NCBI GenBank assembly: GCA_025056155.1
Contig: JANWWL010000006.1
Coordinates: forward strand, 62,001-126,000
Length of the DNA stretch: 64,000 nt
Source: Sphingomonadaceae bacterium
GTDB taxonomy: Bacteria > Pseudomonadota > Alphaproteobacteria > Sphingomonadales > Sphingomonadaceae
Reading direction: 5' to 3'
The translations under genes and the position numbers were made by a program. The notes under the pieces were generated by a model. It made no database searches. It saw only the letters and a list, made by a program, of their open reading frames with translations, and was not told the DNA's origin. Shown piece after piece: positions 1 to 64,000 of this stretch (its first letter is position 1; every line of letters starts with the position of its first letter).

Positions 1-1
1 T

Positions 2-1450
2 CGCCTGCACCGGCTGGGGAGCGCGCCAGGGTCGGATCCCGTCCTCTACCGCGAGGAGGCCGACTTCTGGGTGAGCGTGGCGACGAGCCAGGACCGGCGC
101 TGGCTCCTCATCACCGCATCGCAGCCCGCAACGTCGGAGGTGCGCCTCGTCCCGGCCGACGCGCCGTTCGCCACCCCCCGGCTCGTCCGCCCGCGGCAGA
201 CGGGCGTGCGCTACCAGGTGGACTCCGGTGGCGGCCGGCTCGTGGTGCTGGCCAACGACACCCATCCCAACTTCCGGCTCGCCCTGGCCTCGCCCGAGGC
301 CCCCGACCGCTGGGAAACACTGCTCCAAGGCTCGGACCGGCTCTACCTGACCGGGGTCACGCCCTTCGCGTCCTATCTGGCGGTCGAGGAAAAGGCCGAC
401 GGCCTGGAGCGGATCCGCCTGATGTTTCCGAACGGGCGATCGCACTTCCCCCGCTTGCCCGAGGAGGTCGGCAGCGTGGCGCTGGGGACCAACGCCGAGC
501 CCGACGCCGCTCAATTGCGCCTCGTCTATTCCTCGATGGTCTCGCCCGAGACGGTCTTCGACTACGACGTCGCGACCGACCGGCTGGTGACGCGCAAGGT
601 CCAGCGCATCCCCTCGGGCTACGACCCCGGGCTCTATGTCACCGAGCGGCTGATGGCCCCCGCCCGCGACGGGGTGCAGGTGCCGGTGACCCTTCTCATG
701 CGTCGCGACCACCTCAGGGACGGCAGCCGGCCGCTCCACGTGTATGGCTATGCGGCCTACGGCTACGGTCTGCCGCCGAGCTTCTCGTCGACCCGGCTGT
801 CGCTCGTCGACCGAGGCTTCGCCTACGCCCTGATCCACGCCCGGGGTGGCGACGACCTGGGCTACACCTGGTATCTGGACGGCAAGCTCGAACGGAAGAT
901 CAACAGCTTCCACGACTTCATCGATGCCACCCGCTTCCTGCACGGTGCGGGCTTCGGCCGGCCCGAGGTCACCTCGGCTTCGGGCGGATCGGCGGGCGGC
1001 TGGCTCATGGGGCTGGTGGCCACCTGGGCACCCCAGCTCTACCGGGCGGTCGTGGCCCACGTGCCGTTCGTCGACGTGCTCAACACCATGCTGGACGAGA
1101 CCCTGCCGCTCACCCCCGGGGAATGGCCGGAATGGGGCGATCCCCGCACGGATGAGGCCGCCTTCCGGCGGCTGCTGGAACTTTCCCCGTACGACCAGGT
1201 GCGCCGGCAGGACTATCCGGCCCTCCTGGTCACGGCCGGAATCGCCGACCCGCGCGTCACCTACTGGGAACCGGCCAAGTGGGTGGCGCGCCTCAGGGCC
1301 GAATCGGGTTCGCGCAACCCCATCCTCCTCAAGACGAACATGGAAGCCGGGCATGGCGGACGGTCGGGCCGCTACGAGCGGCTGCGCGAGGTGGCCGAGG
1401 AATACGCCTTCATCCTGAGCGTGTTCGACGGTCGGCTGGGCCGGCCTTGA
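2..1450 (+). CDS. Oligopeptidase B / S9A-type prolyl oligopeptidase family protein, 5'-truncated by the window edge
   Basis: Open frame runs back to base 2 (RLHRLGSAPGSDPVLYREEADFWVSV...). GGSAGGW nucleophile region and C-terminal GHGG histidine region are typical of PtrB. Confidence 0.88.
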   Translation, partial: RLHRLGSAPGSDPVLYREEADFWVSVATSQDRRWLLITASQPATSEVRLVPADAPFATPRLVRPRQTGVRYQVDSGGGRLVVLANDTHPNFRLALASPEAPDRWETLLQGSDRLYLTGVTPFASYLAVEEKADGLERIRLMFPNGRSHFPRLPEEVGSVALGTNAEPDAAQLRLVYSSMVSPETVFDYDVATDRLVTRKVQRIPSGYDPGLYVTERLMAPARDGVQVPVTLLMRRDHLRDGSRPLHVYGYAAYGYGLPPSFSSTRLSLVDRGFAYALIHARGGDDLGYTWYLDGKLERKINSFHDFIDATRFLHGAGFGRPEVTSASGGSAGGWLMGLVATWAPQLYRAVVAHVPFVDVLNTMLDETLPLTPGEWPEWGDPRTDEAAFRRLLELSPYDQVRRQDYPALLVTAGIADPRVTYWEPAKWVARLRAESGSRNPILLKTNMEAGHGGRSGRYERLREVAEEYAFILSVFDGRLGRP

Positions 1451-2002
1451 CGTCCCGGCGGGCGCGCGGGGCGGCACGTGCGCGCGGGGCGGCACGTGGA
1501 GGTGCGCGCAGGGCCCGGAAGCACCCCTTCTTCGGCTCGAGGCGGGCGACGACGGCCATCGAGCTCGCCCCGCAATCCCGCCAGCCGGCGGAAAAAGCCC
1601 GGTTGCTGGCGGTAAAGGCGCCGGAGACGAAGGACGAGGCCGAGTTTCAAGGTCTGTTGGCCGAGGCCAACGTCCAGCTCGAACTCGCGTGACCGGGACG
1701 GCGCGGGACGACGTCGGCTGCCCCGGCGGCCCGGGGTTCGCGCCGTCGCCCGTCCTCGCCCAAGCGCAACACCTCGCCCGCACCCGCAAGAAGGTGCGGA
1801 CGCGCACCGAAGAGACCGCCCGACACGCCGACCGACGGTGGATCGCCTGCGCGATCCTTGATCCCTTTGCCGTCCCCTTCCTGACCCTCATGCCCCTTGC
1901 CTTCCTCCTCGTGCTCGTGGAGCCCGAGGGGGGGGAAGGAGCTGTCCCAGCGCGCCATCGTTGCTCGGGTGCGGTGGCCCTTCTGACCCTCGTCGTGGGG
2001 TG

Positions 2003-2779
2003 CTATTTCGGCGAGGAGGCCTGAAGGGCGGCCTCGCGGGCGGCGGCCAGCCGCGCGGCCTCGGTACCTGGATGGGCCTGCGCCACCAGCGCCCACACGG
2101 CGCGGGCCGCCTCCAGGTCGCCCGCCGCGGCGGCCACGTCCCCCTGCTCCAGCATCACGTCGGGATCGGACGGGGCGAGTGCCGAGGCCACCGCCACTTC
2201 CCGCTGGGCAAGCCCCACCTCGCCCATCCGGCGGGCCAGCGCCGCCGACAGCAGCGCGGCGGTGGCGTCGGTGGGATGGAGGGTCCGCGCTCGGTCCAGG
2301 TCGCGCCGTGCCTCGGCCAACGCGCCCGTTTCCACAAGCGCCCGGGCCCGGTCGACGAGCAGCCCCGCCTCGAGCTTCGGCGCGAACGCGCCGACTGCGG
2401 CGATCGCGCTCGTGAAGTGCTGGGCCGCGCGCCCTGGCTCGCCGGCCAACAGGGCGGCGTTTCCCGCTTGACCCCAGAGTTCTGGTACCAGCGGATGGTT
2501 CGCCCGCTCGGCCAAGCGCGCGGCCTCGGCCAACGCGGCCGCCGCGTCGGCATGCCGCCCCTGGGTCAACAGGGCGAGGCCCAGGCAATGGCGGGCCGGC
2601 ACGCCGCCCGCGCGCTCGGCGATCCAGGCGCGGGCGAACCGCTCGGCGAGCGCCGGGTCGGCCCCCAGCGCCGCGCGCGTGCACCCCTCGTACAGCGCGG
2701 CCTGTGGCGGCGGCTCCACTCCGTCCGGGGGCACGGGACCGATGGCCGCCTGGGCGAGCGCGAGGACGACCCTCAGCAC
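2003..2779 (-). CDS. Tetratricopeptide-repeat protein
   Basis: 258 aa, GTG start overlapping the stop of the upstream hydrolase gene; repeated A-rich helical TPR-like units (LTQGRHADAAAALAEAARLA, LVETGALAEARRDLDRARTLHP). Confidence 0.7.
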   Translation of the reverse strand: MLRVVLALAQAAIGPVPPDGVEPPPQAALYEGCTRAALGADPALAERFARAWIAERAGGVPARHCLGLALLTQGRHADAAAALAEAARLAERANHPLVPELWGQAGNAALLAGEPGRAAQHFTSAIAAVGAFAPKLEAGLLVDRARALVETGALAEARRDLDRARTLHPTDATAALLSAALARRMGEVGLAQREVAVASALAPSDPDVMLEQGDVAAAAGDLEAARAVWALVAQAHPGTEAARLAAAREAALQASSPK

Positions 2780-3564
2780 CGGGCGAGGAGTTCGTCCACC
2801 GTTCGCGCCAGAAGCTCGAGCTCGGCCGGCCCGCTCAAGCGATGATCCCCACCCTTCACCAACACCAGGCGCACGTCGGCAGAGGCGAGTGCCCGCATGA
2901 GACGCACCGAGATTTCCCAGGGCACGTCGTCGTCCGCCTCCCCGTGGAGGAGACGGACGGGGGCATCGATCGCGATCGGGCCAGCCAAAAGGCGGGCCTC
3001 ACGCGCATCCTCGAGGAAGGTGCGCGTGAACCGCTGGGGCTCAGAGCCATAACGGCTGGCGCGCAGGAAGAAGCCGTCACGGATGAGGGCCTCGCGTTCG
3101 GCTGCCGAAAGGGCCAAACCCCATTCGGGGAAATCCGGGGCGGCGGCGATGCCCACGAGCCCCCGGACGCGCGGGCCGAGGGCGAGCGCCAGGCGCAGCA
3201 TGATCCAGGCCCCCATCGACGAGCCCACGAGCAGGAGGGAGCCCGAGGGGTGCACATGGTCGACGACGGCCCGGGCGTCGGCCGTCCAGCGGGTGATCGA
3301 GCCATCGTCGAAGCGCCCTTGGGAAGCGCCGCAGCCCGAATAGTCGAGCCTGAGGTAGGCGAACCCCTGGGCCCGAGCCCGGTGGGCGAGGAACGTCGCC
3401 TTGGTGCCGGCCATGTCGGAACCGTAGCCGGGCAGGAAGACGACGAGGGGCCCGGGGCCCGGCTGGTGGCGGAAGGCCAGTCGGACGCCGTCGCCGCGGT
3501 CGAGGAACGCCGGCTCCTCGGTCGGCACGCCGGTGGGCATCGCCCGGGAGGTTCCTGGCGTCAT
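2773..3564 (-). CDS. Alpha/beta hydrolase
   Basis: GSSMGAW nucleophile elbow, LHGEADDDVPW acid region, GGDHRLS histidine region; ATG overlaps the upstream stop (ATGA). Confidence 0.85.
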   Translation of the reverse strand: MTPGTSRAMPTGVPTEEPAFLDRGDGVRLAFRHQPGPGPLVVFLPGYGSDMAGTKATFLAHRARAQGFAYLRLDYSGCGASQGRFDDGSITRWTADARAVVDHVHPSGSLLLVGSSMGAWIMLRLALALGPRVRGLVGIAAAPDFPEWGLALSAAEREALIRDGFFLRASRYGSEPQRFTRTFLEDAREARLLAGPIAIDAPVRLLHGEADDDVPWEISVRLMRALASADVRLVLVKGGDHRLSGPAELELLARTVDELLARC

Positions 3565-4463
3565 GGCTCGCGCTCGGCCCAGGCCGCCAGCAGGGCCGAG
3601 GGGGTGGCGAACCACACGTCGTTGCGAGCGAGAAGCGTATCGAGGAGCCTCTCGACCGCGGCGATCCGGTAGGGAAGGCCTGAGACATAGGGCACGAGCT
3701 CGAGGCCCAGCATCCGTCCCCCTTCGCCCGCCAAGACCGCGACCGCTTCGGCCACCTGGCGCGCCCAGTCGGCGGCAAGAGCGCCCAGCTGGCCGATCAC
3801 CTGGCGGTCCGCGAGCTCGTGATGGAGCGGCACGTTGATCAGGCCATTGGCGAACCGCCACGGCCGGTCGTCGTTCGGCCAGTCGAGCGTGAAGGTGAAG
3901 CCCGCGTCCTTCAAGATCTGGGGCGTGCGCCAACTCTGCGACCGGGCGATCGACAGCCATCCCGAAGGCGCCTCTCCCAACGCGGCCCAGCGCGCCCGGG
4001 TGTCGGTCACGATGCTGCGTTCCTCCGCTTCGGACAGCGAGGAGTCGATGACGTCGTTCATGGTGCGCCCGTGTGCCACGATCTCGTGGCCACCCGCCCG
4101 CACGGCCTCGAGGAGGGCCGGATAGCGCTCCGCCACTGCGACGTTCATGGCCACGGCACCCTTGAGCCCGCGGGCCTCGAGCGCGTCCAGCAGGCGGAAG
4201 ATGCCGATGCGGTTGCCATAGTCGCGCGCCGTGTAGTGGCGGTAGTCGGGAAAGGGGGTGGCCATATGGCCCGGAGCGCGGAACGGCCGGTCGGACGGGG
4301 TGAGGGGGAAGAATTCGCTCACCACCACCGGAAGGACGACCACGCGCGCTCCGTGGGGCCAGGCGAGCGGCGGGCGGTGCGGCCAGGGCTGCCAGGAGTA
4401 CAGGTCGTGATCATAGCCGTAGCGCCGACGGGGATAGGCGAGGTAGGCGGGATCGAGCGTCAC
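3561..4463 (-). CDS. Polysaccharide deacetylase family protein (PuuE/allantoinase-like branch)
   Basis: 300 aa, GTG start in a GTGA overlap; motifs RDYGNRIGIFRLLDALEARGLKGAVAMN and GGHEIVAHGRTMND. Confidence 0.75.
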   Translation of the reverse strand: MTLDPAYLAYPRRRYGYDHDLYSWQPWPHRPPLAWPHGARVVVLPVVVSEFFPLTPSDRPFRAPGHMATPFPDYRHYTARDYGNRIGIFRLLDALEARGLKGAVAMNVAVAERYPALLEAVRAGGHEIVAHGRTMNDVIDSSLSEAEERSIVTDTRARWAALGEAPSGWLSIARSQSWRTPQILKDAGFTFTLDWPNDDRPWRFANGLINVPLHHELADRQVIGQLGALAADWARQVAEAVAVLAGEGGRMLGLELVPYVSGLPYRIAAVERLLDTLLARNDVWFATPSALLAAWAEREP

Positions 4464-5407
4464 GCCACGGCCCCTTCGGACTGAGGGGGGGGCACTTGGG
4501 CGCGAAAGGCCGCGACGATGTCCGAGGCCTTGGCGATCCACGCCCGGGGATCGGCCGCGATGTGCTTCAGCACCCGCCGGAACGGGCCGATCCGGTGGGG
4601 CTGGCCGATCAGGTAGGCGTGAAGCGGAATGCACATCACCGTACCCGTTCCAGCACCTTCGACCGCCAGCCGCTCGAACTGAGCGATCAGCGCATCGGCA
4701 TACTCGTCCGGGCTCATCCGATAGACGATGAAGCCGTAGTGGTCGTTGACCTCGAGGCTGTAGGGCAGGGCCACGAGCGGCCCATGACGGGTGGTGATCC
4801 AGGTGGGCTGGTCGTCGTGGTAGAGGTCGCAGGTGTAGTCCAGGCCCGCCTCGGCCAGCAGGTCGAAGGTGTGGAGCGTGTGGGTGAGCGCTGGGGCCAG
4901 CCAGCCGCGGATGCGCTGGCCCGTGGCGGCCAGCACCGTCTCGATCGAGTCGCGGATGATCTCCCGTTCCTGGTCGGGCGACATGTCGTAGGCATAGCGG
5001 GTGTTGGTGATCCCGTGGCTGAAGAACTCCCAGCCGCGGGCGACGGCATCGGCCACCACCTCGGGGTGGTGTTGGCACAGCGCCACCGACAGCGACACTG
5101 AGCCTGGGAAGCCGTGCTCGCTCATGGCCTCGGCCATCCGCCAGTGCGCGACACGGTTGCCGTAGTCGCGATGGCCGAAGCCCACCACGTCGGGGTGCGG
5201 GCGGGCCCAAGCCTTGCGCTTCGGATGGGGGGGCGGGTCGGCCTCGTAGTATTCGAGGTTGGGGGCGATCCACACGGCCACCGTGCGGCCGCCAGGCCAG
5301 GCGAGCGGCCGGCGCCCCCGCCACGGCTGGTAGGGATAAAGACCGGGATCCTCCACGGCCCTTCTTGTTCCCTCAGCCGCAGCCCTTGGCAACGGGCCAG
5401 GCCCCAT
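4460..5407 (-). CDS. Polysaccharide deacetylase family protein, tandem paralogue of the next gene
   Basis: HRDYGNRVAHWRMAEAMSEHGFPGSVSLSVALCQHHPEVV and GWEFFSHGITNTRYAY align with the neighbouring gene. ORF is open to 5455; ATG at 5407 preferred. Confidence 0.75.
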   Translation of the reverse strand: MGPGPLPRAAAEGTRRAVEDPGLYPYQPWRGRRPLAWPGGRTVAVWIAPNLEYYEADPPPHPKRKAWARPHPDVVGFGHRDYGNRVAHWRMAEAMSEHGFPGSVSLSVALCQHHPEVVADAVARGWEFFSHGITNTRYAYDMSPDQEREIIRDSIETVLAATGQRIRGWLAPALTHTLHTFDLLAEAGLDYTCDLYHDDQPTWITTRHGPLVALPYSLEVNDHYGFIVYRMSPDEYADALIAQFERLAVEGAGTGTVMCIPLHAYLIGQPHRIGPFRRVLKHIAADPRAWIAKASDIVAAFRAQVPPPQSEGAVA

Positions 5408-5468
5408 CGACCCTGGCCGACGTGGGCCAGCGCCATGGGCACGGAGCGGGCCCAACGCCGTGGCCCGG

Positions 5469-5930
5469 TCAGGCCTTCACGGACTTCGAGAGCTGGCCCA
5501 CGAAGGTCTCGAAGTCCTTGGCCTCGCGGAACTCGCGATACACGCTCGCGAAGCGCACGTAGGCCACGGGATCGAGCTGGGCCAGGCCCTCCATCACCAA
5601 GGTGCCGATCTGCTCGGCCGTCACCTCCGCCTCGCCCAGCGCTTCCAGCTGGCGCTGGATCGAGGAGACCAGACGCTCGATCCGCTCGGGCTCGATGTCG
5701 CGCTTGCGACAGGCCACCAGGATCGACCGGGCGAGCTTCTCCCGGTCGAACGGCTCGCGCCGACCCGATTTCTTGATCACCACGAGCTCGCGCAACTGCA
5801 CGCGCTCGAAGGTCGTGAAGCGCGCCCCGCAGGCGTTGCATTGCCGTCGGCGACGGATCGCCGTGCCGTCCTCGGTGGGGCGGCTGTCCTTCACCTGGGT
5901 GTCGTCGGCGTGGCAGAAAGGACAGCGCAT
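5469..5930 (-). CDS. nrdR: Transcriptional repressor NrdR
   Basis: [17 protein letters not shown]..., zinc ribbon CPFC/CNAC and ATP-cone domain; 153 aa. Confidence 0.97.
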
Positions 5931-5960
5931 GGCACGGCCAAGGGCGAGACGCGTCCGGCG

Positions 5961-7256
5961 TTACGGATAGATCGGGAACCGCCGGGTCAGCGCCCGCACG
6001 CGATCCCGGACGGCCGCTTCCACCCGACCATTGCCTTCGGGCCCGTGGGCCGCGAGCCCGTCGAGGACGTCGGCGATCATCTCGCCCACCTGGCGGAACT
6101 CGGCCGGCCCGAAGCCCCGGGTGGTGGCCGCGGGCGAGCCCACGCGGATGCCGCTCGTCTTGGTGGGCGGCAGCGGGTCGAAGGGCACCCCGTTCTTGTT
6201 GCAGGTGATGCCCGCGCGCTCGAGGGCGGCGTCGGCATCCGCACCGGTCAGCCCCTTGGGCCGCAGATCCACCAGGGCCAAGTGGGTGTCGGTGCCGCCC
6301 GCCACGAGGGCACAGCCCCGTTCCTCGAGCGTGGCGGCCAGCACGCGGGCGTTCGCCACCACCGCACGGGCATAGTCGCGAAACGCCGGCTGCAGCGCTT
6401 CGCCGAACGCCACGGCCTTGGCCGCGATCACGTGCATCAGGGGCCCGCCCTGCAGGCCGGGAAACACGGCGGCGTCGATCTTGCGGGCCAGGGCCGGATC
6501 GTCCGTCAGGATCATGCCGCCGCGCGGGCCGCGCAGCGTCTTGTGCGTGGTGGTGGTGACGACGTGGGCGTGCGGGAACGGAGAGGGATGCGCCCCACCC
6601 GCCACGAGCCCGGCGAAGTGGGCCATGTCGACCATGAGCCACGCCCCGACCGAATCGGCGATGGCGCGCATGGCTGCAAAGTCGATGCGCCGCGGATAGG
6701 CCGATCCGCCCGCGATGACAAGGCGCGGCTTCTCGGCCTTGGCCAGGTCGGCCACCTGGTCGTAGTCGATGAGGTGGGTGTCGGCCCGCACGCCATACTG
6801 GACGGCGCGGAACCATTTGCCCGACACCGAGGCCTTGGCTCCGTGGGTCAGGTGGCCACCGGCCGCCAGGCTCAACCCCATGATCGTGTCGCCCGGCTGC
6901 AGCAGGGCCAGGAACACCGCCGCATTCGCCTGGGCCCCTGCGTGGGGCTGAACGTTCGCATGCGCACAACCGAACAGGGCCTTCGCCCGCTCGATCGCGA
7001 GCGCTTCCACGGCATCCGAAGGACCGCAGCCCTGGTAATAGCGGCGGCCGGGATAGCCCTCGGCGTACTTGTTGGTGAACACCGACCCCAGCGCTTCTAG
7101 CACCGCGCGGCTCACGATGTTCTCGGACGCGATGAGTTCGATCTGCTCCTGCTGCCGGCGCAATTCGTCGGCCAGGGCGGCGAAGACCTGGGGGTCGGCT
7201 TCGGCCAGCGTTTCAGTGAAGAACCCTTCCCGGGCGGTGGCGGGCAGCGTGCTCAT
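5961..7256 (-). CDS. glyA: Serine hydroxymethyltransferase
   Basis: [37 protein letters not shown] and [17 protein letters not shown]-lysine motif. Confidence 0.97.
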
Positions 7257-7262
7257 GGACCC

Positions 7263-7700
7263 TCATCCCAGCTTCCGGACGCGGGGGCCGTGCCGGCCGC
7301 CCGCGAACGGGGTGGACAGGAACGCATCCAGGGCGTCGCGGGCCGTCTCGAGCCCGATGAGCCGCGCCCCGAAGGCGATCAGGTTGCAGTCGTTGTGCGC
7401 CCGGGCCAGGCGCGCGGACAGATGATCGTGCACCAGGGCGCAGCGCGCCCCCGGCACGCGGTTGGCGGCGATCGACATCCCGATCCCCGAACCGCACACG
7501 ACCACGCCGAAGGCCGCCTCGCCCCGGGCCACGGCCTCGGCGCACGCCCGACCGTAGTCGGGGTAGTCCACCGGTGGGTCGGGCGAATCGGTGCCGAGGT
7601 CCATGAGCTCATGGCCGGCGGCCCTCAGGTCGCGCGCCAGGGCGTCCTTCAGCGCGAAGCCCGCATGGTCGGCGGCAATGGCGATGCGCACCAGGCTCAC
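7263..7700 (-). CDS. rpiB: Ribose 5-phosphate isomerase B
   Basis: IAADHAGFALKDAL, CGSGIGMSIAANRVPGARCALV; upstream of glyA-nrdR. Confidence 0.95.
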   Translation of the reverse strand: MSLVRIAIAADHAGFALKDALARDLRAAGHELMDLGTDSPDPPVDYPDYGRACAEAVARGEAAFGVVVCGSGIGMSIAANRVPGARCALVHDHLSARLARAHNDCNLIAFGARLIGLETARDALDAFLSTPFAGGRHGPRVRKLG

Positions 7701-7779
7701 ACCTCAAGCGATTGGGGGCGGCCGGCCACCTATGGCCCGAAATCTCGGGGCCGCCAAGCGCCCCCGGGAAGCCCCAGGG

Positions 7780-8469
7780 CTAGCCGATCTCGAACACGAT
7801 GGTGACGGTCGCGCTCACCTCCTGTTCGCCTGGCTCCACGGGAGGAGCCGCAGCCACCTCGGCGGCCATGGGCGCGGCCGCGCGCATCAGGGGCACGATA
7901 GGCGGGCGGGCGTCGCCTTCCGTAATCTCGAGCACGCGCCCCAGCTTCACGCCGGCCGCCGCCGCCAGGACTTCGGCGCGCGCGCGCGCCCGCCGCACAG
8001 CCTCGGCCCGGGCCTGGTCGAGGAGCGGCTCGGGCCGGTCGATGCCGAAGGCCGGCCCGTCGATGCGGTTCGCCCCTTCCGCCACCAGCGCCTGGATCAC
8101 GGGGCCCACGCGCGCCAGGTCGCGCAACCGCACCGTGACGCTGTTCGTGGCCTCGTAGCCCGTGATCTGCGGCCGGCGCCCATCGCCATAGCGGTACTGT
8201 GGCTGCACGGTGACCTGGGCCGTGCGGATGTCGCGGTCGGCCACGCCAGCGCGCTTGAGCGCGGACACCACCCGGCCCATGCGCTCGCCGTTCGCCGCCA
8301 GGGCGGCCCCCGCATCGGGCGCTTGCGTCACGACCCCGGCACCAATCGTCGCCATATCCGGCCGCGCCTTGACCGAGGCCTGGGCCGTCACCGTCAGGCG
8401 GGGCGGGGTCTCGGCCGTCACGGGCAGAGCCCAGAGCAGGGCGGCGGCGAGAATCGGCAAGGTGCGCAT
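7780..8469 (-). CDS. SIMPLE/DUF541 domain periplasmic protein
   Basis: Signal peptide; PRLTVTAQASVKARPDMATIGAGVVTQAPDAGAAL..., YEATNSVTVRLRDL pattern typical of the SIMPLE family. Confidence 0.88.
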   Translation of the reverse strand: MRTLPILAAALLWALPVTAETPPRLTVTAQASVKARPDMATIGAGVVTQAPDAGAALAANGERMGRVVSALKRAGVADRDIRTAQVTVQPQYRYGDGRRPQITGYEATNSVTVRLRDLARVGPVIQALVAEGANRIDGPAFGIDRPEPLLDQARAEAVRRARARAEVLAAAAGVKLGRVLEITEGDARPPIVPLMRAAAPMAAEVAAAPPVEPGEQEVSATVTIVFEIG

Positions 8470-8550
8470 AACGGGGCTCCTCTCAACGGGCGGGCACGCG
8501 ATGGCTGGGCGGGGCTTTCGTTCCGCGGACGGTGGCGCCAGGAAGTGCCA

Positions 8551-9102
8551 ATGGCGCTCCTCCTGCCGCCACTTGAGCTGCTGGCGCTGGCGGTCGGCCT
8601 GGCGGCCGACGCCACGGCCGTCGCCCTGGCCCGCGGGCTGGCCGTGCCGCCCGGGACCTCCCGCTGGCGTTCCGCTGCCGCCACGGGGCTCGCCTTCGGT
8701 TCGGCCCAGGCCCTGATGCCGCTGTTGGGGCTGGGCGTGGCCATCATGCTGGTGGGCCCCTTCGTGCGCGCGGCGCATTGGCTTGCCTTCGTGGTGCTCG
8801 CGGTGCTCGGGATCGGGATGATGCGCAAGGGGCTTTCGGGCCAGCCGGCGGCCGCCCCGGCGGCCCTGCTGCCGGCCGCCCTCGCCACCAGCCTGGACGC
8901 GGCCGCAGCCGGCGTGGCCCTGCCGTTGCTGGGGTGGCCCGCCTGGGCGTCGGTGGCGCTGATCGGAGTGGTGACGGCGGGCCTCGCGGCCGGTGCGGTG
9001 CTGGCCGGGGCCGCGGCGGGAGCGTGGCTGGGGTCGCGGGCCACGGCCGCGGGGGGCGCGATCCTGGTGCTGGTGGGCCTGCGAATCGCCTGGGGGGCTT
9101 GA
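8551..9102 (+). CDS. MntP-like manganese efflux membrane protein
   Basis: Multi-TM; LALAVGLAADATAVALARG and internally related LLPAALATSLDAAAAGVAL, resembling the paired Asp motifs of MntP/DUF204. Confidence 0.72.
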   Translation: MALLLPPLELLALAVGLAADATAVALARGLAVPPGTSRWRSAAATGLAFGSAQALMPLLGLGVAIMLVGPFVRAAHWLAFVVLAVLGIGMMRKGLSGQPAAAPAALLPAALATSLDAAAAGVALPLLGWPAWASVALIGVVTAGLAAGAVLAGAAAGAWLGSRATAAGGAILVLVGLRIAWGA

Positions 9103-9271
9103 GCGTGCCCGGCCGCCCTCCCTGCGGCGAAACGCCGGGGATGGGGCGGGATCGGGGCTTTCCCGGCCGAAACGGTTCATGTAAGCGCGGCTCAAATCGC
9201 GATAGCCTCGACGCCGGTCAGGGCCGCCCGCGGCCGGCGCCTTGCCAGAAGCGGAGCCGTCGGCTGGGCCC

Positions 9272-10450
9272 ATGAACATGCATCTTCCCCCCCTCACGCT
9301 CGACGACCGGCCGACCGCGTGGCGGGTGGCGCGCGCCTGGCTTGCCGCGCCGGCCCGCCGCCGCGCCCTCTGGGTGGCCGCCGCGGCCCTTCTGGTGCTC
9401 GGCGTGTGGCTCCTCGTGGCCAAGGCGCAAAGCCGCGGGCCCGTGGCCCCTCCGTCCGGCCCCCCGACCGTGACGGTCGTCGTGCCGGGCCTCGCTGAGG
9501 TGCGCGAAACCGTCTCGGCCACGGGCACCATCGCCGCCCGGCGCGAGCTTCCCGTGGGCGTGGTGGGCGAAGGGGGCGCGATCGTCGCCGTCCGCACGGA
9601 GGCGGGCCGCTACGTGAAGGCAGGCGAGGTGCTGGCCGAGATCGATTCGGGCGTGCAACGCGCCCAGCTGGCCCAGCTGCAGGCGGCGGTCGGGCAGGCT
9701 CGGGCCGATGCGCGCCTGGCCGCGGCCGAGCTCGACCGGGCCCGCAAGCTCGTCGAGCGGGGCTTCGTCTCCCAAGCCGACCTCGACCGCCGCCAGGCCA
9801 CGCTCGCCGCCGCCCAAGCCCGGGTGGCGGTCGCCGAAGCCCAGGTGCGCGAAATGCGCGAGCGCATCGCCCGGCTGTCGATCCGCGCACCGGAAGCGGG
9901 GCTCGTCCTCTCCCGCCACGTGGAGGAGGGGCAGGTCGTCTCGCCCGCGTCCGGCGCGCTGTTCCGCATCGCCGCCGGCGGTCGGCTCGAGGTGCGGGCC
10001 GAAGTGCCCGAGGCGGACCTGCAACGCCTGAGAGTGGGCGAGGAAGCGCTCGTCACCCCGACCGGATCCGACCGGGCGGTGAAGGGCAGGATCTGGCTCA
10101 TCGAGCCGGTGGTCGACCCCGGGCGACGCCTGGGGGTCGTGCGCATCGACCTGCCGACCGACCCGTCGTTGCGCGCGGGCGGGTTCGCAAGTGTCACCAT
10201 GGCGGACGTCCCTCGCCGCCTGCCCCGCCTGCCGCAGTCGGCGGTGCTCACCGATGCCGACGGCGCCTACGTCTACGTGGTCGATGCGGGCAACCGCGTC
10301 CGCCGGCAGCCCGTCAAGCTGGGCTCGGCCGACCGTGACGGCGTTACCATCGTCGCGGGCCTGGCCGGGCCGGAGCGGGTCGTGGCTTCGGCCGGGGCGT
10401 TCCTGCGGCCCGGCGAGGAGGTGACCCCAGTCCTGCGCCGAGGGGCCTGA
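9272..10450 (+). CDS. RND efflux periplasmic adaptor (membrane fusion protein)
   Basis: Single TM, lipoyl/coiled-coil/beta-barrel layout (TGTIAARRELPVGVVGEGGAI..., GLVLSRHVEEGQVVSPASG); adjacent to the RND pump. Alternative start 9242. Confidence 0.9.
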   Translation: MNMHLPPLTLDDRPTAWRVARAWLAAPARRRALWVAAAALLVLGVWLLVAKAQSRGPVAPPSGPPTVTVVVPGLAEVRETVSATGTIAARRELPVGVVGEGGAIVAVRTEAGRYVKAGEVLAEIDSGVQRAQLAQLQAAVGQARADARLAAAELDRARKLVERGFVSQADLDRRQATLAAAQARVAVAEAQVREMRERIARLSIRAPEAGLVLSRHVEEGQVVSPASGALFRIAAGGRLEVRAEVPEADLQRLRVGEEALVTPTGSDRAVKGRIWLIEPVVDPGRRLGVVRIDLPTDPSLRAGGFASVTMADVPRRLPRLPQSAVLTDADGAYVYVVDAGNRVRRQPVKLGSADRDGVTIVAGLAGPERVVASAGAFLRPGEEVTPVLRRGA

Positions 10451-10456
10451 CGCCCG

Positions 10457-13400
10457 ATGGACCTGCGCAACCTCTCGAGCTGGGCGATCCGCAACCCGGT
10501 GCCGCCCTTGCTCCTGTTCCTGATGCTGACCCTGCTGGGGCTCCTCAGCTTCAGCAGGCTCCCCATCAACCAGATGCCCGACGTCTCGGCCCCCCTCGTG
10601 TCGGTGACGGTCTCCCAGCCCGGCGGCGCGCCCACCGAGCTCGAGACCCAGGTCACGCAGAAGATCGAAGGGGCGGTCGCCAGCATCGGCAACGTGAAAT
10701 CCATCTCCTCGGCGGTGGCCGAGGGGGCCAGCACCACCACGGTCGAGTTCCAGATCGGCACCCCGGTCGACCGCGCCGTGGACGACGTGCGCAACGCCGT
10801 GTCCCGCATCCGCTCGGACCTGCCCGAAGGCATCCTCGAGCCGCAGGTCGAGCGCATCGACATCGAGGGCGGCGCCATCGCCTACGTGGCCGTGAAGTCC
10901 ACCGCCATGACGCTCGAAGAGCTGTCGTGGTTCGTCGACAACACGGTGGCCAAGCGCCTGCTGTCGATCCCGGGGGTGGCCCAGGTGCGGCGCACGGGCG
11001 GCGTCGACCGGGAGCTGCGCGTGGACCTCTACCCCGAGCGGCTCCAGGCGCTGGGCATCACGGCGGCCCAGGTGAACGCGCAGCTGCGCGCGCTCAACGT
11101 CGACCTGCCGGGCGGGCGCGCCGAGGTCGCCGGGGCCGAACAGGCGGTGCGGGTGCTGGGCGGGCGACGGAGTGCGGAGGAGCTGGCGGAGACCCGCATC
11201 GCCCTGCCGGGCGGCCGGTTCGTGCGATTGGGCGACATCGCCTTCGTCCACGACGGCAGCGCCGAGCAGCGCTCGATCGCCCGCCTCGACGGCCGGCAGG
11301 TGACGTCCTTCGGGCTGTTCCGGGCCCGCGGCTCGTCCGACGTCGAGGTCTACCGGCGCATGAACGCCGAGCTCGAGCGGATCCGGGCCGACTATCCGCA
11401 GGTGGAGTTCGTCGAACTCTTCACGTCAACCGACTACACGGAAGAGGAATATCGCAGTGCCCTCACGGCGCTCGTCGAGGGCGCGCTGCTTGCCGTGCTG
11501 GTGGTGTGGCTGTTCCTGCGCGACGTGCGCGCCACCGTGATTTCGGCGCTCGCCATCCCGCTCTCGGCCATTCCGGCCTTCTGGTTCATGGAGCTCATGG
11601 GTTTCACGCTCAACACCGTGAGCCTTCTGGCCTTGAGCCTGGTGGCCGGGATCCTGGTGGACGACGCGATCGTCGAGATCGAGAACATCGTGCGCCACAT
11701 GCGCATGGGCAAGACTCCGTTCCAGGCGGCGCTCGACGCTGCCGACGAGATCGGACTTGCCGTGGTGGCCACGACCTTCGCCATCATCGGCGTCTTCCTG
11801 CCCGTGAGCTTCATGCCCGGCATCTCGGGCCAATACTTCAAGCAGTTTGGCCTGACGGTGTCGGTGGCGGTGTTCCTGAGCCTACTGGTCGCGCGGATGA
11901 TCACCCCGCTCCTGGCGGCCTATTTCCTGAAGCCCCACGGCTACCGACCCCACGCCGAAGGGGCGCTGATGCAGGGGTACCTCAGGTTCTTGCGCTGGTC
12001 GCTCGAGAACCGCTGGAAGACGGTGGTGGCCGGAGCGGTCTCGTTCCTGATCACCGTGGTGCTGTTCGCAAGCGTCCCCCAGACCTTCTCGCCCGACAGC
12101 GACACCGGCACCTCGATCCTCGACGTCGAGCTGCCGCCGGGCGCCACGCTCGAGGAGACCGCGCGCAAGTTGGACGAGGTGCGCGGCTTCCTCGCCGCCC
12201 AGCCCGAGGTGGCGAGCATCTTCGAATCGATCGGTGGGGAGGGCGACGTCCGCCGGGCCACCATGTACATCGACCTCGTGCCCAGGGCCGAGCGGGACGT
12301 GAGCGCAAAGGAATTCGAACGCCGGGTCGGACCGGAGCTCGCGCGCTTCCCCGACGCTCGCTTCGCCTTCCAGTCGTTCGGCCCCGGTGGGGGCGGGCGC
12401 GACATCGTGGTGATGCTGGCCAGCGACGACCCGGCCCTGCTGGACGCAACGGCGCGCAAGGTGGAAGCCGAGATGCGGGCCCTTCCCATCCTGCGCGACG
12501 CCCGCCTGGACGGAGATCTCGAGCGGCCCGAGATCCTGATCCGGCCCCGTTACGACATCGCCGCCCAGCTGGGCGTTTCGGTCGCCGACCTGTCGCGCAC
12601 CGTGCGCATCGCCACCATGGGCGACATCGAACAGAACCTGGCCAAATTCTCCCTGACCGACCGGCAGGTGCCCATCCGGGTGAGCCTCGTCGAGCGGGCC
12701 CGGCGCGACCTGGCGGCCATCGAGAACCTGCCCGTACCCACCGCCGACGGCGGCAGCGTGCCCCTCAAGGTCGTGGCCGACGTGAGTTTCGGCACGGGGC
12801 CGACCGTCATCCGCCGGTACAACCAGAGCCGCCGGGTGACGCTGGTGGCCGACCTCAACGGCGTGGCCTCCGGCACGGCCTATGCCGAGATCAACCGCCT
12901 GCCCACCATGGCCAACCTTCCCGAAGGCGTGCGCCAGGTGAAGTTCGGTGAAACCGAAGTGTTCGAAGAGTTGGTGACGAACTTCGTGATCGCCATCGTT
13001 TCGGGTGTCATCCTGGTCTTCGCCGTCCTCGTGCTCCTCTACCGGCGCGTGCTGCCGCCCTTCGTCAACATGGGTTCGCTGCTCTTGGCACCACTCGGTG
13101 GGATCATCCTCATCATCCTCACGGGCAACGTCATCTCGATGCCCGTCTACATCGGGATCCTGATGCTGCTCGGCATCGTGGCCAAGAACTCGATCCTGCT
13201 CGTCGACTTCGCGATCGAAGAGATGCGCCGGGGCACGCCGCGGGAAGACGCGATCGTCGAGGCCGGGCACAAGCGGGCCCAGCCAATCATCATGACGACG
13301 GTCGCCATGTCGGCTGGCATGCTGCCGGTGGCGCTGGGCCTGCACGGCGATTCGAGCTTCCGCGCGCCCATGGCCATCGTGGTGATCGGCGGGCTCGTGC

Positions 13401-13552
13401 TGTCCACCCTGCTCACGCTCGTCATCGTGCCGGCGGGCTTTACGCTCGCCGACGACCTGGAGCGCTGGCTGGGCCCCCGCCTGGCGCGCTGGCTGGGCAT
13501 GACGGGCCACCACGCCCCCACCCTGCGGGAGACCGCCCAGCCTGCCGAATGA
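10457..13552 (+). CDS. RND family efflux transporter permease (AcrB/MexF-like)
   Basis: 1031 aa; SVSQPGGAPTELETQVTQKIE-type region, LVAGILVDDAIVEIENIVRHM TM motif, GIVAKNSILLVDF. Confidence 0.96.
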   Translation: MDLRNLSSWAIRNPVPPLLLFLMLTLLGLLSFSRLPINQMPDVSAPLVSVTVSQPGGAPTELETQVTQKIEGAVASIGNVKSISSAVAEGASTTTVEFQIGTPVDRAVDDVRNAVSRIRSDLPEGILEPQVERIDIEGGAIAYVAVKSTAMTLEELSWFVDNTVAKRLLSIPGVAQVRRTGGVDRELRVDLYPERLQALGITAAQVNAQLRALNVDLPGGRAEVAGAEQAVRVLGGRRSAEELAETRIALPGGRFVRLGDIAFVHDGSAEQRSIARLDGRQVTSFGLFRARGSSDVEVYRRMNAELERIRADYPQVEFVELFTSTDYTEEEYRSALTALVEGALLAVLVVWLFLRDVRATVISALAIPLSAIPAFWFMELMGFTLNTVSLLALSLVAGILVDDAIVEIENIVRHMRMGKTPFQAALDAADEIGLAVVATTFAIIGVFLPVSFMPGISGQYFKQFGLTVSVAVFLSLLVARMITPLLAAYFLKPHGYRPHAEGALMQGYLRFLRWSLENRWKTVVAGAVSFLITVVLFASVPQTFSPDSDTGTSILDVELPPGATLEETARKLDEVRGFLAAQPEVASIFESIGGEGDVRRATMYIDLVPRAERDVSAKEFERRVGPELARFPDARFAFQSFGPGGGGRDIVVMLASDDPALLDATARKVEAEMRALPILRDARLDGDLERPEILIRPRYDIAAQLGVSVADLSRTVRIATMGDIEQNLAKFSLTDRQVPIRVSLVERARRDLAAIENLPVPTADGGSVPLKVVADVSFGTGPTVIRRYNQSRRVTLVADLNGVASGTAYAEINRLPTMANLPEGVRQVKFGETEVFEELVTNFVIAIVSGVILVFAVLVLLYRRVLPPFVNMGSLLLAPLGGIILIILTGNVISMPVYIGILMLLGIVAKNSILLVDFAIEEMRRGTPREDAIVEAGHKRAQPIIMTTVAMSAGMLPVALGLHGDSSFRAPMAIVVIGGLVLSTLLTLVIVPAGFTLADDLERWLGPRLARWLGMTGHHAPTLRETAQPAE

Positions 13553-13574
13553 CGCCCTGAACGAGCGCGAGCGG

Positions 13575-14783
13575 GTGGCCCGCGCCATGTGGCGGCTGGC
13601 CACCGGTCTTCTGGCGCTCATGGCCATGGTGCTGGCCGCGGCCACCTGGGCCGTGCACGCGGTCCACCCCGGCTTCGCCTGGGTGCAGGCCTTCGCCGAA
13701 GCCGCGTTGGTCGGCGGGCTGGCCGACTGGTTCGCGGTCACGGCGCTCTTCCGCCAGCCGTTGGGCCTGCCCATCCCCCACACCGCCATCATCCCGCGCA
13801 ACAAGGACCGCATCGGTCGGGCGCTCGCCCAGTTCCTCAAGGACAATTTCCTCACGCCCGCGGTCGTGGGCCGCCGCCTGGAACGGCTGGACGCGGCCGG
13901 CCTGCTCGCCCGCCGGCTGACCGCCCCCGCCGCGGGCCGCGGCGGCCTGCGCCGGGGCCTCTTGGCCCTGTTGGAGCAGCTGGCCGCCACGCCGGCCGCC
14001 GACGCGCTGGGCGAGCGCGTGAAGGGGGGGATCGCCCGCCGGCTCGAGCGCATGGACGCAGCAGGGCTTCTGGCCTCGATCCTCGAAGCGGCGATGCGCG
14101 AGGGCCGCCACAGGCCCGTCCTCGACAGCCTCGTGTCCTGGGGGCAGCGCACGCTGGATGCCGAGGAACCCGCGCTGCGCGAGATGATCCGCGCCCGCAC
14201 CAACTGGCTGCTGCGGCTGATTTCGGTCGACGAAAAGCTGGCCGACGAGATCCTGGAGGGTCTGCGCGGCTTCCTTGCGGAAGTGGCCCAGGATCCCACC
14301 CATACGGTGCGCCAGCGGGCCGAGACGGCGCTCGGCCACCTGGTGCGGGACCTGAGGGAAGACCCGGCCACCATCGCGCGGGTCGAGCGGTGGAAGCGCG
14401 ACCTGCTGGCCAACCCCGCCGTCGTCCGCTGGATCGAGGGGCTGTGGGACAGCGCGCGCGAGGCGTTGGCCGACTTCGCGAGCGGCGAGGGGGCCGGCCG
14501 CCTCGGGGCCGACGTCGGCCGCGCGCTGGACGAGGACCCGCAGCTGGCCACCGCCGTCAATCAGCTCGCCCGGCGGGCCATCGCCGGGGTGGTGCGGGAT
14601 CACGGGGATGCGATCGTCGCCCTCGTCTCGGAGACGGTGAAGGGCTGGGACGCCGCGACCGTGACCGCAAAGCTCGAGTCGGCGGTGGCGCGTGACCTGC
14701 AGTACATCCGCCTGAACGGCACCCTGATCGGCGGTTCGATCGGCGTGCTGCTGCACGCCCTGTTCGTCGTGGCGGGGTTCTGA
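13575..14783 (+). CDS. DUF445 domain-containing membrane protein
   Basis: EAALVGGLADWFAVTALFRQPLGLPIPHTAIIPRNKDRIG signature; C-terminal NGTLIGGSIGVLLHAL. GTG start. Confidence 0.9.
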   Translation: MARAMWRLATGLLALMAMVLAAATWAVHAVHPGFAWVQAFAEAALVGGLADWFAVTALFRQPLGLPIPHTAIIPRNKDRIGRALAQFLKDNFLTPAVVGRRLERLDAAGLLARRLTAPAAGRGGLRRGLLALLEQLAATPAADALGERVKGGIARRLERMDAAGLLASILEAAMREGRHRPVLDSLVSWGQRTLDAEEPALREMIRARTNWLLRLISVDEKLADEILEGLRGFLAEVAQDPTHTVRQRAETALGHLVRDLREDPATIARVERWKRDLLANPAVVRWIEGLWDSAREALADFASGEGAGRLGADVGRALDEDPQLATAVNQLARRAIAGVVRDHGDAIVALVSETVKGWDAATVTAKLESAVARDLQYIRLNGTLIGGSIGVLLHALFVVAGF

Positions 14784-14899
14784 AGCAGAACTTAAGGGAA
14801 GCGCGCTGGAAAACCTCTTGCCTCCCAAGGCCGGCCTGCGTTAGGAAGCGTGCGGGAGGTGTGTGGCGAGGCCGGCATCTCCTCCTGTGGCAAGATCCT

Positions 14900-14936
14900 G
14901 CGGCGCGGCCACGGCGTGGCTGCGCCGCCTTTTCTT
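14900..14936 (+). terminator. Rho-independent terminator-like hairpin
   Basis: GCGGCGCGGCCAC-GGC-GTGGCTGCGCCGC (13-bp stem, one G:T pair) followed by CTTTTCTT. Confidence 0.65.
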
Positions 14937-15142
14937 CCCGCCCGGCGCTGCGCCCGGGCCCACTGCCTTGGCATCCGCAATCCCAGGGCCGGCCCGCAGG
15001 GATCGCGGGGTCCGCCTCGCGGCCGGCCGGGCGGGCGGACCTTCGCACCGGCCCAATCGTGCGGAGCCCGGCCGGGCCGACGTTCCGGCCACGCCCACCC
15101 CCTTGGAGCCGGCACGGGCCTGAGAGGGCGTGGAGCGGGGGC

Positions 15143-15913
15143 TTAGACCGCCATCGCACCGCCGTCGACGATCAGCGCCTGACCGGTCGTGAAGGCGCCG
15201 GCGGGCGCGGCCAGGAACACCGCCATGCCCGCGATCTCATCAGGCTGGCCGATCCGCTTGAGGCACGACCCGGCCACTGCCTGCTCCAGGATGGCGGGGT
15301 TTTCCCACAGCGCCCGGGCGAAGTCGGTCTTCACGAGCCCCGGGCAGATGGCGTTCACCCGCACGCCGCGGGGGCCGAACTCGGCGGCGTAGTTGCGCAC
15401 GAGCTGGAGGTCGGCCGCCTTCGAGACATTGTAGGCCCCGATCACCGTCGAGCCGCGGAAAGCCCCGATCGAGGAAACGAGGGTAATCGAGCCTTCCCCC
15501 CGTTCCAGCATCTGAGGGGCCAGAAGGCCGATCAACCAATGGTTCGACACCACGTTGTTCATGAGGATCTTGGTGAACTGCTCGTCGCTGATGCCGGCCA
15601 TCGGCCCGAAATAGGGGTTGGAGGCCGCGTTGCACACGAGCGCCGTCACCTTCCCGAAGCGGTCGAGCGCAAAGCGGGCGAGACGCGCCAGGTCGTCCTT
15701 GGACGAAATGTTGGCGGGACAGGCCACGGCGGCCGCGCGGCCCACGGCGGCGTTGATCTCGGCCACGGCCGCCTCGCAAGCGTCGGCCTTGCGGCTCGAG
15801 ACGACGACGTGGGCCCCGTGTTCGGCCATGCGGTGCGCGATGGCCTTGCCGATCCCCCGGGACGAGCCGGTGACGACCGCAACCTGGCCGGTAAGATCGA
15901 ACAGATTGCCCAT
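15143..15913 (-). CDS. SDR family oxidoreductase
   Basis: VVTGSSRGIGKAIA cofactor motif, YNVSKAA active site, ICPGLVKTDFA. Confidence 0.93.
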   Translation of the reverse strand: MGNLFDLTGQVAVVTGSSRGIGKAIAHRMAEHGAHVVVSSRKADACEAAVAEINAAVGRAAAVACPANISSKDDLARLARFALDRFGKVTALVCNAASNPYFGPMAGISDEQFTKILMNNVVSNHWLIGLLAPQMLERGEGSITLVSSIGAFRGSTVIGAYNVSKAADLQLVRNYAAEFGPRGVRVNAICPGLVKTDFARALWENPAILEQAVAGSCLKRIGQPDEIAGMAVFLAAPAGAFTTGQALIVDGGAMAV

Positions 15914-15978
15914 GGACTGGCCTCCTTCTAGGCCGTCCATGTCGGGCCGCTGAGGCCTCGACAACAGGGGATCGGCGC

Positions 15979-17172
15979 ATGGCCCGGCATTCGGCGGCCT
16001 CCACCGCCTGGCGCGCGACGGCGACCGTCTCGGCCTACTACGCCCTGTTCGGCGCCTTCATCCCCTGGCTCAGCCGTTGGCTGGACGAGGTGGCGGGCTT
16101 CCCGGGCGAGACCATCGGTCTTGCGGTCACGATCGGAACGCTGCTGCGCATCGTCGCCGGCCCGCTGCTCTCGGCCTGGGCCGACGGCCGGGCCGACCGG
16201 CGCACGGCCATCGTCGCCCTCTCGGCGGCGACGGTGCTCGTCCTTGTCCTGATGGGGCCCCGCGCCGGGACGGCCAAGGACTTCCTGCTGGTCGTCGCCC
16301 TGCAGGTCTGCGTCTGGGGCCTGCTCGCCTTTCTCGAGGCCGCGCTCATCCGCCTCACCGGGCGTGGCGGCGGCCCGCCGTATGGCGTGGCTCGAGGCCT
16401 CGCCTCTGCCGCCTTCATCGCCGGGAATTTCGGCGTGGGCGTGCTCGTCGACCGCCTGGGGCCTGGCGCCATCCTGGGCTGGATGATCGCGGCCGCCGTC
16501 GCGATGCTGGCCGGAAGCCTGGCCATGAACCCGGAGCCGCACGCGCGGGGTCCGGCCCAGCCGTTCCTCGCCCGCCTGTCCGAAGGCGTGGGGCTTCTGA
16601 AGGACCCTTTCTTCCTTCCGCTGGCGCTCGCAGCGGGCCTGGTGCAGGGGGCGCATCAGTATTACTATCTGTTTTCGAACCTCATCTGGCGCGAGGCGCC
16701 CGGCCTGTCCGCCACGACGATCGGCGCGCTCCAGGCCTTAGGAGTGGCGGCCGAAGTGCTGTTCCTGATGCTGCTGGCGGAGCGGACCGCGCGCTGGCCA
16801 CCTGCCGTCCTTTTCCTGATGGGCGGGCTTGGGTCGATCGTCCGCTGGGGTGGGCTGGCGCTGGCGCCGGGCCTTCCCCTGTTGGTGCCGCTGCAGCTTC
16901 TGCATGCGGTCACCTTCGCCTTCACGTTCCTGGGCACCATGCGGGGCCTGCAGGAACGGTTCGGCGACGCCCGCGGGGCAACTGCCCAGATGATCTACCA
17001 GAGCCTGGCCAACGCCCCCGCCACGGCCGGCGCCAGCTATCTGGCCGGCCGACTTTACGGGGCAGGGCTCGGAGCGGACGGCTACTGGGTCATGGCGGCC
17101 CTGGCGGCGATCGCGGTGCCGCTCAGTCTGGCCCTGCTGCGCCGCCCTCGGGATCTTCCGGGCCGCCCCTAG
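15979..17172 (+). CDS. MFS transporter (HcaT-like 3-phenylpropionate/nucleoside family)
   Basis: 12-TM-like 397 aa; YYALFGAFIPWLSRWLDEVAGFPGETIGLAV and GAHQYYYLFSNLIWREAPGLSATTIGALQALGVAAEVL. Confidence 0.85.
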   Translation: MARHSAASTAWRATATVSAYYALFGAFIPWLSRWLDEVAGFPGETIGLAVTIGTLLRIVAGPLLSAWADGRADRRTAIVALSAATVLVLVLMGPRAGTAKDFLLVVALQVCVWGLLAFLEAALIRLTGRGGGPPYGVARGLASAAFIAGNFGVGVLVDRLGPGAILGWMIAAAVAMLAGSLAMNPEPHARGPAQPFLARLSEGVGLLKDPFFLPLALAAGLVQGAHQYYYLFSNLIWREAPGLSATTIGALQALGVAAEVLFLMLLAERTARWPPAVLFLMGGLGSIVRWGGLALAPGLPLLVPLQLLHAVTFAFTFLGTMRGLQERFGDARGATAQMIYQSLANAPATAGASYLAGRLYGAGLGADGYWVMAALAAIAVPLSLALLRRPRDLPGRP

Positions 17173-17575
17173 GTCGTCCCTCCTGCCCCTCTTGCCGCCC
17201 GGAGGCCACCCGGCGCAACAACGCGTCGATCCTAGCGCCCTCATCGAAGCTTTGGTCCAGCCGGAAGCGGATTTGGACCGCCCACTTCAGCCGCACGACC
17301 CGCGCCAGTTCGGCCCGGATCCGGCGCGACTGGGCGTTGAGCGCCTCGACCACGGAATCCCGGCCGGCAGGGTCGGCACCCACGGGCATGACGAAGGCCG
17401 TGGCGTGCCGCAGGTCGGGAGAGACGCGGACTTCCGAGATCGAGACGATGTGCCGATCGAGCCGCTCGTCGCGCAGCGTCCCGCGGGCGAGCAGCTCGGC
17501 CAGCGCGTGGCGGATCGCCTCGCCAACGCGCAGCGTGCGCAGCGGCCGGCCTTCGGGATCGGTGGCGCGCTTCAT
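17123..17575 (-). CDS. rbfA: 30S ribosome-binding factor RbfA
   Basis: RVGEAIRHALAELLARGTL, ISEVRVSPDLRHATAFVMPVG, RFRLDQSFDEGARIDALLR; downstream of infB. Confidence 0.95.
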   Translation of the reverse strand: MKRATDPEGRPLRTLRVGEAIRHALAELLARGTLRDERLDRHIVSISEVRVSPDLRHATAFVMPVGADPAGRDSVVEALNAQSRRIRAELARVVRLKWAVQIRFRLDQSFDEGARIDALLRRVASGRQEGQEGRPRGGPEDPEGGAAGPD

Positions 17576-17612
17576 CCCAGGCCCCCCGCCCCCGCGCGAC
17601 CGCGCCCGGCGG

Positions 17613-20414
17613 CTAGAGGCTGCGCATCCGCTCCTCGATCTCGAAGGTCTCGATGACGTCGCCCTCGCGATAATCCTGGAAGTTCTCGAGCGCGATACCG
17701 CATTCGAGCCCCTGGCGCACTTCGGCCACATCGTCCTTGAACCGGCGCAGCGACGCGATGGACCCGTTGTAGATCACCACGTCCTCGCGCAGGACCCGCG
17801 CCTTCAGGTTGCGGCGGATGACCCCTTCGGTCACCAGGCAGCCGGCCGCCTTCCCGAACTTGCCCGCCGGGAACACGGCGCGGATTTCCGCGCGGCCCAC
17901 GACGTTCTCCACGTATTCGGGGCCCAGCTTGCCCGCCATCGCCACCTTGAGCTCATCGAGCAGCTCGTAGATGACGTCGTAGTACTTGATGGGCACGCCG
18001 GCCTGGTGGGCCACTTCGCGCGCCTTCGCGTTGGCCCGCACGTGGAAGCCGATGATGAGCGCCCCCGACGCCCGGGCCAGTGTCACGTCGGATTCCGTGA
18101 TGGCGCCGACGCCCGAGTGCAGCACGCGCACCTTGATCTCGTCGGTCGACAGTTTCTGCACGGCGGCCACGATGGCTTCGACCGAGCCGTGGACGTCGCC
18201 CTTGATGACCACGGGAAACTCGAGCGACTTGGCGGCCTTCATGGCCGACAGCATCGATTCCAGCGTGGCCGGCGCGACGGCGGTGCGTTTGGCGGTCGCC
18301 TGACGCTGGCGATAGCTTGCGATCTCGCGAGCGCGCGATTCGGAATCGACCACCGTCAGCCGGTCGCCCGCCGCCGGCACGCCCGACAGGCCCAGCACCT
18401 CCACTGGGGTTGCGGGCGTCGCGTGGGTCACCACCTGGCCGCGGTCGTTCATGAGCGCGCGCACCTTCCCCCACTCTTGGCCCACCACGAAGATGTCGCC
18501 CTTCTCGAGCGTGCCCCGCGTCACGAGCACGGTGGCGACGGGTCCACGGCCGATGTCGAGACGGGCCTCGATCACCACGCCTTCGGCCGCGCGGTCGGGA
18601 TTGGCCTTGAGCTCCATGATCTCGGCCTGCAGCAGGATCTTCTCGACCAGCTCGTCGAGACCGGTGCGCTTGAGCGCCGAGACCTCCACGTCCAGCACGT
18701 CACCCCCCAGCGCCTCGACCTGGACGTCGTGCTTCAGAAGTTCGGTGCGCACCCGTTGGGCATCGGCCCCCGGCTTGTCCATCTTGTTGATGGCCACGAT
18801 CATCGGCACGCCGGCCGCCTTCACGTGGTTGATGGCCTCCACCGTCTGGGGCATGATGCCGTCGTCGGCGGCCACCACCAGCACCACGATGTCCGTCACC
18901 TGCGCGCCCCGGGCGCGCATTTCGGTGAAGGCCTCGTGGCCGGGCGTGTCGAGGAAGGTGATCCGCGCCCCCGAGGACAAGGTGACCTGATAGGCCCCGA
19001 TGTGCTGGGTGATGCCGCCCGCTTCGCCCGCCGCCACGTCGGTGCCCCGCAACGCATCGAGCAGCGAGGTCTTCCCATGGTCGACGTGGCCCATCACGGT
19101 CACGACCGGCGGGCGTGGCTTCAGGTCTTCCGGCCGGTCGGCTTCGCCCTCGAGGCCCAACTCGACGTCGGCGTCGGAGACGCGGCGGGGGATGTGGCCG
19201 AATTCGGTGACGAGCAGCTCGGCCGTGTCCTGGTCGATGGTGGCCGTGATGGTGGTGGGCATGCCCATCTTGAACAGGGCCTTCACGAGGTCCGCCCCCT
19301 TCTCGGCCATGCGGTTGGCGAGCTCCTGCACCGTGATGGCCTCAGGGATCTGCACCTCGCGCGGCGTCTTCCCGCCCGCCGCGGCGCCGCCGCCATGGGC
19401 GCGCTTCTGCTTCTCCTGGGCCCGGCGGATGGCCGCGATCGAGCGCGCCCGGATGCCGTCGTCGTCGCCCAGCGCGCGGACGATGGTGAGCTTGCCCGAC
19501 TGACGGCGTTCCTCGCCCCGCCCGCGCACCGGTCGCTGGGGCTCGGGAGCACGCCGTCCCGCGGGGCGACCCCCCGCCCGCCGACGGACGGCCTCCTCCT
19601 CCTCGTCCTCGACGGGCAGTTCCTCGACCTCGATCGGTTCGGCGGCCGTCGCCGCCTCTTCCGCCCGGCGGGCGGCCTCGGCCTTCTCCTCCTGGCGGCG
19701 CTTCTCGGCCTCTTCCTTCGCGCGCCGCTCCGACTCTTCGCGGATGCGCGCTTCCTCCAACCGTTGCAGCCGCTCCTGCTCCGTCAGGCGCAGCATCAAC
19801 TGCTGCTTCTCGCGCGGCGACAGCCTGGGGTTCTGGAGCGCCCGGCGCAGCTTGAGGATCTCCTCGGGCACCGCCGGCATGGGCCGCACCTCGGCCGCAA
19901 CGGCCCCCTCCTCCTTAGGCCGAGGACGGGGAACGTCGGCCGGCGCCGGCGCCGCCGCACGGTCCGAACCGTCCGGTGCGGACGGTGGCGCCTCGACCAC
20001 CGGCGCTGGGGCGGCAGCGTCGTGTGCTGGGGTGGGGGTCGGCTCCGCCGGAGGCCGCTCGGGCTCGAGGCGCGGGGCAATCCGTTCGATCGGCCGGTCG
20101 GTGTAGACCGGCCGCGGCGGCGGGGGAGGAACGGGCTTCGCGCGAGCGGCCGGGGCGGACGTCGCCGGGGGGGTGGAGCGGGGGGCGGGCGCCGCTGCCG
20201 GCGCGGCCCGGGCTTCGACCGCCGGTGCCGAGGGGGACGGAGCCGCGGCAGGCTCGGGCTCGCCCGGTCGGCGCAGGATGCGGGTGCGCTTGGTCTCCAC
20301 CAGCACCTTGTGGGTGCGGCCGTGGCTGAAGCTCTGTTTGACCTGGCTCACCTCGGTCCGCTTGAGCCCCAAGGTGGGCCTCAGTCCCAGCTTCGGCTTG
20401 TCGTCGTCGCTCAT
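17613..20414 (-). CDS. infB: Translation initiation factor IF-2
   Basis: [47 protein letters not shown]; 933 aa with IF2_N/assoc region. Confidence 0.98.
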
Positions 20415-21124
20415 GCCCGTCCTTCGCTCGTCCGCGATGCCGCGCCGCGGGCAGGACCCGCCGCAAGCGCTCGCCCATCGTCCACAAGTCGGAGCCAGCG
20501 CGCCAGTTCCGCGCGAATGCGTCGTGCCGCCCCGGGATCGGCCACGCCGATGTGTACGCTATTGTCACGCCCCAGGGCGTGCGACAAGCGCTCGCGCCCG
20601 GCGGGAATCCGCAGGGCGTCGCCGCCGCCCGACCGCAGGGCCTGCTCGAGCTTGGCCACCCCATCTTCGGCGGCGTCGGCGGCATGCAGCATCAGGATCA
20701 AGCGCCCCGCGCGGGCGGCCCGAGCGATCCGTTCGGCGCCCAGCACCAGCCGACCCGCCCGATGCTCGAGCCCCAGCCGATCGAGCGCGCGGGCGGCCAA
20801 GGCGGCCTCGATGCGCTCCAAGAGGTCTTCCGGCACCTCCGGCGGCGGCGACCGGAAGGCCCGCGCCAGGGCCGCGCGGAGCCGCCCCCGTCTAATCGCC
20901 GCAGCCAGCACGGCGCGGTCGGGCACGACCCAGGCCCCGCGCCCGGGAAGACGGGCCGCTGCGTCGGGCCACACCCGGCCGTCGGGACCCACCACCAGCC
21001 GCACCAGCTCGTGCCGGCCGGCCGTCGCGCCGGTCAGCACGCAACGGCGTTGCGGCCCGGAGGAAGCCCCGGGCGCCGCCGTCAGCCGTGGGACGGGGCC
21101 ATCGTCATGGAGTGCGCCGCGCAC
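20411..21124 (-). CDS. RNA-binding protein YlxR/DUF448 with C-terminal L7Ae-like region
   Basis: Position between nusA and inf[32 protein letters not shown]...[12 protein letters not shown] overlap with infB. Confidence 0.88.
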
Positions 21125-21157
21125 GGGCGCCTCCCCGAAAGGCGAGAAGGGCGGGCA

Positions 21158-22702
21158 TCAGGCGGCGTCCTCGGTGAACCAGTGCGCGCGGGCGGCCATG
21201 ATGATCTCGTTGCCCTGCTGTTCGGTCAGATTGAACGAGGCCAGCACGCCCGGCGGGATTTCGCGGCGCTTGTCGCCCTTGCCCACCAGCTCGTCGGTCG
21301 ACAGGTCGGCCAGGTCGTCCAACGTCCGGATGCCCTTCTGCCCCAGGCGCACCAGCATTTCCTCGGTCAGGTGCGGCAGCTCGGCCAGCGCGTCCTCCAC
21401 GCCCAGGGCGCGACGCTGCTCGCGAAGGGCCGCCTCGCGCCGTTCGATCGCCTCCTCGGCCCGGCGTTGCAGCTCGGCCGCCGTCTCCTCATCCAGCCCC
21501 TCGATGGCGGCGAGCTCCTCGAGCTCGACGTAGGCCACCTCTTCGAGAGAGGTGAAGCCCTCGGCCGCCAACAGCTGGGCCAGCATGTCGTCGAGATCGA
21601 GCTCGCGCGCGAACATGGCCGACCGTTCGAGGAACTCGCGCTGGCGTTTCTCGCTTTCCTCGGTCTCGGTCAGGATGTCGATCTGCCGGCCGGTGAGCGC
21701 GCTCGCCAGCCGCACGTTCTGGCCCCGCCGGCCGATGGCAAGGCTCAGCTGATCGTCCGGCACCACCACCTCCAGCCGTCCTTCGTCTTCGTCGATCACC
21801 ACCTTGGTGACCTGGGCCGGCTGCAAGGCGTTCACGACGAAGGTGGCCGTGTCGGGCGACCATGGGATGATATCGATCTTTTCGCCGGCCAATTCCTGCA
21901 CCACCGCCTGAACGCGGCTGCCGCGCATGCCCACGCACGCGCCCACGGGATCGATCGAGCTGTCGCGGCTCACCACGGCGATCTTGGCCCGGCTGCCCGG
22001 ATCGCGCGCACAGGCCTTGATCTCCACGATCCCGTCGTAGATTTCGGGAACCTCTTGCGCGAACAGTTTCTTCATGAATTCAGGATGAGCCCGCGAAAGG
22101 AAGATCTGTGGGCCGCGGTTCTCGCGGCGGACCTGCAGGATGTAGGATCGCACGCGGTCGCCCACGCGCAACTGCTCACGCGGGATCTGCTCCTCGCGCC
22201 GGATGACGCCTTCCGCCCGGCCCAAGTCGACCACGATGTGCCCGAACTCCACCCGCTTGACGACGCCCGTGATGATCTCGCCCTCGCGGTCCTTGTACTC
22301 CTCGTACTGTCGTTCGCGCTCGGCCTCGCGCACCTTGGAGACGATCACTTGCTTGGCCGCCTGGGCCGCGATCCGGCCGAACTCGATGGGCGGCAGGGGG
22401 TCGAGGATGAAGTCCCCCGTCTTCACCTTGGGATCGCGCGCGCGGGCGTCGACGAGTGAGATCTGCTTGAAGTGGTCCTCGACTTCGTCGACCACCGCCA
22501 GCACCCGCCAGAGGCGCAGGTCGCCCGTGCGCGGGTCGATCTTGGCGCGGATGTCGTTTTCGGCCCCGTAGCGGGCGCGGGCGGCGCGCTCGATCGCATC
22601 TTCCATCGCCTCGATCACGATCATCCGATCGATCGACTTCTCGCGGGCGACCGCATCGGCGATCGCCATCAGCTCCGCCTTGTTGGCCGCGATCGTGGTC
22701 AT
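21158..22702 (-). CDS. nusA: Transcription termination/antitermination protein NusA
   Basis: S1 and KH domains (VGACVGMRGSRVQAVVQELAGEKIDIIPW), C-terminal repeat regions. Confidence 0.98.
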   Translation of the reverse strand: MTTIAANKAELMAIADAVAREKSIDRMIVIEAMEDAIERAARARYGAENDIRAKIDPRTGDLRLWRVLAVVDEVEDHFKQISLVDARARDPKVKTGDFILDPLPPIEFGRIAAQAAKQVIVSKVREAERERQYEEYKDREGEIITGVVKRVEFGHIVVDLGRAEGVIRREEQIPREQLRVGDRVRSYILQVRRENRGPQIFLSRAHPEFMKKLFAQEVPEIYDGIVEIKACARDPGSRAKIAVVSRDSSIDPVGACVGMRGSRVQAVVQELAGEKIDIIPWSPDTATFVVNALQPAQVTKVVIDEDEGRLEVVVPDDQLSLAIGRRGQNVRLASALTGRQIDILTETEESEKRQREFLERSAMFARELDLDDMLAQLLAAEGFTSLEEVAYVELEELAAIEGLDEETAAELQRRAEEAIERREAALREQRRALGVEDALAELPHLTEEMLVRLGQKGIRTLDDLADLSTDELVGKGDKRREIPPGVLASFNLTEQQGNEIIMAARAHWFTEDAA

Positions 22703-23277
22703 GCGCTCCGTGCCTCCAGGGTTCCCGAACCCCGCCGGCGCAGCCGCTCGCGCACGATCCGGTCCGCCCCCGTCGGATCGAGCGCGGGCCCCGCGCGCAA
22801 GAGCTCGTCGGTCAGCACCAGGCGGGCCTGGCGGACGTCGTCGAGGGGCAGCAGGACCACGCCCAGGCCCTCCACCTCAAGCCGCACCGAAGCCCCCTCG
22901 ACGCCGCCCAGGCGCCCCTCGAAGCGGCGCCGCAGCCGCCCGGCGACCTCGATCCCGCTCGCCAGTTCCACGCGCGCCCGGTGGGGCGCAAAGCGCGCGA
23001 AATCCTCGGGTCGGGTGAGCGGCCGGTCGATCCCGGGGGAGGAGACTTCGAGCCGCCACGGCCCGGGAAACGGGTCGGCCGCCTCGAGCACGGGCGACAG
23101 GGCGTGCGACAGCTCGGCGCACTGGTCGAGGGTCAACTGGCCGGTTGCCGGATCCTCGGCCATCACCTGCAGGGTCGGCCGGGCACCGCCCGACACGTGG
23201 ACGCGCACCAGCGCGAACCCGGCGGCCTCCACCACCGGTTCGACGAGCGCTGCCAGCGCCTCTGGGCCCACGGTCAT
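22699..23277 (-). CDS. rimP: Ribosome maturation factor RimP
   Basis: LVEPVVEAAGFALVRVHVSGG, YRLEVSSPGIDRPLT-like region (WRLEVSSPGIDRPLTRPEDF); upstream of nusA. Confidence 0.95.
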   Translation of the reverse strand: MTVGPEALAALVEPVVEAAGFALVRVHVSGGARPTLQVMAEDPATGQLTLDQCAELSHALSPVLEAADPFPGPWRLEVSSPGIDRPLTRPEDFARFAPHRARVELASGIEVAGRLRRRFEGRLGGVEGASVRLEVEGLGVVLLPLDDVRQARLVLTDELLRAGPALDPTGADRIVRERLRRRGSGTLEARSA

Positions 23278-23360
23278 CCGCAATCGCACGCTCCGCTCGC
23301 ACCCCCGGTCAAGGCCCGGGAGCCGCCGCAGGACCAAACCATCCTGAGGGGATTGTATTC

Positions 23361-23389
23361 GTATACGCACCACCCCGGCCGCGCGCAAG
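23361..23389 (-). promoter_or_regulatory. Candidate sigma70-type promoter for the rimP-nusA-ylxR-infB-rbfA operon
   Basis: On the minus strand TTGCGC - 17 nt - TATACG, about 84 bp upstream of the rimP start, in a locally AT-rich stretch. Confidence 0.4.
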
Positions 23390-23488
23390 CGCAAGGCCCA
23401 GCACCGGCGCCCGGATCGCGCGCGCCTGGACCACGGCGGCGCACCCTGCGCGATTGCCCTGGGCCGGCCGACGCGGCAAAGCCCGGCC

Positions 23489-24145
23489 GTGTCGACGCCC
23501 CTCACCCTCGCCGTGCCCAAGGGCCGCATCCAGGCCGAGGCCCGGCCCCTGCTTGCGGCCGCAGGGCTGGCACCCGAGCCCGCGTTCGACGACCCCGACT
23601 CGCGCAAGTTCCTGTTCGCCACGGCCGACCCTGCCGTGCGGCTCATCCGGGTGCGCAGCTTCGATGCGGCCACTTACGTCGCGTTCGGTGCGGCCGAGGC
23701 AGGCATTGTGGGCAATGACGTGGTGCAGGAGTTCGCCTATTCCGAGCTCTACGCCCCCCTCGACCTCGGCATCGGCCGCTGCCGGCTGGCGGTGGCCGGC
23801 CCGCCCGACCGGCCGTTCGAGCTCGCGAGGTTGAGCCACCTTCGGGTCGCGACGAAATATCCGCGCCTTACCCAGGCGTTCCTCGCCGACCGTGGCGTCC
23901 AGGCCGAATGCATCCGCTTGAGCGGGGCCATGGAGCTTGCCGCCGTGCTGGGGCTCGCCCCGTTCATCGTGGACCTCGTGTCCACCGGCCGGACGCTGGC
24001 CGAGAACGGCCTGGTGGAGCACGCCCTGATCCTGGCGGTTACCTCGCGAGTTGTCGTCAACCGCACGGCCATGAAGACCCGCCCGGAGGTCGCCGCCCTC
24101 GTCCGCCGCCTGCAGTCGGCCTCGGTGCGGGCCGAGGCAGCTTGA
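23489..24145 (+). CDS. hisG: ATP phosphoribosyltransferase catalytic subunit, short form
   Basis: [44 protein letters not shown]; 218 aa so no C-terminal regulatory domain. Confidence 0.94.
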
Positions 24146-24150
24146 GCGCC

Positions 24151-25452
24151 ATGCGGCGACTGCGCACGGCCGACCCCGGGTTCCAGGACGCCTTCGCCCG
24201 CATTGTGGCCGACACGCGCGACGACGAAGCGCAGGTGTCGGCCGAGGTGGCGGCCATCCTGGCCGACGTGCGGCGGCGCGGCTTCGCCGCCGTGGCCGAA
24301 CTGACCCGCCGTTTCGACGGGGTCGACCTCGACGCCCTCGACGTGGAGGTGTCCCGCAACGAGCGGGCGGCGGCCGCGGCCGCCGTCCCCCCGCCGACGC
24401 GCGCAGCGCTCGCGCTCGCCGCCGAGCGTATCCGTGCGTTCCATGCCGCGCTCAAGCCGCAGGACGTGGAGGTGGTCGATCCGCTCGGCGTGCGGATGGG
24501 CGTGCGCCACCGGGCTGTGGAGCGCGCGGGCCTCTACGTTCCGGGCGGACGGGCGGCCTATCCCTCATCGGTGCTCATGAACGCGATCCCCGCCCGGGTG
24601 GCCGGCGTGGGCGAACTGGTCATGGTCACCCCGCCCGGGCGGCTGGTGCCGGAAGTGCTGTGGGCCGCGGAGCTCGCCGGGGTGGACCGGATCTTCCGGG
24701 TCGGGGGCGCCCAGGCGGTGGCGGCCCTGGCCTACGGTGTCGCCCCCCTGCCCCGCTGCGACGTGATCGTGGGGCCCGGCAACGCCTGGGTCGCCGAGGC
24801 CAAGCGCCAGCTCTACGGCACGGTGGGCATCGACATGGTGGCGGGCCCTTCGGAAGTGCTCGTCGTGGCCGACTCGACCGCGCGGGCCGACTGGGTGGCG
24901 GCCGACCTTCTGGCGCAGGCCGAGCATGACCCGACCGCTCAGGCGATCCTGTTGACCGACGACGCCGGGCTGGCCGATGCCGTCGAGGCCGCCGTCGACC
25001 GGGCGTTGGCCGGGCTTTCGCCCCAGTCCCCCGCGCACGCCAGCTGGGCCCGCCACGGCCTGGTGATCGAGCTGGCCCACCTTGGGGAAGCTCCCGCCCT
25101 CGTCGATGCGCTGGCGCCGGAGCATCTCGAGCTCCACGTGGCCGAACCGCGGGCGATGTTCGATGCCATCCGCCATGCCGGGGCGGTGTTCCTGGGCCCA
25201 TGGACCCCGGAAGCGCTGGGGGACTATCTGGGGGGCCCCAACCACGTGCTGCCCACCGGCCGGCGAGCCCGCTTCGCCTCGGGCCTTTCGGTCACCGATT
25301 TCCTGAAGCGCACCACCTTCCTCGAGGCCGGCCCGGACGGCCTTGGCGCCCTGGGGCCGTCTGCCGCGGTCCTCGCCGAGGCCGAGGGGCTGACCGCCCA
25401 CGCCAGCTCGTTGCGGATCCGGCTGGCCGGGGGCTTCAGGGCCGGCGCCTAA
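24151..25452 (+). CDS. hisD: Histidinol dehydrogenase
   Basis: GLYVPGGRAAYPSSVLMNAIPARVAGV, GPGNAWVAEAKRQLYG, EHLELHV, GPNHVLPTGRRARFASGLSV. Confidence 0.97.
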   Translation: MRRLRTADPGFQDAFARIVADTRDDEAQVSAEVAAILADVRRRGFAAVAELTRRFDGVDLDALDVEVSRNERAAAAAAVPPPTRAALALAAERIRAFHAALKPQDVEVVDPLGVRMGVRHRAVERAGLYVPGGRAAYPSSVLMNAIPARVAGVGELVMVTPPGRLVPEVLWAAELAGVDRIFRVGGAQAVAALAYGVAPLPRCDVIVGPGNAWVAEAKRQLYGTVGIDMVAGPSEVLVVADSTARADWVAADLLAQAEHDPTAQAILLTDDAGLADAVEAAVDRALAGLSPQSPAHASWARHGLVIELAHLGEAPALVDALAPEHLELHVAEPRAMFDAIRHAGAVFLGPWTPEALGDYLGGPNHVLPTGRRARFASGLSVTDFLKRTTFLEAGPDGLGALGPSAAVLAEAEGLTAHASSLRIRLAGGFRAGA

Positions 25453-26768
25453 AGCCGCCCGGCCTGCTCCTCGCGATTGAGCGCGATCGCCATGTCGATT
25501 CCCAGCGGGAAGCGGCTGGCCGGCACATATTGCACCATGGTGACGACGCCCACCCGCCGCACCGGATCGACGCTGAACAGCGTTCCCGCCGCCCCGCCCC
25601 AGCCGAACACGCCAGCCGGCGTTCCCGACCGCATGAGGCCGCGCGTCTCGAACAGGGTCACCGCGCCGCCCGCGCCGTGGCCCTGTGGGGGCACGTCTCG
25701 CGCCGGCGGGGGAAACACGCCGGGCTCCAGCAGGTTGCCCATGGCGAGCCGAGCCAGGCCCGGGGCCAACAGCCGCCGCCCCTCGAACTCGCCTTCGTTC
25801 AGGAGCATCTGCACGAACCGAGCGTAGTCGGCGGCCGTCGACACCAGGCCTGCCCCGCCGGCCAGCAGCGTCGGCGGTGCGGCCCAGTCGCTGGCCTCGG
25901 GGCCGTCCACGCGTAGCGGCTCGTCCCGCCACCCCTCGGTCTTGGGATCCTGGTAGGACCACAGGGCCGCCAGCCGGGCCTCGCGTCCTTGGGCGATGTG
26001 GAAGCCCGTGTCCCGCATGCCGAGAGGGCCCAGCAAGCGGCGCTCGAACACCCGGTCGAGCGTGGCGCCGTCCAGGCGCTCCAGAAGGCCTCCGGCCACG
26101 TCGAGCCCCACCGAGTATCGCCAGGCCGTCCCCGGTTCGAACAAGAGCGGCAAGCGCGCGAGCCGCTCCAGGAACTCGGGCAGGGCCACGGGCGGGGGAT
26201 CGCCTGGCCGAGCGGCAAGCCGGCCCGCGCCCCCCACGGGCAACAGGCCCTGCCGCCGATACTCGCGCTCGAGCACGCCGTCGCCCAGGATGTGGTAGGA
26301 GAAGCCCGCGGAATGGGTGAGAAGGTGGCGCACGCGGATGGGCCGCGTGGCCGGCGTCGCAGCGTCGAGCGTTGGAGCTCCGGCGCGCAGCACGCGGGGG
26401 GCGCTGAAGGCGGGCAGCACTTGGGCGATGGGCGTGTCGATGCCGATACGTCCTTCGCCCACGGCCTGCATCACCGCCATGCCGGTGACGGGCTTCGTCA
26501 TCGAGAAGATGCGGACCAACGTGTCGGGCCGCATGGGCTGGGCGTGGTCGAAATCGGTCGTGCCCACGCTCACATAGTCGGGCCGGAAGCGGCCGGGCCG
26601 GACGACGGCCACGATGGCCCCCGGCAGCCGGCGCGCGCGCACGTAGCCGTCAAGAACCGCTTCCAACGCCGCGTAGCGGCGAGCGGCCCTGACCGGCCCG
26701 GCCACGGCCAGAGCCGCACCGGCGGCGGCCGCCTTCAGGATCGCCCGCCGGGCCCAGGCTTCCGTCAT
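25449..26768 (-). CDS. Serine hydrolase, beta-lactamase (class C-like) family, Tat-type leader
   Basis: SMTK (SxxK) and YSVG motifs; N-terminal ARRAILKAAAAGAALAVAG. Confidence 0.88.
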   Translation of the reverse strand: MTEAWARRAILKAAAAGAALAVAGPVRAARRYAALEAVLDGYVRARRLPGAIVAVVRPGRFRPDYVSVGTTDFDHAQPMRPDTLVRIFSMTKPVTGMAVMQAVGEGRIGIDTPIAQVLPAFSAPRVLRAGAPTLDAATPATRPIRVRHLLTHSAGFSYHILGDGVLEREYRRQGLLPVGGAGRLAARPGDPPPVALPEFLERLARLPLLFEPGTAWRYSVGLDVAGGLLERLDGATLDRVFERRLLGPLGMRDTGFHIAQGREARLAALWSYQDPKTEGWRDEPLRVDGPEASDWAAPPTLLAGGAGLVSTAADYARFVQMLLNEGEFEGRRLLAPGLARLAMGNLLEPGVFPPPARDVPPQGHGAGGAVTLFETRGLMRSGTPAGVFGWGGAAGTLFSVDPVRRVGVVTMVQYVPASRFPLGIDMAIALNREEQAGRL

Positions 26769-26785
26769 GTCCTCAGCCCCTCCAG

Positions 26786-26836
26786 CCCCGCGCCCCCTTC
26801 AGCCCCATGCCTCCTTCAGCCCCATGCCTCCTTCAG
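26786..26836. repeat. Three tandem copies of a 17-bp unit (two identical, one degenerate)
   Basis: Plus-strand unit CCCCATGCCTCCTTCAG at 26803-26819 and 26820-26836; CCCCGCGCCCCCTTCAG at 26786-26802. Reverse complement is CTGAAGGAGGCATGGGG. Confidence 0.9.
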
Positions 26837-29158
26837 CCGACTGACAAGCGGCCCGATCGCCGACAGGCGTTCCTCCTCGGCCGCCAGGATGGCCTTGACC
26901 AACGCCCGTTTCCAGCGCTCGGTCCAGGGCCCTGAGCCAGGCCGCGTCGAGGCGAGGATGTCGACCAGCCGGTCGGCCGCGTTGAGCCGCCCCCACAGAT
27001 AGTCGTTCTCCCGCCAGGCGCGGCTGAAGAAGGCCCCGAAGCCGGCCAAGTGCCAGCCCTTGAGCACGGCCCGGGTGCCGCCCGGGCACACGGCGGGCGA
27101 GTCCTCGGGCGAAATGCGGTCCACCTTGATTTCCTCGAGGCTGTCGAAGCCCGTCTCGCCCAAGAGGGGCAGCAGCACCACGTCGAAGAAGGGAAAGCCC
27201 AGCCAGTCGCGCACCAGGAGCCGCCGTGCGGCCCGGGGCAGGCGGCGATCGCCCACGGTGGCGAGAAGGCGAGCGTCGACCGCCGCATCCCACGCCGGCA
27301 GGTCGAGGACCGCCCCGAGGGTCTCGAGCGCTCGTCGTGCGGCGGCCGCATCGGGCCGGCCGGCCAGCTGGCGGGCGACATCGGCCAGGTCCGGCCGCTC
27401 TGGCCCGCGTCGGGCAAGCCCCGCCCCGATGGCGGCGTGGAGCCCGGCCTTCAACCGCTCGACCGGCGTGCGGGCGGCCCCTTCGAGGCGCGCGAGCTCG
27501 CGGTTGAGGCGCCGGATCACGAAGCGCAATCGGCGCAGCCGGAATTCGAGGTCGAACCGCTCCAGCAGTCGTTCGGTGGGGTCCTCGGGCGACGGCTCGG
27601 CGTTGGGCCGGGCGAGGGCCGCGGCGACGTCCGGGGCCTGCCGCAGCGCGTCCAGAAGGCCCGCCGTGGCGGCCGTGTCGAGCCCCGCCGCTACGCCCAG
27701 GGCGCGGGCGAGATCCTCGAGCAGCAGCGACAACCGCAGCCGGCGGTAGGCGAGGAAGCCCAGGCCCGCCTCGCGGGCGACGGCCGCGGGGATCCGGGCC
27801 TGCGCCGCGGCCAGGCGCGAGGCGGTCAAGGGACGCCAGAGGAAGCTCAGGCCCAGCGCGCGATCCATGGCGCGTTCGACGGTGGGCGCGAGGGAGTCGA
27901 GCGTGTCGCGGATCCGGGCGAGCTGGGCCGAAAGCCGACCGATCGCTTCGAGGTTGTCGCGGATGGGCTGTTCGCGCGGCAGCTGGGCGAGCGCCCTCAG
28001 CATCGCGGCCAGGAATCCAGGCGGGCGATCGCGCGCAGGCCCCACTTCGAACAGGTGGAGGCCGGGCTTGGGGTCAAGGTAGACGAACCGCCGGTCCACC
28101 TCGCGCAGGGCCGGCTTCAGCCGGATGGCCTCGATGGCGGGGCCGAAGGGCGCGTTCATCAGCACCGAGCCGTCGATGAGGCGCACGTCCTCGGGCGGCA
28201 GGTCGCCCGCCAGTTGGCGCGCCAGGAACGCCGCCCGATCTTCCCAGACGGCACCGGCCGCCGCGAGGTGTCGGTCGATCTCGCCCACGGAGGCGGCCGG
28301 AAAGGCGCCCGGGAAGGATGCGGTGGCCCGGGCGGCGAACAGCAGGCTGCCGCGGCTGCCCAGCCGGCGCGCCGTCGCGTCGGGCGCGCCTTCGGCCGCC
28401 TCGATGCCGGCCGTGGCGGGGGCGTGGAACGACAGGACCCGGCGATGCTCCACCTCCCACACCACCGGCGGGGAATGGATCGGCATGGCGCGGGCGCGGC
28501 CATGATAGTCGGTGACGGTCACGAACAGGTCGAAGTCGCTCGTGGGCGGCAGCAAGGCGGGCCCTGCCGGGTGGCGGCGCATGGCCTCCAGCGCCCGGTC
28601 GACCGCGGCCACCAGCCCCGGGCCGGAGAAGGGCGGCTTGAACCAGCGCGTGCGCACGAATGCGGCCAGCCGCCGGGCGACCGTGCCGGCCTCCGGATCC
28701 TCGGCCAGGGCGCGTTGCACCGCCTGCCGGGCCGCAAGCCACGCCACGGGCTCCTTGTAGAGCCGCACCAGCGGTCCCCCGGGCCGGGCGGCGGGATCCA
28801 ACAGGCGATCGACGTCGGCTTCCGCCAGCCACAGCTCGGTCAGGGGCTCGAGGTCGAGCCCCTCGACGATGGCGACGCCCAAGAGCAGGCCGTTGAGCCC
28901 GCCCGCACTTGCCCCGGCGATGGTGTCGCACACGACCCTGAGGTCCACCTCGGCCGCCAGCGCGTCGAGGAGTTCCGTCCAGACCGGCTCGGTGTCGCCC
29001 GGTGGTGCGCCCTGGCCGCGACGGCGCGCCTCGCTCGCCCGCAGGAGCTTCCACAGCTCCTTCGTCACCCCGTGCATGTAGACGGCGAGGCTCACGCCGC
29101 CGTAGCAGACGAGCGCGATGCGCAGCTCCTTCTCAGGCACCGCGGGCGGCGTGGCCAC
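26816..29158 (-). CDS. Large patatin-like phospholipase family protein
   Basis: 780 aa; RIALVCYGGVSLAVYMHGVTKEL, GASAGGLNGLLLGVA (GxSxG), DGSVLMNAPFGPA (catalytic DG[A/S]). Confidence 0.88.
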   Translation of the reverse strand: MATPPAVPEKELRIALVCYGGVSLAVYMHGVTKELWKLLRASEARRRGQGAPPGDTEPVWTELLDALAAEVDLRVVCDTIAGASAGGLNGLLLGVAIVEGLDLEPLTELWLAEADVDRLLDPAARPGGPLVRLYKEPVAWLAARQAVQRALAEDPEAGTVARRLAAFVRTRWFKPPFSGPGLVAAVDRALEAMRRHPAGPALLPPTSDFDLFVTVTDYHGRARAMPIHSPPVVWEVEHRRVLSFHAPATAGIEAAEGAPDATARRLGSRGSLLFAARATASFPGAFPAASVGEIDRHLAAAGAVWEDRAAFLARQLAGDLPPEDVRLIDGSVLMNAPFGPAIEAIRLKPALREVDRRFVYLDPKPGLHLFEVGPARDRPPGFLAAMLRALAQLPREQPIRDNLEAIGRLSAQLARIRDTLDSLAPTVERAMDRALGLSFLWRPLTASRLAAAQARIPAAVAREAGLGFLAYRRLRLSLLLEDLARALGVAAGLDTAATAGLLDALRQAPDVAAALARPNAEPSPEDPTERLLERFDLEFRLRRLRFVIRRLNRELARLEGAARTPVERLKAGLHAAIGAGLARRGPERPDLADVARQLAGRPDAAAARRALETLGAVLDLPAWDAAVDARLLATVGDRRLPRAARRLLVRDWLGFPFFDVVLLPLLGETGFDSLEEIKVDRISPEDSPAVCPGGTRAVLKGWHLAGFGAFFSRAWRENDYLWGRLNAADRLVDILASTRPGSGPWTERWKRALVKAILAAEEERLSAIGPLVSRLKEAWG

Positions 29159-29168
29159 GCCGGGCGGA

Positions 29169-30170
29169 TCAGTAGAGGTCGAGCACCTGGTCGGGCGGGC
29201 GATGGCCGTCGGCGAACACGCGGATGTTGGTGATCACCTTTTCGCCCATCTCCTGGCGCGCCTCGTAGGTGGCCGAGCCCATGTGCGGCAGCAGGACGAC
29301 GTTGGGCAGCTCCAGCAGCCGGGGATGGATGCGGGGTTCGTGTTCGAACACGTCGAGGGCGGCCCCCGCGATCCCGCGCCGCTCGAGGCAGGCGACCAGG
29401 GCGGCCTCGTCGATCAGCGTGCCGCGCGCCACGTTGATGAGGAAGGCATGGCGCGGCATCAGGCGCAAGCGCGCGTCGTTGATGATATGGTGGGTCTCGG
29501 GCGTCTCGGGGCAATTGAGCGAGACGATGTCGACCCGTTCCAGCATGGCGTCCAGGGTGGGCCACCAGGTGGCCTCGAGGGGCGCCTCGACGGCCTTGGG
29601 CAGACGGTGGCGGTTGTGATAGTGGATCGCCAGGCCGAACGCCCGGGCCCGCGCGGCCACGGCCTGCCCGATGCGGCCCATCCCCACGATGCCCAGCCGC
29701 CTGCCGGCGATTCGGTGGCCCAGCATGCCGGTGGGCGACCAGCCGGTCCACCGGCCCTCGCGGATCAGCCGCTCGCCCACGAAGATCCGCCGGGTGACCG
29801 CCAGGATCAGGGTCATCACCATGTCGGCGGTGTCGTCGGTCAGCACGCCCGGCGTGTTGGTCACGGTGATGTCGCGCTCGCGCGCTGCCTTCAGGTCGAT
29901 GTGATCCACTCCGACCCCGAAGTTGGCGATCAGCTTGAGCTGGGGCCCCGCCCCGCGGATGAGCTCGCCGTCGATCACGTCGGTCACGGTCGGGGCCAGC
30001 ACTTCCGCTTCCGCCATGGCGGCGGCCAGCTCCGCGCGGGTGAAGGGATGGTCGTCGAGGTTGAGGGTCACGTCGAACAGCTCGGCCATCCGCGTCTCGA
30101 CCGGCTGGGGCAAGCGCCGGGTCACGATGACCCGCGGCTTGTGGTCGAACTTGCGGAAGCGGGCCGGCAT
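29169..30170 (-). CDS. 2-hydroxyacid dehydrogenase / D-glycerate dehydrogenase family
   Basis: NFGVGVDHIDLKAARERDITVTNTPGVLTDDTADM, GIVGMGRIGQAVAARARAFG, PHMGSAT. Confidence 0.94.
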   Translation of the reverse strand: MPARFRKFDHKPRVIVTRRLPQPVETRMAELFDVTLNLDDHPFTRAELAAAMAEAEVLAPTVTDVIDGELIRGAGPQLKLIANFGVGVDHIDLKAARERDITVTNTPGVLTDDTADMVMTLILAVTRRIFVGERLIREGRWTGWSPTGMLGHRIAGRRLGIVGMGRIGQAVAARARAFGLAIHYHNRHRLPKAVEAPLEATWWPTLDAMLERVDIVSLNCPETPETHHIINDARLRLMPRHAFLINVARGTLIDEAALVACLERRGIAGAALDVFEHEPRIHPRLLELPNVVLLPHMGSATYEARQEMGEKVITNIRVFADGHRPPDQVLDLY

Positions 30171-30233
30171 CCCGGGCGTCCTAGAGGAGCGGTTCCCGGG
30201 CGCGCAACCCGCCGGCCCCGGGCCGGCCCTGGG

Positions 30234-30749
30234 ATGATCCTGGGCCTGGCCGCGCTGGGCGTCTGGGGGGCGATGGCCCCGGCCTCGGCGCCGGCCCAAC
30301 CCGCCCCCAGTGCGGAAGCGCTGCGGCACAACAGCGGCCTGCCCCTGCCGCGCTTCGCCTCGTTGCGGGCGGGCCGCGCCCACCTCCGGGCCGGGCCGGG
30401 GCGCGAATATCCGGCCCGCCTGACCTTCGTGCGCGCGGGCATCCCCCTTAAGGTCCTTAAGGAATGGAACGTCTGGCGCCAGGTGCAGGACGCGGACGGG
30501 GCCATCGGCTGGGTCGACCGGGCGCTTCTGTCCACCGAACGCACGTTCCAGATCACGGGTGGCCTGCGCACGGCCCGGGCCCGCCCGGATCCCGCCGCCC
30601 CACCCGTCTGGCGCGCCGAGCCGGGCGTGGTGGGCCGCATCGTCGCCTGCTCGGCCGGCTGGTGCCGGATCGACGTCGACGGGCGGGCCGGCTGGATCCC
30701 GCAGGACCACGGCTTCGGCACTCTGCCCGGCGAGGAGGTGGACGGCTGA
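30234..30749 (+). CDS. Secreted SH3 domain-containing protein
   Basis: Signal peptide; LPLPRFASLRAGRAHLRAGPGREYPARLTFVRAGIPLKVLKEWNVWRQVQDADGAIGWV, and a second SH3-like unit. Confidence 0.85.
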   Translation: MILGLAALGVWGAMAPASAPAQPAPSAEALRHNSGLPLPRFASLRAGRAHLRAGPGREYPARLTFVRAGIPLKVLKEWNVWRQVQDADGAIGWVDRALLSTERTFQITGGLRTARARPDPAAPPVWRAEPGVVGRIVACSAGWCRIDVDGRAGWIPQDHGFGTLPGEEVDG

Positions 30750-30757
30750 ACCTGTGG

Positions 30758-31246
30758 ATGCTGGCGGCCGCCGCGCTGGCCGCGCTGGCGCTGGAGCGCC
30801 ACGGTCGGCTGGTCCGCGCTCGGCGCGACGCGCACACCGATCCCTTGACCGGGCTCCCCAACCGCCGGGGCCTGGCCGCCGCCTGGCCGCGCCGGCGGCA
30901 GGATGCAGCCCTCGAACTGATGTTCATCGACCTGGTGGGCTTCCGGCACGTGAACGGCGCCCACGGGCACGCCATCGGCGATGCGGTGCTCCAGGAGGTG
31001 GCGCGCCGGTTCCGCCGGAGCCTGCCCGCCACGGCCTGGCTCGCCCGCGTGGGCGGGGACGAGTTCGTGGCCGTGGGCCCGCCGGACACGGCGGCGGCCC
31101 TGACGGCGAGCCTGGCCCAACCCATCGCCCTACCCGACGGCCGGTACGTGACCATCGGCCTGCGCATCGGCCGGGCGCCGGTGTTGGGCCTCGATCTCGG
31201 CACGGCGCTGGCCCGAGCGCAGTCGGCCTTGGCCAAGGTGGCCTGA
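30758..31246 (+). CDS. Single-TM stand-alone GGDEF-domain protein (putative diguanylate cyclase)
   Basis: DPLTGLPNRRG, IDLVGFRHVNGAHGHAIGD, RVGGDEFVAV; hydrophobic N-terminus LWMLAAAALAALALE. Confidence 0.82.
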   Translation: MLAAAALAALALERHGRLVRARRDAHTDPLTGLPNRRGLAAAWPRRRQDAALELMFIDLVGFRHVNGAHGHAIGDAVLQEVARRFRRSLPATAWLARVGGDEFVAVGPPDTAAALTASLAQPIALPDGRYVTIGLRIGRAPVLGLDLGTALARAQSALAKVA

Positions 31247-31290
31247 GCCGGTTCAAGGCGCGTTCAACCCGGCCGGCGCAGGCTGCGTCC

Positions 31291-32286
31291 GTGCGCGGGG
31301 TGGTGCTGTCGACCGGCCGAGGGCGCGCGCAGGTTCGCCGAGGCGGGTCCATCCCTGGGCCCGGCCCATGGCGGGCGCTGGCCGCGGGCCTATCGGCGAG
31401 CCTGTTGTGGGCGCCGGCCGTGGCCGGGTGCGGCCCTTGGGCTCCGCCCCGGGGCGTGCCCGCCTGGTGGGGCGGGGCCCCGCCGTCGCCGTCGGCCTTC
31501 CACGCGGCCCTCGCACCCTTCGGAGACTGGCGGCGTCTGGCCGGCGTGGGCGTCGTCTGGGTACCCCGGGTGGGGCCCGGCTGGCGCCCCTGGACGTTGG
31601 GGTGCGGGCCGCGCCGGTCCGTGCCCTACGGCTGGGCCGTTGTCCACTACGGCTGGTGGGGCCTCCACCCGCGCTGGGGCTGGTTCTGGGCGCCCGGCGT
31701 GCGCTTCACGTGGCACGGGCCGCGGGTCCGCTGGGACCTCTGGGGGCCGCCCTGGCAGTCCCCCGCCTGGGCCGGTGCGTGGGCCGCTCATCCCCCCGCC
31801 TGGGCCGTCTATCCCCCCGCGCCGCGGTTCTTCTCCCGGCTCCGCAACCCGGACCCGGATCGGGACCGGCAGGCTTCTCCACTCTCGACGACGGTGCCAT
31901 CCGTCACGCCGGCCGCCCCGCCCCCTCGGGTGGCCGACCCGCCCAACGCCGCATGGGCGGGCATCCCCGAACCGCCCGTCGCCGGGCATGACGGTACGCC
32001 GGCGGCGGCCGACCCGGTACCAAGGCGGCGCGGTTCCGGGCCTGCTGGGCCATGGCGTGACGAAGCGCGCCGGGTGTTGGACCCGATGCCGACCGTCGCC
32101 GCACCCGCGCGGCCGCCGTGGCCCGCGCTGCCGGGCCGCTTGGAGGAGTCTTGGCCCGCCGCCCCTCACGCCTGGTCGGCTGGGCGAGGCCTGCGCGCTT
32201 CCCGCCCGGCTGCGGCATCGCCCCTGGGGGTGGGGCCCACCGCCCCCCATCCGTCGCTTGAAGGAGTGGCCGAGCAGGAACCCTGA
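31291..32286 (+). CDS. Putative lipoprotein, Trp/Pro-rich, with YxWGxW/DUF6600-like segment
   Basis: 332 codons from GTG; hydrophobic leader ending AVAGC (lipobox-like); WVPRVGPGWRPWTLGCGPRRSVPYGWAVVHYGWWGLHPRWGWFWAPGVRFTWHGPRVRW. Confidence 0.55.
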   Translation: MRGVVLSTGRGRAQVRRGGSIPGPGPWRALAAGLSASLLWAPAVAGCGPWAPPRGVPAWWGGAPPSPSAFHAALAPFGDWRRLAGVGVVWVPRVGPGWRPWTLGCGPRRSVPYGWAVVHYGWWGLHPRWGWFWAPGVRFTWHGPRVRWDLWGPPWQSPAWAGAWAAHPPAWAVYPPAPRFFSRLRNPDPDRDRQASPLSTTVPSVTPAAPPPRVADPPNAAWAGIPEPPVAGHDGTPAAADPVPRRRGSGPAGPWRDEARRVLDPMPTVAAPARPPWPALPGRLEESWPAAPHAWSAGRGLRASRPAAASPLGVGPTAPHPSLEGVAEQEP

Positions 32287-32313
32287 CCCCGGATCGGCCA
32301 AAACGCCGTTGCG

Positions 32314-33806
<1,493 letters not shown>

Positions 33807-33807
<1 letters not shown>

Positions 33808-34748
33808 TGCTTTCGCGCAACGCGGCCAACCTGTACTGGCTCGGGCGTTACGTCGAGCGCGCCGACTACCTCTGCCGCCTGCTCGAAGCCACGATCCGGC
33901 TGGCCGCCCTGCCGGCGAGCCACGGCGGGGCCGACGGTGCCTGGGAATCGGCCATTCGCTCGGCCGCCGTGGCCGACCGCTTCGCCGCCTCGGGCCGGCG
34001 CTTCACCGAAGCCGACGTCGGCCACTTCCTGGCGCTCGACCCCACGCATCCCGGCTCGATTCGCTCGTGCCTCGAGATGGCGCGCACCAACGCCCGCAGC
34101 CTGCGCACGGCCCTGACCCTCGAGACCTGGCAGGCCATCAACACGGCCTGGCTCGAACTGCAACGGTTCGGGACCGAAGAGACCGACCCCCTGACCCTGA
34201 TGCGGCTTCTCGACACGGTGAAGCAGGCCCTGTTGGCCTTCGACGGCGCCGCCCACCGCAACCAGCTGCGCGAGGCCACCTACTGGTTCATGCGGCTCGG
34301 CACCTCGCTCGAACGCGCCGACAATACGGCTCGTCTGCTCGACCACAAGTATCACATCCTACTGCCGCGCACCGAACGGGTGGGGGGCAGCCTGGACTAT
34401 TTCCAATGGACGACCATGCTGCGCGTCGTCTCGGCCAACACGGCCTATCGCTGGGTCTACCGGGATTCGGTGAAGCCGTGGCTGGTGGCCGACCTCCTGA
34501 TCCTGAAACCTCAGATGCCCCGGTCGCTCATTGCGTGCTACGAGGACATCGTCTTCTATCTCGACCGGCTGGCCCGCGAGCGCGGCCGGCCCGGCCCCGC
34601 CAACCGGCTGGCCCTGGCCGGCCTCCAGCGGCTGCAAGCCACGAGCATCGACGAGTTGTTCCAGGAAGGCCTGCACGAATTCCTGCTGCGCTTCATCGCC
34701 CAGAACAACGCCCTGGGCGATGCGATCGCCGAGCAATACTTGTTCTGA
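33807..34748 (+). CDS. Alpha-E domain-containing protein (DUF403)
   Basis: MLSRNAANLYWLGRYVERADYLCRLLEATIRLAALP; LERADNTARLLDHKYHILLP; 1-bp ATG/TGA overlap with ATP-grasp. Confidence 0.95.
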
Positions 34749-34760
34749 CGGGGCCCGGCC

Positions 34761-35612
34761 GTGCGCCTGCTGATCGACCATCGCACCGTCTACCGCTATG
34801 AACGGCCGGCAGCCGGCATCGTCCAGATCCTGAAGCTCACCCCCCGCTCGTGCGACTCTCAGTCGGTGCTGGCGTGGCGCATCGACGTCTCGGTCGAAGG
34901 GGTGCTCAAGCCTTTCACCGACGCCCACGGCAACCTGGCCCACGTGTTCTATGCCGACGGGGCCGTGAGCGAACTCGTCCTGCACGTCTCGGGCGAGGTG
35001 ATCACGACCGACACGACGGGCATCGTGAGCGGGACGCCCGAACCTCTGCCCAAGGCCATTTACCTGCGCACGACGCCGCTCACCGAAGCGGACGCCGCGA
35101 TCCGGACGCTGGCCGAGTCCTGCCGCGACCCCGATCCCGTGGCCGAGGCGCACCGGCTGATGCTGGCGGTGCACGAACGGGTGGCCTTCGACCCCGACGT
35201 CACCCATCCCTCGACGGATGCCGCCACGGCCTTCCGCCTGGGGCGGGGCGTGTGCCAGGACTTGGCGCAGATCCTGATCGCGGCCGCACGCCACCTGGGC
35301 CGGCCGGCGCGCTACGTCTCGGGCCACTACGCACCACCCGACCATCCCGAGCAGGAGGCCGCCCACGCCTGGGCCGAACTCGCCCTGCCGGGCCTGGGCT
35401 GGGTGGCCTTCGACCCCACGCACGGGGTCTGCGCCGGGGAAGCGCACGTGCGCGTGGCCGTGGGCTTGGATTCCGCCGACGCCGCCCCGATCCGCGGCGC
35501 TCGGCGCGGAGGCGGAGCGGAGACCCTGCAGGTGAGCGTGCACGGTCGCGCCGTGGCGAGCGACCCGCCCGGCGTTCCGCCTTCGGTGCCATCGGCGGAG
35601 GCGACGCAATGA
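34761..35612 (+). CDS. Transglutaminase family protein
   Basis: RLLIDHRTVYRYERPA; catalytic GVCQDLAQILIAAARHLGRPARYVSG ... HAWAEL ... WVAFDPTHG. Confidence 0.95.
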   Translation: MRLLIDHRTVYRYERPAAGIVQILKLTPRSCDSQSVLAWRIDVSVEGVLKPFTDAHGNLAHVFYADGAVSELVLHVSGEVITTDTTGIVSGTPEPLPKAIYLRTTPLTEADAAIRTLAESCRDPDPVAEAHRLMLAVHERVAFDPDVTHPSTDAATAFRLGRGVCQDLAQILIAAARHLGRPARYVSGHYAPPDHPEQEAAHAWAELALPGLGWVAFDPTHGVCAGEAHVRVAVGLDSADAAPIRGARRGGGAETLQVSVHGRAVASDPPGVPPSVPSAEATQ

Positions 35613-36358
35613 CCTACTGTCTCGGCATCCTGGTGCGCGACGGACTGGTGATGCTGACCGACAGCCGCACCAACGCCGGTATCGACATGGTCTCGCACTA
35701 CCGCAAGCTCCGCGTCTTCGGCGAAGAGGGCAAGCGGATCGTGGCGATCGCGTCGGCGGGTTCGCTGTCGGTGACCCAGGCGGCCATCAACCGCCTGAAC
35801 GAGGGGGTGGAGATCCCGGGCCGGCCGGGGCTGCACTTCGTGGAGACCGCCCCCACGATGTTCCGCGTGGCCGAGGTGGTGGGGCACGCCCTGCGCCAGG
35901 CCCGGCGCGAGATCGACGAGACCGTCCAATCCGAGGACGTGCAGACGGGGGCGAGTTTCCTGGTCGGCGGCTCGATCGGCGGCAAGGCCCCCACCCTGTT
36001 CCTCATCTACGGCGAGGGCAATTTCATCGAGTGCGGGATGGACACGCCCTACCTTCAGATCGGCGAACTGAAGTACGGCAAGCCGATCCTCGACCGGCTG
36101 CTCACCTATCGCACGCCCTTGCCCGAAGCCTTGAAGGTAGGGCTTCTGTCGATGAACTCCACCATCAAGTCGAACCTGTCGGTCGGCCTGCCCATCGACC
36201 TGCTGGTGCTGCGGCCTGGCCACTCCTCGGCGATCACCTTCCGCATCGAGGAGGGCGATCCCTACTATCAGGAACTGGGGCTCAGGTGGCAGCTCGCCCT
36301 TCAGGACGCGCTCGACGCCATTCCCGACCCGCCCTACCTGCCGGCGGCCGAGGGCTAG
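35609..36358 (+). CDS. anbu: Proteasome-type protease Anbu (HslV/20S beta relative)
   Basis: MTYCLGILVRDGLVMLTDSRTNAGIDMVSHYRKLRVF: Thr1 after Met removal, Asp17 and Lys32; ATGA overlap with transglutaminase. Confidence 0.95.
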   Translation: MTYCLGILVRDGLVMLTDSRTNAGIDMVSHYRKLRVFGEEGKRIVAIASAGSLSVTQAAINRLNEGVEIPGRPGLHFVETAPTMFRVAEVVGHALRQARREIDETVQSEDVQTGASFLVGGSIGGKAPTLFLIYGEGNFIECGMDTPYLQIGELKYGKPILDRLLTYRTPLPEALKVGLLSMNSTIKSNLSVGLPIDLLVLRPGHSSAITFRIEEGDPYYQELGLRWQLALQDALDAIPDPPYLPAAEG

Positions 36359-36365
36359 CGAGCGC

Positions 36366-37526
36366 TCAGCGCCCCAGGAGCTCGCGGGCGATGATCACCC
36401 GCATGATCTCGTTGGTGCCCTCGAGAATCCGGTGGACGCGCAGGTCGCGCCACAGCCGCTCGAGAGGATAGTCCATGAGGTATCCGTAGCCCCCGAACAG
36501 CTGGAGCGCTCGGTCGACCACGGCCGAGCCCACGTCGGTGGCGAAGCGCTTGGCCATGGCGGCGAACATCGTCCTGTCGGGGGCCTCGGCCTCGACCCGG
36601 GCCGCCGCCGTCCACAGGAGGGCCCGGGCAGCCTCGAGCTCGGTGGCCACGTCGGCCAGGGTGAAGCGCGTGGCCTGAAAGTCGGCGATGGCCTGGCCGA
36701 ACTGGCGGCGTTCGCGCGTGTAGGCGATGGCCTCGTCCAGCGCCCGCTGCGCGCCCCCCAGCGAACAGGCCGCGATGTTGAGGCGCCCGCCGTCGAGGCC
36801 GGCCATGGCGATGCGAAAGCCCTGCCCCTCGTCGCCCACGCGGTTGGCGACCGGCACGCGCACACCGTCGAAGTGGACCTGCGCCGTGGGCTGGGAGTGC
36901 CAGCCGAGCTTCCGCTCGGGCGCGCCGAACGACACGCCCGGCATGTCCTTCTCGATCACGAGGCAGCTGATGCCTCCGGCGCCCGGCCCGCCGGTGCGCA
37001 CCATGGTGAGGTATAGGTCGCTGGCCCCCGCTCCCGAGATGAAGGCCTTGGAACCCGTGACGATGTAATGATCGCCGTCCCGCTCGGCGCGGGTGCGCAG
37101 CGACGCCGCATCCGACCCCGCGCCGGGTTCGGTGAGGCAATAGCTCGCGATCCGCTCCATCGACACGAGCGAAGGCAGGAAGCGGGCCTTGAGTTCCGCG
37201 TTGCCGAAGCGGTCGATCATCCAGGCCGCCATGTTGTGGATCGACACGAAGGCCGAGGTGGAGGGACAGCCATAGGCCATCTCTTCCATCACGAGGGCGG
37301 CCTCGATGCGCCCCAGGCCCGCCCCGCCATACGCTTCGCCCACATAGATGGCGCCGAACCCCAGGGCGGCCGCCCGGCGCAGCGTCTCGAGGGGAAAGAC
37401 GTGCTCGGCGTCCCAGCGCGCCGCGTGGGGGGTGATCTCCTCGGCCGTGAAGCGGCGGGCGGCCTCGCGGATGGCCTGCTGTTCCTCCGACAGCGCGAAG
37501 GCCGAGACGGGCGTGGTCTGCAGCAT
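36366..37526 (-). CDS. Acyl-CoA dehydrogenase (isobutyryl/short-branched-chain-like)
   Basis: YCLTEPGAGSDAASLRTRAERDGDHYIVTGSKAFISGAG, RRQFGQAIADFQ, QLFGGYGYLMDYPLERLWRDLRVHRILEGTNEIMR. Confidence 0.93.
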   Translation of the reverse strand: MLQTTPVSAFALSEEQQAIREAARRFTAEEITPHAARWDAEHVFPLETLRRAAALGFGAIYVGEAYGGAGLGRIEAALVMEEMAYGCPSTSAFVSIHNMAAWMIDRFGNAELKARFLPSLVSMERIASYCLTEPGAGSDAASLRTRAERDGDHYIVTGSKAFISGAGASDLYLTMVRTGGPGAGGISCLVIEKDMPGVSFGAPERKLGWHSQPTAQVHFDGVRVPVANRVGDEGQGFRIAMAGLDGGRLNIAACSLGGAQRALDEAIAYTRERRQFGQAIADFQATRFTLADVATELEAARALLWTAAARVEAEAPDRTMFAAMAKRFATDVGSAVVDRALQLFGGYGYLMDYPLERLWRDLRVHRILEGTNEIMRVIIARELLGR

Positions 37527-37591
37527 CGCTCGGGTTCCTAGCACGGGCCCCGACGCGGCGGGAGCCCGGCGGCCCGCCGCGGACCCGCCGG

Positions 37592-37620
37592 TTGACGCCG
37601 CCCAGGGGGCCACCCTATGG
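37592..37620 (+). promoter_or_regulatory. Candidate promoter for the rpmH operon
   Basis: TTGACG - 17 nt - CTATGG, about 60 bp upstream of the rpmH start. Confidence 0.45.
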
Positions 37621-37679
37621 CCGACGAGCGATGGGCGTCGGCGCGCCGATCTGCGCCGCAGGAACCAGGGACGAAGACG

Positions 37680-37814
37680 ATGAAGCGCACCTATCAGCCG
37701 TCGCGGCTGGTCCGGAAGCGGCGGCACGGGTTCCGGGCCCGCATGTCGACCCGGGGCGGGCGCCTCGTGCTGTCGCGCCGGCGCGCGCACGGCCGCAAGC
37801 GGCTGACCGTCTGA
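37680..37814 (+). CDS. rpmH: 50S ribosomal protein bL34
   Basis: [44 protein letters not shown]. Confidence 0.98.
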
Positions 37815-37852
37815 CCGACCCGCCCCCTGCCGCGCCGGCCGACTTCCGGCCG

Positions 37853-38182
37853 TTGCCCACCCTCAAGTCCCGGCGCGACTTCCTGGCGGCCGACCGTGGC
37901 ATGCGCATCGTGACCCCGGCGTTTATCCTCCTGGTGCAGCCCAACGCCTGCGGGGCGGCCCGTGCCGGCTTCACGGCCAGCCGCCGGCTGGGCCCGCACG
38001 TGCAGCGCAACCGGGCGCGGCGGCGCCTGCGCGAGCTGGCCCGCCTGTTGAAGGCCGAGGCCGTGGCCGGGGCCGACCACGTGTTCATCGCGCGCCCCGC
38101 CGTGCTCGACCGGCCCTTCCCCGTGCTGCTGGCCGATGGCCGCCGCGCGCTGGCCGCGGCCCGGCGCCGCCTGGGCGCATGA
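37853..38182 (+). CDS. rnpA: Ribonuclease P protein component
   Basis: [42 protein letters not shown]; between rpmH and yidD. Start codon uncertain (TTG 37853 or upstream). Confidence 0.92.
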
Positions 38183-38427
38183 CCGGGCCGTCCCTCCCCG
38201 CCCGCGTGCTGATGGCCCTCGTCCGGGGTTACCAGCTTGCGCTGTCGCCGATCGTGGGCCCCTCGTGCCGGTTCCGGCCCAGCTGCTCGGCCTATGCGCT
38301 CGAGGCGCTGCGCCTGCACGGCGCGCTCAAGGGCACGGGGCTAGCCGTGCGGCGTCTGTTGCGATGCCATCCCTGGGGCGGGCAGGGCTTCGATCCGGTG
38401 CCGCCGCCCCGCCCAGGCCCGCCATGA
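38179..38427 (+). CDS. yidD: Membrane protein insertion efficiency factor YidD
   Basis: [58 protein letters not shown]. Confidence 0.97.
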
Positions 38428-40139
38428 CGGCCGAGACCCGCAACCTGGTGCTGGCCACCGTCCTCATGATGGTGGTGCTGTTCGGCTGGCCGCTCCTCGT
38501 CGAGCGGTTCCTGGGCATTCCGGCCACGGCGCCGCCGGCAGCACCGGATGCGGCCGCCCCACCGGCGTCGGCGCCCCCGGCGGCACCCGCCGTGGCCCCG
38601 CCCGCGGTCACTCCCCAGACGCTGCCAGACGCGCTGCGGACGAGCCCGCGGGTTGCCATCCGGGCACCCCGCCTCGAAGGCTCGATCAACCTGGTGGGGG
38701 CCCGCATTGACGATCTGGTGCTCCCCACCCACCGGGTCCGGGTGGAGGCGGGGGCCCCGCCGGTGCGCCTGTTCGCCCCCTCCGGCCTGCCCCAGGGATA
38801 TTTTGCGGGCTTTGGCTGGGTCGGTTCAGGCGCCCCCCCGCCCGATGCCCGCTGGACGGCCGATGCGCCCACCCTTACCCCCGAGCGGCCCGTCACGTTG
38901 ACGTGGACGTCCCCCTCGGGTGCGGTGTTCCGCATCCGCCTTGCCATCGTCGACGACTATCTCCTGGAAGTGACGCAGACGGTCGAGAACCGGGGGCCGG
39001 CGACGATCGAACTGCGCCCGTACGGGTTCGTCAACCGCACGGGCACGGGGCCCGAGCAGGACGCCTTCAACCTGCACGTGGGCCCCATCGCCGTGATCGA
39101 CGGCGTGCTCAAGGAAGGCGAGGTGGGCTACGACCGGCTGCGCGAGGACGGCCCCCGCACCTATGCGACGCAGGGCGGCTGGCTCGGGATCACCGACAAG
39201 TACTGGTTGGCCGCCCTGATCCCCGACCAGCGGGCCCCGGTCGGCATGCGCTTCGTCTGGAGCCCGCAAGGCGACCGCTACCAGACCGACGTGACGGGCC
39301 CGGCCCAGACGGTGCCGCCGGGAACGTCGGCCCGGCAGGTGACCCACCTTTACGCCGGGGCGAAGGAGGTGGCGGCCGTCAACCGCACCATGGAGCGCGT
39401 CGGGGCTCCCCTGTTCGACCGGGCGATCGCCTGGGGCTGGTTCTGGTTCCTGGCCCAGCCCATCTTCTGGCTTCTGAAGACGCTCCACGATGTCTTGGGC
39501 AACTGGGGGCTTGCCATCGTGGGGCTCACCGTCGTCGTTCGGGTGCTTCTGTTCCCGATCGCCAACCGCCAGTACGCCTCGATGGCGAGGCTCAAGCTGT
39601 TCGCGCCGCGCGTCAAGGAACTGCAGGAGCGCTACAGGGACGACAAGGTTCGCCTCCAGCAGGAAATGCTCGAACTCTACCGCAAGGAGAAGATCAACCC
39701 GCTGGCCGGCTGCCTGCCCATCCTGCTGCAGATCCCCATCTTCTACGCCCTCTATAAGACCCTTCTGATTGCCATCGAGATCCGCCACCAGCCGCTCGGG
39801 CTGTGGATCCGCGATCTGTCGGCGCCCGACCCCTTGACCCCGGTCAACCTGTTCGGCCTGTTGCCCTTCGAGCCGCCGGCCTTCCTGGCGGTGGGGGTGC
39901 TGCCCATCCTGCTGGGTGTCACGATGTGGCTGCAGTTCCGCCTGAACCCCGCCCCGATGGACGACGTGCAGAAGGCCGTGTTCGCCTGGATGCCCTGGAT
40001 CTTCATGGTGCTGATGGCCCCCTTCGCCGCGGGCCTGCAGCTCTACTGGATCGTGAACAACCTGATCTCGATCCTCCAGCAATTGTGGCTGAACCGCAAG
40101 TACGCGAGCCCCGCCCCGGCGCCGGCCCGGGGGGAGTGA
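38424..40139 (+). CDS. yidC: Membrane protein insertase YidC
   Basis: [26 protein letters not shown]-terminal insertase domain [25 protein letters not shown]. Confidence 0.98.
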
Positions 40140-40816
40140 ACGCCGACCCGCTGGATGCCGCGCGCCGTCTGTTCGCAGGCCCGATCGCCTTCGAGCGCGG
40201 GGTGGCCTCGCTCGACGATCTGCCGGCCGACGACCTGCCCGAAGTGGCGCTGGCCGGCCGGTCGAACGTGGGCAAGTCATCGCTCCTGAACGCGCTGGCC
40301 GGTCGCCGGGGACTGGCGCGGGTCTCCGACACGCCCGGTCGCACGCAAGAGCTCAACTTGTTCCTCGTCGGCCGACCGGCTTCGTTCCGGCTCGTCGACA
40401 TGCCGGGCTATGGCTTCGCCCAGGCCCCGCGCGAGCTGGTGCGCCGCTGGACCCGCCTGGTCCGCGACTATCTGGTGGGCCGGCCCACCCTGCGGCGCGT
40501 CTTCCTCCTCATCGACGCCCGGCACGGGCTCAAGGATCTCGACCGCGAGGTCATGGATCGGCTGGAGCAAGCGGCCGTGTCGTTCCAGTTGGTGCTGACC
40601 AAGGCCGACAAGGTGGCGCGCGTCGAGCCGGTCCGGCAGGCCGTCGCGGCGGAAGCGCGGACGCGCACGGCCGCGCACCCGCAGGTCCTCGCCACCAGTA
40701 GCCTCAAGGGCTGGGGGCTGCCGGAGTTGCGCGCGGCCGTGCGCTCGGCCGCCCTCGGCCTCGATTTCCCCGCCCCGTTGCCGCACGATCCCGATTTCCC
40801 ACCGCAACGGTCTTGA
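40136..40816 (+). CDS. yihA: Ribosome biogenesis GTP-binding protein YihA/YsxC
   Basis: PEVALAGRSNVGKSSLLNALAGR, SDTPGRTQELNLF, DMPGYGFA, LTKADKV; GTG start overlaps yidC stop. Confidence 0.95.
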   Translation: MNADPLDAARRLFAGPIAFERGVASLDDLPADDLPEVALAGRSNVGKSSLLNALAGRRGLARVSDTPGRTQELNLFLVGRPASFRLVDMPGYGFAQAPRELVRRWTRLVRDYLVGRPTLRRVFLLIDARHGLKDLDREVMDRLEQAAVSFQLVLTKADKVARVEPVRQAVAAEARTRTAAHPQVLATSSLKGWGLPELRAAVRSAALGLDFPAPLPHDPDFPPQRS

Positions 40817-40853
40817 TTTCCCGGCCGCCCTGCCCGACGGAGGGTGGGCGCGC

Positions 40854-42275
40854 ATGAAGGCCCTCAACGCCGTCCGATTCGGTGACCGGGAGCTCCTGCC
40901 GCTGGTCGAGGGCGGCAAGGGGATTTCCGTCACCAACCACCGCTCCTCGGGTGCCTGGGCGCGGACGGGGGGCATTGGCACGGTCTCGGCCGTCAACGCC
41001 GACAGCTACGACGACGAAGGTCGCCCCATTCCGCAGGTCTACCGCGCGCGCACGCGGCTCGGCCGGCACGAGGAACTCATCGCCTATGCGATCGAAGGGG
41101 CGGTGCAGCAGATCCGCCGCGCCTTCGACATCGCCCGCGACGAGCTCCTGGCCGGGCGCGGCGCGCTCAACATCAACATCCTGTGGGAGATGGGCGGGGC
41201 CCAGCGCGTGCTCGAGGCCGTGCTGGAGCGCACGCGGGGGCTGGTGAACGGCGTGACCTGCGGGGCCGGCATGCCCTACCGACTGGCGGAGATCGCCGCC
41301 CGCTACGGCGTGTTCTACTATCCCATCGTGTCGTCGGCGCGAGCCTTCCGCGCGCTGTGGAAACGCGCCTACGCGCGCTTTGCCGAGTGGCTGGGCGCGG
41401 TGGTCTACGAAGATCCGTGGGTGGCGGGCGGTCACAACGGCCTGTCGAACGCCGAAGATCCGCGCCAGCCGCAGGATCCCTACCCCCGCGTGCGCGAGCT
41501 GCGCCAGGTGATGCGCGAGGCCGGCCTGCCCGACAGCCTGCCCATCGTGATGGCCGGGGGGGTGTGGTACCTGCGCGAGTGGGAGCACTGGATCGACAAT
41601 CCCGAACTGGGCACCATCGCCTTCCAGTTCGGCACCCGCCCGCTTCTCACCCAGGAAAGCCCCATCCCGGATGCCTGGAAGCGCAAGCTCACCGAGCTGA
41701 AGGAAGGGGATATCCTGCTGCACCGCTTCTCGCCCACCGGGTTCTGGTCGTCGGCGGTGCGCAACAGTTTCCTCACGGAACTCGAAGCCCGCGCCGAGCG
41801 GCAGATCGCGTTCTCGACCGAAGCGGCCGGCGATCACCAGTATGAGCTCGACGTCGGCGTCCCGCGCGGCAAGCAGCGCTGCTACGTGACCCGCGACGAC
41901 CTGTGGCGGGCCAGGACCTGGGCCGCCCAGGGCTTCACCGAAGCGCTGAGGACGCCCGACAACACCCTCATCTTCGTCACCCCCGAACAGCGCGACGCGA
42001 TCCGCCGCGACCAGGCCGACTGCATGGGCTGCCTGTCGCACTGCCAGTTCTCCAGCTGGAAGGATCACGACGACCACACGACCGGCCGGCCGGCCGATCC
42101 GCGCAGCTTCTGCATCCAGAAGACCCTGCAGGCCATCGCCCATGGCGGCGACCCGGACCGCAACCTGATGTTCGCCGGCCACTCGGCCTTTCGCTTCGCC
42201 ACCGACCCCTTCTACTCGAACGGGTTCATCCCGACCGTGCGCCAGCTGATCGACCGGATCCTGACCGGCGATTGA
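40854..42275 (+). CDS. Nitronate monooxygenase / NAD(P)H-dependent flavin oxidoreductase family protein with Cys-rich C-terminal motif
   Basis: TIM-barrel-like VNGVTCGAGMPYRLAEIA, VVYEDPWVAGGHNGL, IVMAGGVW, IAFQFGTRPLLTQES; CMGCLSHC near the C-terminus. Confidence 0.8.
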   Translation: MKALNAVRFGDRELLPLVEGGKGISVTNHRSSGAWARTGGIGTVSAVNADSYDDEGRPIPQVYRARTRLGRHEELIAYAIEGAVQQIRRAFDIARDELLAGRGALNINILWEMGGAQRVLEAVLERTRGLVNGVTCGAGMPYRLAEIAARYGVFYYPIVSSARAFRALWKRAYARFAEWLGAVVYEDPWVAGGHNGLSNAEDPRQPQDPYPRVRELRQVMREAGLPDSLPIVMAGGVWYLREWEHWIDNPELGTIAFQFGTRPLLTQESPIPDAWKRKLTELKEGDILLHRFSPTGFWSSAVRNSFLTELEARAERQIAFSTEAAGDHQYELDVGVPRGKQRCYVTRDDLWRARTWAAQGFTEALRTPDNTLIFVTPEQRDAIRRDQADCMGCLSHCQFSSWKDHDDHTTGRPADPRSFCIQKTLQAIAHGGDPDRNLMFAGHSAFRFATDPFYSNGFIPTVRQLIDRILTGD

Positions 42276-42344
42276 GACCGCTCTGAGCGCGGATGGCCGG
42301 CACGCGGGCGTGACCCCGGGCGGCCGTGGTGCTAAAGTTTCAAG

Positions 42345-43217
42345 GTGAGCGTCTTGCCGCCCCCCGATGCTGCAGCCGACTGGACCATTCCCCAGCGCTG
42401 GGACGCCTACACGCCCCAGCACCACGCCCGATGGCGTTTCCTCTACGACCGGCAGCTTCGCCTGCTGTCCGGCCGGGCCGTGCCGGAGTTCCTGGAGGGC
42501 GTTCGGCTTCTCGACATGGGCGAAGGCGTCCCCGACTTCGCGCGCCTGTCCGAACGGCTGGCGAAGCGGACGGGCTGGCACGTGGTGGCCGTGCCGGGGC
42601 TCGTGCCCGAGGACGTGTTCTTCCACCATCTGGCGCACCGCCGCTTCCCGGCCGGCACCTTCCTGCGCGGCCCCCACGAGCTCGACTATCTGGAGGCCCC
42701 GGACGTCTTCCACGACGTCTTCGGCCACGTCCCGCTGCTGACCCACCCGGTGTTCGCCGACTATCTGCAGGCCTATGGCCAGGGTGGCCTGCGGTCGATC
42801 CGCTTCGGGGCGCTCGACAAGCTGGCCCGGCTCTATTGGTACACGGTGGAGTTCGGCCTGATCGCGACCCCAGAAGGTCTTCGGATCTACGGGGCGGGAA
42901 TCCTCTCATCGGCCGGTGAAAGCCGTTATGCTCTGGAAAGCCCGATACCCCGCCGGCTTGCCTTCGACCTCGAACGGGTGATGCGCACGCCCTACCGCAT
43001 CGACTCGTTTCAGGATCTCTATTTCGTGATCGCCAGTTTCGACGATCTGTTGGAACGCACGCTGCGCACCGACTTCGCCCCGCTGTATGCTCGCCTCGAG
43101 GCCTTGCCCGACCTTTCGGTCACCGACCTGTTGCCGACCGACTGCATCATCGAAGCCGGGCGAACAGGCGCGGCGAGCGGGCATCCGACCTGCAGCCCCG
43201 CCCTGCTGCCGAACTGA
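42345..43217 (+). CDS. phhA: Phenylalanine 4-monooxygenase
   Basis: HLAHRRFPAGTFLRGPHELDYLEAPDVFHDVFGHVPLLTHPVFADYLQAYG; WYTVEFGLI. Confidence 0.95.
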   Translation: MSVLPPPDAAADWTIPQRWDAYTPQHHARWRFLYDRQLRLLSGRAVPEFLEGVRLLDMGEGVPDFARLSERLAKRTGWHVVAVPGLVPEDVFFHHLAHRRFPAGTFLRGPHELDYLEAPDVFHDVFGHVPLLTHPVFADYLQAYGQGGLRSIRFGALDKLARLYWYTVEFGLIATPEGLRIYGAGILSSAGESRYALESPIPRRLAFDLERVMRTPYRIDSFQDLYFVIASFDDLLERTLRTDFAPLYARLEALPDLSVTDLLPTDCIIEAGRTGAASGHPTCSPALLPN

Positions 43218-43416
43218 ACGGCCGTGGCGCCCCCGAGCACCCACGCCAACCCCGGGGCCCTTCCCGCCGCCGAACGCCGGGGGAGCTCCAGTTGGCCTGG
43301 CCCCGGTCGGCCGACCGCCCGCCCCACCGCCGCCTGCGCTGCATCCCGCGCATGGCCCCGGGGCGACGCACCCTGCCGCGCCTTGGTCGGCCGCGGCCCA
43401 TCCCCTGGCGGCTCCC

Positions 43417-44037
43417 TCAGGCCGGGCGCGCCACGCCGCGCTCCACCCAGCCCAGGACCTTCGGCGCCCGCTCCATGAATTCCTGGGCCAGCGTGTCGAT
43501 GGTGAAGCCGGCCCGAGCGATGGACGCGGCCACGGGCCGCGTCAGATGGCAGCCACCGGCGATCCGCTTCCACAGCGGCTCGAGCCGTCGCTGCCAGCGT
43601 TGCAGGCCGGGCGCCGGGGCGAGGCCGTGTTCCAGGAAGACGAGACGCCCGCCGGGCTTCAGCACCCGCCGCGCCTCGGCCAGGGCGCGGGCAGGATCCT
43701 GAACCGAACACAGCGTGAAGGTGGTGACGACCGTGTCGAAGGAGCCGTCGGGGAACGGCAGCTCCTCGGCTCGGCCGTCCACCAGTTCGATGGGGACGGC
43801 GGCCGGCACTCCCGCCCGCAGGGCCATGGCGCGCAAGCGGGCGTGGGGATCGACACCCGTGACCGAGGTCACCCGCCGGGGGTCATAGAGGGGGAGGTTG
43901 GCCCCACCACCCGCCCCCAGTTCCAGTACCCGGCCTTCGGCCTGCGGCACCACCAGGGCGCGCCGCCGCATCACGGGCGGCTGGGTGCAGGCGAAGCCGA
44001 TGAGCCTCGGCACCACATGGGCATCCCACCAGTTCAC
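43417..44037 (-). CDS. Class I SAM-dependent methyltransferase
   Basis: GRVLELGAGGGANLPLYDP, AEELPFPDGSFDTVVTTFTLCSVQDPARALAEARRVLKPGGRLVFLEHG; GTG start overlapping the dipeptidase stop. Confidence 0.9.
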   Translation of the reverse strand: MNWWDAHVVPRLIGFACTQPPVMRRRALVVPQAEGRVLELGAGGGANLPLYDPRRVTSVTGVDPHARLRAMALRAGVPAAVPIELVDGRAEELPFPDGSFDTVVTTFTLCSVQDPARALAEARRVLKPGGRLVFLEHGLAPAPGLQRWQRRLEPLWKRIAGGCHLTRPVAASIARAGFTIDTLAQEFMERAPKVLGWVERGVARPA

Positions 44038-45266
44038 GGCCGCCCAGCCTCCGTCCCCCCGGCCGAGGCCGCCTGCAGGCGCCGGGCCGTCGCTTCGGCC
44101 GCGCGCAGCACGCGCAGGAAGTTCTCGCCCGCCAGCTTGCGCAGTTGCGCTTCGCTCCACCCGCGCCGGGCGAGTTCCGCGAACAGGGCTGGATAGGTCG
44201 CCACGGTCTCGAGGCCCTTCGGCAGGTCGGGCACGCCGTCGAAGTCTCCGCCCAACCCCACGTGGTCGTAGCCGGCCACGCGGGCGACGTGCTCGATGTG
44301 GTCGGCCACCTGGGCCAGCGTCGCCTCGGGCCGGGGATTGGCGCGCTCCCACTCGGCCATGCGCCGTTCGGCCTCGGCCCCCTGCCCCGCCACCAGCCGT
44401 TGGGCCGTCCGGCGCGCCTCCCAGTCGGCTCGGGCCTGGCTGACGAACGCCGGCACGAACGTCACCATCACCAGCCCACCGTTGTCCTTCAGGCGCTTCA
44501 GCACGTCGTCGGGCACGTTGCGCGGATGGTTGACGAGCGCGCGCGCACTCGAGTGCGAGAAGATGACGGGCGCTTGGGCCACGTCCAGCACCTGGTGCAT
44601 CACCTGCGGCGAGACGTGCGACAGGTCGACCAGCACGCCCAACCGGTTCATCTCCGCGATCATCGCCAGGCCGCCAGGGGCCATGCCGCCGTGGCGGGGA
44701 TCGGCGGTCGCGCTGTCGAACAGGTTCGTCGGGCGGCTGTGCGCCAGGGTCATGGCGCGGACCCCGAGCGCGTGGGCGCGCCGAAGGATGGCGATGTCGT
44801 CGGCCACCTGGTGGGCGCCTTCGATTCCGAGCAGCGAGGCGATGCGGCCGCGGCGGAAGGCACGCTCCACCTCGGCTGCGGTGGTGGCCAGCTCGAACGT
44901 TCGGGGCTCCCGCCGGATCCAGTGGCGCACCAGTTCGATCTGTTCGAAGGTGGTGCGCACGGCCTCGACGGGCGGAAGGGTCGCGGGCACGTAGACCGAC
45001 CAGATCTGGCCCCCTACGCGGCCCTGCCGCAGCCAGGGGATCGAGGTGTGCCCGGGCGGCCGGCGGGCCGACGGGTCGGCGTACAGGTCGGCCGACTTGG
45101 CCTGCTCAAGTCCCAGCGCCGTGCGCATGGCCCACGCCCAGTCGTTGTGCCCGTCGATGAGGGGCGTCGAGGCCAGGACGCGCTCGACGAGCACCGGCGG
45201 CGGGGTGGCCCAGGCCGCCCACGGCAGGCCGAGGAGGACGAGCGCCCGGAAGGCACGCCAGCGCAT
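44034..45266 (-). CDS. Membrane dipeptidase (peptidase M19)
   Basis: TPLIDGHNDWAWAMR, GIEGAHQV, VDLSHVSPQVMHQVLDVAQAPVIFSHSSARAL, HVGLGGDFDGV. Confidence 0.95.
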   Translation of the reverse strand: MRWRAFRALVLLGLPWAAWATPPPVLVERVLASTPLIDGHNDWAWAMRTALGLEQAKSADLYADPSARRPPGHTSIPWLRQGRVGGQIWSVYVPATLPPVEAVRTTFEQIELVRHWIRREPRTFELATTAAEVERAFRRGRIASLLGIEGAHQVADDIAILRRAHALGVRAMTLAHSRPTNLFDSATADPRHGGMAPGGLAMIAEMNRLGVLVDLSHVSPQVMHQVLDVAQAPVIFSHSSARALVNHPRNVPDDVLKRLKDNGGLVMVTFVPAFVSQARADWEARRTAQRLVAGQGAEAERRMAEWERANPRPEATLAQVADHIEHVARVAGYDHVGLGGDFDGVPDLPKGLETVATYPALFAELARRGWSEAQLRKLAGENFLRVLRAAEATARRLQAASAGGTEAGRP

Positions 45267-45342
45267 GCCGCCGCCCTCCCGGCCCCTTCACCATGGGGTC
45301 AAGGCCACTTGACGCCCGGCCCGCGCACCCTAGGCCGCCACC

Positions 45343-46332
45343 ATGGCGCGCATGCGGGCCATGGTGCTCCAAGCCCCCGGCCAACCGCTGGTGCCGGTGG
45401 AGCGCGCGCTGCCCGATCCCGGCCCGGGGGAAGTGCGCGTGCGGGTGATGGCCTGCGGCGTGTGCCGCACCGACCTTCATCTGGTGGACGGCGAGGTGGA
45501 AGGGCGCCTGCCCGTGGTGCCGGGACACGAGGTGGTGGGGCGCATCGACGCGCTGGGCCCGGGCGTGACGGATCTCGCGCCTGGTCAGCGCGTGGGCATC
45601 CCGTGGCTGGGCGGGACGTGCGGCACCTGCCGCTTCTGCCGCGACGGCGCCGAGAACCTGTGCGACGCGCCCGCCTTCACGGGCTGCCACCGCGACGGTG
45701 GCTACGCCACGCACGCGCTGGCCGATGCCCGGTTCGTGCTGCCGCTCGATGACGACCTGGACGACATCGGCACCGCACCCCTGCTGTGCGCGGGTCTGAT
45801 CGGCTGGCGGGCGCTCAAGGCCGCCGGAGATGCCAGGGTGCTGGGCCTCTACGGCTTCGGCGCGGCCGCGCACCTGGTGGCCCAGGTGGCCCGCGCGGAG
45901 GGCCGCACGGTCTTGGCCTTCACGCGGCCGGGCGACGTAGCGGCCCAACGCTTCGCCCGACAGCTGGGCTGCGCCTTCGCCGCAGGCGCCGATGAAGCCC
46001 CGCCCGAACCCATGGACGCCGCCATCCTCTTCGCCCCGGCCGGAGAGCTGGTGCCGACCGCCTTGGCCCACGTGCGCAAGGGGGGGCGCGTCGTGTGCGG
46101 CGGCATCCACATGTCCGACATCCCAGGCTTTCCCTACCGCCTGCTGTGGGGCGAGCGGCGCGTGGAATCCGTGGCCAACCTCACCCGGGCGGATGGTCGC
46201 GAGTTCCTGGCGGTGGCCGCCCGCCTGGGTCTTAGGGCCCATGCCCACGCCCGACCGCTGGCCGAGGCGAACGAAGCGCTCGACGACCTGCGCCAGGGCC
46301 GAGTGACGGGCGCGCTCGTGCTCGTCCCATGA
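45343..46332 (+). CDS. Zinc-dependent alcohol dehydrogenase family protein
   Basis: CGVCRTDLHLVDGE, PVVPGHEVVGRI, structural-zinc region CGTCRFCRDGAENLC, GLYGFGAAAHL. Confidence 0.94.
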   Translation: MARMRAMVLQAPGQPLVPVERALPDPGPGEVRVRVMACGVCRTDLHLVDGEVEGRLPVVPGHEVVGRIDALGPGVTDLAPGQRVGIPWLGGTCGTCRFCRDGAENLCDAPAFTGCHRDGGYATHALADARFVLPLDDDLDDIGTAPLLCAGLIGWRALKAAGDARVLGLYGFGAAAHLVAQVARAEGRTVLAFTRPGDVAAQRFARQLGCAFAAGADEAPPEPMDAAILFAPAGELVPTALAHVRKGGRVVCGGIHMSDIPGFPYRLLWGERRVESVANLTRADGREFLAVAARLGLRAHAHARPLAEANEALDDLRQGRVTGALVLVP

Positions 46333-47870
46333 GCCCAGCCGAGGCCTTCCTGGCCTCGGGCGCTGGTGTGGGGCCCGTCGAGCGGCGCATCGACACCCAC
46401 GCGGCCATCCTGTTCCTCACGCGCGATCGGGCCTGGAAGTTGAAACGGCCCATCGCCACGGGCTATCTCGACTTCTCGACCCCCGACCGGCGCCGGGCCG
46501 CACTCGAAGCGGAGCTCGAGCTCAACCAGCGCACCGCCCCCGAGCTCTACCTTGCCGTCCATCCGGTGACGCGCCGGGCGGACGGTACGCTGGGCCTGGG
46601 CGGACCGGGGGAGCCGGTCGATTGGGTGCTCGAGATGCGCCGTTTTCCGGATGGCGCGCTCCTTTCCGACCGGTTGGCCGCGGGCGCGTTGGCCCCCACG
46701 CTGGCCGACGCCTTGGCCGACGCGGTCGCGGCCTTCCACGCCAAGGCCGAACCCGTCGTGGGCCCAGCGGCGGACCGGTTCGCCGCCATCGTCGACGGCA
46801 ACGCCCGAAGCCTCGAGGTCGAAGGGGAGGCTTTCGACCGGCCCGCGGTGCACCGGCTGATCGCCGCCCAGCGATCGGCCCTGGAACGGCTGCGCCCGCT
46901 GCTCGACGCCCGCGGGGCGGGCGGCCGTGTCGCCCGTCTGCACGGCGACTTGCATGCGGCCAACGTCGCCATCCTGGACGGCCGGCCGGTGCTGTTCGAC
47001 GCCCTCGAATTCTCCGCCGAGCTCGCCACCGTCGACCGGCTCTACGATCTGGCCTTCCTGCTCATGGACTTGTGGCGGCGGGCCGAGCCCCAGGGCGCCT
47101 GTCGCATCTTGAACCGCTGGTTCGACCGGCTGGGAGAGGACGAAGCCGCGCTCGCGCTGTTGCCGCTGTTCCTGTCGGTCCGGGCCACGGTGCGGGCCCA
47201 CGTGGCGGCCACCCGGGCCCGGGTGACGGGCGAAGCGGCGGCCCGCGCCCGGGCCCAGGCCGACCTGGCGTGGGCCGAGGCGTTCCTCGCGCCCGTTCCG
47301 CCGGTCCTCGTGGCCGTGGGCGGCCTGTCGGGAACGGGCAAGTCGGCGCTGGCCCTCGGCTTGGCGGCGGAACTCGGCCGGCCGCCCGGGGCCCGCGTGC
47401 TGCGCTCGGATGTGGTGCGCAAGCGCCAGTGGGGCCGCCTGCTCGAGGAGCGACTGCCGCCCGAGGCCTACACGCCCGACGCCTCGGCCCGCGTCTATGC
47501 CGAGCTGGACCACCGCGCCGGCCAGGCGCTGGCCGCCGGGCAGGCCGCAGTGCTGGATGCGGTGCACGCCAGTGCGGCGGAGCGGCGGCAGGCGGAAGCC
47601 CGGGCGCGGCAGGCCGGAGTGGCGTTCGCGGGCCTTTGGCTCGATGCGCCCCTGGCCGTCCGCCTGGCCCGGGTGCGCACGCGGGTGGGTGACGCATCGG
47701 ATGCCGACGAGGCCGTGGCGCGCGCTCAGGAAGCCATGGCCCCGGCCGACCCGTCGCCCTTCCGGCCGCTCGATGCCTCGGGCCCGCTCGACGCGACGCG
47801 GGCCTTGGCCCGCGCCATCCTGTCAGCCGAGTTCGGCACCCGACCAAGGTCGCAGAAGTTCGGGGGCTGA
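46329..47870 (+). CDS. Fused aminoglycoside phosphotransferase-like / P-loop AAA kinase protein
   Basis: N-terminal HGDLHAANVAILDGRPVLFDALEFS kinase motif; C-terminal VAVGGLSGTGKSALALGLA Walker A. Confidence 0.9.
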   Translation: MSPAEAFLASGAGVGPVERRIDTHAAILFLTRDRAWKLKRPIATGYLDFSTPDRRRAALEAELELNQRTAPELYLAVHPVTRRADGTLGLGGPGEPVDWVLEMRRFPDGALLSDRLAAGALAPTLADALADAVAAFHAKAEPVVGPAADRFAAIVDGNARSLEVEGEAFDRPAVHRLIAAQRSALERLRPLLDARGAGGRVARLHGDLHAANVAILDGRPVLFDALEFSAELATVDRLYDLAFLLMDLWRRAEPQGACRILNRWFDRLGEDEAALALLPLFLSVRATVRAHVAATRARVTGEAAARARAQADLAWAEAFLAPVPPVLVAVGGLSGTGKSALALGLAAELGRPPGARVLRSDVVRKRQWGRLLEERLPPEAYTPDASARVYAELDHRAGQALAAGQAAVLDAVHASAAERRQAEARARQAGVAFAGLWLDAPLAVRLARVRTRVGDASDADEAVARAQEAMAPADPSPFRPLDASGPLDATRALARAILSAEFGTRPRSQKFGG

Positions 47871-47954
47871 TGGGGGTTCGCGACCCGTTCATCCGGGGCT
47901 AAGGAGGGATGCGAGGAGCGCCAACGCAACCAGGCGCCCCGGGGAGGACCGAAT

Positions 47955-49913
<1,959 letters not shown>

Positions 49914-50255
49914 AGCAGACCCTGAAGCAGGCGACGCTGCCTTCGCGCCGGCCGGCGGCCCGTTTACGCGGCCGCCCTGTTGGCTTGGCCCTCACCGCCC
50001 GGGCCCGCCGGGGGCTCGACCGGGCGGCCTTCGCGAGGGCGGTGCGGCCGAAGGCGGTCCGGTCGCGTCGGGCCCCTTGGCCGGCTTCGCCGCAAGGGCC
50101 CCTGCCGATGGATCGGCCCCGGGCACGCGGCCGGGGTTGCAAGGCCCGCGCACACCGAAGCGCCCGGTGGCGTCCGCGTTCCTTCGTGAAACGGGTTGGC
50201 ACCCGCGGGGCGTCAAGCTAGGAAACAAACCGGCCGTTCGGAACAGGAGGGGGTC

Positions 50256-51344
50256 ATGATCGATCGTGCGCTTTGGCTGGTGTCGGCGCTGCTGACGGCG
50301 GGGGCCGTGCAGGCGGGGGGCCTGCAGGGGCCGATTTCGAACGAGGTGGCCCGCGAGATCGTGGGCCAGACCTCGACGGCGACGGTCGCGGCCGGGGGCA
50401 ATCCCATCTACATCCCGCCCAAGCCCCAGTATTCGGGCGTAGTGGGTCTGAGGATGGACTTCGGCGCGGCGGGAGCGTTCGTGTGCTCGGGCAGCCTCCT
50501 CAACCGGCGCTCGGTGCTCACGGCCGCCCACTGCGTGACGAACGGCGGGCAGAAGCCGCTGTCGACGACCGTGCACTTCTACGGCGGCCCGTTTGACCTT
50601 GACGTCTATTCTGCGGCGTCGGCCGCTCTCGTCACGAAAATCACGGTCGGCTTCCACCACGTCCATCCGCTCTACACGGAGGAGGTGGTCGACGAGAACG
50701 ACATCGCCGTCCTGAAGCTCACGGCCGATGCACCGGCCTTCGCGCCGCGCTACGCGCTGTCGGGCCTCACCGACCTGACGGGTGTCGCCCATGAGATCGC
50801 GGGCTATGGCCTGCGCTCGTTGAGCGGCGGTGCCAACGGCACGCTTCCGGGCTTCGCGCTCGCACCCGGTCGGCTGCGCAGCGCCGACAACCGGTTCGAC
50901 TTTCGCCTGGGGGATCCTGACTTCGGCGGGTTCTTCGCGGGCTTCTTCGGGACGGCACCGTTCGCCAACGTCTGGATCACGGACTTCGACAACAACACGC
51001 CCGGCTTCGATGCATCGTGCGTGCTGGGCTCGCTGCTCGGGCTGGGCGGCCCCAAATACTGCCACGTCGGCGTCGGCCCGCGCGAGGGCATCGGCGCCGG
51101 AGGCGATTCCGGCGCACCCTACTTCGTGGACGGCAAGGTGGCGGCCGTCCACAGCTTCGGCTGGGCGGCCTTCGGCGGCACCAGCGCCAACCGGTTCGGC
51201 ATGTTCAAGGGTGCCGTGCCCGTCTACCTCCATCGCGACTACATCCTGGCCCACATTCCTGAGCCTTCGACCTGGGCGCTGATGATCGCGGGCTTCGGCC
51301 TTGTGGGCGGGCGACTGCGCCGGAGGCGCCTGACGGCCGCCTGA
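50256..51344 (+). CDS. Trypsin-like serine protease with PEP-CTERM sorting signal
   Basis: TAAHC, ENDIAVLKL, GGDSGAP catalytic motifs; C-terminus PEPSTWALMIAGFGLVGGRLRRRRLTAA; AGGAGG SD upstream of the ATG. Confidence 0.9.
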   Translation: MIDRALWLVSALLTAGAVQAGGLQGPISNEVAREIVGQTSTATVAAGGNPIYIPPKPQYSGVVGLRMDFGAAGAFVCSGSLLNRRSVLTAAHCVTNGGQKPLSTTVHFYGGPFDLDVYSAASAALVTKITVGFHHVHPLYTEEVVDENDIAVLKLTADAPAFAPRYALSGLTDLTGVAHEIAGYGLRSLSGGANGTLPGFALAPGRLRSADNRFDFRLGDPDFGGFFAGFFGTAPFANVWITDFDNNTPGFDASCVLGSLLGLGGPKYCHVGVGPREGIGAGGDSGAPYFVDGKVAAVHSFGWAAFGGTSANRFGMFKGAVPVYLHRDYILAHIPEPSTWALMIAGFGLVGGRLRRRRLTAA

Positions 51345-51457
51345 CGCGGCCTGGCCACGCTCCCTGGGTGTCGCCTCGGCACCGAAGCGCGGCGTGGCGG
51401 CGGCGCAACGTCGGGCCAGAGGAAGGCCCCAGCAGCGCAACCGCCGGCCGTCGCCGA

Positions 51458-51496
51458 TTGACAGTCGCGCAAGCCCCCTGCACCTTGTCCGGACAA
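51458..51496 (+). promoter_or_regulatory. Candidate promoter with overlapping palindromic operator upstream of the TonB-dependent receptor
   Basis: TTGACA at 51458-51463; perfect 12-bp palindrome TTGTCCGGACAA at 51485-51496, just after the expected -10 spacing. Confidence 0.4.
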
Positions 51497-51535
51497 ATCG
51501 GTGTCAGACCGGCAGGGTTCACGGGAGACGGGGCC

Positions 51536-54169
51536 ATGATGAGGGGTTGGGCCGTCAAGGGACTGCGGCGGGGGCGCGTGCCCTGGCTCGTCGGGGCGGC
51601 GCTGGCGGCCACCGGCGGCTGGGCCCAGGTGCCGTCGGGAGCGCTCGCCGAGGCCGGGGCGGGCGACATCATCGTGACGGCCCGCAAGCGCGAGGAACGC
51701 CTGCAGGACGTCCCCCTGTCGGTGACGGCCGTGACGGAGCAGACCATCGAGCGCCAGGGCTTGCGCTCGGTCATGGACATCGCCGACGTCACGCCTGGCC
51801 TGTCGTTCCGCCAGGCCTTCGGCCGCAACTTCGACCGGCCGGTCATCCGTGGCATGTCGAACATCCAGGGTGCACCCAACGCCGCGTTCTTCATCGACGG
51901 CGTGTTCGTGGTGGGGCCGTTGTCGGGCTTCAACGTCGACAATCTCGAGCGGGTCGAGGTGATCCGCGGCCCGCAGTCGGCGCTGTTCGGCCGGGCGACC
52001 TTCGCGGGCGCCATCAACTTCGTGACCCGCGCGCCCGGCAACACCCCGGCGGGGCGGGTTACCACGAGCCTCGGGGCCGACGGGCTCAAGGAACTGTCGG
52101 GGTTCGTTTCGGGACCGCTCGTCCGCGACCGCCTGGCCGTCGAAGTGAACGGGCGGATCTGGCGGTTCGACGGCCAGTACGAGAACCTTGCCGATCCCGT
52201 CGAGAAACTGGGGCGCGAGGAATCGGACTCGGTCGGGGTCACGCTGCGCGCCACCCCCACCGACTCCCTGACCTTGACGGCACGGGTGGGCTACCAGGCC
52301 GACCGCGACGGTCACTTCCCGATCGCGCTCTTGGGCCGGGTGATCGGTCAGACCCTTCCCGTGCCCGGCCAACTGGTCAACAATGGCGCCCTGACCTGTT
52401 TCCTGCCCGAGATCATCGGCCTTGGGCCGCCGCCGGCGCTGAGGCCGGTGGCGCGCACGCGCACCCGGGGTTACTTCTGTGGCGAGATCCCCACGCCCCG
52501 GCAGTACGCCCTCAATACCGACGTCTACCGCATCGCGGGCTTCCCCCATGGCCTTGAGCGCGAGCTCATCCGCACCAGCCTCAAGGTGGAAACCCGTCTG
52601 GGCGACTGGCTGCTCCAGGGCATCGGGGCGTGGAACCGCTTCGAGCAGATCGCCGCGGTCGACCAAGACTATACCGAGCGCCGCGTGCTGGCCTTCGAGA
52701 CCATCACGGGCTCGGGCGCCCGCGACGTCTCGGGCGAGATTCGCCTGCTGAGCCCGGCCGACCGGCGCCTGCGAGGCCTGGCCGGCGCCTACGTGTATTT
52801 CGAACGCAGTCTGCCCGAGAACTTCTCGGCCGCCCTCACCTTCCCGGGGCCGCCGCCTCGTCCGTGGGTGCGCGGCGACGATCCCGCCCGCATCGTGCGC
52901 AACCGCGTGTTCGACAACGAGGTCGACAACCGGGGGATCTTCGGTCAAGTCCAGTTCGAGATCCTGCCTCGGCTCACCCTTTCGGCCGAAGGTCGCTACC
53001 AGGAAGAGACGCTCAGAACCTCGGGCACCTCGACGGCGACGGTGGGCACCACCGTGTTCACCAGGCAGATCGAGCCGCCGCTGGGCGTGGCCACCTACCG
53101 TAGCTTCCTGCCCCGCTTCACCGCTGACTGGAAGGCGCGCGATGGGCTGCTGCTCTACGCCGTGGCCGCCAAGGGGAACAAGCCGGGCGGCTTCAACTCC
53201 GGCGCCTACAGCGCGATCTACGACGACGCCGAAGTGGCCCGTCTGGTCCAGCTCGGGCTCGACCGGTTCGACGAGGAAGAGGCCTGGAGCTACGAAGGCG
53301 GCATCAAGGCCGAGTTGTTCGACCGTCGGTTGGCTCTGAGCCTCGCCGGCTACTACGTCGACTGGAAGAACCAGCAGCTGACCCAGACGATCCAGGTGCA
53401 GCGCCGCGACGGCGTGCTGGGCTCGCTGAGTTTCACGTCCAACGTGGGCAAGTCGCGCGTGGCCGGCCTCGAGTTCGAGGCGCTCTACCGCCCGACCGAC
53501 TGGCTCGACCTGCGCGCGGGCTATGCGCTGGCGGACACCAAGATCCAGGACTTCGTGACCGACGACCAGGCCGACCTCTACATCACCGCCCAGGACCTGG
53601 CCGACCTCAACGCCCGCGCACCGCTGCCCAACTTCCAGGCGCCGGGCACGCCGGGCTTCGCCCAGTATCTGGCGGCGCTCGCCGCCGCTGCGCCGGCGCG
53701 TTTCGCGGCCGTCAACGAACTGTTGGCCCGGCGGGGGAACGCCCGGGGCAACCGGCTGCCGCGCGCGCCAATGCACATGTTCAACCTGGGCGGCACCGCG
53801 AGCTATCCCCTGTTCGAGCGCGTCTCGGGCTTCCTGGCGGCCAACCTCTCCTACGAATCCCGCCGGTACGTGCAGGTCGACAACCTCGCCTGGTCGGGCG
53901 ACAGCTGGAACCTCAACCTGCGGGGCGGCTTCGAGCGGGACGGTTGGTTGCTCGTGGTCTTCGTGACGAACGCGCTCAACGACCGGACGCCGGTCGACGT
54001 CTTGCGCTCGATCGACACGGGCCAGACGCTGTTCCGGCCGGCCCTGCGTCCGGGCGAGGCCACGGCCTTCCTGTTGGGGCAGAACGTCTCGAGCGCCAAC
54101 ATTCGCGACTTTGCCGTGACCCCTCCGCGCCTCAGGAACGTGGGCGTGACCGTGCAGTACCGCTTCTAG
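51536..54169 (+). CDS. TonB-dependent receptor
   Basis: DIIVTARKREERLQDVPLSVTAVTEQTIERQGL plug, VIRGPQSALFGRATFAGAINFVTR, C-terminal RNVGVTVQYRF. Confidence 0.96.
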   Translation: MMRGWAVKGLRRGRVPWLVGAALAATGGWAQVPSGALAEAGAGDIIVTARKREERLQDVPLSVTAVTEQTIERQGLRSVMDIADVTPGLSFRQAFGRNFDRPVIRGMSNIQGAPNAAFFIDGVFVVGPLSGFNVDNLERVEVIRGPQSALFGRATFAGAINFVTRAPGNTPAGRVTTSLGADGLKELSGFVSGPLVRDRLAVEVNGRIWRFDGQYENLADPVEKLGREESDSVGVTLRATPTDSLTLTARVGYQADRDGHFPIALLGRVIGQTLPVPGQLVNNGALTCFLPEIIGLGPPPALRPVARTRTRGYFCGEIPTPRQYALNTDVYRIAGFPHGLERELIRTSLKVETRLGDWLLQGIGAWNRFEQIAAVDQDYTERRVLAFETITGSGARDVSGEIRLLSPADRRLRGLAGAYVYFERSLPENFSAALTFPGPPPRPWVRGDDPARIVRNRVFDNEVDNRGIFGQVQFEILPRLTLSAEGRYQEETLRTSGTSTATVGTTVFTRQIEPPLGVATYRSFLPRFTADWKARDGLLLYAVAAKGNKPGGFNSGAYSAIYDDAEVARLVQLGLDRFDEEEAWSYEGGIKAELFDRRLALSLAGYYVDWKNQQLTQTIQVQRRDGVLGSLSFTSNVGKSRVAGLEFEALYRPTDWLDLRAGYALADTKIQDFVTDDQADLYITAQDLADLNARAPLPNFQAPGTPGFAQYLAALAAAAPARFAAVNELLARRGNARGNRLPRAPMHMFNLGGTASYPLFERVSGFLAANLSYESRRYVQVDNLAWSGDSWNLNLRGGFERDGWLLVVFVTNALNDRTPVDVLRSIDTGQTLFRPALRPGEATAFLLGQNVSSANIRDFAVTPPRLRNVGVTVQYRF

Positions 54170-54410
54170 CGCCCCACCGGGCGGCGCGGCCCGCGACCGA
54201 CGACCCGTAAGGCCTTCAAGCCGAGGCAACCGGCGTCACGGCAGGGCGACGGCGCCATGGGGCGCCCGGCCGGTCCCGCGGAACATGGGCCGAGCATTAA
54301 GAGCGTCCGCCCAGTCGACGCGCCCGTACGCCTTTGCTTCGTGGATGCCAGTCCACCCGTTTCGCGGAGGCTCCGCCGTGGTGCCACCAAAACCTGCCTC
54401 GCGGCGGCAG

Positions 54411-54497
54411 TGGTGCGGTCGAGAAGACTCGAACTTCCACGGCCTTTCGGCCACAGCGACCTCAACGCTGCGCGTCTACCAGTTCCGCCACGACCGC
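54411..54497 (-). tRNA. tRNA-Leu (anticodon GAG), CCA encoded
   Basis: Reverse complement GCGGTCGTGGCGGAACTGGTAGACGCGCAGCGTTGAGGTCGCTGTGGCCGAAAGGCCGTGGAAGTTCGAGTCTTCTCGACCGCACCA: acceptor GCGGTCG/CGACCGC, CAGCG-TTGAGGT-CGCTG arm, long variable arm, TTCGAGT loop. Confidence 0.95.
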
Positions 54498-54587
54498 ACG
54501 CCGCAGCCAGCACTCGGCCCAAGCTGGCCAGAGCCACACGCCTACCCCAGCCCGCCCCAACGCGCAAGGGCCGGAGCCGCGTGGCAA

Positions 54588-55175
54588 TCAGCGCGTCAAT
54601 CCGTCGGGCAACCGCACCATGTCGTCCGCGGGCCAAGGCCGCTGGAACGCCCGCGCCTCGGCACCCAGCAGCCACGCCTCCCCGTCCCCCTCGCCCAAGA
54701 TCACCGGCATCGCCTGGGGATGCACCTCGGCCACGACGGCGTTGGCCGGACAGGTGAGGAAGGCGAACCGCGGGCCGTCGGGCCCCGGCCACCACAGGCC
54801 GGCGAAGGCGAACAGCGCAGACGAGCGCAGCGCAACCCAATGGCGGCGCTTGCGCCCCGTGGCGGGATCGGGCGCCCGGCTCCACTCGGCGAACGCCGAC
54901 GCCGGGACGAGACAGCGACGGTCCTTCCCCAGCAGCGGGCGCCAGAAGGGGCTCGAGAGGTTGCGCACGTTGGTCACGGGCTTCGCCAGCCCGGCGGGCG
55001 GGGGAATCCCCCACCGCATCAGCCGAAGCCCACGCCCGGCCGCATCCGCCACCACCACCGGGGCAAGCCGGCCGGGGTAGACGTCGGCCGACCACCCTTC
55101 ATCCGGGCCGCCCACCACCCGGAACCACGACCGCACCGCTTGCCCGGGTGTCGACAGCCGGTAGAGGTTGCACAT
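54588..55175 (-). CDS. SOS response-associated peptidase (SRAP/YedK/HMCES family)
   Basis: MCNLYRLST N-terminus with Cys2, LRLMRWGIPPP, NVRNLSSPFWRPLL, RCLVPASAFAEW, HPQAMPVIL. Confidence 0.95.
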   Translation of the reverse strand: MCNLYRLSTPGQAVRSWFRVVGGPDEGWSADVYPGRLAPVVVADAAGRGLRLMRWGIPPPAGLAKPVTNVRNLSSPFWRPLLGKDRRCLVPASAFAEWSRAPDPATGRKRRHWVALRSSALFAFAGLWWPGPDGPRFAFLTCPANAVVAEVHPQAMPVILGEGDGEAWLLGAEARAFQRPWPADDMVRLPDGLTR

Positions 55176-55184
55176 GGGGCGACC

Positions 55185-57443
55185 ATGGCGGGCGGTGGCG
55201 GGCGACGACAAGGACCTTTGGCGCACGGCCCGGCCTGGCTTGCCGTTCTGGCGTTGACGGCCGCGCCGACCCCGGCGGCCGAGCTCACCTTGGAGCGGCT
55301 CTTCGCCCCACCGCCGCTTGCCGGCGCCCTGCCGCGCGCGCTCGCCCTGTCGCCCGACGGACGCCACCTGGGCTTCCTCAAGCCCCGGTCAGAGGACCCG
55401 TTGCGCCACGACCTTTGGGTCATGGACACGACGAGCGGGGCCCAGCGGCTGGAAGTGGACAGCCTGGCGCTGTCGCCGCAGCCGGGCGAGCTCTCGGAAG
55501 CCGAGCTGCAGCGCCGCGAGCGGGCCCGCCTGGCGAGCGCGCGCGGGCTCGTCGAATGGCGCTGGGCGCCGGACGGTCGGGCTGTCCTCGTGCCACTGGA
55601 CGGCGACCTGTGGTGGAAGCCCCTGGGGGGCCCCGCCCGCCGGCTGACCGCAACGGCCGAGAGCGAGCTCGACCCCCGCGTCTCGCCTGACGGACGCCTC
55701 GTGTCGTTCGTGCGCGGGCCCAACCTGTTCGCCATCGACCTGGCGACGGGGGCCGAGCGCGCGATCACGACCGAAGGCGGCGGCACGGTGAGCTATGGCG
55801 TGGCCGAATTCGTGGCCCAGGAAGAGATGAAGCGGATGACGGGTCAATGGTGGGCGCCCGATTCCCGCAAGCTGGCCGTGGCCCGGGTCGACGAGGGCCC
55901 CGTCGCCGTCGCCGTGCGGGCGGCCATCGGCGCGGCCGGCACTCGGCTGGTGGAGCAGCGCTATCCGTTCGCCGGAACGGCGAACGCGGCGGTAACGCTC
56001 GAAATCCGCCACCTCGACGGCCGCCCGCCCGTGCCCGTCGACCTGGGCCCCGAACGGGACCTCTACCTTGCCCGCGTCGACTGGCTGTCTCCCGATCGGC
56101 TGGTCGTCCAGCGGCAGAGCCGCGATCAACGCACCCTGGACGTCCTCGAGGTCGATGCGGCCACCGGCGAGGTCCGGCGCCTGTTCCAGGAAACCTCGTC
56201 GGCCTGGGTCAACCTGCACGACAACCTGCGGCCGCTGGCCGACGGCCGCCGGTTCCTGTGGACGAGCGAGCGGTCGGGACGGTCCCATCTCTACCTGTGG
56301 GACGGCCGCCGACTGAAGGCGCTCACGGAGGGCGACTGGATCGTCGACGAGGTGGTGGGCCTCGACGAAGCCCGGGGCCGGGTGTTCGTGACGGGCTTCG
56401 GGGCCGACCCCCTGGAGAAGCACCTGTTTCGCGTGGCCCTGCGGGGCGGGGGACGGCCCGTGCGGCTCACTACCCCGGGCGGGAGCCACGAGGCGGTGAT
56501 GGATCGGGCGGGACAGCTTGCGTTGGTGACCCGTTCCACCCCCACCCAGCCCCCCCAGGTGGCCCTGTTGGACGGCGATGGCCGGCACCGGCTCTGGGTG
56601 GCCGAAAACCGGCTGGAGGACACGCCCTACGCCCCGTTTGCGGGCCGGCACGTAACCCCCCGGTTCGGAACCTTGGCCGCCGCCGACGGACAGCGGCTCT
56701 ACTGGCAGATGCTGGTGCCCCCGGAGCTTCGCCCCGGCCAGCGGGCGCCGGTGTTCCTCGACGTCTATGGCGGCCCGGGCGTCCAGCGCGTGCGCCGACA
56801 GTGGGGCAGCATCATCCACCAATATCTGGTGCGCAGGGGCTGGATCGTCTTCCAGTTGGACAACCGCGGATCGGCCAACCGCGGGGTGGCCTTCGAAACG
56901 GCCATCCACCGGCGCCTGGGCACGGTCGAAGTCGAGGATCAGCTGCTGGGCGTTGAGTTCTTGAAGACCCAGCCCTTCGTGGACCCTGACCGGATCGTCG
57001 TCTACGGCTGGTCGTACGGCGGCTACATGGTGCTGCGGCTGATGACCGAGGCGCCGGACGTCTTCGCGGCCGGCGTGGCCGGCGCGCCCGTCACCGACTG
57101 GCGCCTGTACGACACCCATTACACCGAACGCTACCTGGGCCATCCCGCCGTGGACCCGGCCCCTTACGAGGCCGCCGACGCGGTGGCGCGGGCGCCACGG
57201 CTTGCCCGACCGCTGCTGATCGTCCACGGCCTGGCCGACGACAACGTGGTGTTCGACCATTCCGTGCGGTGGATGGCGGCCCTGCAGCGGGCCGGCATCT
57301 CCTTCGAGACGATGGTCTATCCGGGCCAGACCCACGCCATCCGCGAGCCGGTGCTCGCCACCCACCTGTGGCGCACGATCCTCGCCTTCCTCGACCGCGC
57401 GCTTGCCCGGCCGACCGCCGCGCCGCCCGCGGCGCGCCCTTGA
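55185..57443 (+). CDS. S9 family peptidase (dipeptidyl peptidase IV-like)
   Basis: DVYGGPGVQRVRRQWG, YGWSYGGYMVLRLM (GxSxG), HGLADDNVVFDHS, YPGQTHAIREP; signal-like N-terminus. Confidence 0.93.
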   Translation: MAGGGGRRQGPLAHGPAWLAVLALTAAPTPAAELTLERLFAPPPLAGALPRALALSPDGRHLGFLKPRSEDPLRHDLWVMDTTSGAQRLEVDSLALSPQPGELSEAELQRRERARLASARGLVEWRWAPDGRAVLVPLDGDLWWKPLGGPARRLTATAESELDPRVSPDGRLVSFVRGPNLFAIDLATGAERAITTEGGGTVSYGVAEFVAQEEMKRMTGQWWAPDSRKLAVARVDEGPVAVAVRAAIGAAGTRLVEQRYPFAGTANAAVTLEIRHLDGRPPVPVDLGPERDLYLARVDWLSPDRLVVQRQSRDQRTLDVLEVDAATGEVRRLFQETSSAWVNLHDNLRPLADGRRFLWTSERSGRSHLYLWDGRRLKALTEGDWIVDEVVGLDEARGRVFVTGFGADPLEKHLFRVALRGGGRPVRLTTPGGSHEAVMDRAGQLALVTRSTPTQPPQVALLDGDGRHRLWVAENRLEDTPYAPFAGRHVTPRFGTLAAADGQRLYWQMLVPPELRPGQRAPVFLDVYGGPGVQRVRRQWGSIIHQYLVRRGWIVFQLDNRGSANRGVAFETAIHRRLGTVEVEDQLLGVEFLKTQPFVDPDRIVVYGWSYGGYMVLRLMTEAPDVFAAGVAGAPVTDWRLYDTHYTERYLGHPAVDPAPYEAADAVARAPRLARPLLIVHGLADDNVVFDHSVRWMAALQRAGISFETMVYPGQTHAIREPVLATHLWRTILAFLDRALARPTAAPPAARP

Positions 57444-57504
57444 AGGCGGACGACCGGCCGCCCAACATGGCCAACATGGAAGGCGGGTGCCCGAGGAGGA
57501 CAGC

Positions 57505-58680
57505 ATGGCCAGCGACACGTCGATCCGCCTGAAGGCACCTGAACCCGTCAAGCCCGTGGCCCCCGAAGCGGCCGCGGGCCTCGTGCCGCTGTCGGACGAA
57601 CAGAAAGCCGAGCTCGAGGCGCGGGTCGACGCCTACGTGACCGAGCTCGTCTCCCAGGATCCCCACAGCCCCGAGTTCGGGCGGCGCGCCGATGCGCTGG
57701 CCAACCTGGGTCAGGCCCAGATCGCGGAAGCGGCCAGCCAGTCCAACCGGTTCCTCGACCGGCCGGTGGGCGCCATGGACCGCGAGACCCGGGTGGGTGC
57801 GGACCTGGCCGAGCTGCGTCGCACCATCGAGGACCTGGATCCCGCCCGCCACGACGGCTGGTTTCGCCCCCGGCGGCTTCTGGGCCTCATTCCGCTCGGC
57901 ACGCGCGTGAAGGCCTATTTCGACCGCTACCGCTCGGCCCAGGCGCACATCGCGGCCATCCTGGACCGGCTGGCCGCCGCGAAGGACGAGTTGTTGCGCG
58001 ACAACGCCGCCATCGACGTCGAGCGCCGCAAACTGTGGCAAACCATGGGCCGGCTCGAGCAGATGATCCACATCGCCCGCACGCTCGACGCCCGGCTCGA
58101 GGCGAAGGCGATCGAGCTCGACGCAACCGACCCGGCCAAGGCCCGGGCGTTGCGGGAGACGGCCCTGTTCCACGTGCGTCAGCGCACGACCGACCTCCTC
58201 ACGCAGATGGCAGTCACGGTCCAGGGCTATCTCGCCCTCGATCTCGTGAAGAAGAACAACCAGGAGCTGCTGAAAGGCGTGGACCGCGCCTCGACGACGA
58301 CGGTGGCGGCCCTGCGCACCGCCGTGACGGTGGCCCAGGCCCTGGGCGGCCAGAAGCTGGTGCTGGACCAGATCGGCGCGCTCAACGCCACCACGGCGGC
58401 CGTCATCGAGGAGACGGGCCGGCTGCTCAAGGAACAGACGGGCGAGATCCATCGGCAGGCGGCCGCCGCGACGATCCCCTTGGAGACTCTCAAGACCGCC
58501 TTCGCCAACATCTATGCCACCATGGATTCGATCGAGGGCTTCAAGACCCAGGCGCTGGCCGCGATGCAGCAGACGGTGGACGCCCTGGCCCAGGAGGTCG
58601 AGAAGTCCCGGGGCTACATCGCCAGGGCCGAAGGGGCGGACCGGGCGACCGCCGAGCCCCTGATGCTCCTCGACGGCTGA
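57505..58680 (+). CDS. Toxic anion resistance protein, TelA family
   Basis: DRYRSAQAHIAAILDRLAAAKDELLRDNAAIDVER, QMAVTVQGYLALDLVKKNNQELLKGVDRASTTTVAALRTAVTVAQAL. Confidence 0.92.
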   Translation: MASDTSIRLKAPEPVKPVAPEAAAGLVPLSDEQKAELEARVDAYVTELVSQDPHSPEFGRRADALANLGQAQIAEAASQSNRFLDRPVGAMDRETRVGADLAELRRTIEDLDPARHDGWFRPRRLLGLIPLGTRVKAYFDRYRSAQAHIAAILDRLAAAKDELLRDNAAIDVERRKLWQTMGRLEQMIHIARTLDARLEAKAIELDATDPAKARALRETALFHVRQRTTDLLTQMAVTVQGYLALDLVKKNNQELLKGVDRASTTTVAALRTAVTVAQALGGQKLVLDQIGALNATTAAVIEETGRLLKEQTGEIHRQAAAATIPLETLKTAFANIYATMDSIEGFKTQALAAMQQTVDALAQEVEKSRGYIARAEGADRATAEPLMLLDG

Positions 58681-59393
58681 TGCCCCTCGACACGCGAGAC
58701 CTCCTGCTGTCGGCCGAGCTGTTGCTCGAGCGGCTGCGCGAGCGGCCCGAGGTGCGCGCCGTGCGCGCGCGGCGGCGCCGGCGCCGCCGCCAGTTGCTGA
58801 TGCGGCGCCTGCTGCGGGTGGCGGTCGGCATGCTGGCGATCCTGGTGGGCGTGGTCGTGCTGGCCACGCACGTGCCCTTGGGCTTCTGGGGCGTCTTGCT
58901 GCTGCCACCCCTGCTGTTGGCCGCGACCATCCTGCTGTGGCGCCACTCGGCCCCCGGCACGGCCCAGGAAGCGGCGGTGATGCCGTCGCTGCCGCTCCCC
59001 GACCTGGTCCTGAAGGTCGAGGAGCTGTTGGTGGCCCGCCGGGATGCGCTCTCGCCGCCCGCGCGCCCGGCGCTCGACCGGGTGCTGGTGGCCCTGGCCG
59101 AGCTCGAGCCCCAGCTGGCCCGGGCCGCGCCCAGCCAGGCCGAGACGGCCGAGGCGCGCCGTCTGCTGGCCGACCACCTGCCCCGGCTCCTCGACGCCTG
59201 GGCGGCGGTGCCGGCCGCCGTGCGTCGACGCCGGCCTGAGGCCGACCGCCGGCTGGCCGAAGGGCTTGAGCTGGTGGCGGGCGAGCTGTCGCGCCTCGGC
59301 ACGCGGCTGGCCGAGGCCCGGCTGGACGCGCTCGAGACCGAAGAGCGGTTCCTGAAATCCCGCTACGCCGGCCTTTCGCCCCCGGAACGCTGA
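58680..59393 (+). CDS. Membrane protein with two TM helices; possible XpaC-like TelA partner
   Basis: ATG overlaps telA-like stop by 1 bp; Arg-rich segment then LLRVAVGMLAILVGVVVLATHVPLGFWGVLLLPPLLLAATILLW and a helical C-terminus. Confidence 0.6.
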   Translation: MPLDTRDLLLSAELLLERLRERPEVRAVRARRRRRRRQLLMRRLLRVAVGMLAILVGVVVLATHVPLGFWGVLLLPPLLLAATILLWRHSAPGTAQEAAVMPSLPLPDLVLKVEELLVARRDALSPPARPALDRVLVALAELEPQLARAAPSQAETAEARRLLADHLPRLLDAWAAVPAAVRRRRPEADRRLAEGLELVAGELSRLGTRLAEARLDALETEERFLKSRYAGLSPPER

Positions 59394-59398
59394 CCTGC

Positions 59399-62191
59399 AT
59401 GAAGCTGAGGATCCTGGCCATGGCCCTTGCGCTCGCCCTGCCCCATGCGCCCGCCCGGCCCGCCCCGCCGCCGGCGCCCCTTCCCGCCCTGGTGGAGCGC
59501 GTCGAGATCCCCTTCGAAACCTTCACCCTGCGCAATGGGCTCAGGGTCGTCGTTCACACCGACCGCAAGACCCCGATGGTGGCCGTCTCGGTCTGGTATG
59601 CCGTGGGCTCGGCGGACGAGCCCGCCGGGCTCAAGGGCTTCGCCCACCTGTTCGAACATCTGATGTTCAACGGTTCGGGCGGGTGGGACGGCGAATATTT
59701 CGCACCGCTGGAAGAAGCCGGCGGCACCCAGATGAACGGGACCACCTCGTTCGACCGCACCAACTATTTCCAGAACGTACCCACCGGCGCGCTCGACCTG
59801 GCCCTGTTCCTCGAGGCCGACCGGATGGGCAACCTGCTGCCCGCCGTCACGCAGGCCAAGCTCGACAACCAACGCGCGGTGGTGCTGAACGAAAAGCGCC
59901 AGTCCGACAACCGGCCCCACGGCCTCCTGGGTTACGCGCTGTTCGCCGCCCTGTTTCCCGAAGGCCATCCCTACCGGCATCTCACGATCGGGGTGGAAGC
60001 GGACCTTAAGGCCGCCACGCTCGACGCGGTGCGCGACTGGTTCCGCACCCACTACGGCCCCGAGAACGCCGTGTTGGTGCTGGCGGGCGACATCGACGTG
60101 CCCACGGCCCGCGCCAAGGCGGAGCGCTGGTTCGGCGCGATCCCGCGCGGGCCGGGGCCGGCGCGCCCGGCGGCACCCCTGCCGCCCACGGCGGGCGTGC
60201 GCGAAACGCTCCACGACCGCGTGCCGCAGGCCCGCTTGACGATCGGCTGGACCGCCCCCGGCCTGCTCGACCGCGCCTCGACCGACCTGTCGGTCGCCCT
60301 CGCCGTGCTGGCGGGCGGCCCGTCGTCGCGGCTCCACCACGACCTCGTGCGCGAACGGCAGCTCGCGGTCGCCGTGTCGGGTTCCGTGTTGCCGCTGCGG
60401 CTCGCCTCCGCGGTCACGCTGTCGATCGACGTGAAACCGGGCGTGGATCCGGCCGTGGTCGAGCGACGGGTGGACGAGCTCTTGGCCGAGTTCCTGGCCC
60501 GAGGCCCCACGGCCGACGAAGTGCGCCGCGTGGCCACGCGCGCGGTAGCCGACCGCATCCGGGGCCTGGAACAGGTGGGAGGCTTCGGCGGCAAGGCCGT
60601 GGCGTTGGCCGAAGGGGCCCTCTACGCCGGCGATCCCGGCTTCTATCGGGTCAAGCTGCGCGAACTCGCCCGAGCCGACGCCCGCTCGGTGCAGCGGGCC
60701 GCGCGCCGCTGGTTGGCCGGCCCGGGTGCGCGCATCCTGACGCTGCCCGGCGAACGCGGCGCACGCGAACAGGCCTTGATGGCGGCCTCGGCCCGCGACA
60801 TCGCCGAACCCCAGCCGTCACCCCCTCCCGCTCCCGACCGCTCGCGCCTGCCGCCGGTGGGGCCGGCGCCCCAGCTCGACCTGCCGCCCGTCGAACGCAC
60901 CCGCCTGTCGAACGGAATCCCCGTCGTGTTCGCCCGCCGCGCGACGGTGCCCGTGGTGGAGCTGGTGGCCAGCTTCGACGCCGGCGTGGCGGCCGACCGG
61001 GCCGACCGGCCCGGCACCCAGGCCTTGATGCTCAATCTCCTGAAGGAAGGGACGACGCGCCGGTCGGGTCGCCAGATCGCCGAGGAGCTCGAAGCGCTGG
61101 GAGCACGCCTGTCGCTCTCGGCCTCGGCCGACCGCACGCGCATCGCCCTGTCGGCACTCGTGCCCAACCTCGAGGCGAGCCTCGACCTGATGGCCGACGT
61201 CATCCGCCATCCCGCCTTTGCACTCGAGGAGGTGGAGCGGATTCGCGCCATCCAGCTCGCCACCATTGCGCGCGAGGAAGCCGAGCCCATGGCCCTGGCG
61301 TCGAGGGCGCTCGCCCCGCGCGTATTCGGGCCCGAGCACCCCTACGCCCGAGCGTCCTCCGGCACGCGCGCGGGGGTCGCAGCCGTTACGCGCGACGACC
61401 TCGTGGCCTTCCACGCCGCCTGGCTCCGGCCCGAGACAATGACGCTGTTCGCCGTGGGCGACACGACGCTGGCCGAACTCGTGCCCGCACTCGAGCGGGC
61501 CTTCGGCGATTGGCGTCCGCCCTCCGGGCCCGTCGGGCGCAAGGCCTTCCCACCGCTCGTGGCGAGCCGGCCGGCCTCGATCCTGCTCGTCGATCGTCCG
61601 AACTCGGCCCAGGCCGTCCTGATGGCGGGCCTCGCCCTCCCCCTGACGGGCCGGGACGACCGGCCGGACCTCGAGGTTGCCAACGACATCCTGGGCGGCG
61701 GCTTCTTCACCTCGCGCCTCATGCTCGACCTGCGCGAGACCAAGGGGTGGTCCTATGGCGTCCGCTCGGTCCTGGTGCCGTCGGTCGCGCAGGTGCGTTT
61801 CGTCATCCCGGCCCAAGTGCAGCCCGACCGGGCGGCCGACTCGATCCGGGCCATCGCCCACCACTTGAAGGCCCTGGCCGGGCCCGAACCGCCCCGGCCT
61901 GACGAGATGACCCGCGCGGTGGAATCGGCCATCCGCTCGCTGCCCGGCGAGTTCGAAACCGCCAGCGCCGTGCTTGCGGGCCTCGAGACGCTGGCCACGC
62001 TGGGCTTGCCCGACGACCATTTCGAGACGCTGCCCGCGCGCCTCAAGGCGCTCGATGCCCAAGCGGTGAGCCGTGCGGCCGCCCTGCTCGACCCCGACCG
62101 GCTGCAATGGGTGGTGGTGGGCGAAGCGGCCACGCTGCGCGCGCCGCTCGAGGCCCTGGGCTGGCCCCTGACGGTGCGATCAACCCCTTGA
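59399..62191 (+). CDS. M16 family metallopeptidase, two M16 modules in one chain
   Basis: HLFEHLMFNGS (HxxEH) with downstream VVLNEKRQS Glu; second non-HxxEH module starting at about IPVVFARRATVPVVELVASFDAG. Confidence 0.94.
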   Translation: MKLRILAMALALALPHAPARPAPPPAPLPALVERVEIPFETFTLRNGLRVVVHTDRKTPMVAVSVWYAVGSADEPAGLKGFAHLFEHLMFNGSGGWDGEYFAPLEEAGGTQMNGTTSFDRTNYFQNVPTGALDLALFLEADRMGNLLPAVTQAKLDNQRAVVLNEKRQSDNRPHGLLGYALFAALFPEGHPYRHLTIGVEADLKAATLDAVRDWFRTHYGPENAVLVLAGDIDVPTARAKAERWFGAIPRGPGPARPAAPLPPTAGVRETLHDRVPQARLTIGWTAPGLLDRASTDLSVALAVLAGGPSSRLHHDLVRERQLAVAVSGSVLPLRLASAVTLSIDVKPGVDPAVVERRVDELLAEFLARGPTADEVRRVATRAVADRIRGLEQVGGFGGKAVALAEGALYAGDPGFYRVKLRELARADARSVQRAARRWLAGPGARILTLPGERGAREQALMAASARDIAEPQPSPPPAPDRSRLPPVGPAPQLDLPPVERTRLSNGIPVVFARRATVPVVELVASFDAGVAADRADRPGTQALMLNLLKEGTTRRSGRQIAEELEALGARLSLSASADRTRIALSALVPNLEASLDLMADVIRHPAFALEEVERIRAIQLATIAREEAEPMALASRALAPRVFGPEHPYARASSGTRAGVAAVTRDDLVAFHAAWLRPETMTLFAVGDTTLAELVPALERAFGDWRPPSGPVGRKAFPPLVASRPASILLVDRPNSAQAVLMAGLALPLTGRDDRPDLEVANDILGGGFFTSRLMLDLRETKGWSYGVRSVLVPSVAQVRFVIPAQVQPDRAADSIRAIAHHLKALAGPEPPRPDEMTRAVESAIRSLPGEFETASAVLAGLETLATLGLPDDHFETLPARLKALDAQAVSRAAALLDPDRLQWVVVGEAATLRAPLEALGWPLTVRSTP

Positions 62192-62216
62192 GATCCCCCA
62201 TGCACCTTCGCTCTTG

Positions 62217-62276
62217 CTGCGATGCAGCAGCTCCGGCTTGACCACGCTGCGATGCAGCACGGATGCAGGCGCCTGC
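62217..62276. promoter_or_regulatory. Cluster of two CTGCGATGCAG (CTGC-N3-GCAG) sites and one GCAGGCGCCTGC palindrome
   Basis: CTGCGATGCAG at 62217-62227 and 62247-62257 (30 bp apart); GCAGGCGCCTGC at 62265-62276; ATG of the next gene at 62298. Confidence 0.5.
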
Positions 62277-62297
62277 CCATCGTCGAGGAGGCTCTCC

Positions 62298-62564
62298 ATG
62301 TTTCGCGCCTTCGCTTTCGCCGCCGCCCTGGTCGTTGCGGTTCCTGCCGTCGCCCAGGAGGCGGTCGATTCCGTCCGTCCGGGCCGCGTGCTGCGGGACA
62401 CGAACGGCCAGCGCCTGGGCAAGGTGGACCGAGTGAACCCCGATGGCTCGGTGCGGATCATCTTCGAGGAACGGTTCGTGACCATTCCCGCCGACAAGCT
62501 CGCGGTGGCGGACGGACAGGCCCGCACCACGCTCACCCGCCGCGAGGTGGCTCGCCTGCGCTGA
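62298..62564 (+). CDS. Small secreted protein, PRC-barrel-like core
   Basis: 88 aa; signal peptide MFRAFAFAAALVVAVPAVAQE; GRVLRDTNGQRLGKVDRVNPDGSVRIIFEERFVTIPADKLAV. Confidence 0.65.
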   Translation: MFRAFAFAAALVVAVPAVAQEAVDSVRPGRVLRDTNGQRLGKVDRVNPDGSVRIIFEERFVTIPADKLAVADGQARTTLTRREVARLR

Positions 62565-62603
62565 CGGCTTGACCGACCGCGGCCGGCCGGGCCATTGGGC
62601 GCC

Positions 62604-63407
62604 ATGCCCGCCGCCACCGTCGTCGTCACGCGCGAAGGGCCGGTCACCGTGGTGGAGATCGACCGGCCGTCGACCCGGAACGCGGTCGACGGGCCGACGG
62701 CGCGGGCCCTCTACGAGGCGTTCCAAGCCTTCGAGGCCGATCCGGCCGCGCGGGTCGCCGTGCTGGCGGGCCGAGGGGGCACCTTCTGCGCCGGGGCAGA
62801 CCTGAAGGCCGTCGGCACGGCGCAGGGCAATCCGCTCGAGCCCTTCGCACCCGATCGCATCGGCCCCATGGGCCCCACCCGGCTCAGCCTCTCCAAGCCC
62901 GTGATCGCCGCGATCGAGGGCCATGCCGTGGCGGGTGGCCTGGAACTCGCCCTGTGGTGCGACCTGCGCGTCGTGGCCGAGGATGCGGTGCTGGGCGTGT
63001 TCTGCCGGCGCTTCGGCGTGCCCCTCATCGACGGTGGAACGGTACGGCTGGCCCGCCTGGTGGGGGAATCGCGCGCGATGGACCTGGTGCTGACGGGCCG
63101 GCCGGTCCTGGCGGCGGAAGCCCTGGCGATCGGGCTCGCCAACCGGGTGGCGCCCAAGGGTCAGGCGGGTGCCGAAGCCCTTCGGCTGGCCCAAGAGCTC
63201 GCGCAGTTTCCGCAGGCCTGTCTTAAGGCCGATCGTGCGGCGCTGAAGGGGCAGTGGGGGTTGACCGAGGCCGAGGCGATGGCCCGCGAGTTCGCAGGCG
63301 GTCTTGCCGTGATCGCAACCGGCGAGACGGCCGAGGGAGCCCGCCGTTTCGCGGCAGGCCAAGGCCGCCACGGCGCCTTCCCCTCCGCCGGCCCGCCCCG
63401 GCCCTGA
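62604..63407 (+). CDS. Crotonase / enoyl-CoA hydratase family protein
   Basis: RPSTRNAVDGPTARAL, GTFCAGADLKAV, KPVIAAIEGHAVAGGLELALWCDLRVVAEDAVLGV. Confidence 0.92.
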   Translation: MPAATVVVTREGPVTVVEIDRPSTRNAVDGPTARALYEAFQAFEADPAARVAVLAGRGGTFCAGADLKAVGTAQGNPLEPFAPDRIGPMGPTRLSLSKPVIAAIEGHAVAGGLELALWCDLRVVAEDAVLGVFCRRFGVPLIDGGTVRLARLVGESRAMDLVLTGRPVLAAEALAIGLANRVAPKGQAGAEALRLAQELAQFPQACLKADRAALKGQWGLTEAEAMAREFAGGLAVIATGETAEGARRFAAGQGRHGAFPSAGPPRP

Positions 63408-63553
63408 ACGGCCCGCCCCGCGGCCGGCAAGAGTGCGGGATGGGCCCAGGGCGCAACGGCCGGCCCATCCGGTCGGGGCCATCCGGCCGGGGGGGCGCGG
63501 CCTCCGCCACCGCCCCGCGGCCCTTGAAGGGCGCGAAGGGCCTGCCGGGCGGA

Positions 63554-64000
63554 TCAGGCCAGCAACTCGAGGAAACGCGCGGCCGCCAGGAACGCCGCCT
63601 GCCGGTCAGCCCGCCACCGGGCGGCCTCGGCATCCTCGCCCCAGCGTTCGGCCTGGTAGGTCTCGTCAAGCTGGGCGGCCGCGAAGGCCGCCGCCGGCGC
63701 GAGCGCCTGGCCGGCCACCGCCAGCGCCAGGACCACCGAGCCCGACAGCCGGGTCAAGGGATCGAGGGCCGCCAGCCGGAAGGGGCCCAAGCCCTCGAGG
63801 TGGCAGCGCACGGCCGCGAGCGTGGCCGCGGGCTGGGTGACGGGCATCAGCCCCTCGCCCCGCACGAACGCAACGCCAAGGGCGCTCTCCACCCAGCGCA
63901 AGGGCGGCTCCCAGGCCGCCTCCTGCCGGGCCCTCAGGCTGGGCGGCGCTTCGGCCCGGTGGCAGGTGAGGTCGGCCTCGGCATAGGCGGCGAGCGCGCC
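63554..64000 (-). CDS. ATP12 family F1-ATPase assembly chaperone, 5' end outside the window
   Basis: Frame open to base 64000: GALAAYAEADLTCHRAEAPPSLRARQEAAWEPPLRWVE ... LDETYQAERWGEDAEAARWRADRQAAFLAAARFLELLA. Confidence 0.85.
   Translation of the reverse strand, partial: GALAAYAEADLTCHRAEAPPSLRARQEAAWEPPLRWVESALGVAFVRGEGLMPVTQPAATLAAVRCHLEGLGPFRLAALDPLTRLSGSVVLALAVAGQALAPAAAFAAAQLDETYQAERWGEDAEAARWRADRQAAFLAAARFLELLA

Follow-up and report, generated by a model that had tools for sequence, protein, structure and literature searches.

A predicted PhaR double operator upstream of a small exported protein gene in a Sphingomonadaceae bacterium

Operators of the PHB-sensing repressor PhaR have been described in Bradyrhizobium diazoefficiens, where DNase I footprints gave the consensus TGCRNYGCASMA (PMC6201568), and in Sinorhizobium meliloti, where the core reads YGCRNYGCR (PMC12542648). 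Two PhaR sites flanking the -35 box are a documented layout of the phaP1 and phaP2 promoters (PMC6201568, PMC12542648), and in phaP1 of B. diazoefficiens a spacing of 6 bp separates each site from the -35 box, which would amount to an offset of 30 bp when the sites are read in the same direction (PMC6201568). A TGC-rich PhaR box is also described for Paracoccus denitrificans and Rhodobacter sphaeroides (Maehara, as cited in PMC10888616). Release of the promoter through sequestration of PhaR by PHB has been shown for phasin genes elsewhere, and the RNA MmgR is repressed by PhaR in S. meliloti. A search of the literature returned no study of PhaR operators in the Sphingomonadaceae.

The window analysed here is a stretch of 64,000 nucleotides from a Sphingomonadaceae bacterium (GCA_025056155.1, contig JANWWL010000006.1, positions 62,001 to 126,000). 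Near its end, the intergenic stretch between the end of an M16 peptidase gene (62191) and the gene for an 88-aa exported protein (62298-62564) carries two copies of CTGCGATGCAG, at 62217-62227 and 62247-62257, offset by exactly 30 bp and embedded in a shared 14-bp repeat, GCTGCGATGCAGCA (62216-62229 and 62246-62259). The proximal copy lies about 40 bp 5' of the small-protein gene. An earlier note on this DNA had reported the two copies, their exact offset, the palindrome GCAGGCGCCTGC and the ATG at 62298, and all of these were confirmed at those positions. The features of the locus are as follows.

62215-62229, no strand: distal predicted PhaR operator, the perfect palindrome TGCTGCGATGCAGCA (core TGCGATGCA at 62218-62226); 12/12 match to TGCRNYGCASMA, matrix (PWM) score 16.4, the highest in the 64 kb
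62238-62243, + strand: putative -35 box TTGACC between both operators, from the sequence and a similar operator-to-TTGAC gap at five homologues
62245-62259, no strand: proximal predicted PhaR operator CGCTGCGATGCAGCA (core TGCGATGCA at 62248-62256), in the predicted promoter spacer; 12/12 match to TGCRNYGCASMA, matrix score 11.7, second in the 64 kb
62265-62276, no strand: palindrome GCAGGCGCCTGC, not of PhaR type and probably incidental
62285-62291, + strand: Shine-Dalgarno-like GAGGAGG, by its sequence a good ribosome-binding site
62298-62564, + strand: predicted target gene, encoding an 88-aa exported protein of a Sphingomonadaceae-type hypothetical family with a suggested PRC-barrel-like fold (open reading frame, homologues, weak PRC matches and a structural model)
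62604-63407, + strand: gene of the crotonase/enoyl-CoA hydratase family (PRK08259-type) that may be co-transcribed (NCBIfam NF006108, 402 bits against a cut-off of 273)

The box TTGACC follows the distal operator after 11 nt. A promoter scanner run on the locus gave no consensus match to a -10 element, and with no recognisable -10 the promoter is one that we infer. The two sites had been proposed to be phased by about three helical turns; the 30-bp offset holds, and since it corresponds to 2.86 turns the sites would lie roughly, not exactly, on one face of the helix. The inclusion of GCAGGCGCCTGC as a third element of a multi-site operator did not survive the analysis, as this palindrome is devoid of the inward TGC...GCA half-site layout and thus does not fit the PhaR motif, and perfect 12-bp palindromes occur in the window at chance level (52 found against 63 expected).

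Both copies, which read TGCGATGCAGCA, match TGCRNYGCASMA at 12/12 positions, comprising the core TGCRNYGCA and the SMA flank, and also fit the S. meliloti core. The window's genome encodes a PhaR (PF07879, E 3.8e-30; TIGR01848 equivalog, 145.8 bits against a cut-off of 109.45) as well as a phasin, PhaZ and PhaC. A look for the motif at phaP, phaR and phaZ, suggested earlier, gave a mixed outcome in this genome: a TGCRNYGCA pair is present upstream of the phasin gene, no TGCRNYGCA site was found near the phaR start in the 3.2-kb phaR locus, and the PhaZ gene has no strict site in its locus. A single GTTGCAGTGCAGC site, a possible further PhaR target as judged from its letters, was also observed between a gene for a TonB-receptor-like protein and, divergent from it, one for a type I secretion-like ABC transporter (L210, G000:C3:55901-55913).

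For comparison with relatives, 41 phasin and phaZ loci, of which relatives supplied 39, were searched for TGCRNYGCA, and the 47 sites from genomes other than the window's gave a 21-bp PhaR matrix; because the sites were preselected, the collecting pattern fixes its core, and its independence lies mainly in the training loci and the flanks. With this matrix the two copies took ranks 1 and 2 of all positions in the 64 kb, the proximal site having G+C-rich flanks and a modest score. TGCRNYGCA sites were present before 19 of 22 phasin loci (one of the 19 being that of the window's own genome) and 9 of 19 phaZ loci, as compared with 3 of 41 control stretches, and the phasin promoter region of a congener (G002, L064) carries the identical 15-mer TGCTGCGATGCAGCA. 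Pairs of sites were observed directly 5' of phaZ-type depolymerase genes in three genomes (L045, L051 and L052 in G021, G020 and G008, respectively); at L045 and L052 the pair is located between the depolymerase gene and a divergent open frame. In another genome (G010, L202:1501-1667), a pair flanking TTGACT was found between two convergent genes, 5' of a structured RNA that folds strongly (z -5.4), has a terminator-like end and scores 29.8 of 41 bits against Rfam mmgR (E 3e-4), under the gathering score; by its sequence it is a candidate for a PhaR-controlled MmgR of sphingomonads. The phasin and phaZ sites of the relatives, the 15-mer shared with the congener and the pair before the mmgR-like RNA together tie the motif to PhaR.

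The 88-aa protein has a signal-peptide-like N-terminus and a mature part of about 65 residues. A Pfam search with the window's protein gave no family at E <= 0.1, the gathering score of PF05239 not being reached; weak PRC matches were obtained for 6 of 25 homologues (best E 2.3e-4). A single-sequence AlphaFold model (pLDDT 77) is built of six strands plus a C-terminal helix, and its best structural match is the PRC-barrel 3htr (probability 1.00, TM 0.55, E 3.7e-3). A profile search of solved structures returned one match only, at E 0.15. These sequence and model comparisons are suggestive only of a PRC-barrel-like protein. A survey of 301 genomes of the same family gave homologues in 73, and plasmid-borne ones are named in Sphingomonas, Sphingobium and Novosphingobium, a spread that would by itself place the source organism most likely in the Sphingomonadaceae.

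The predicted operator recurs at these homologues. A strict site lies within 250 bp upstream in 13 of 31 homologues (the window's own left out) as compared with 16 of 320 control chunks (P 4e-8), and in 8 of 15 when counted once per genus (P 1e-6); about half of the homologues are without a strict site. Matrix scores of at least 16 were found upstream of 14 of 29 homologues, in 8 genera, shuffles giving a mean of 0.53 and a maximum of 2. At five homologues (L085, L093, L095, L102 and L105), an operator or near-match is followed, after a gap of 9-11 nt, by TTGACA or TTGAAA. The homologue of the culturable Sphingomonas paeninsulae (L246) also has an operator. The small-protein gene was not found in genomes of the same genus, so the nearest available footprint is from other genera, none being provided by congeners.

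The earlier suggestion that the operator is linked to the small protein or to the flanking crotonase gene could be narrowed down to the former. Neither the crotonase nor the M16 gene of the window is present at any homologue locus, and as the operator recurs at homologues lacking either neighbour, it belongs to the small-protein gene, which is the primary target predicted from these sequence comparisons. The crotonase gene follows after a gap of 39 bp, in which no terminator was detected, and may at most be read through or co-transcribed; as a main target it is disfavoured by its absence from the homologue loci and by nearest listed relatives in unrelated taxa. Among the matches listed, from which close relatives may be missing, these relatives are from Streptomyces, Bradyrhizobium and others, none of them sphingomonad, which hints at horizontal acquisition. 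The M16 peptidase gene was likewise rejected as the relevant context, the congeners retaining it without the operator pair or the small gene downstream.

A chance repeat in G+C-rich DNA, devoid of function, would agree with the frequency of CTGCN3GCAG by itself, which is not enriched in the 64-kb window (3 found against 2.5 expected), and with the scans for TGCTGCN3GCAGCA, which are likewise near background, such loose patterns being common in the genome; the matter is thus not decidable by loose scans. The stricter pair is rare. Pattern searches of the 2.2-Mb genome gave only four occurrences of TGCRNYGCA-N5-35-TGCRNYGCA and none of the reversed-pattern control; the four lie before the phasin gene, before a UrcA-family gene (with a 30-bp offset), at the site in the window and inside a penicillin-binding-protein-like CDS. 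No pair of comparable matrix score arose in 3 Mb of simulated third-order Markov sequence, and together with the top two matrix ranks and the recurrence of the operator at homologous genes this makes a chance origin very improbable. The earlier attribution to PhaR is well supported, with TGCRNYGCA(SMA) as the working motif in place of any CTGC-N3/4-GCAG. An action of the repeats in RNA, the two identical palindromes pairing with each other in a transcript to form a leader hairpin or attenuator, is feasible as far as the pairing goes. However, the folding is no better than that of shuffles (z = -0.29), a search of the locus gave no Rfam family at its threshold, and a transcript from the predicted promoter would not contain the sites, since they lie on both sides of its -35 box; an RNA leader structure was rejected on these grounds and is given hardly any credence.

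A different regulator with a nearly identical TGCRNYGCA-type palindrome, for instance one serving UrcA-like small envelope proteins, with the phasin promoters merely similar, deserves somewhat more weight and is nevertheless unlikely. In its favour, a TGCRNYGCA pair, likewise offset by 30 bp, lies immediately 5' of the gene for a UrcA-family small secreted protein (TIGR04433) in this genome (G000:C6:248639-248677; L082:1501-1539), and a pair also precedes a gene of the UrcA family from a different genus (L203); no published link between UrcA and PhaR was found in the literature searched. Against it, the same matrix derives from phasin and phaZ promoters, a pair precedes the mmgR-like RNA whose S. 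meliloti counterpart is PhaR-repressed, and three genomes of family f2 that were checked contain no pairs, two of the three being without phasin and phaZ.

The two CTGCGATGCAG copies thus very probably serve PhaR as a double operator, one on each side of the -35 box in the small exported protein's promoter, a reading drawn from the sequence and its comparison with relatives. PhaR binding, repression and a response to PHB at the pair are what we infer for this locus, and the position of the sites points to repression as the sign of regulation; some genes are activated by PhaR (PMC6201568). At low PHB, free PhaR would occupy both palindromes, one just 5' of the -35 box and the other in the spacer between the -35 and -10 elements, and would thereby block RNA polymerase. 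On formation of PHB granules, PhaR would be sequestered and the promoter released, such that the small protein would be co-expressed with the phasin, possibly along with the crotonase. A periplasmic role of the small protein tied to the PHB-accumulating state may be envisaged.

The operator pair is accordingly put forward as a predicted new target of a known regulator, by which a conserved, uncharacterised exported protein family joins the predicted PhaR regulon. In a wider reading, which we favour by a small margin only, PhaR of Sphingomonadaceae-like bacteria may control phasin, depolymerase and recurrent small exported proteins (PRC-barrel-like and some of the UrcA family), thereby relaying PHB status to the envelope or periplasm. 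The predicted co-expression with PHB granules provides a functional handle for a hypothetical protein, and the operator map is ready for use in culturable sphingomonads.

Compared with known systems, the small protein may resemble PRC-barrel proteins (PF05239; 3htr) in its predicted short beta-barrel, its best structural match and the weak matches of some homologues, and differs from PF05239 in staying under any Pfam cut-off and in its signal-peptide-like N-terminus. The predicted operators share repeated TGC palindromes with the PhaR box of P. denitrificans and R. sphaeroides, as far as the cited account describes it. With the PhaR/AniA operators of phaP1 and phaP2 in S. meliloti (PMC12542648) they have in common the core YGCRNYGCR and the pair flanking the -35 box, whereas in S. 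meliloti the arms of the sites are rich in A+T and the offsets are 18 and 28 bp, the arms here being G+C-rich. The consensus TGCRNYGCASMA of the phaP1 and phaP4 operators of B. diazoefficiens (PMC6201568) is matched exactly by both copies here, and the layout with a copy on each side of the -35 box and a 30-bp offset when read in one direction is shared; the target there is a phasin, whereas the operator predicted here is that of an uncharacterised exported protein.
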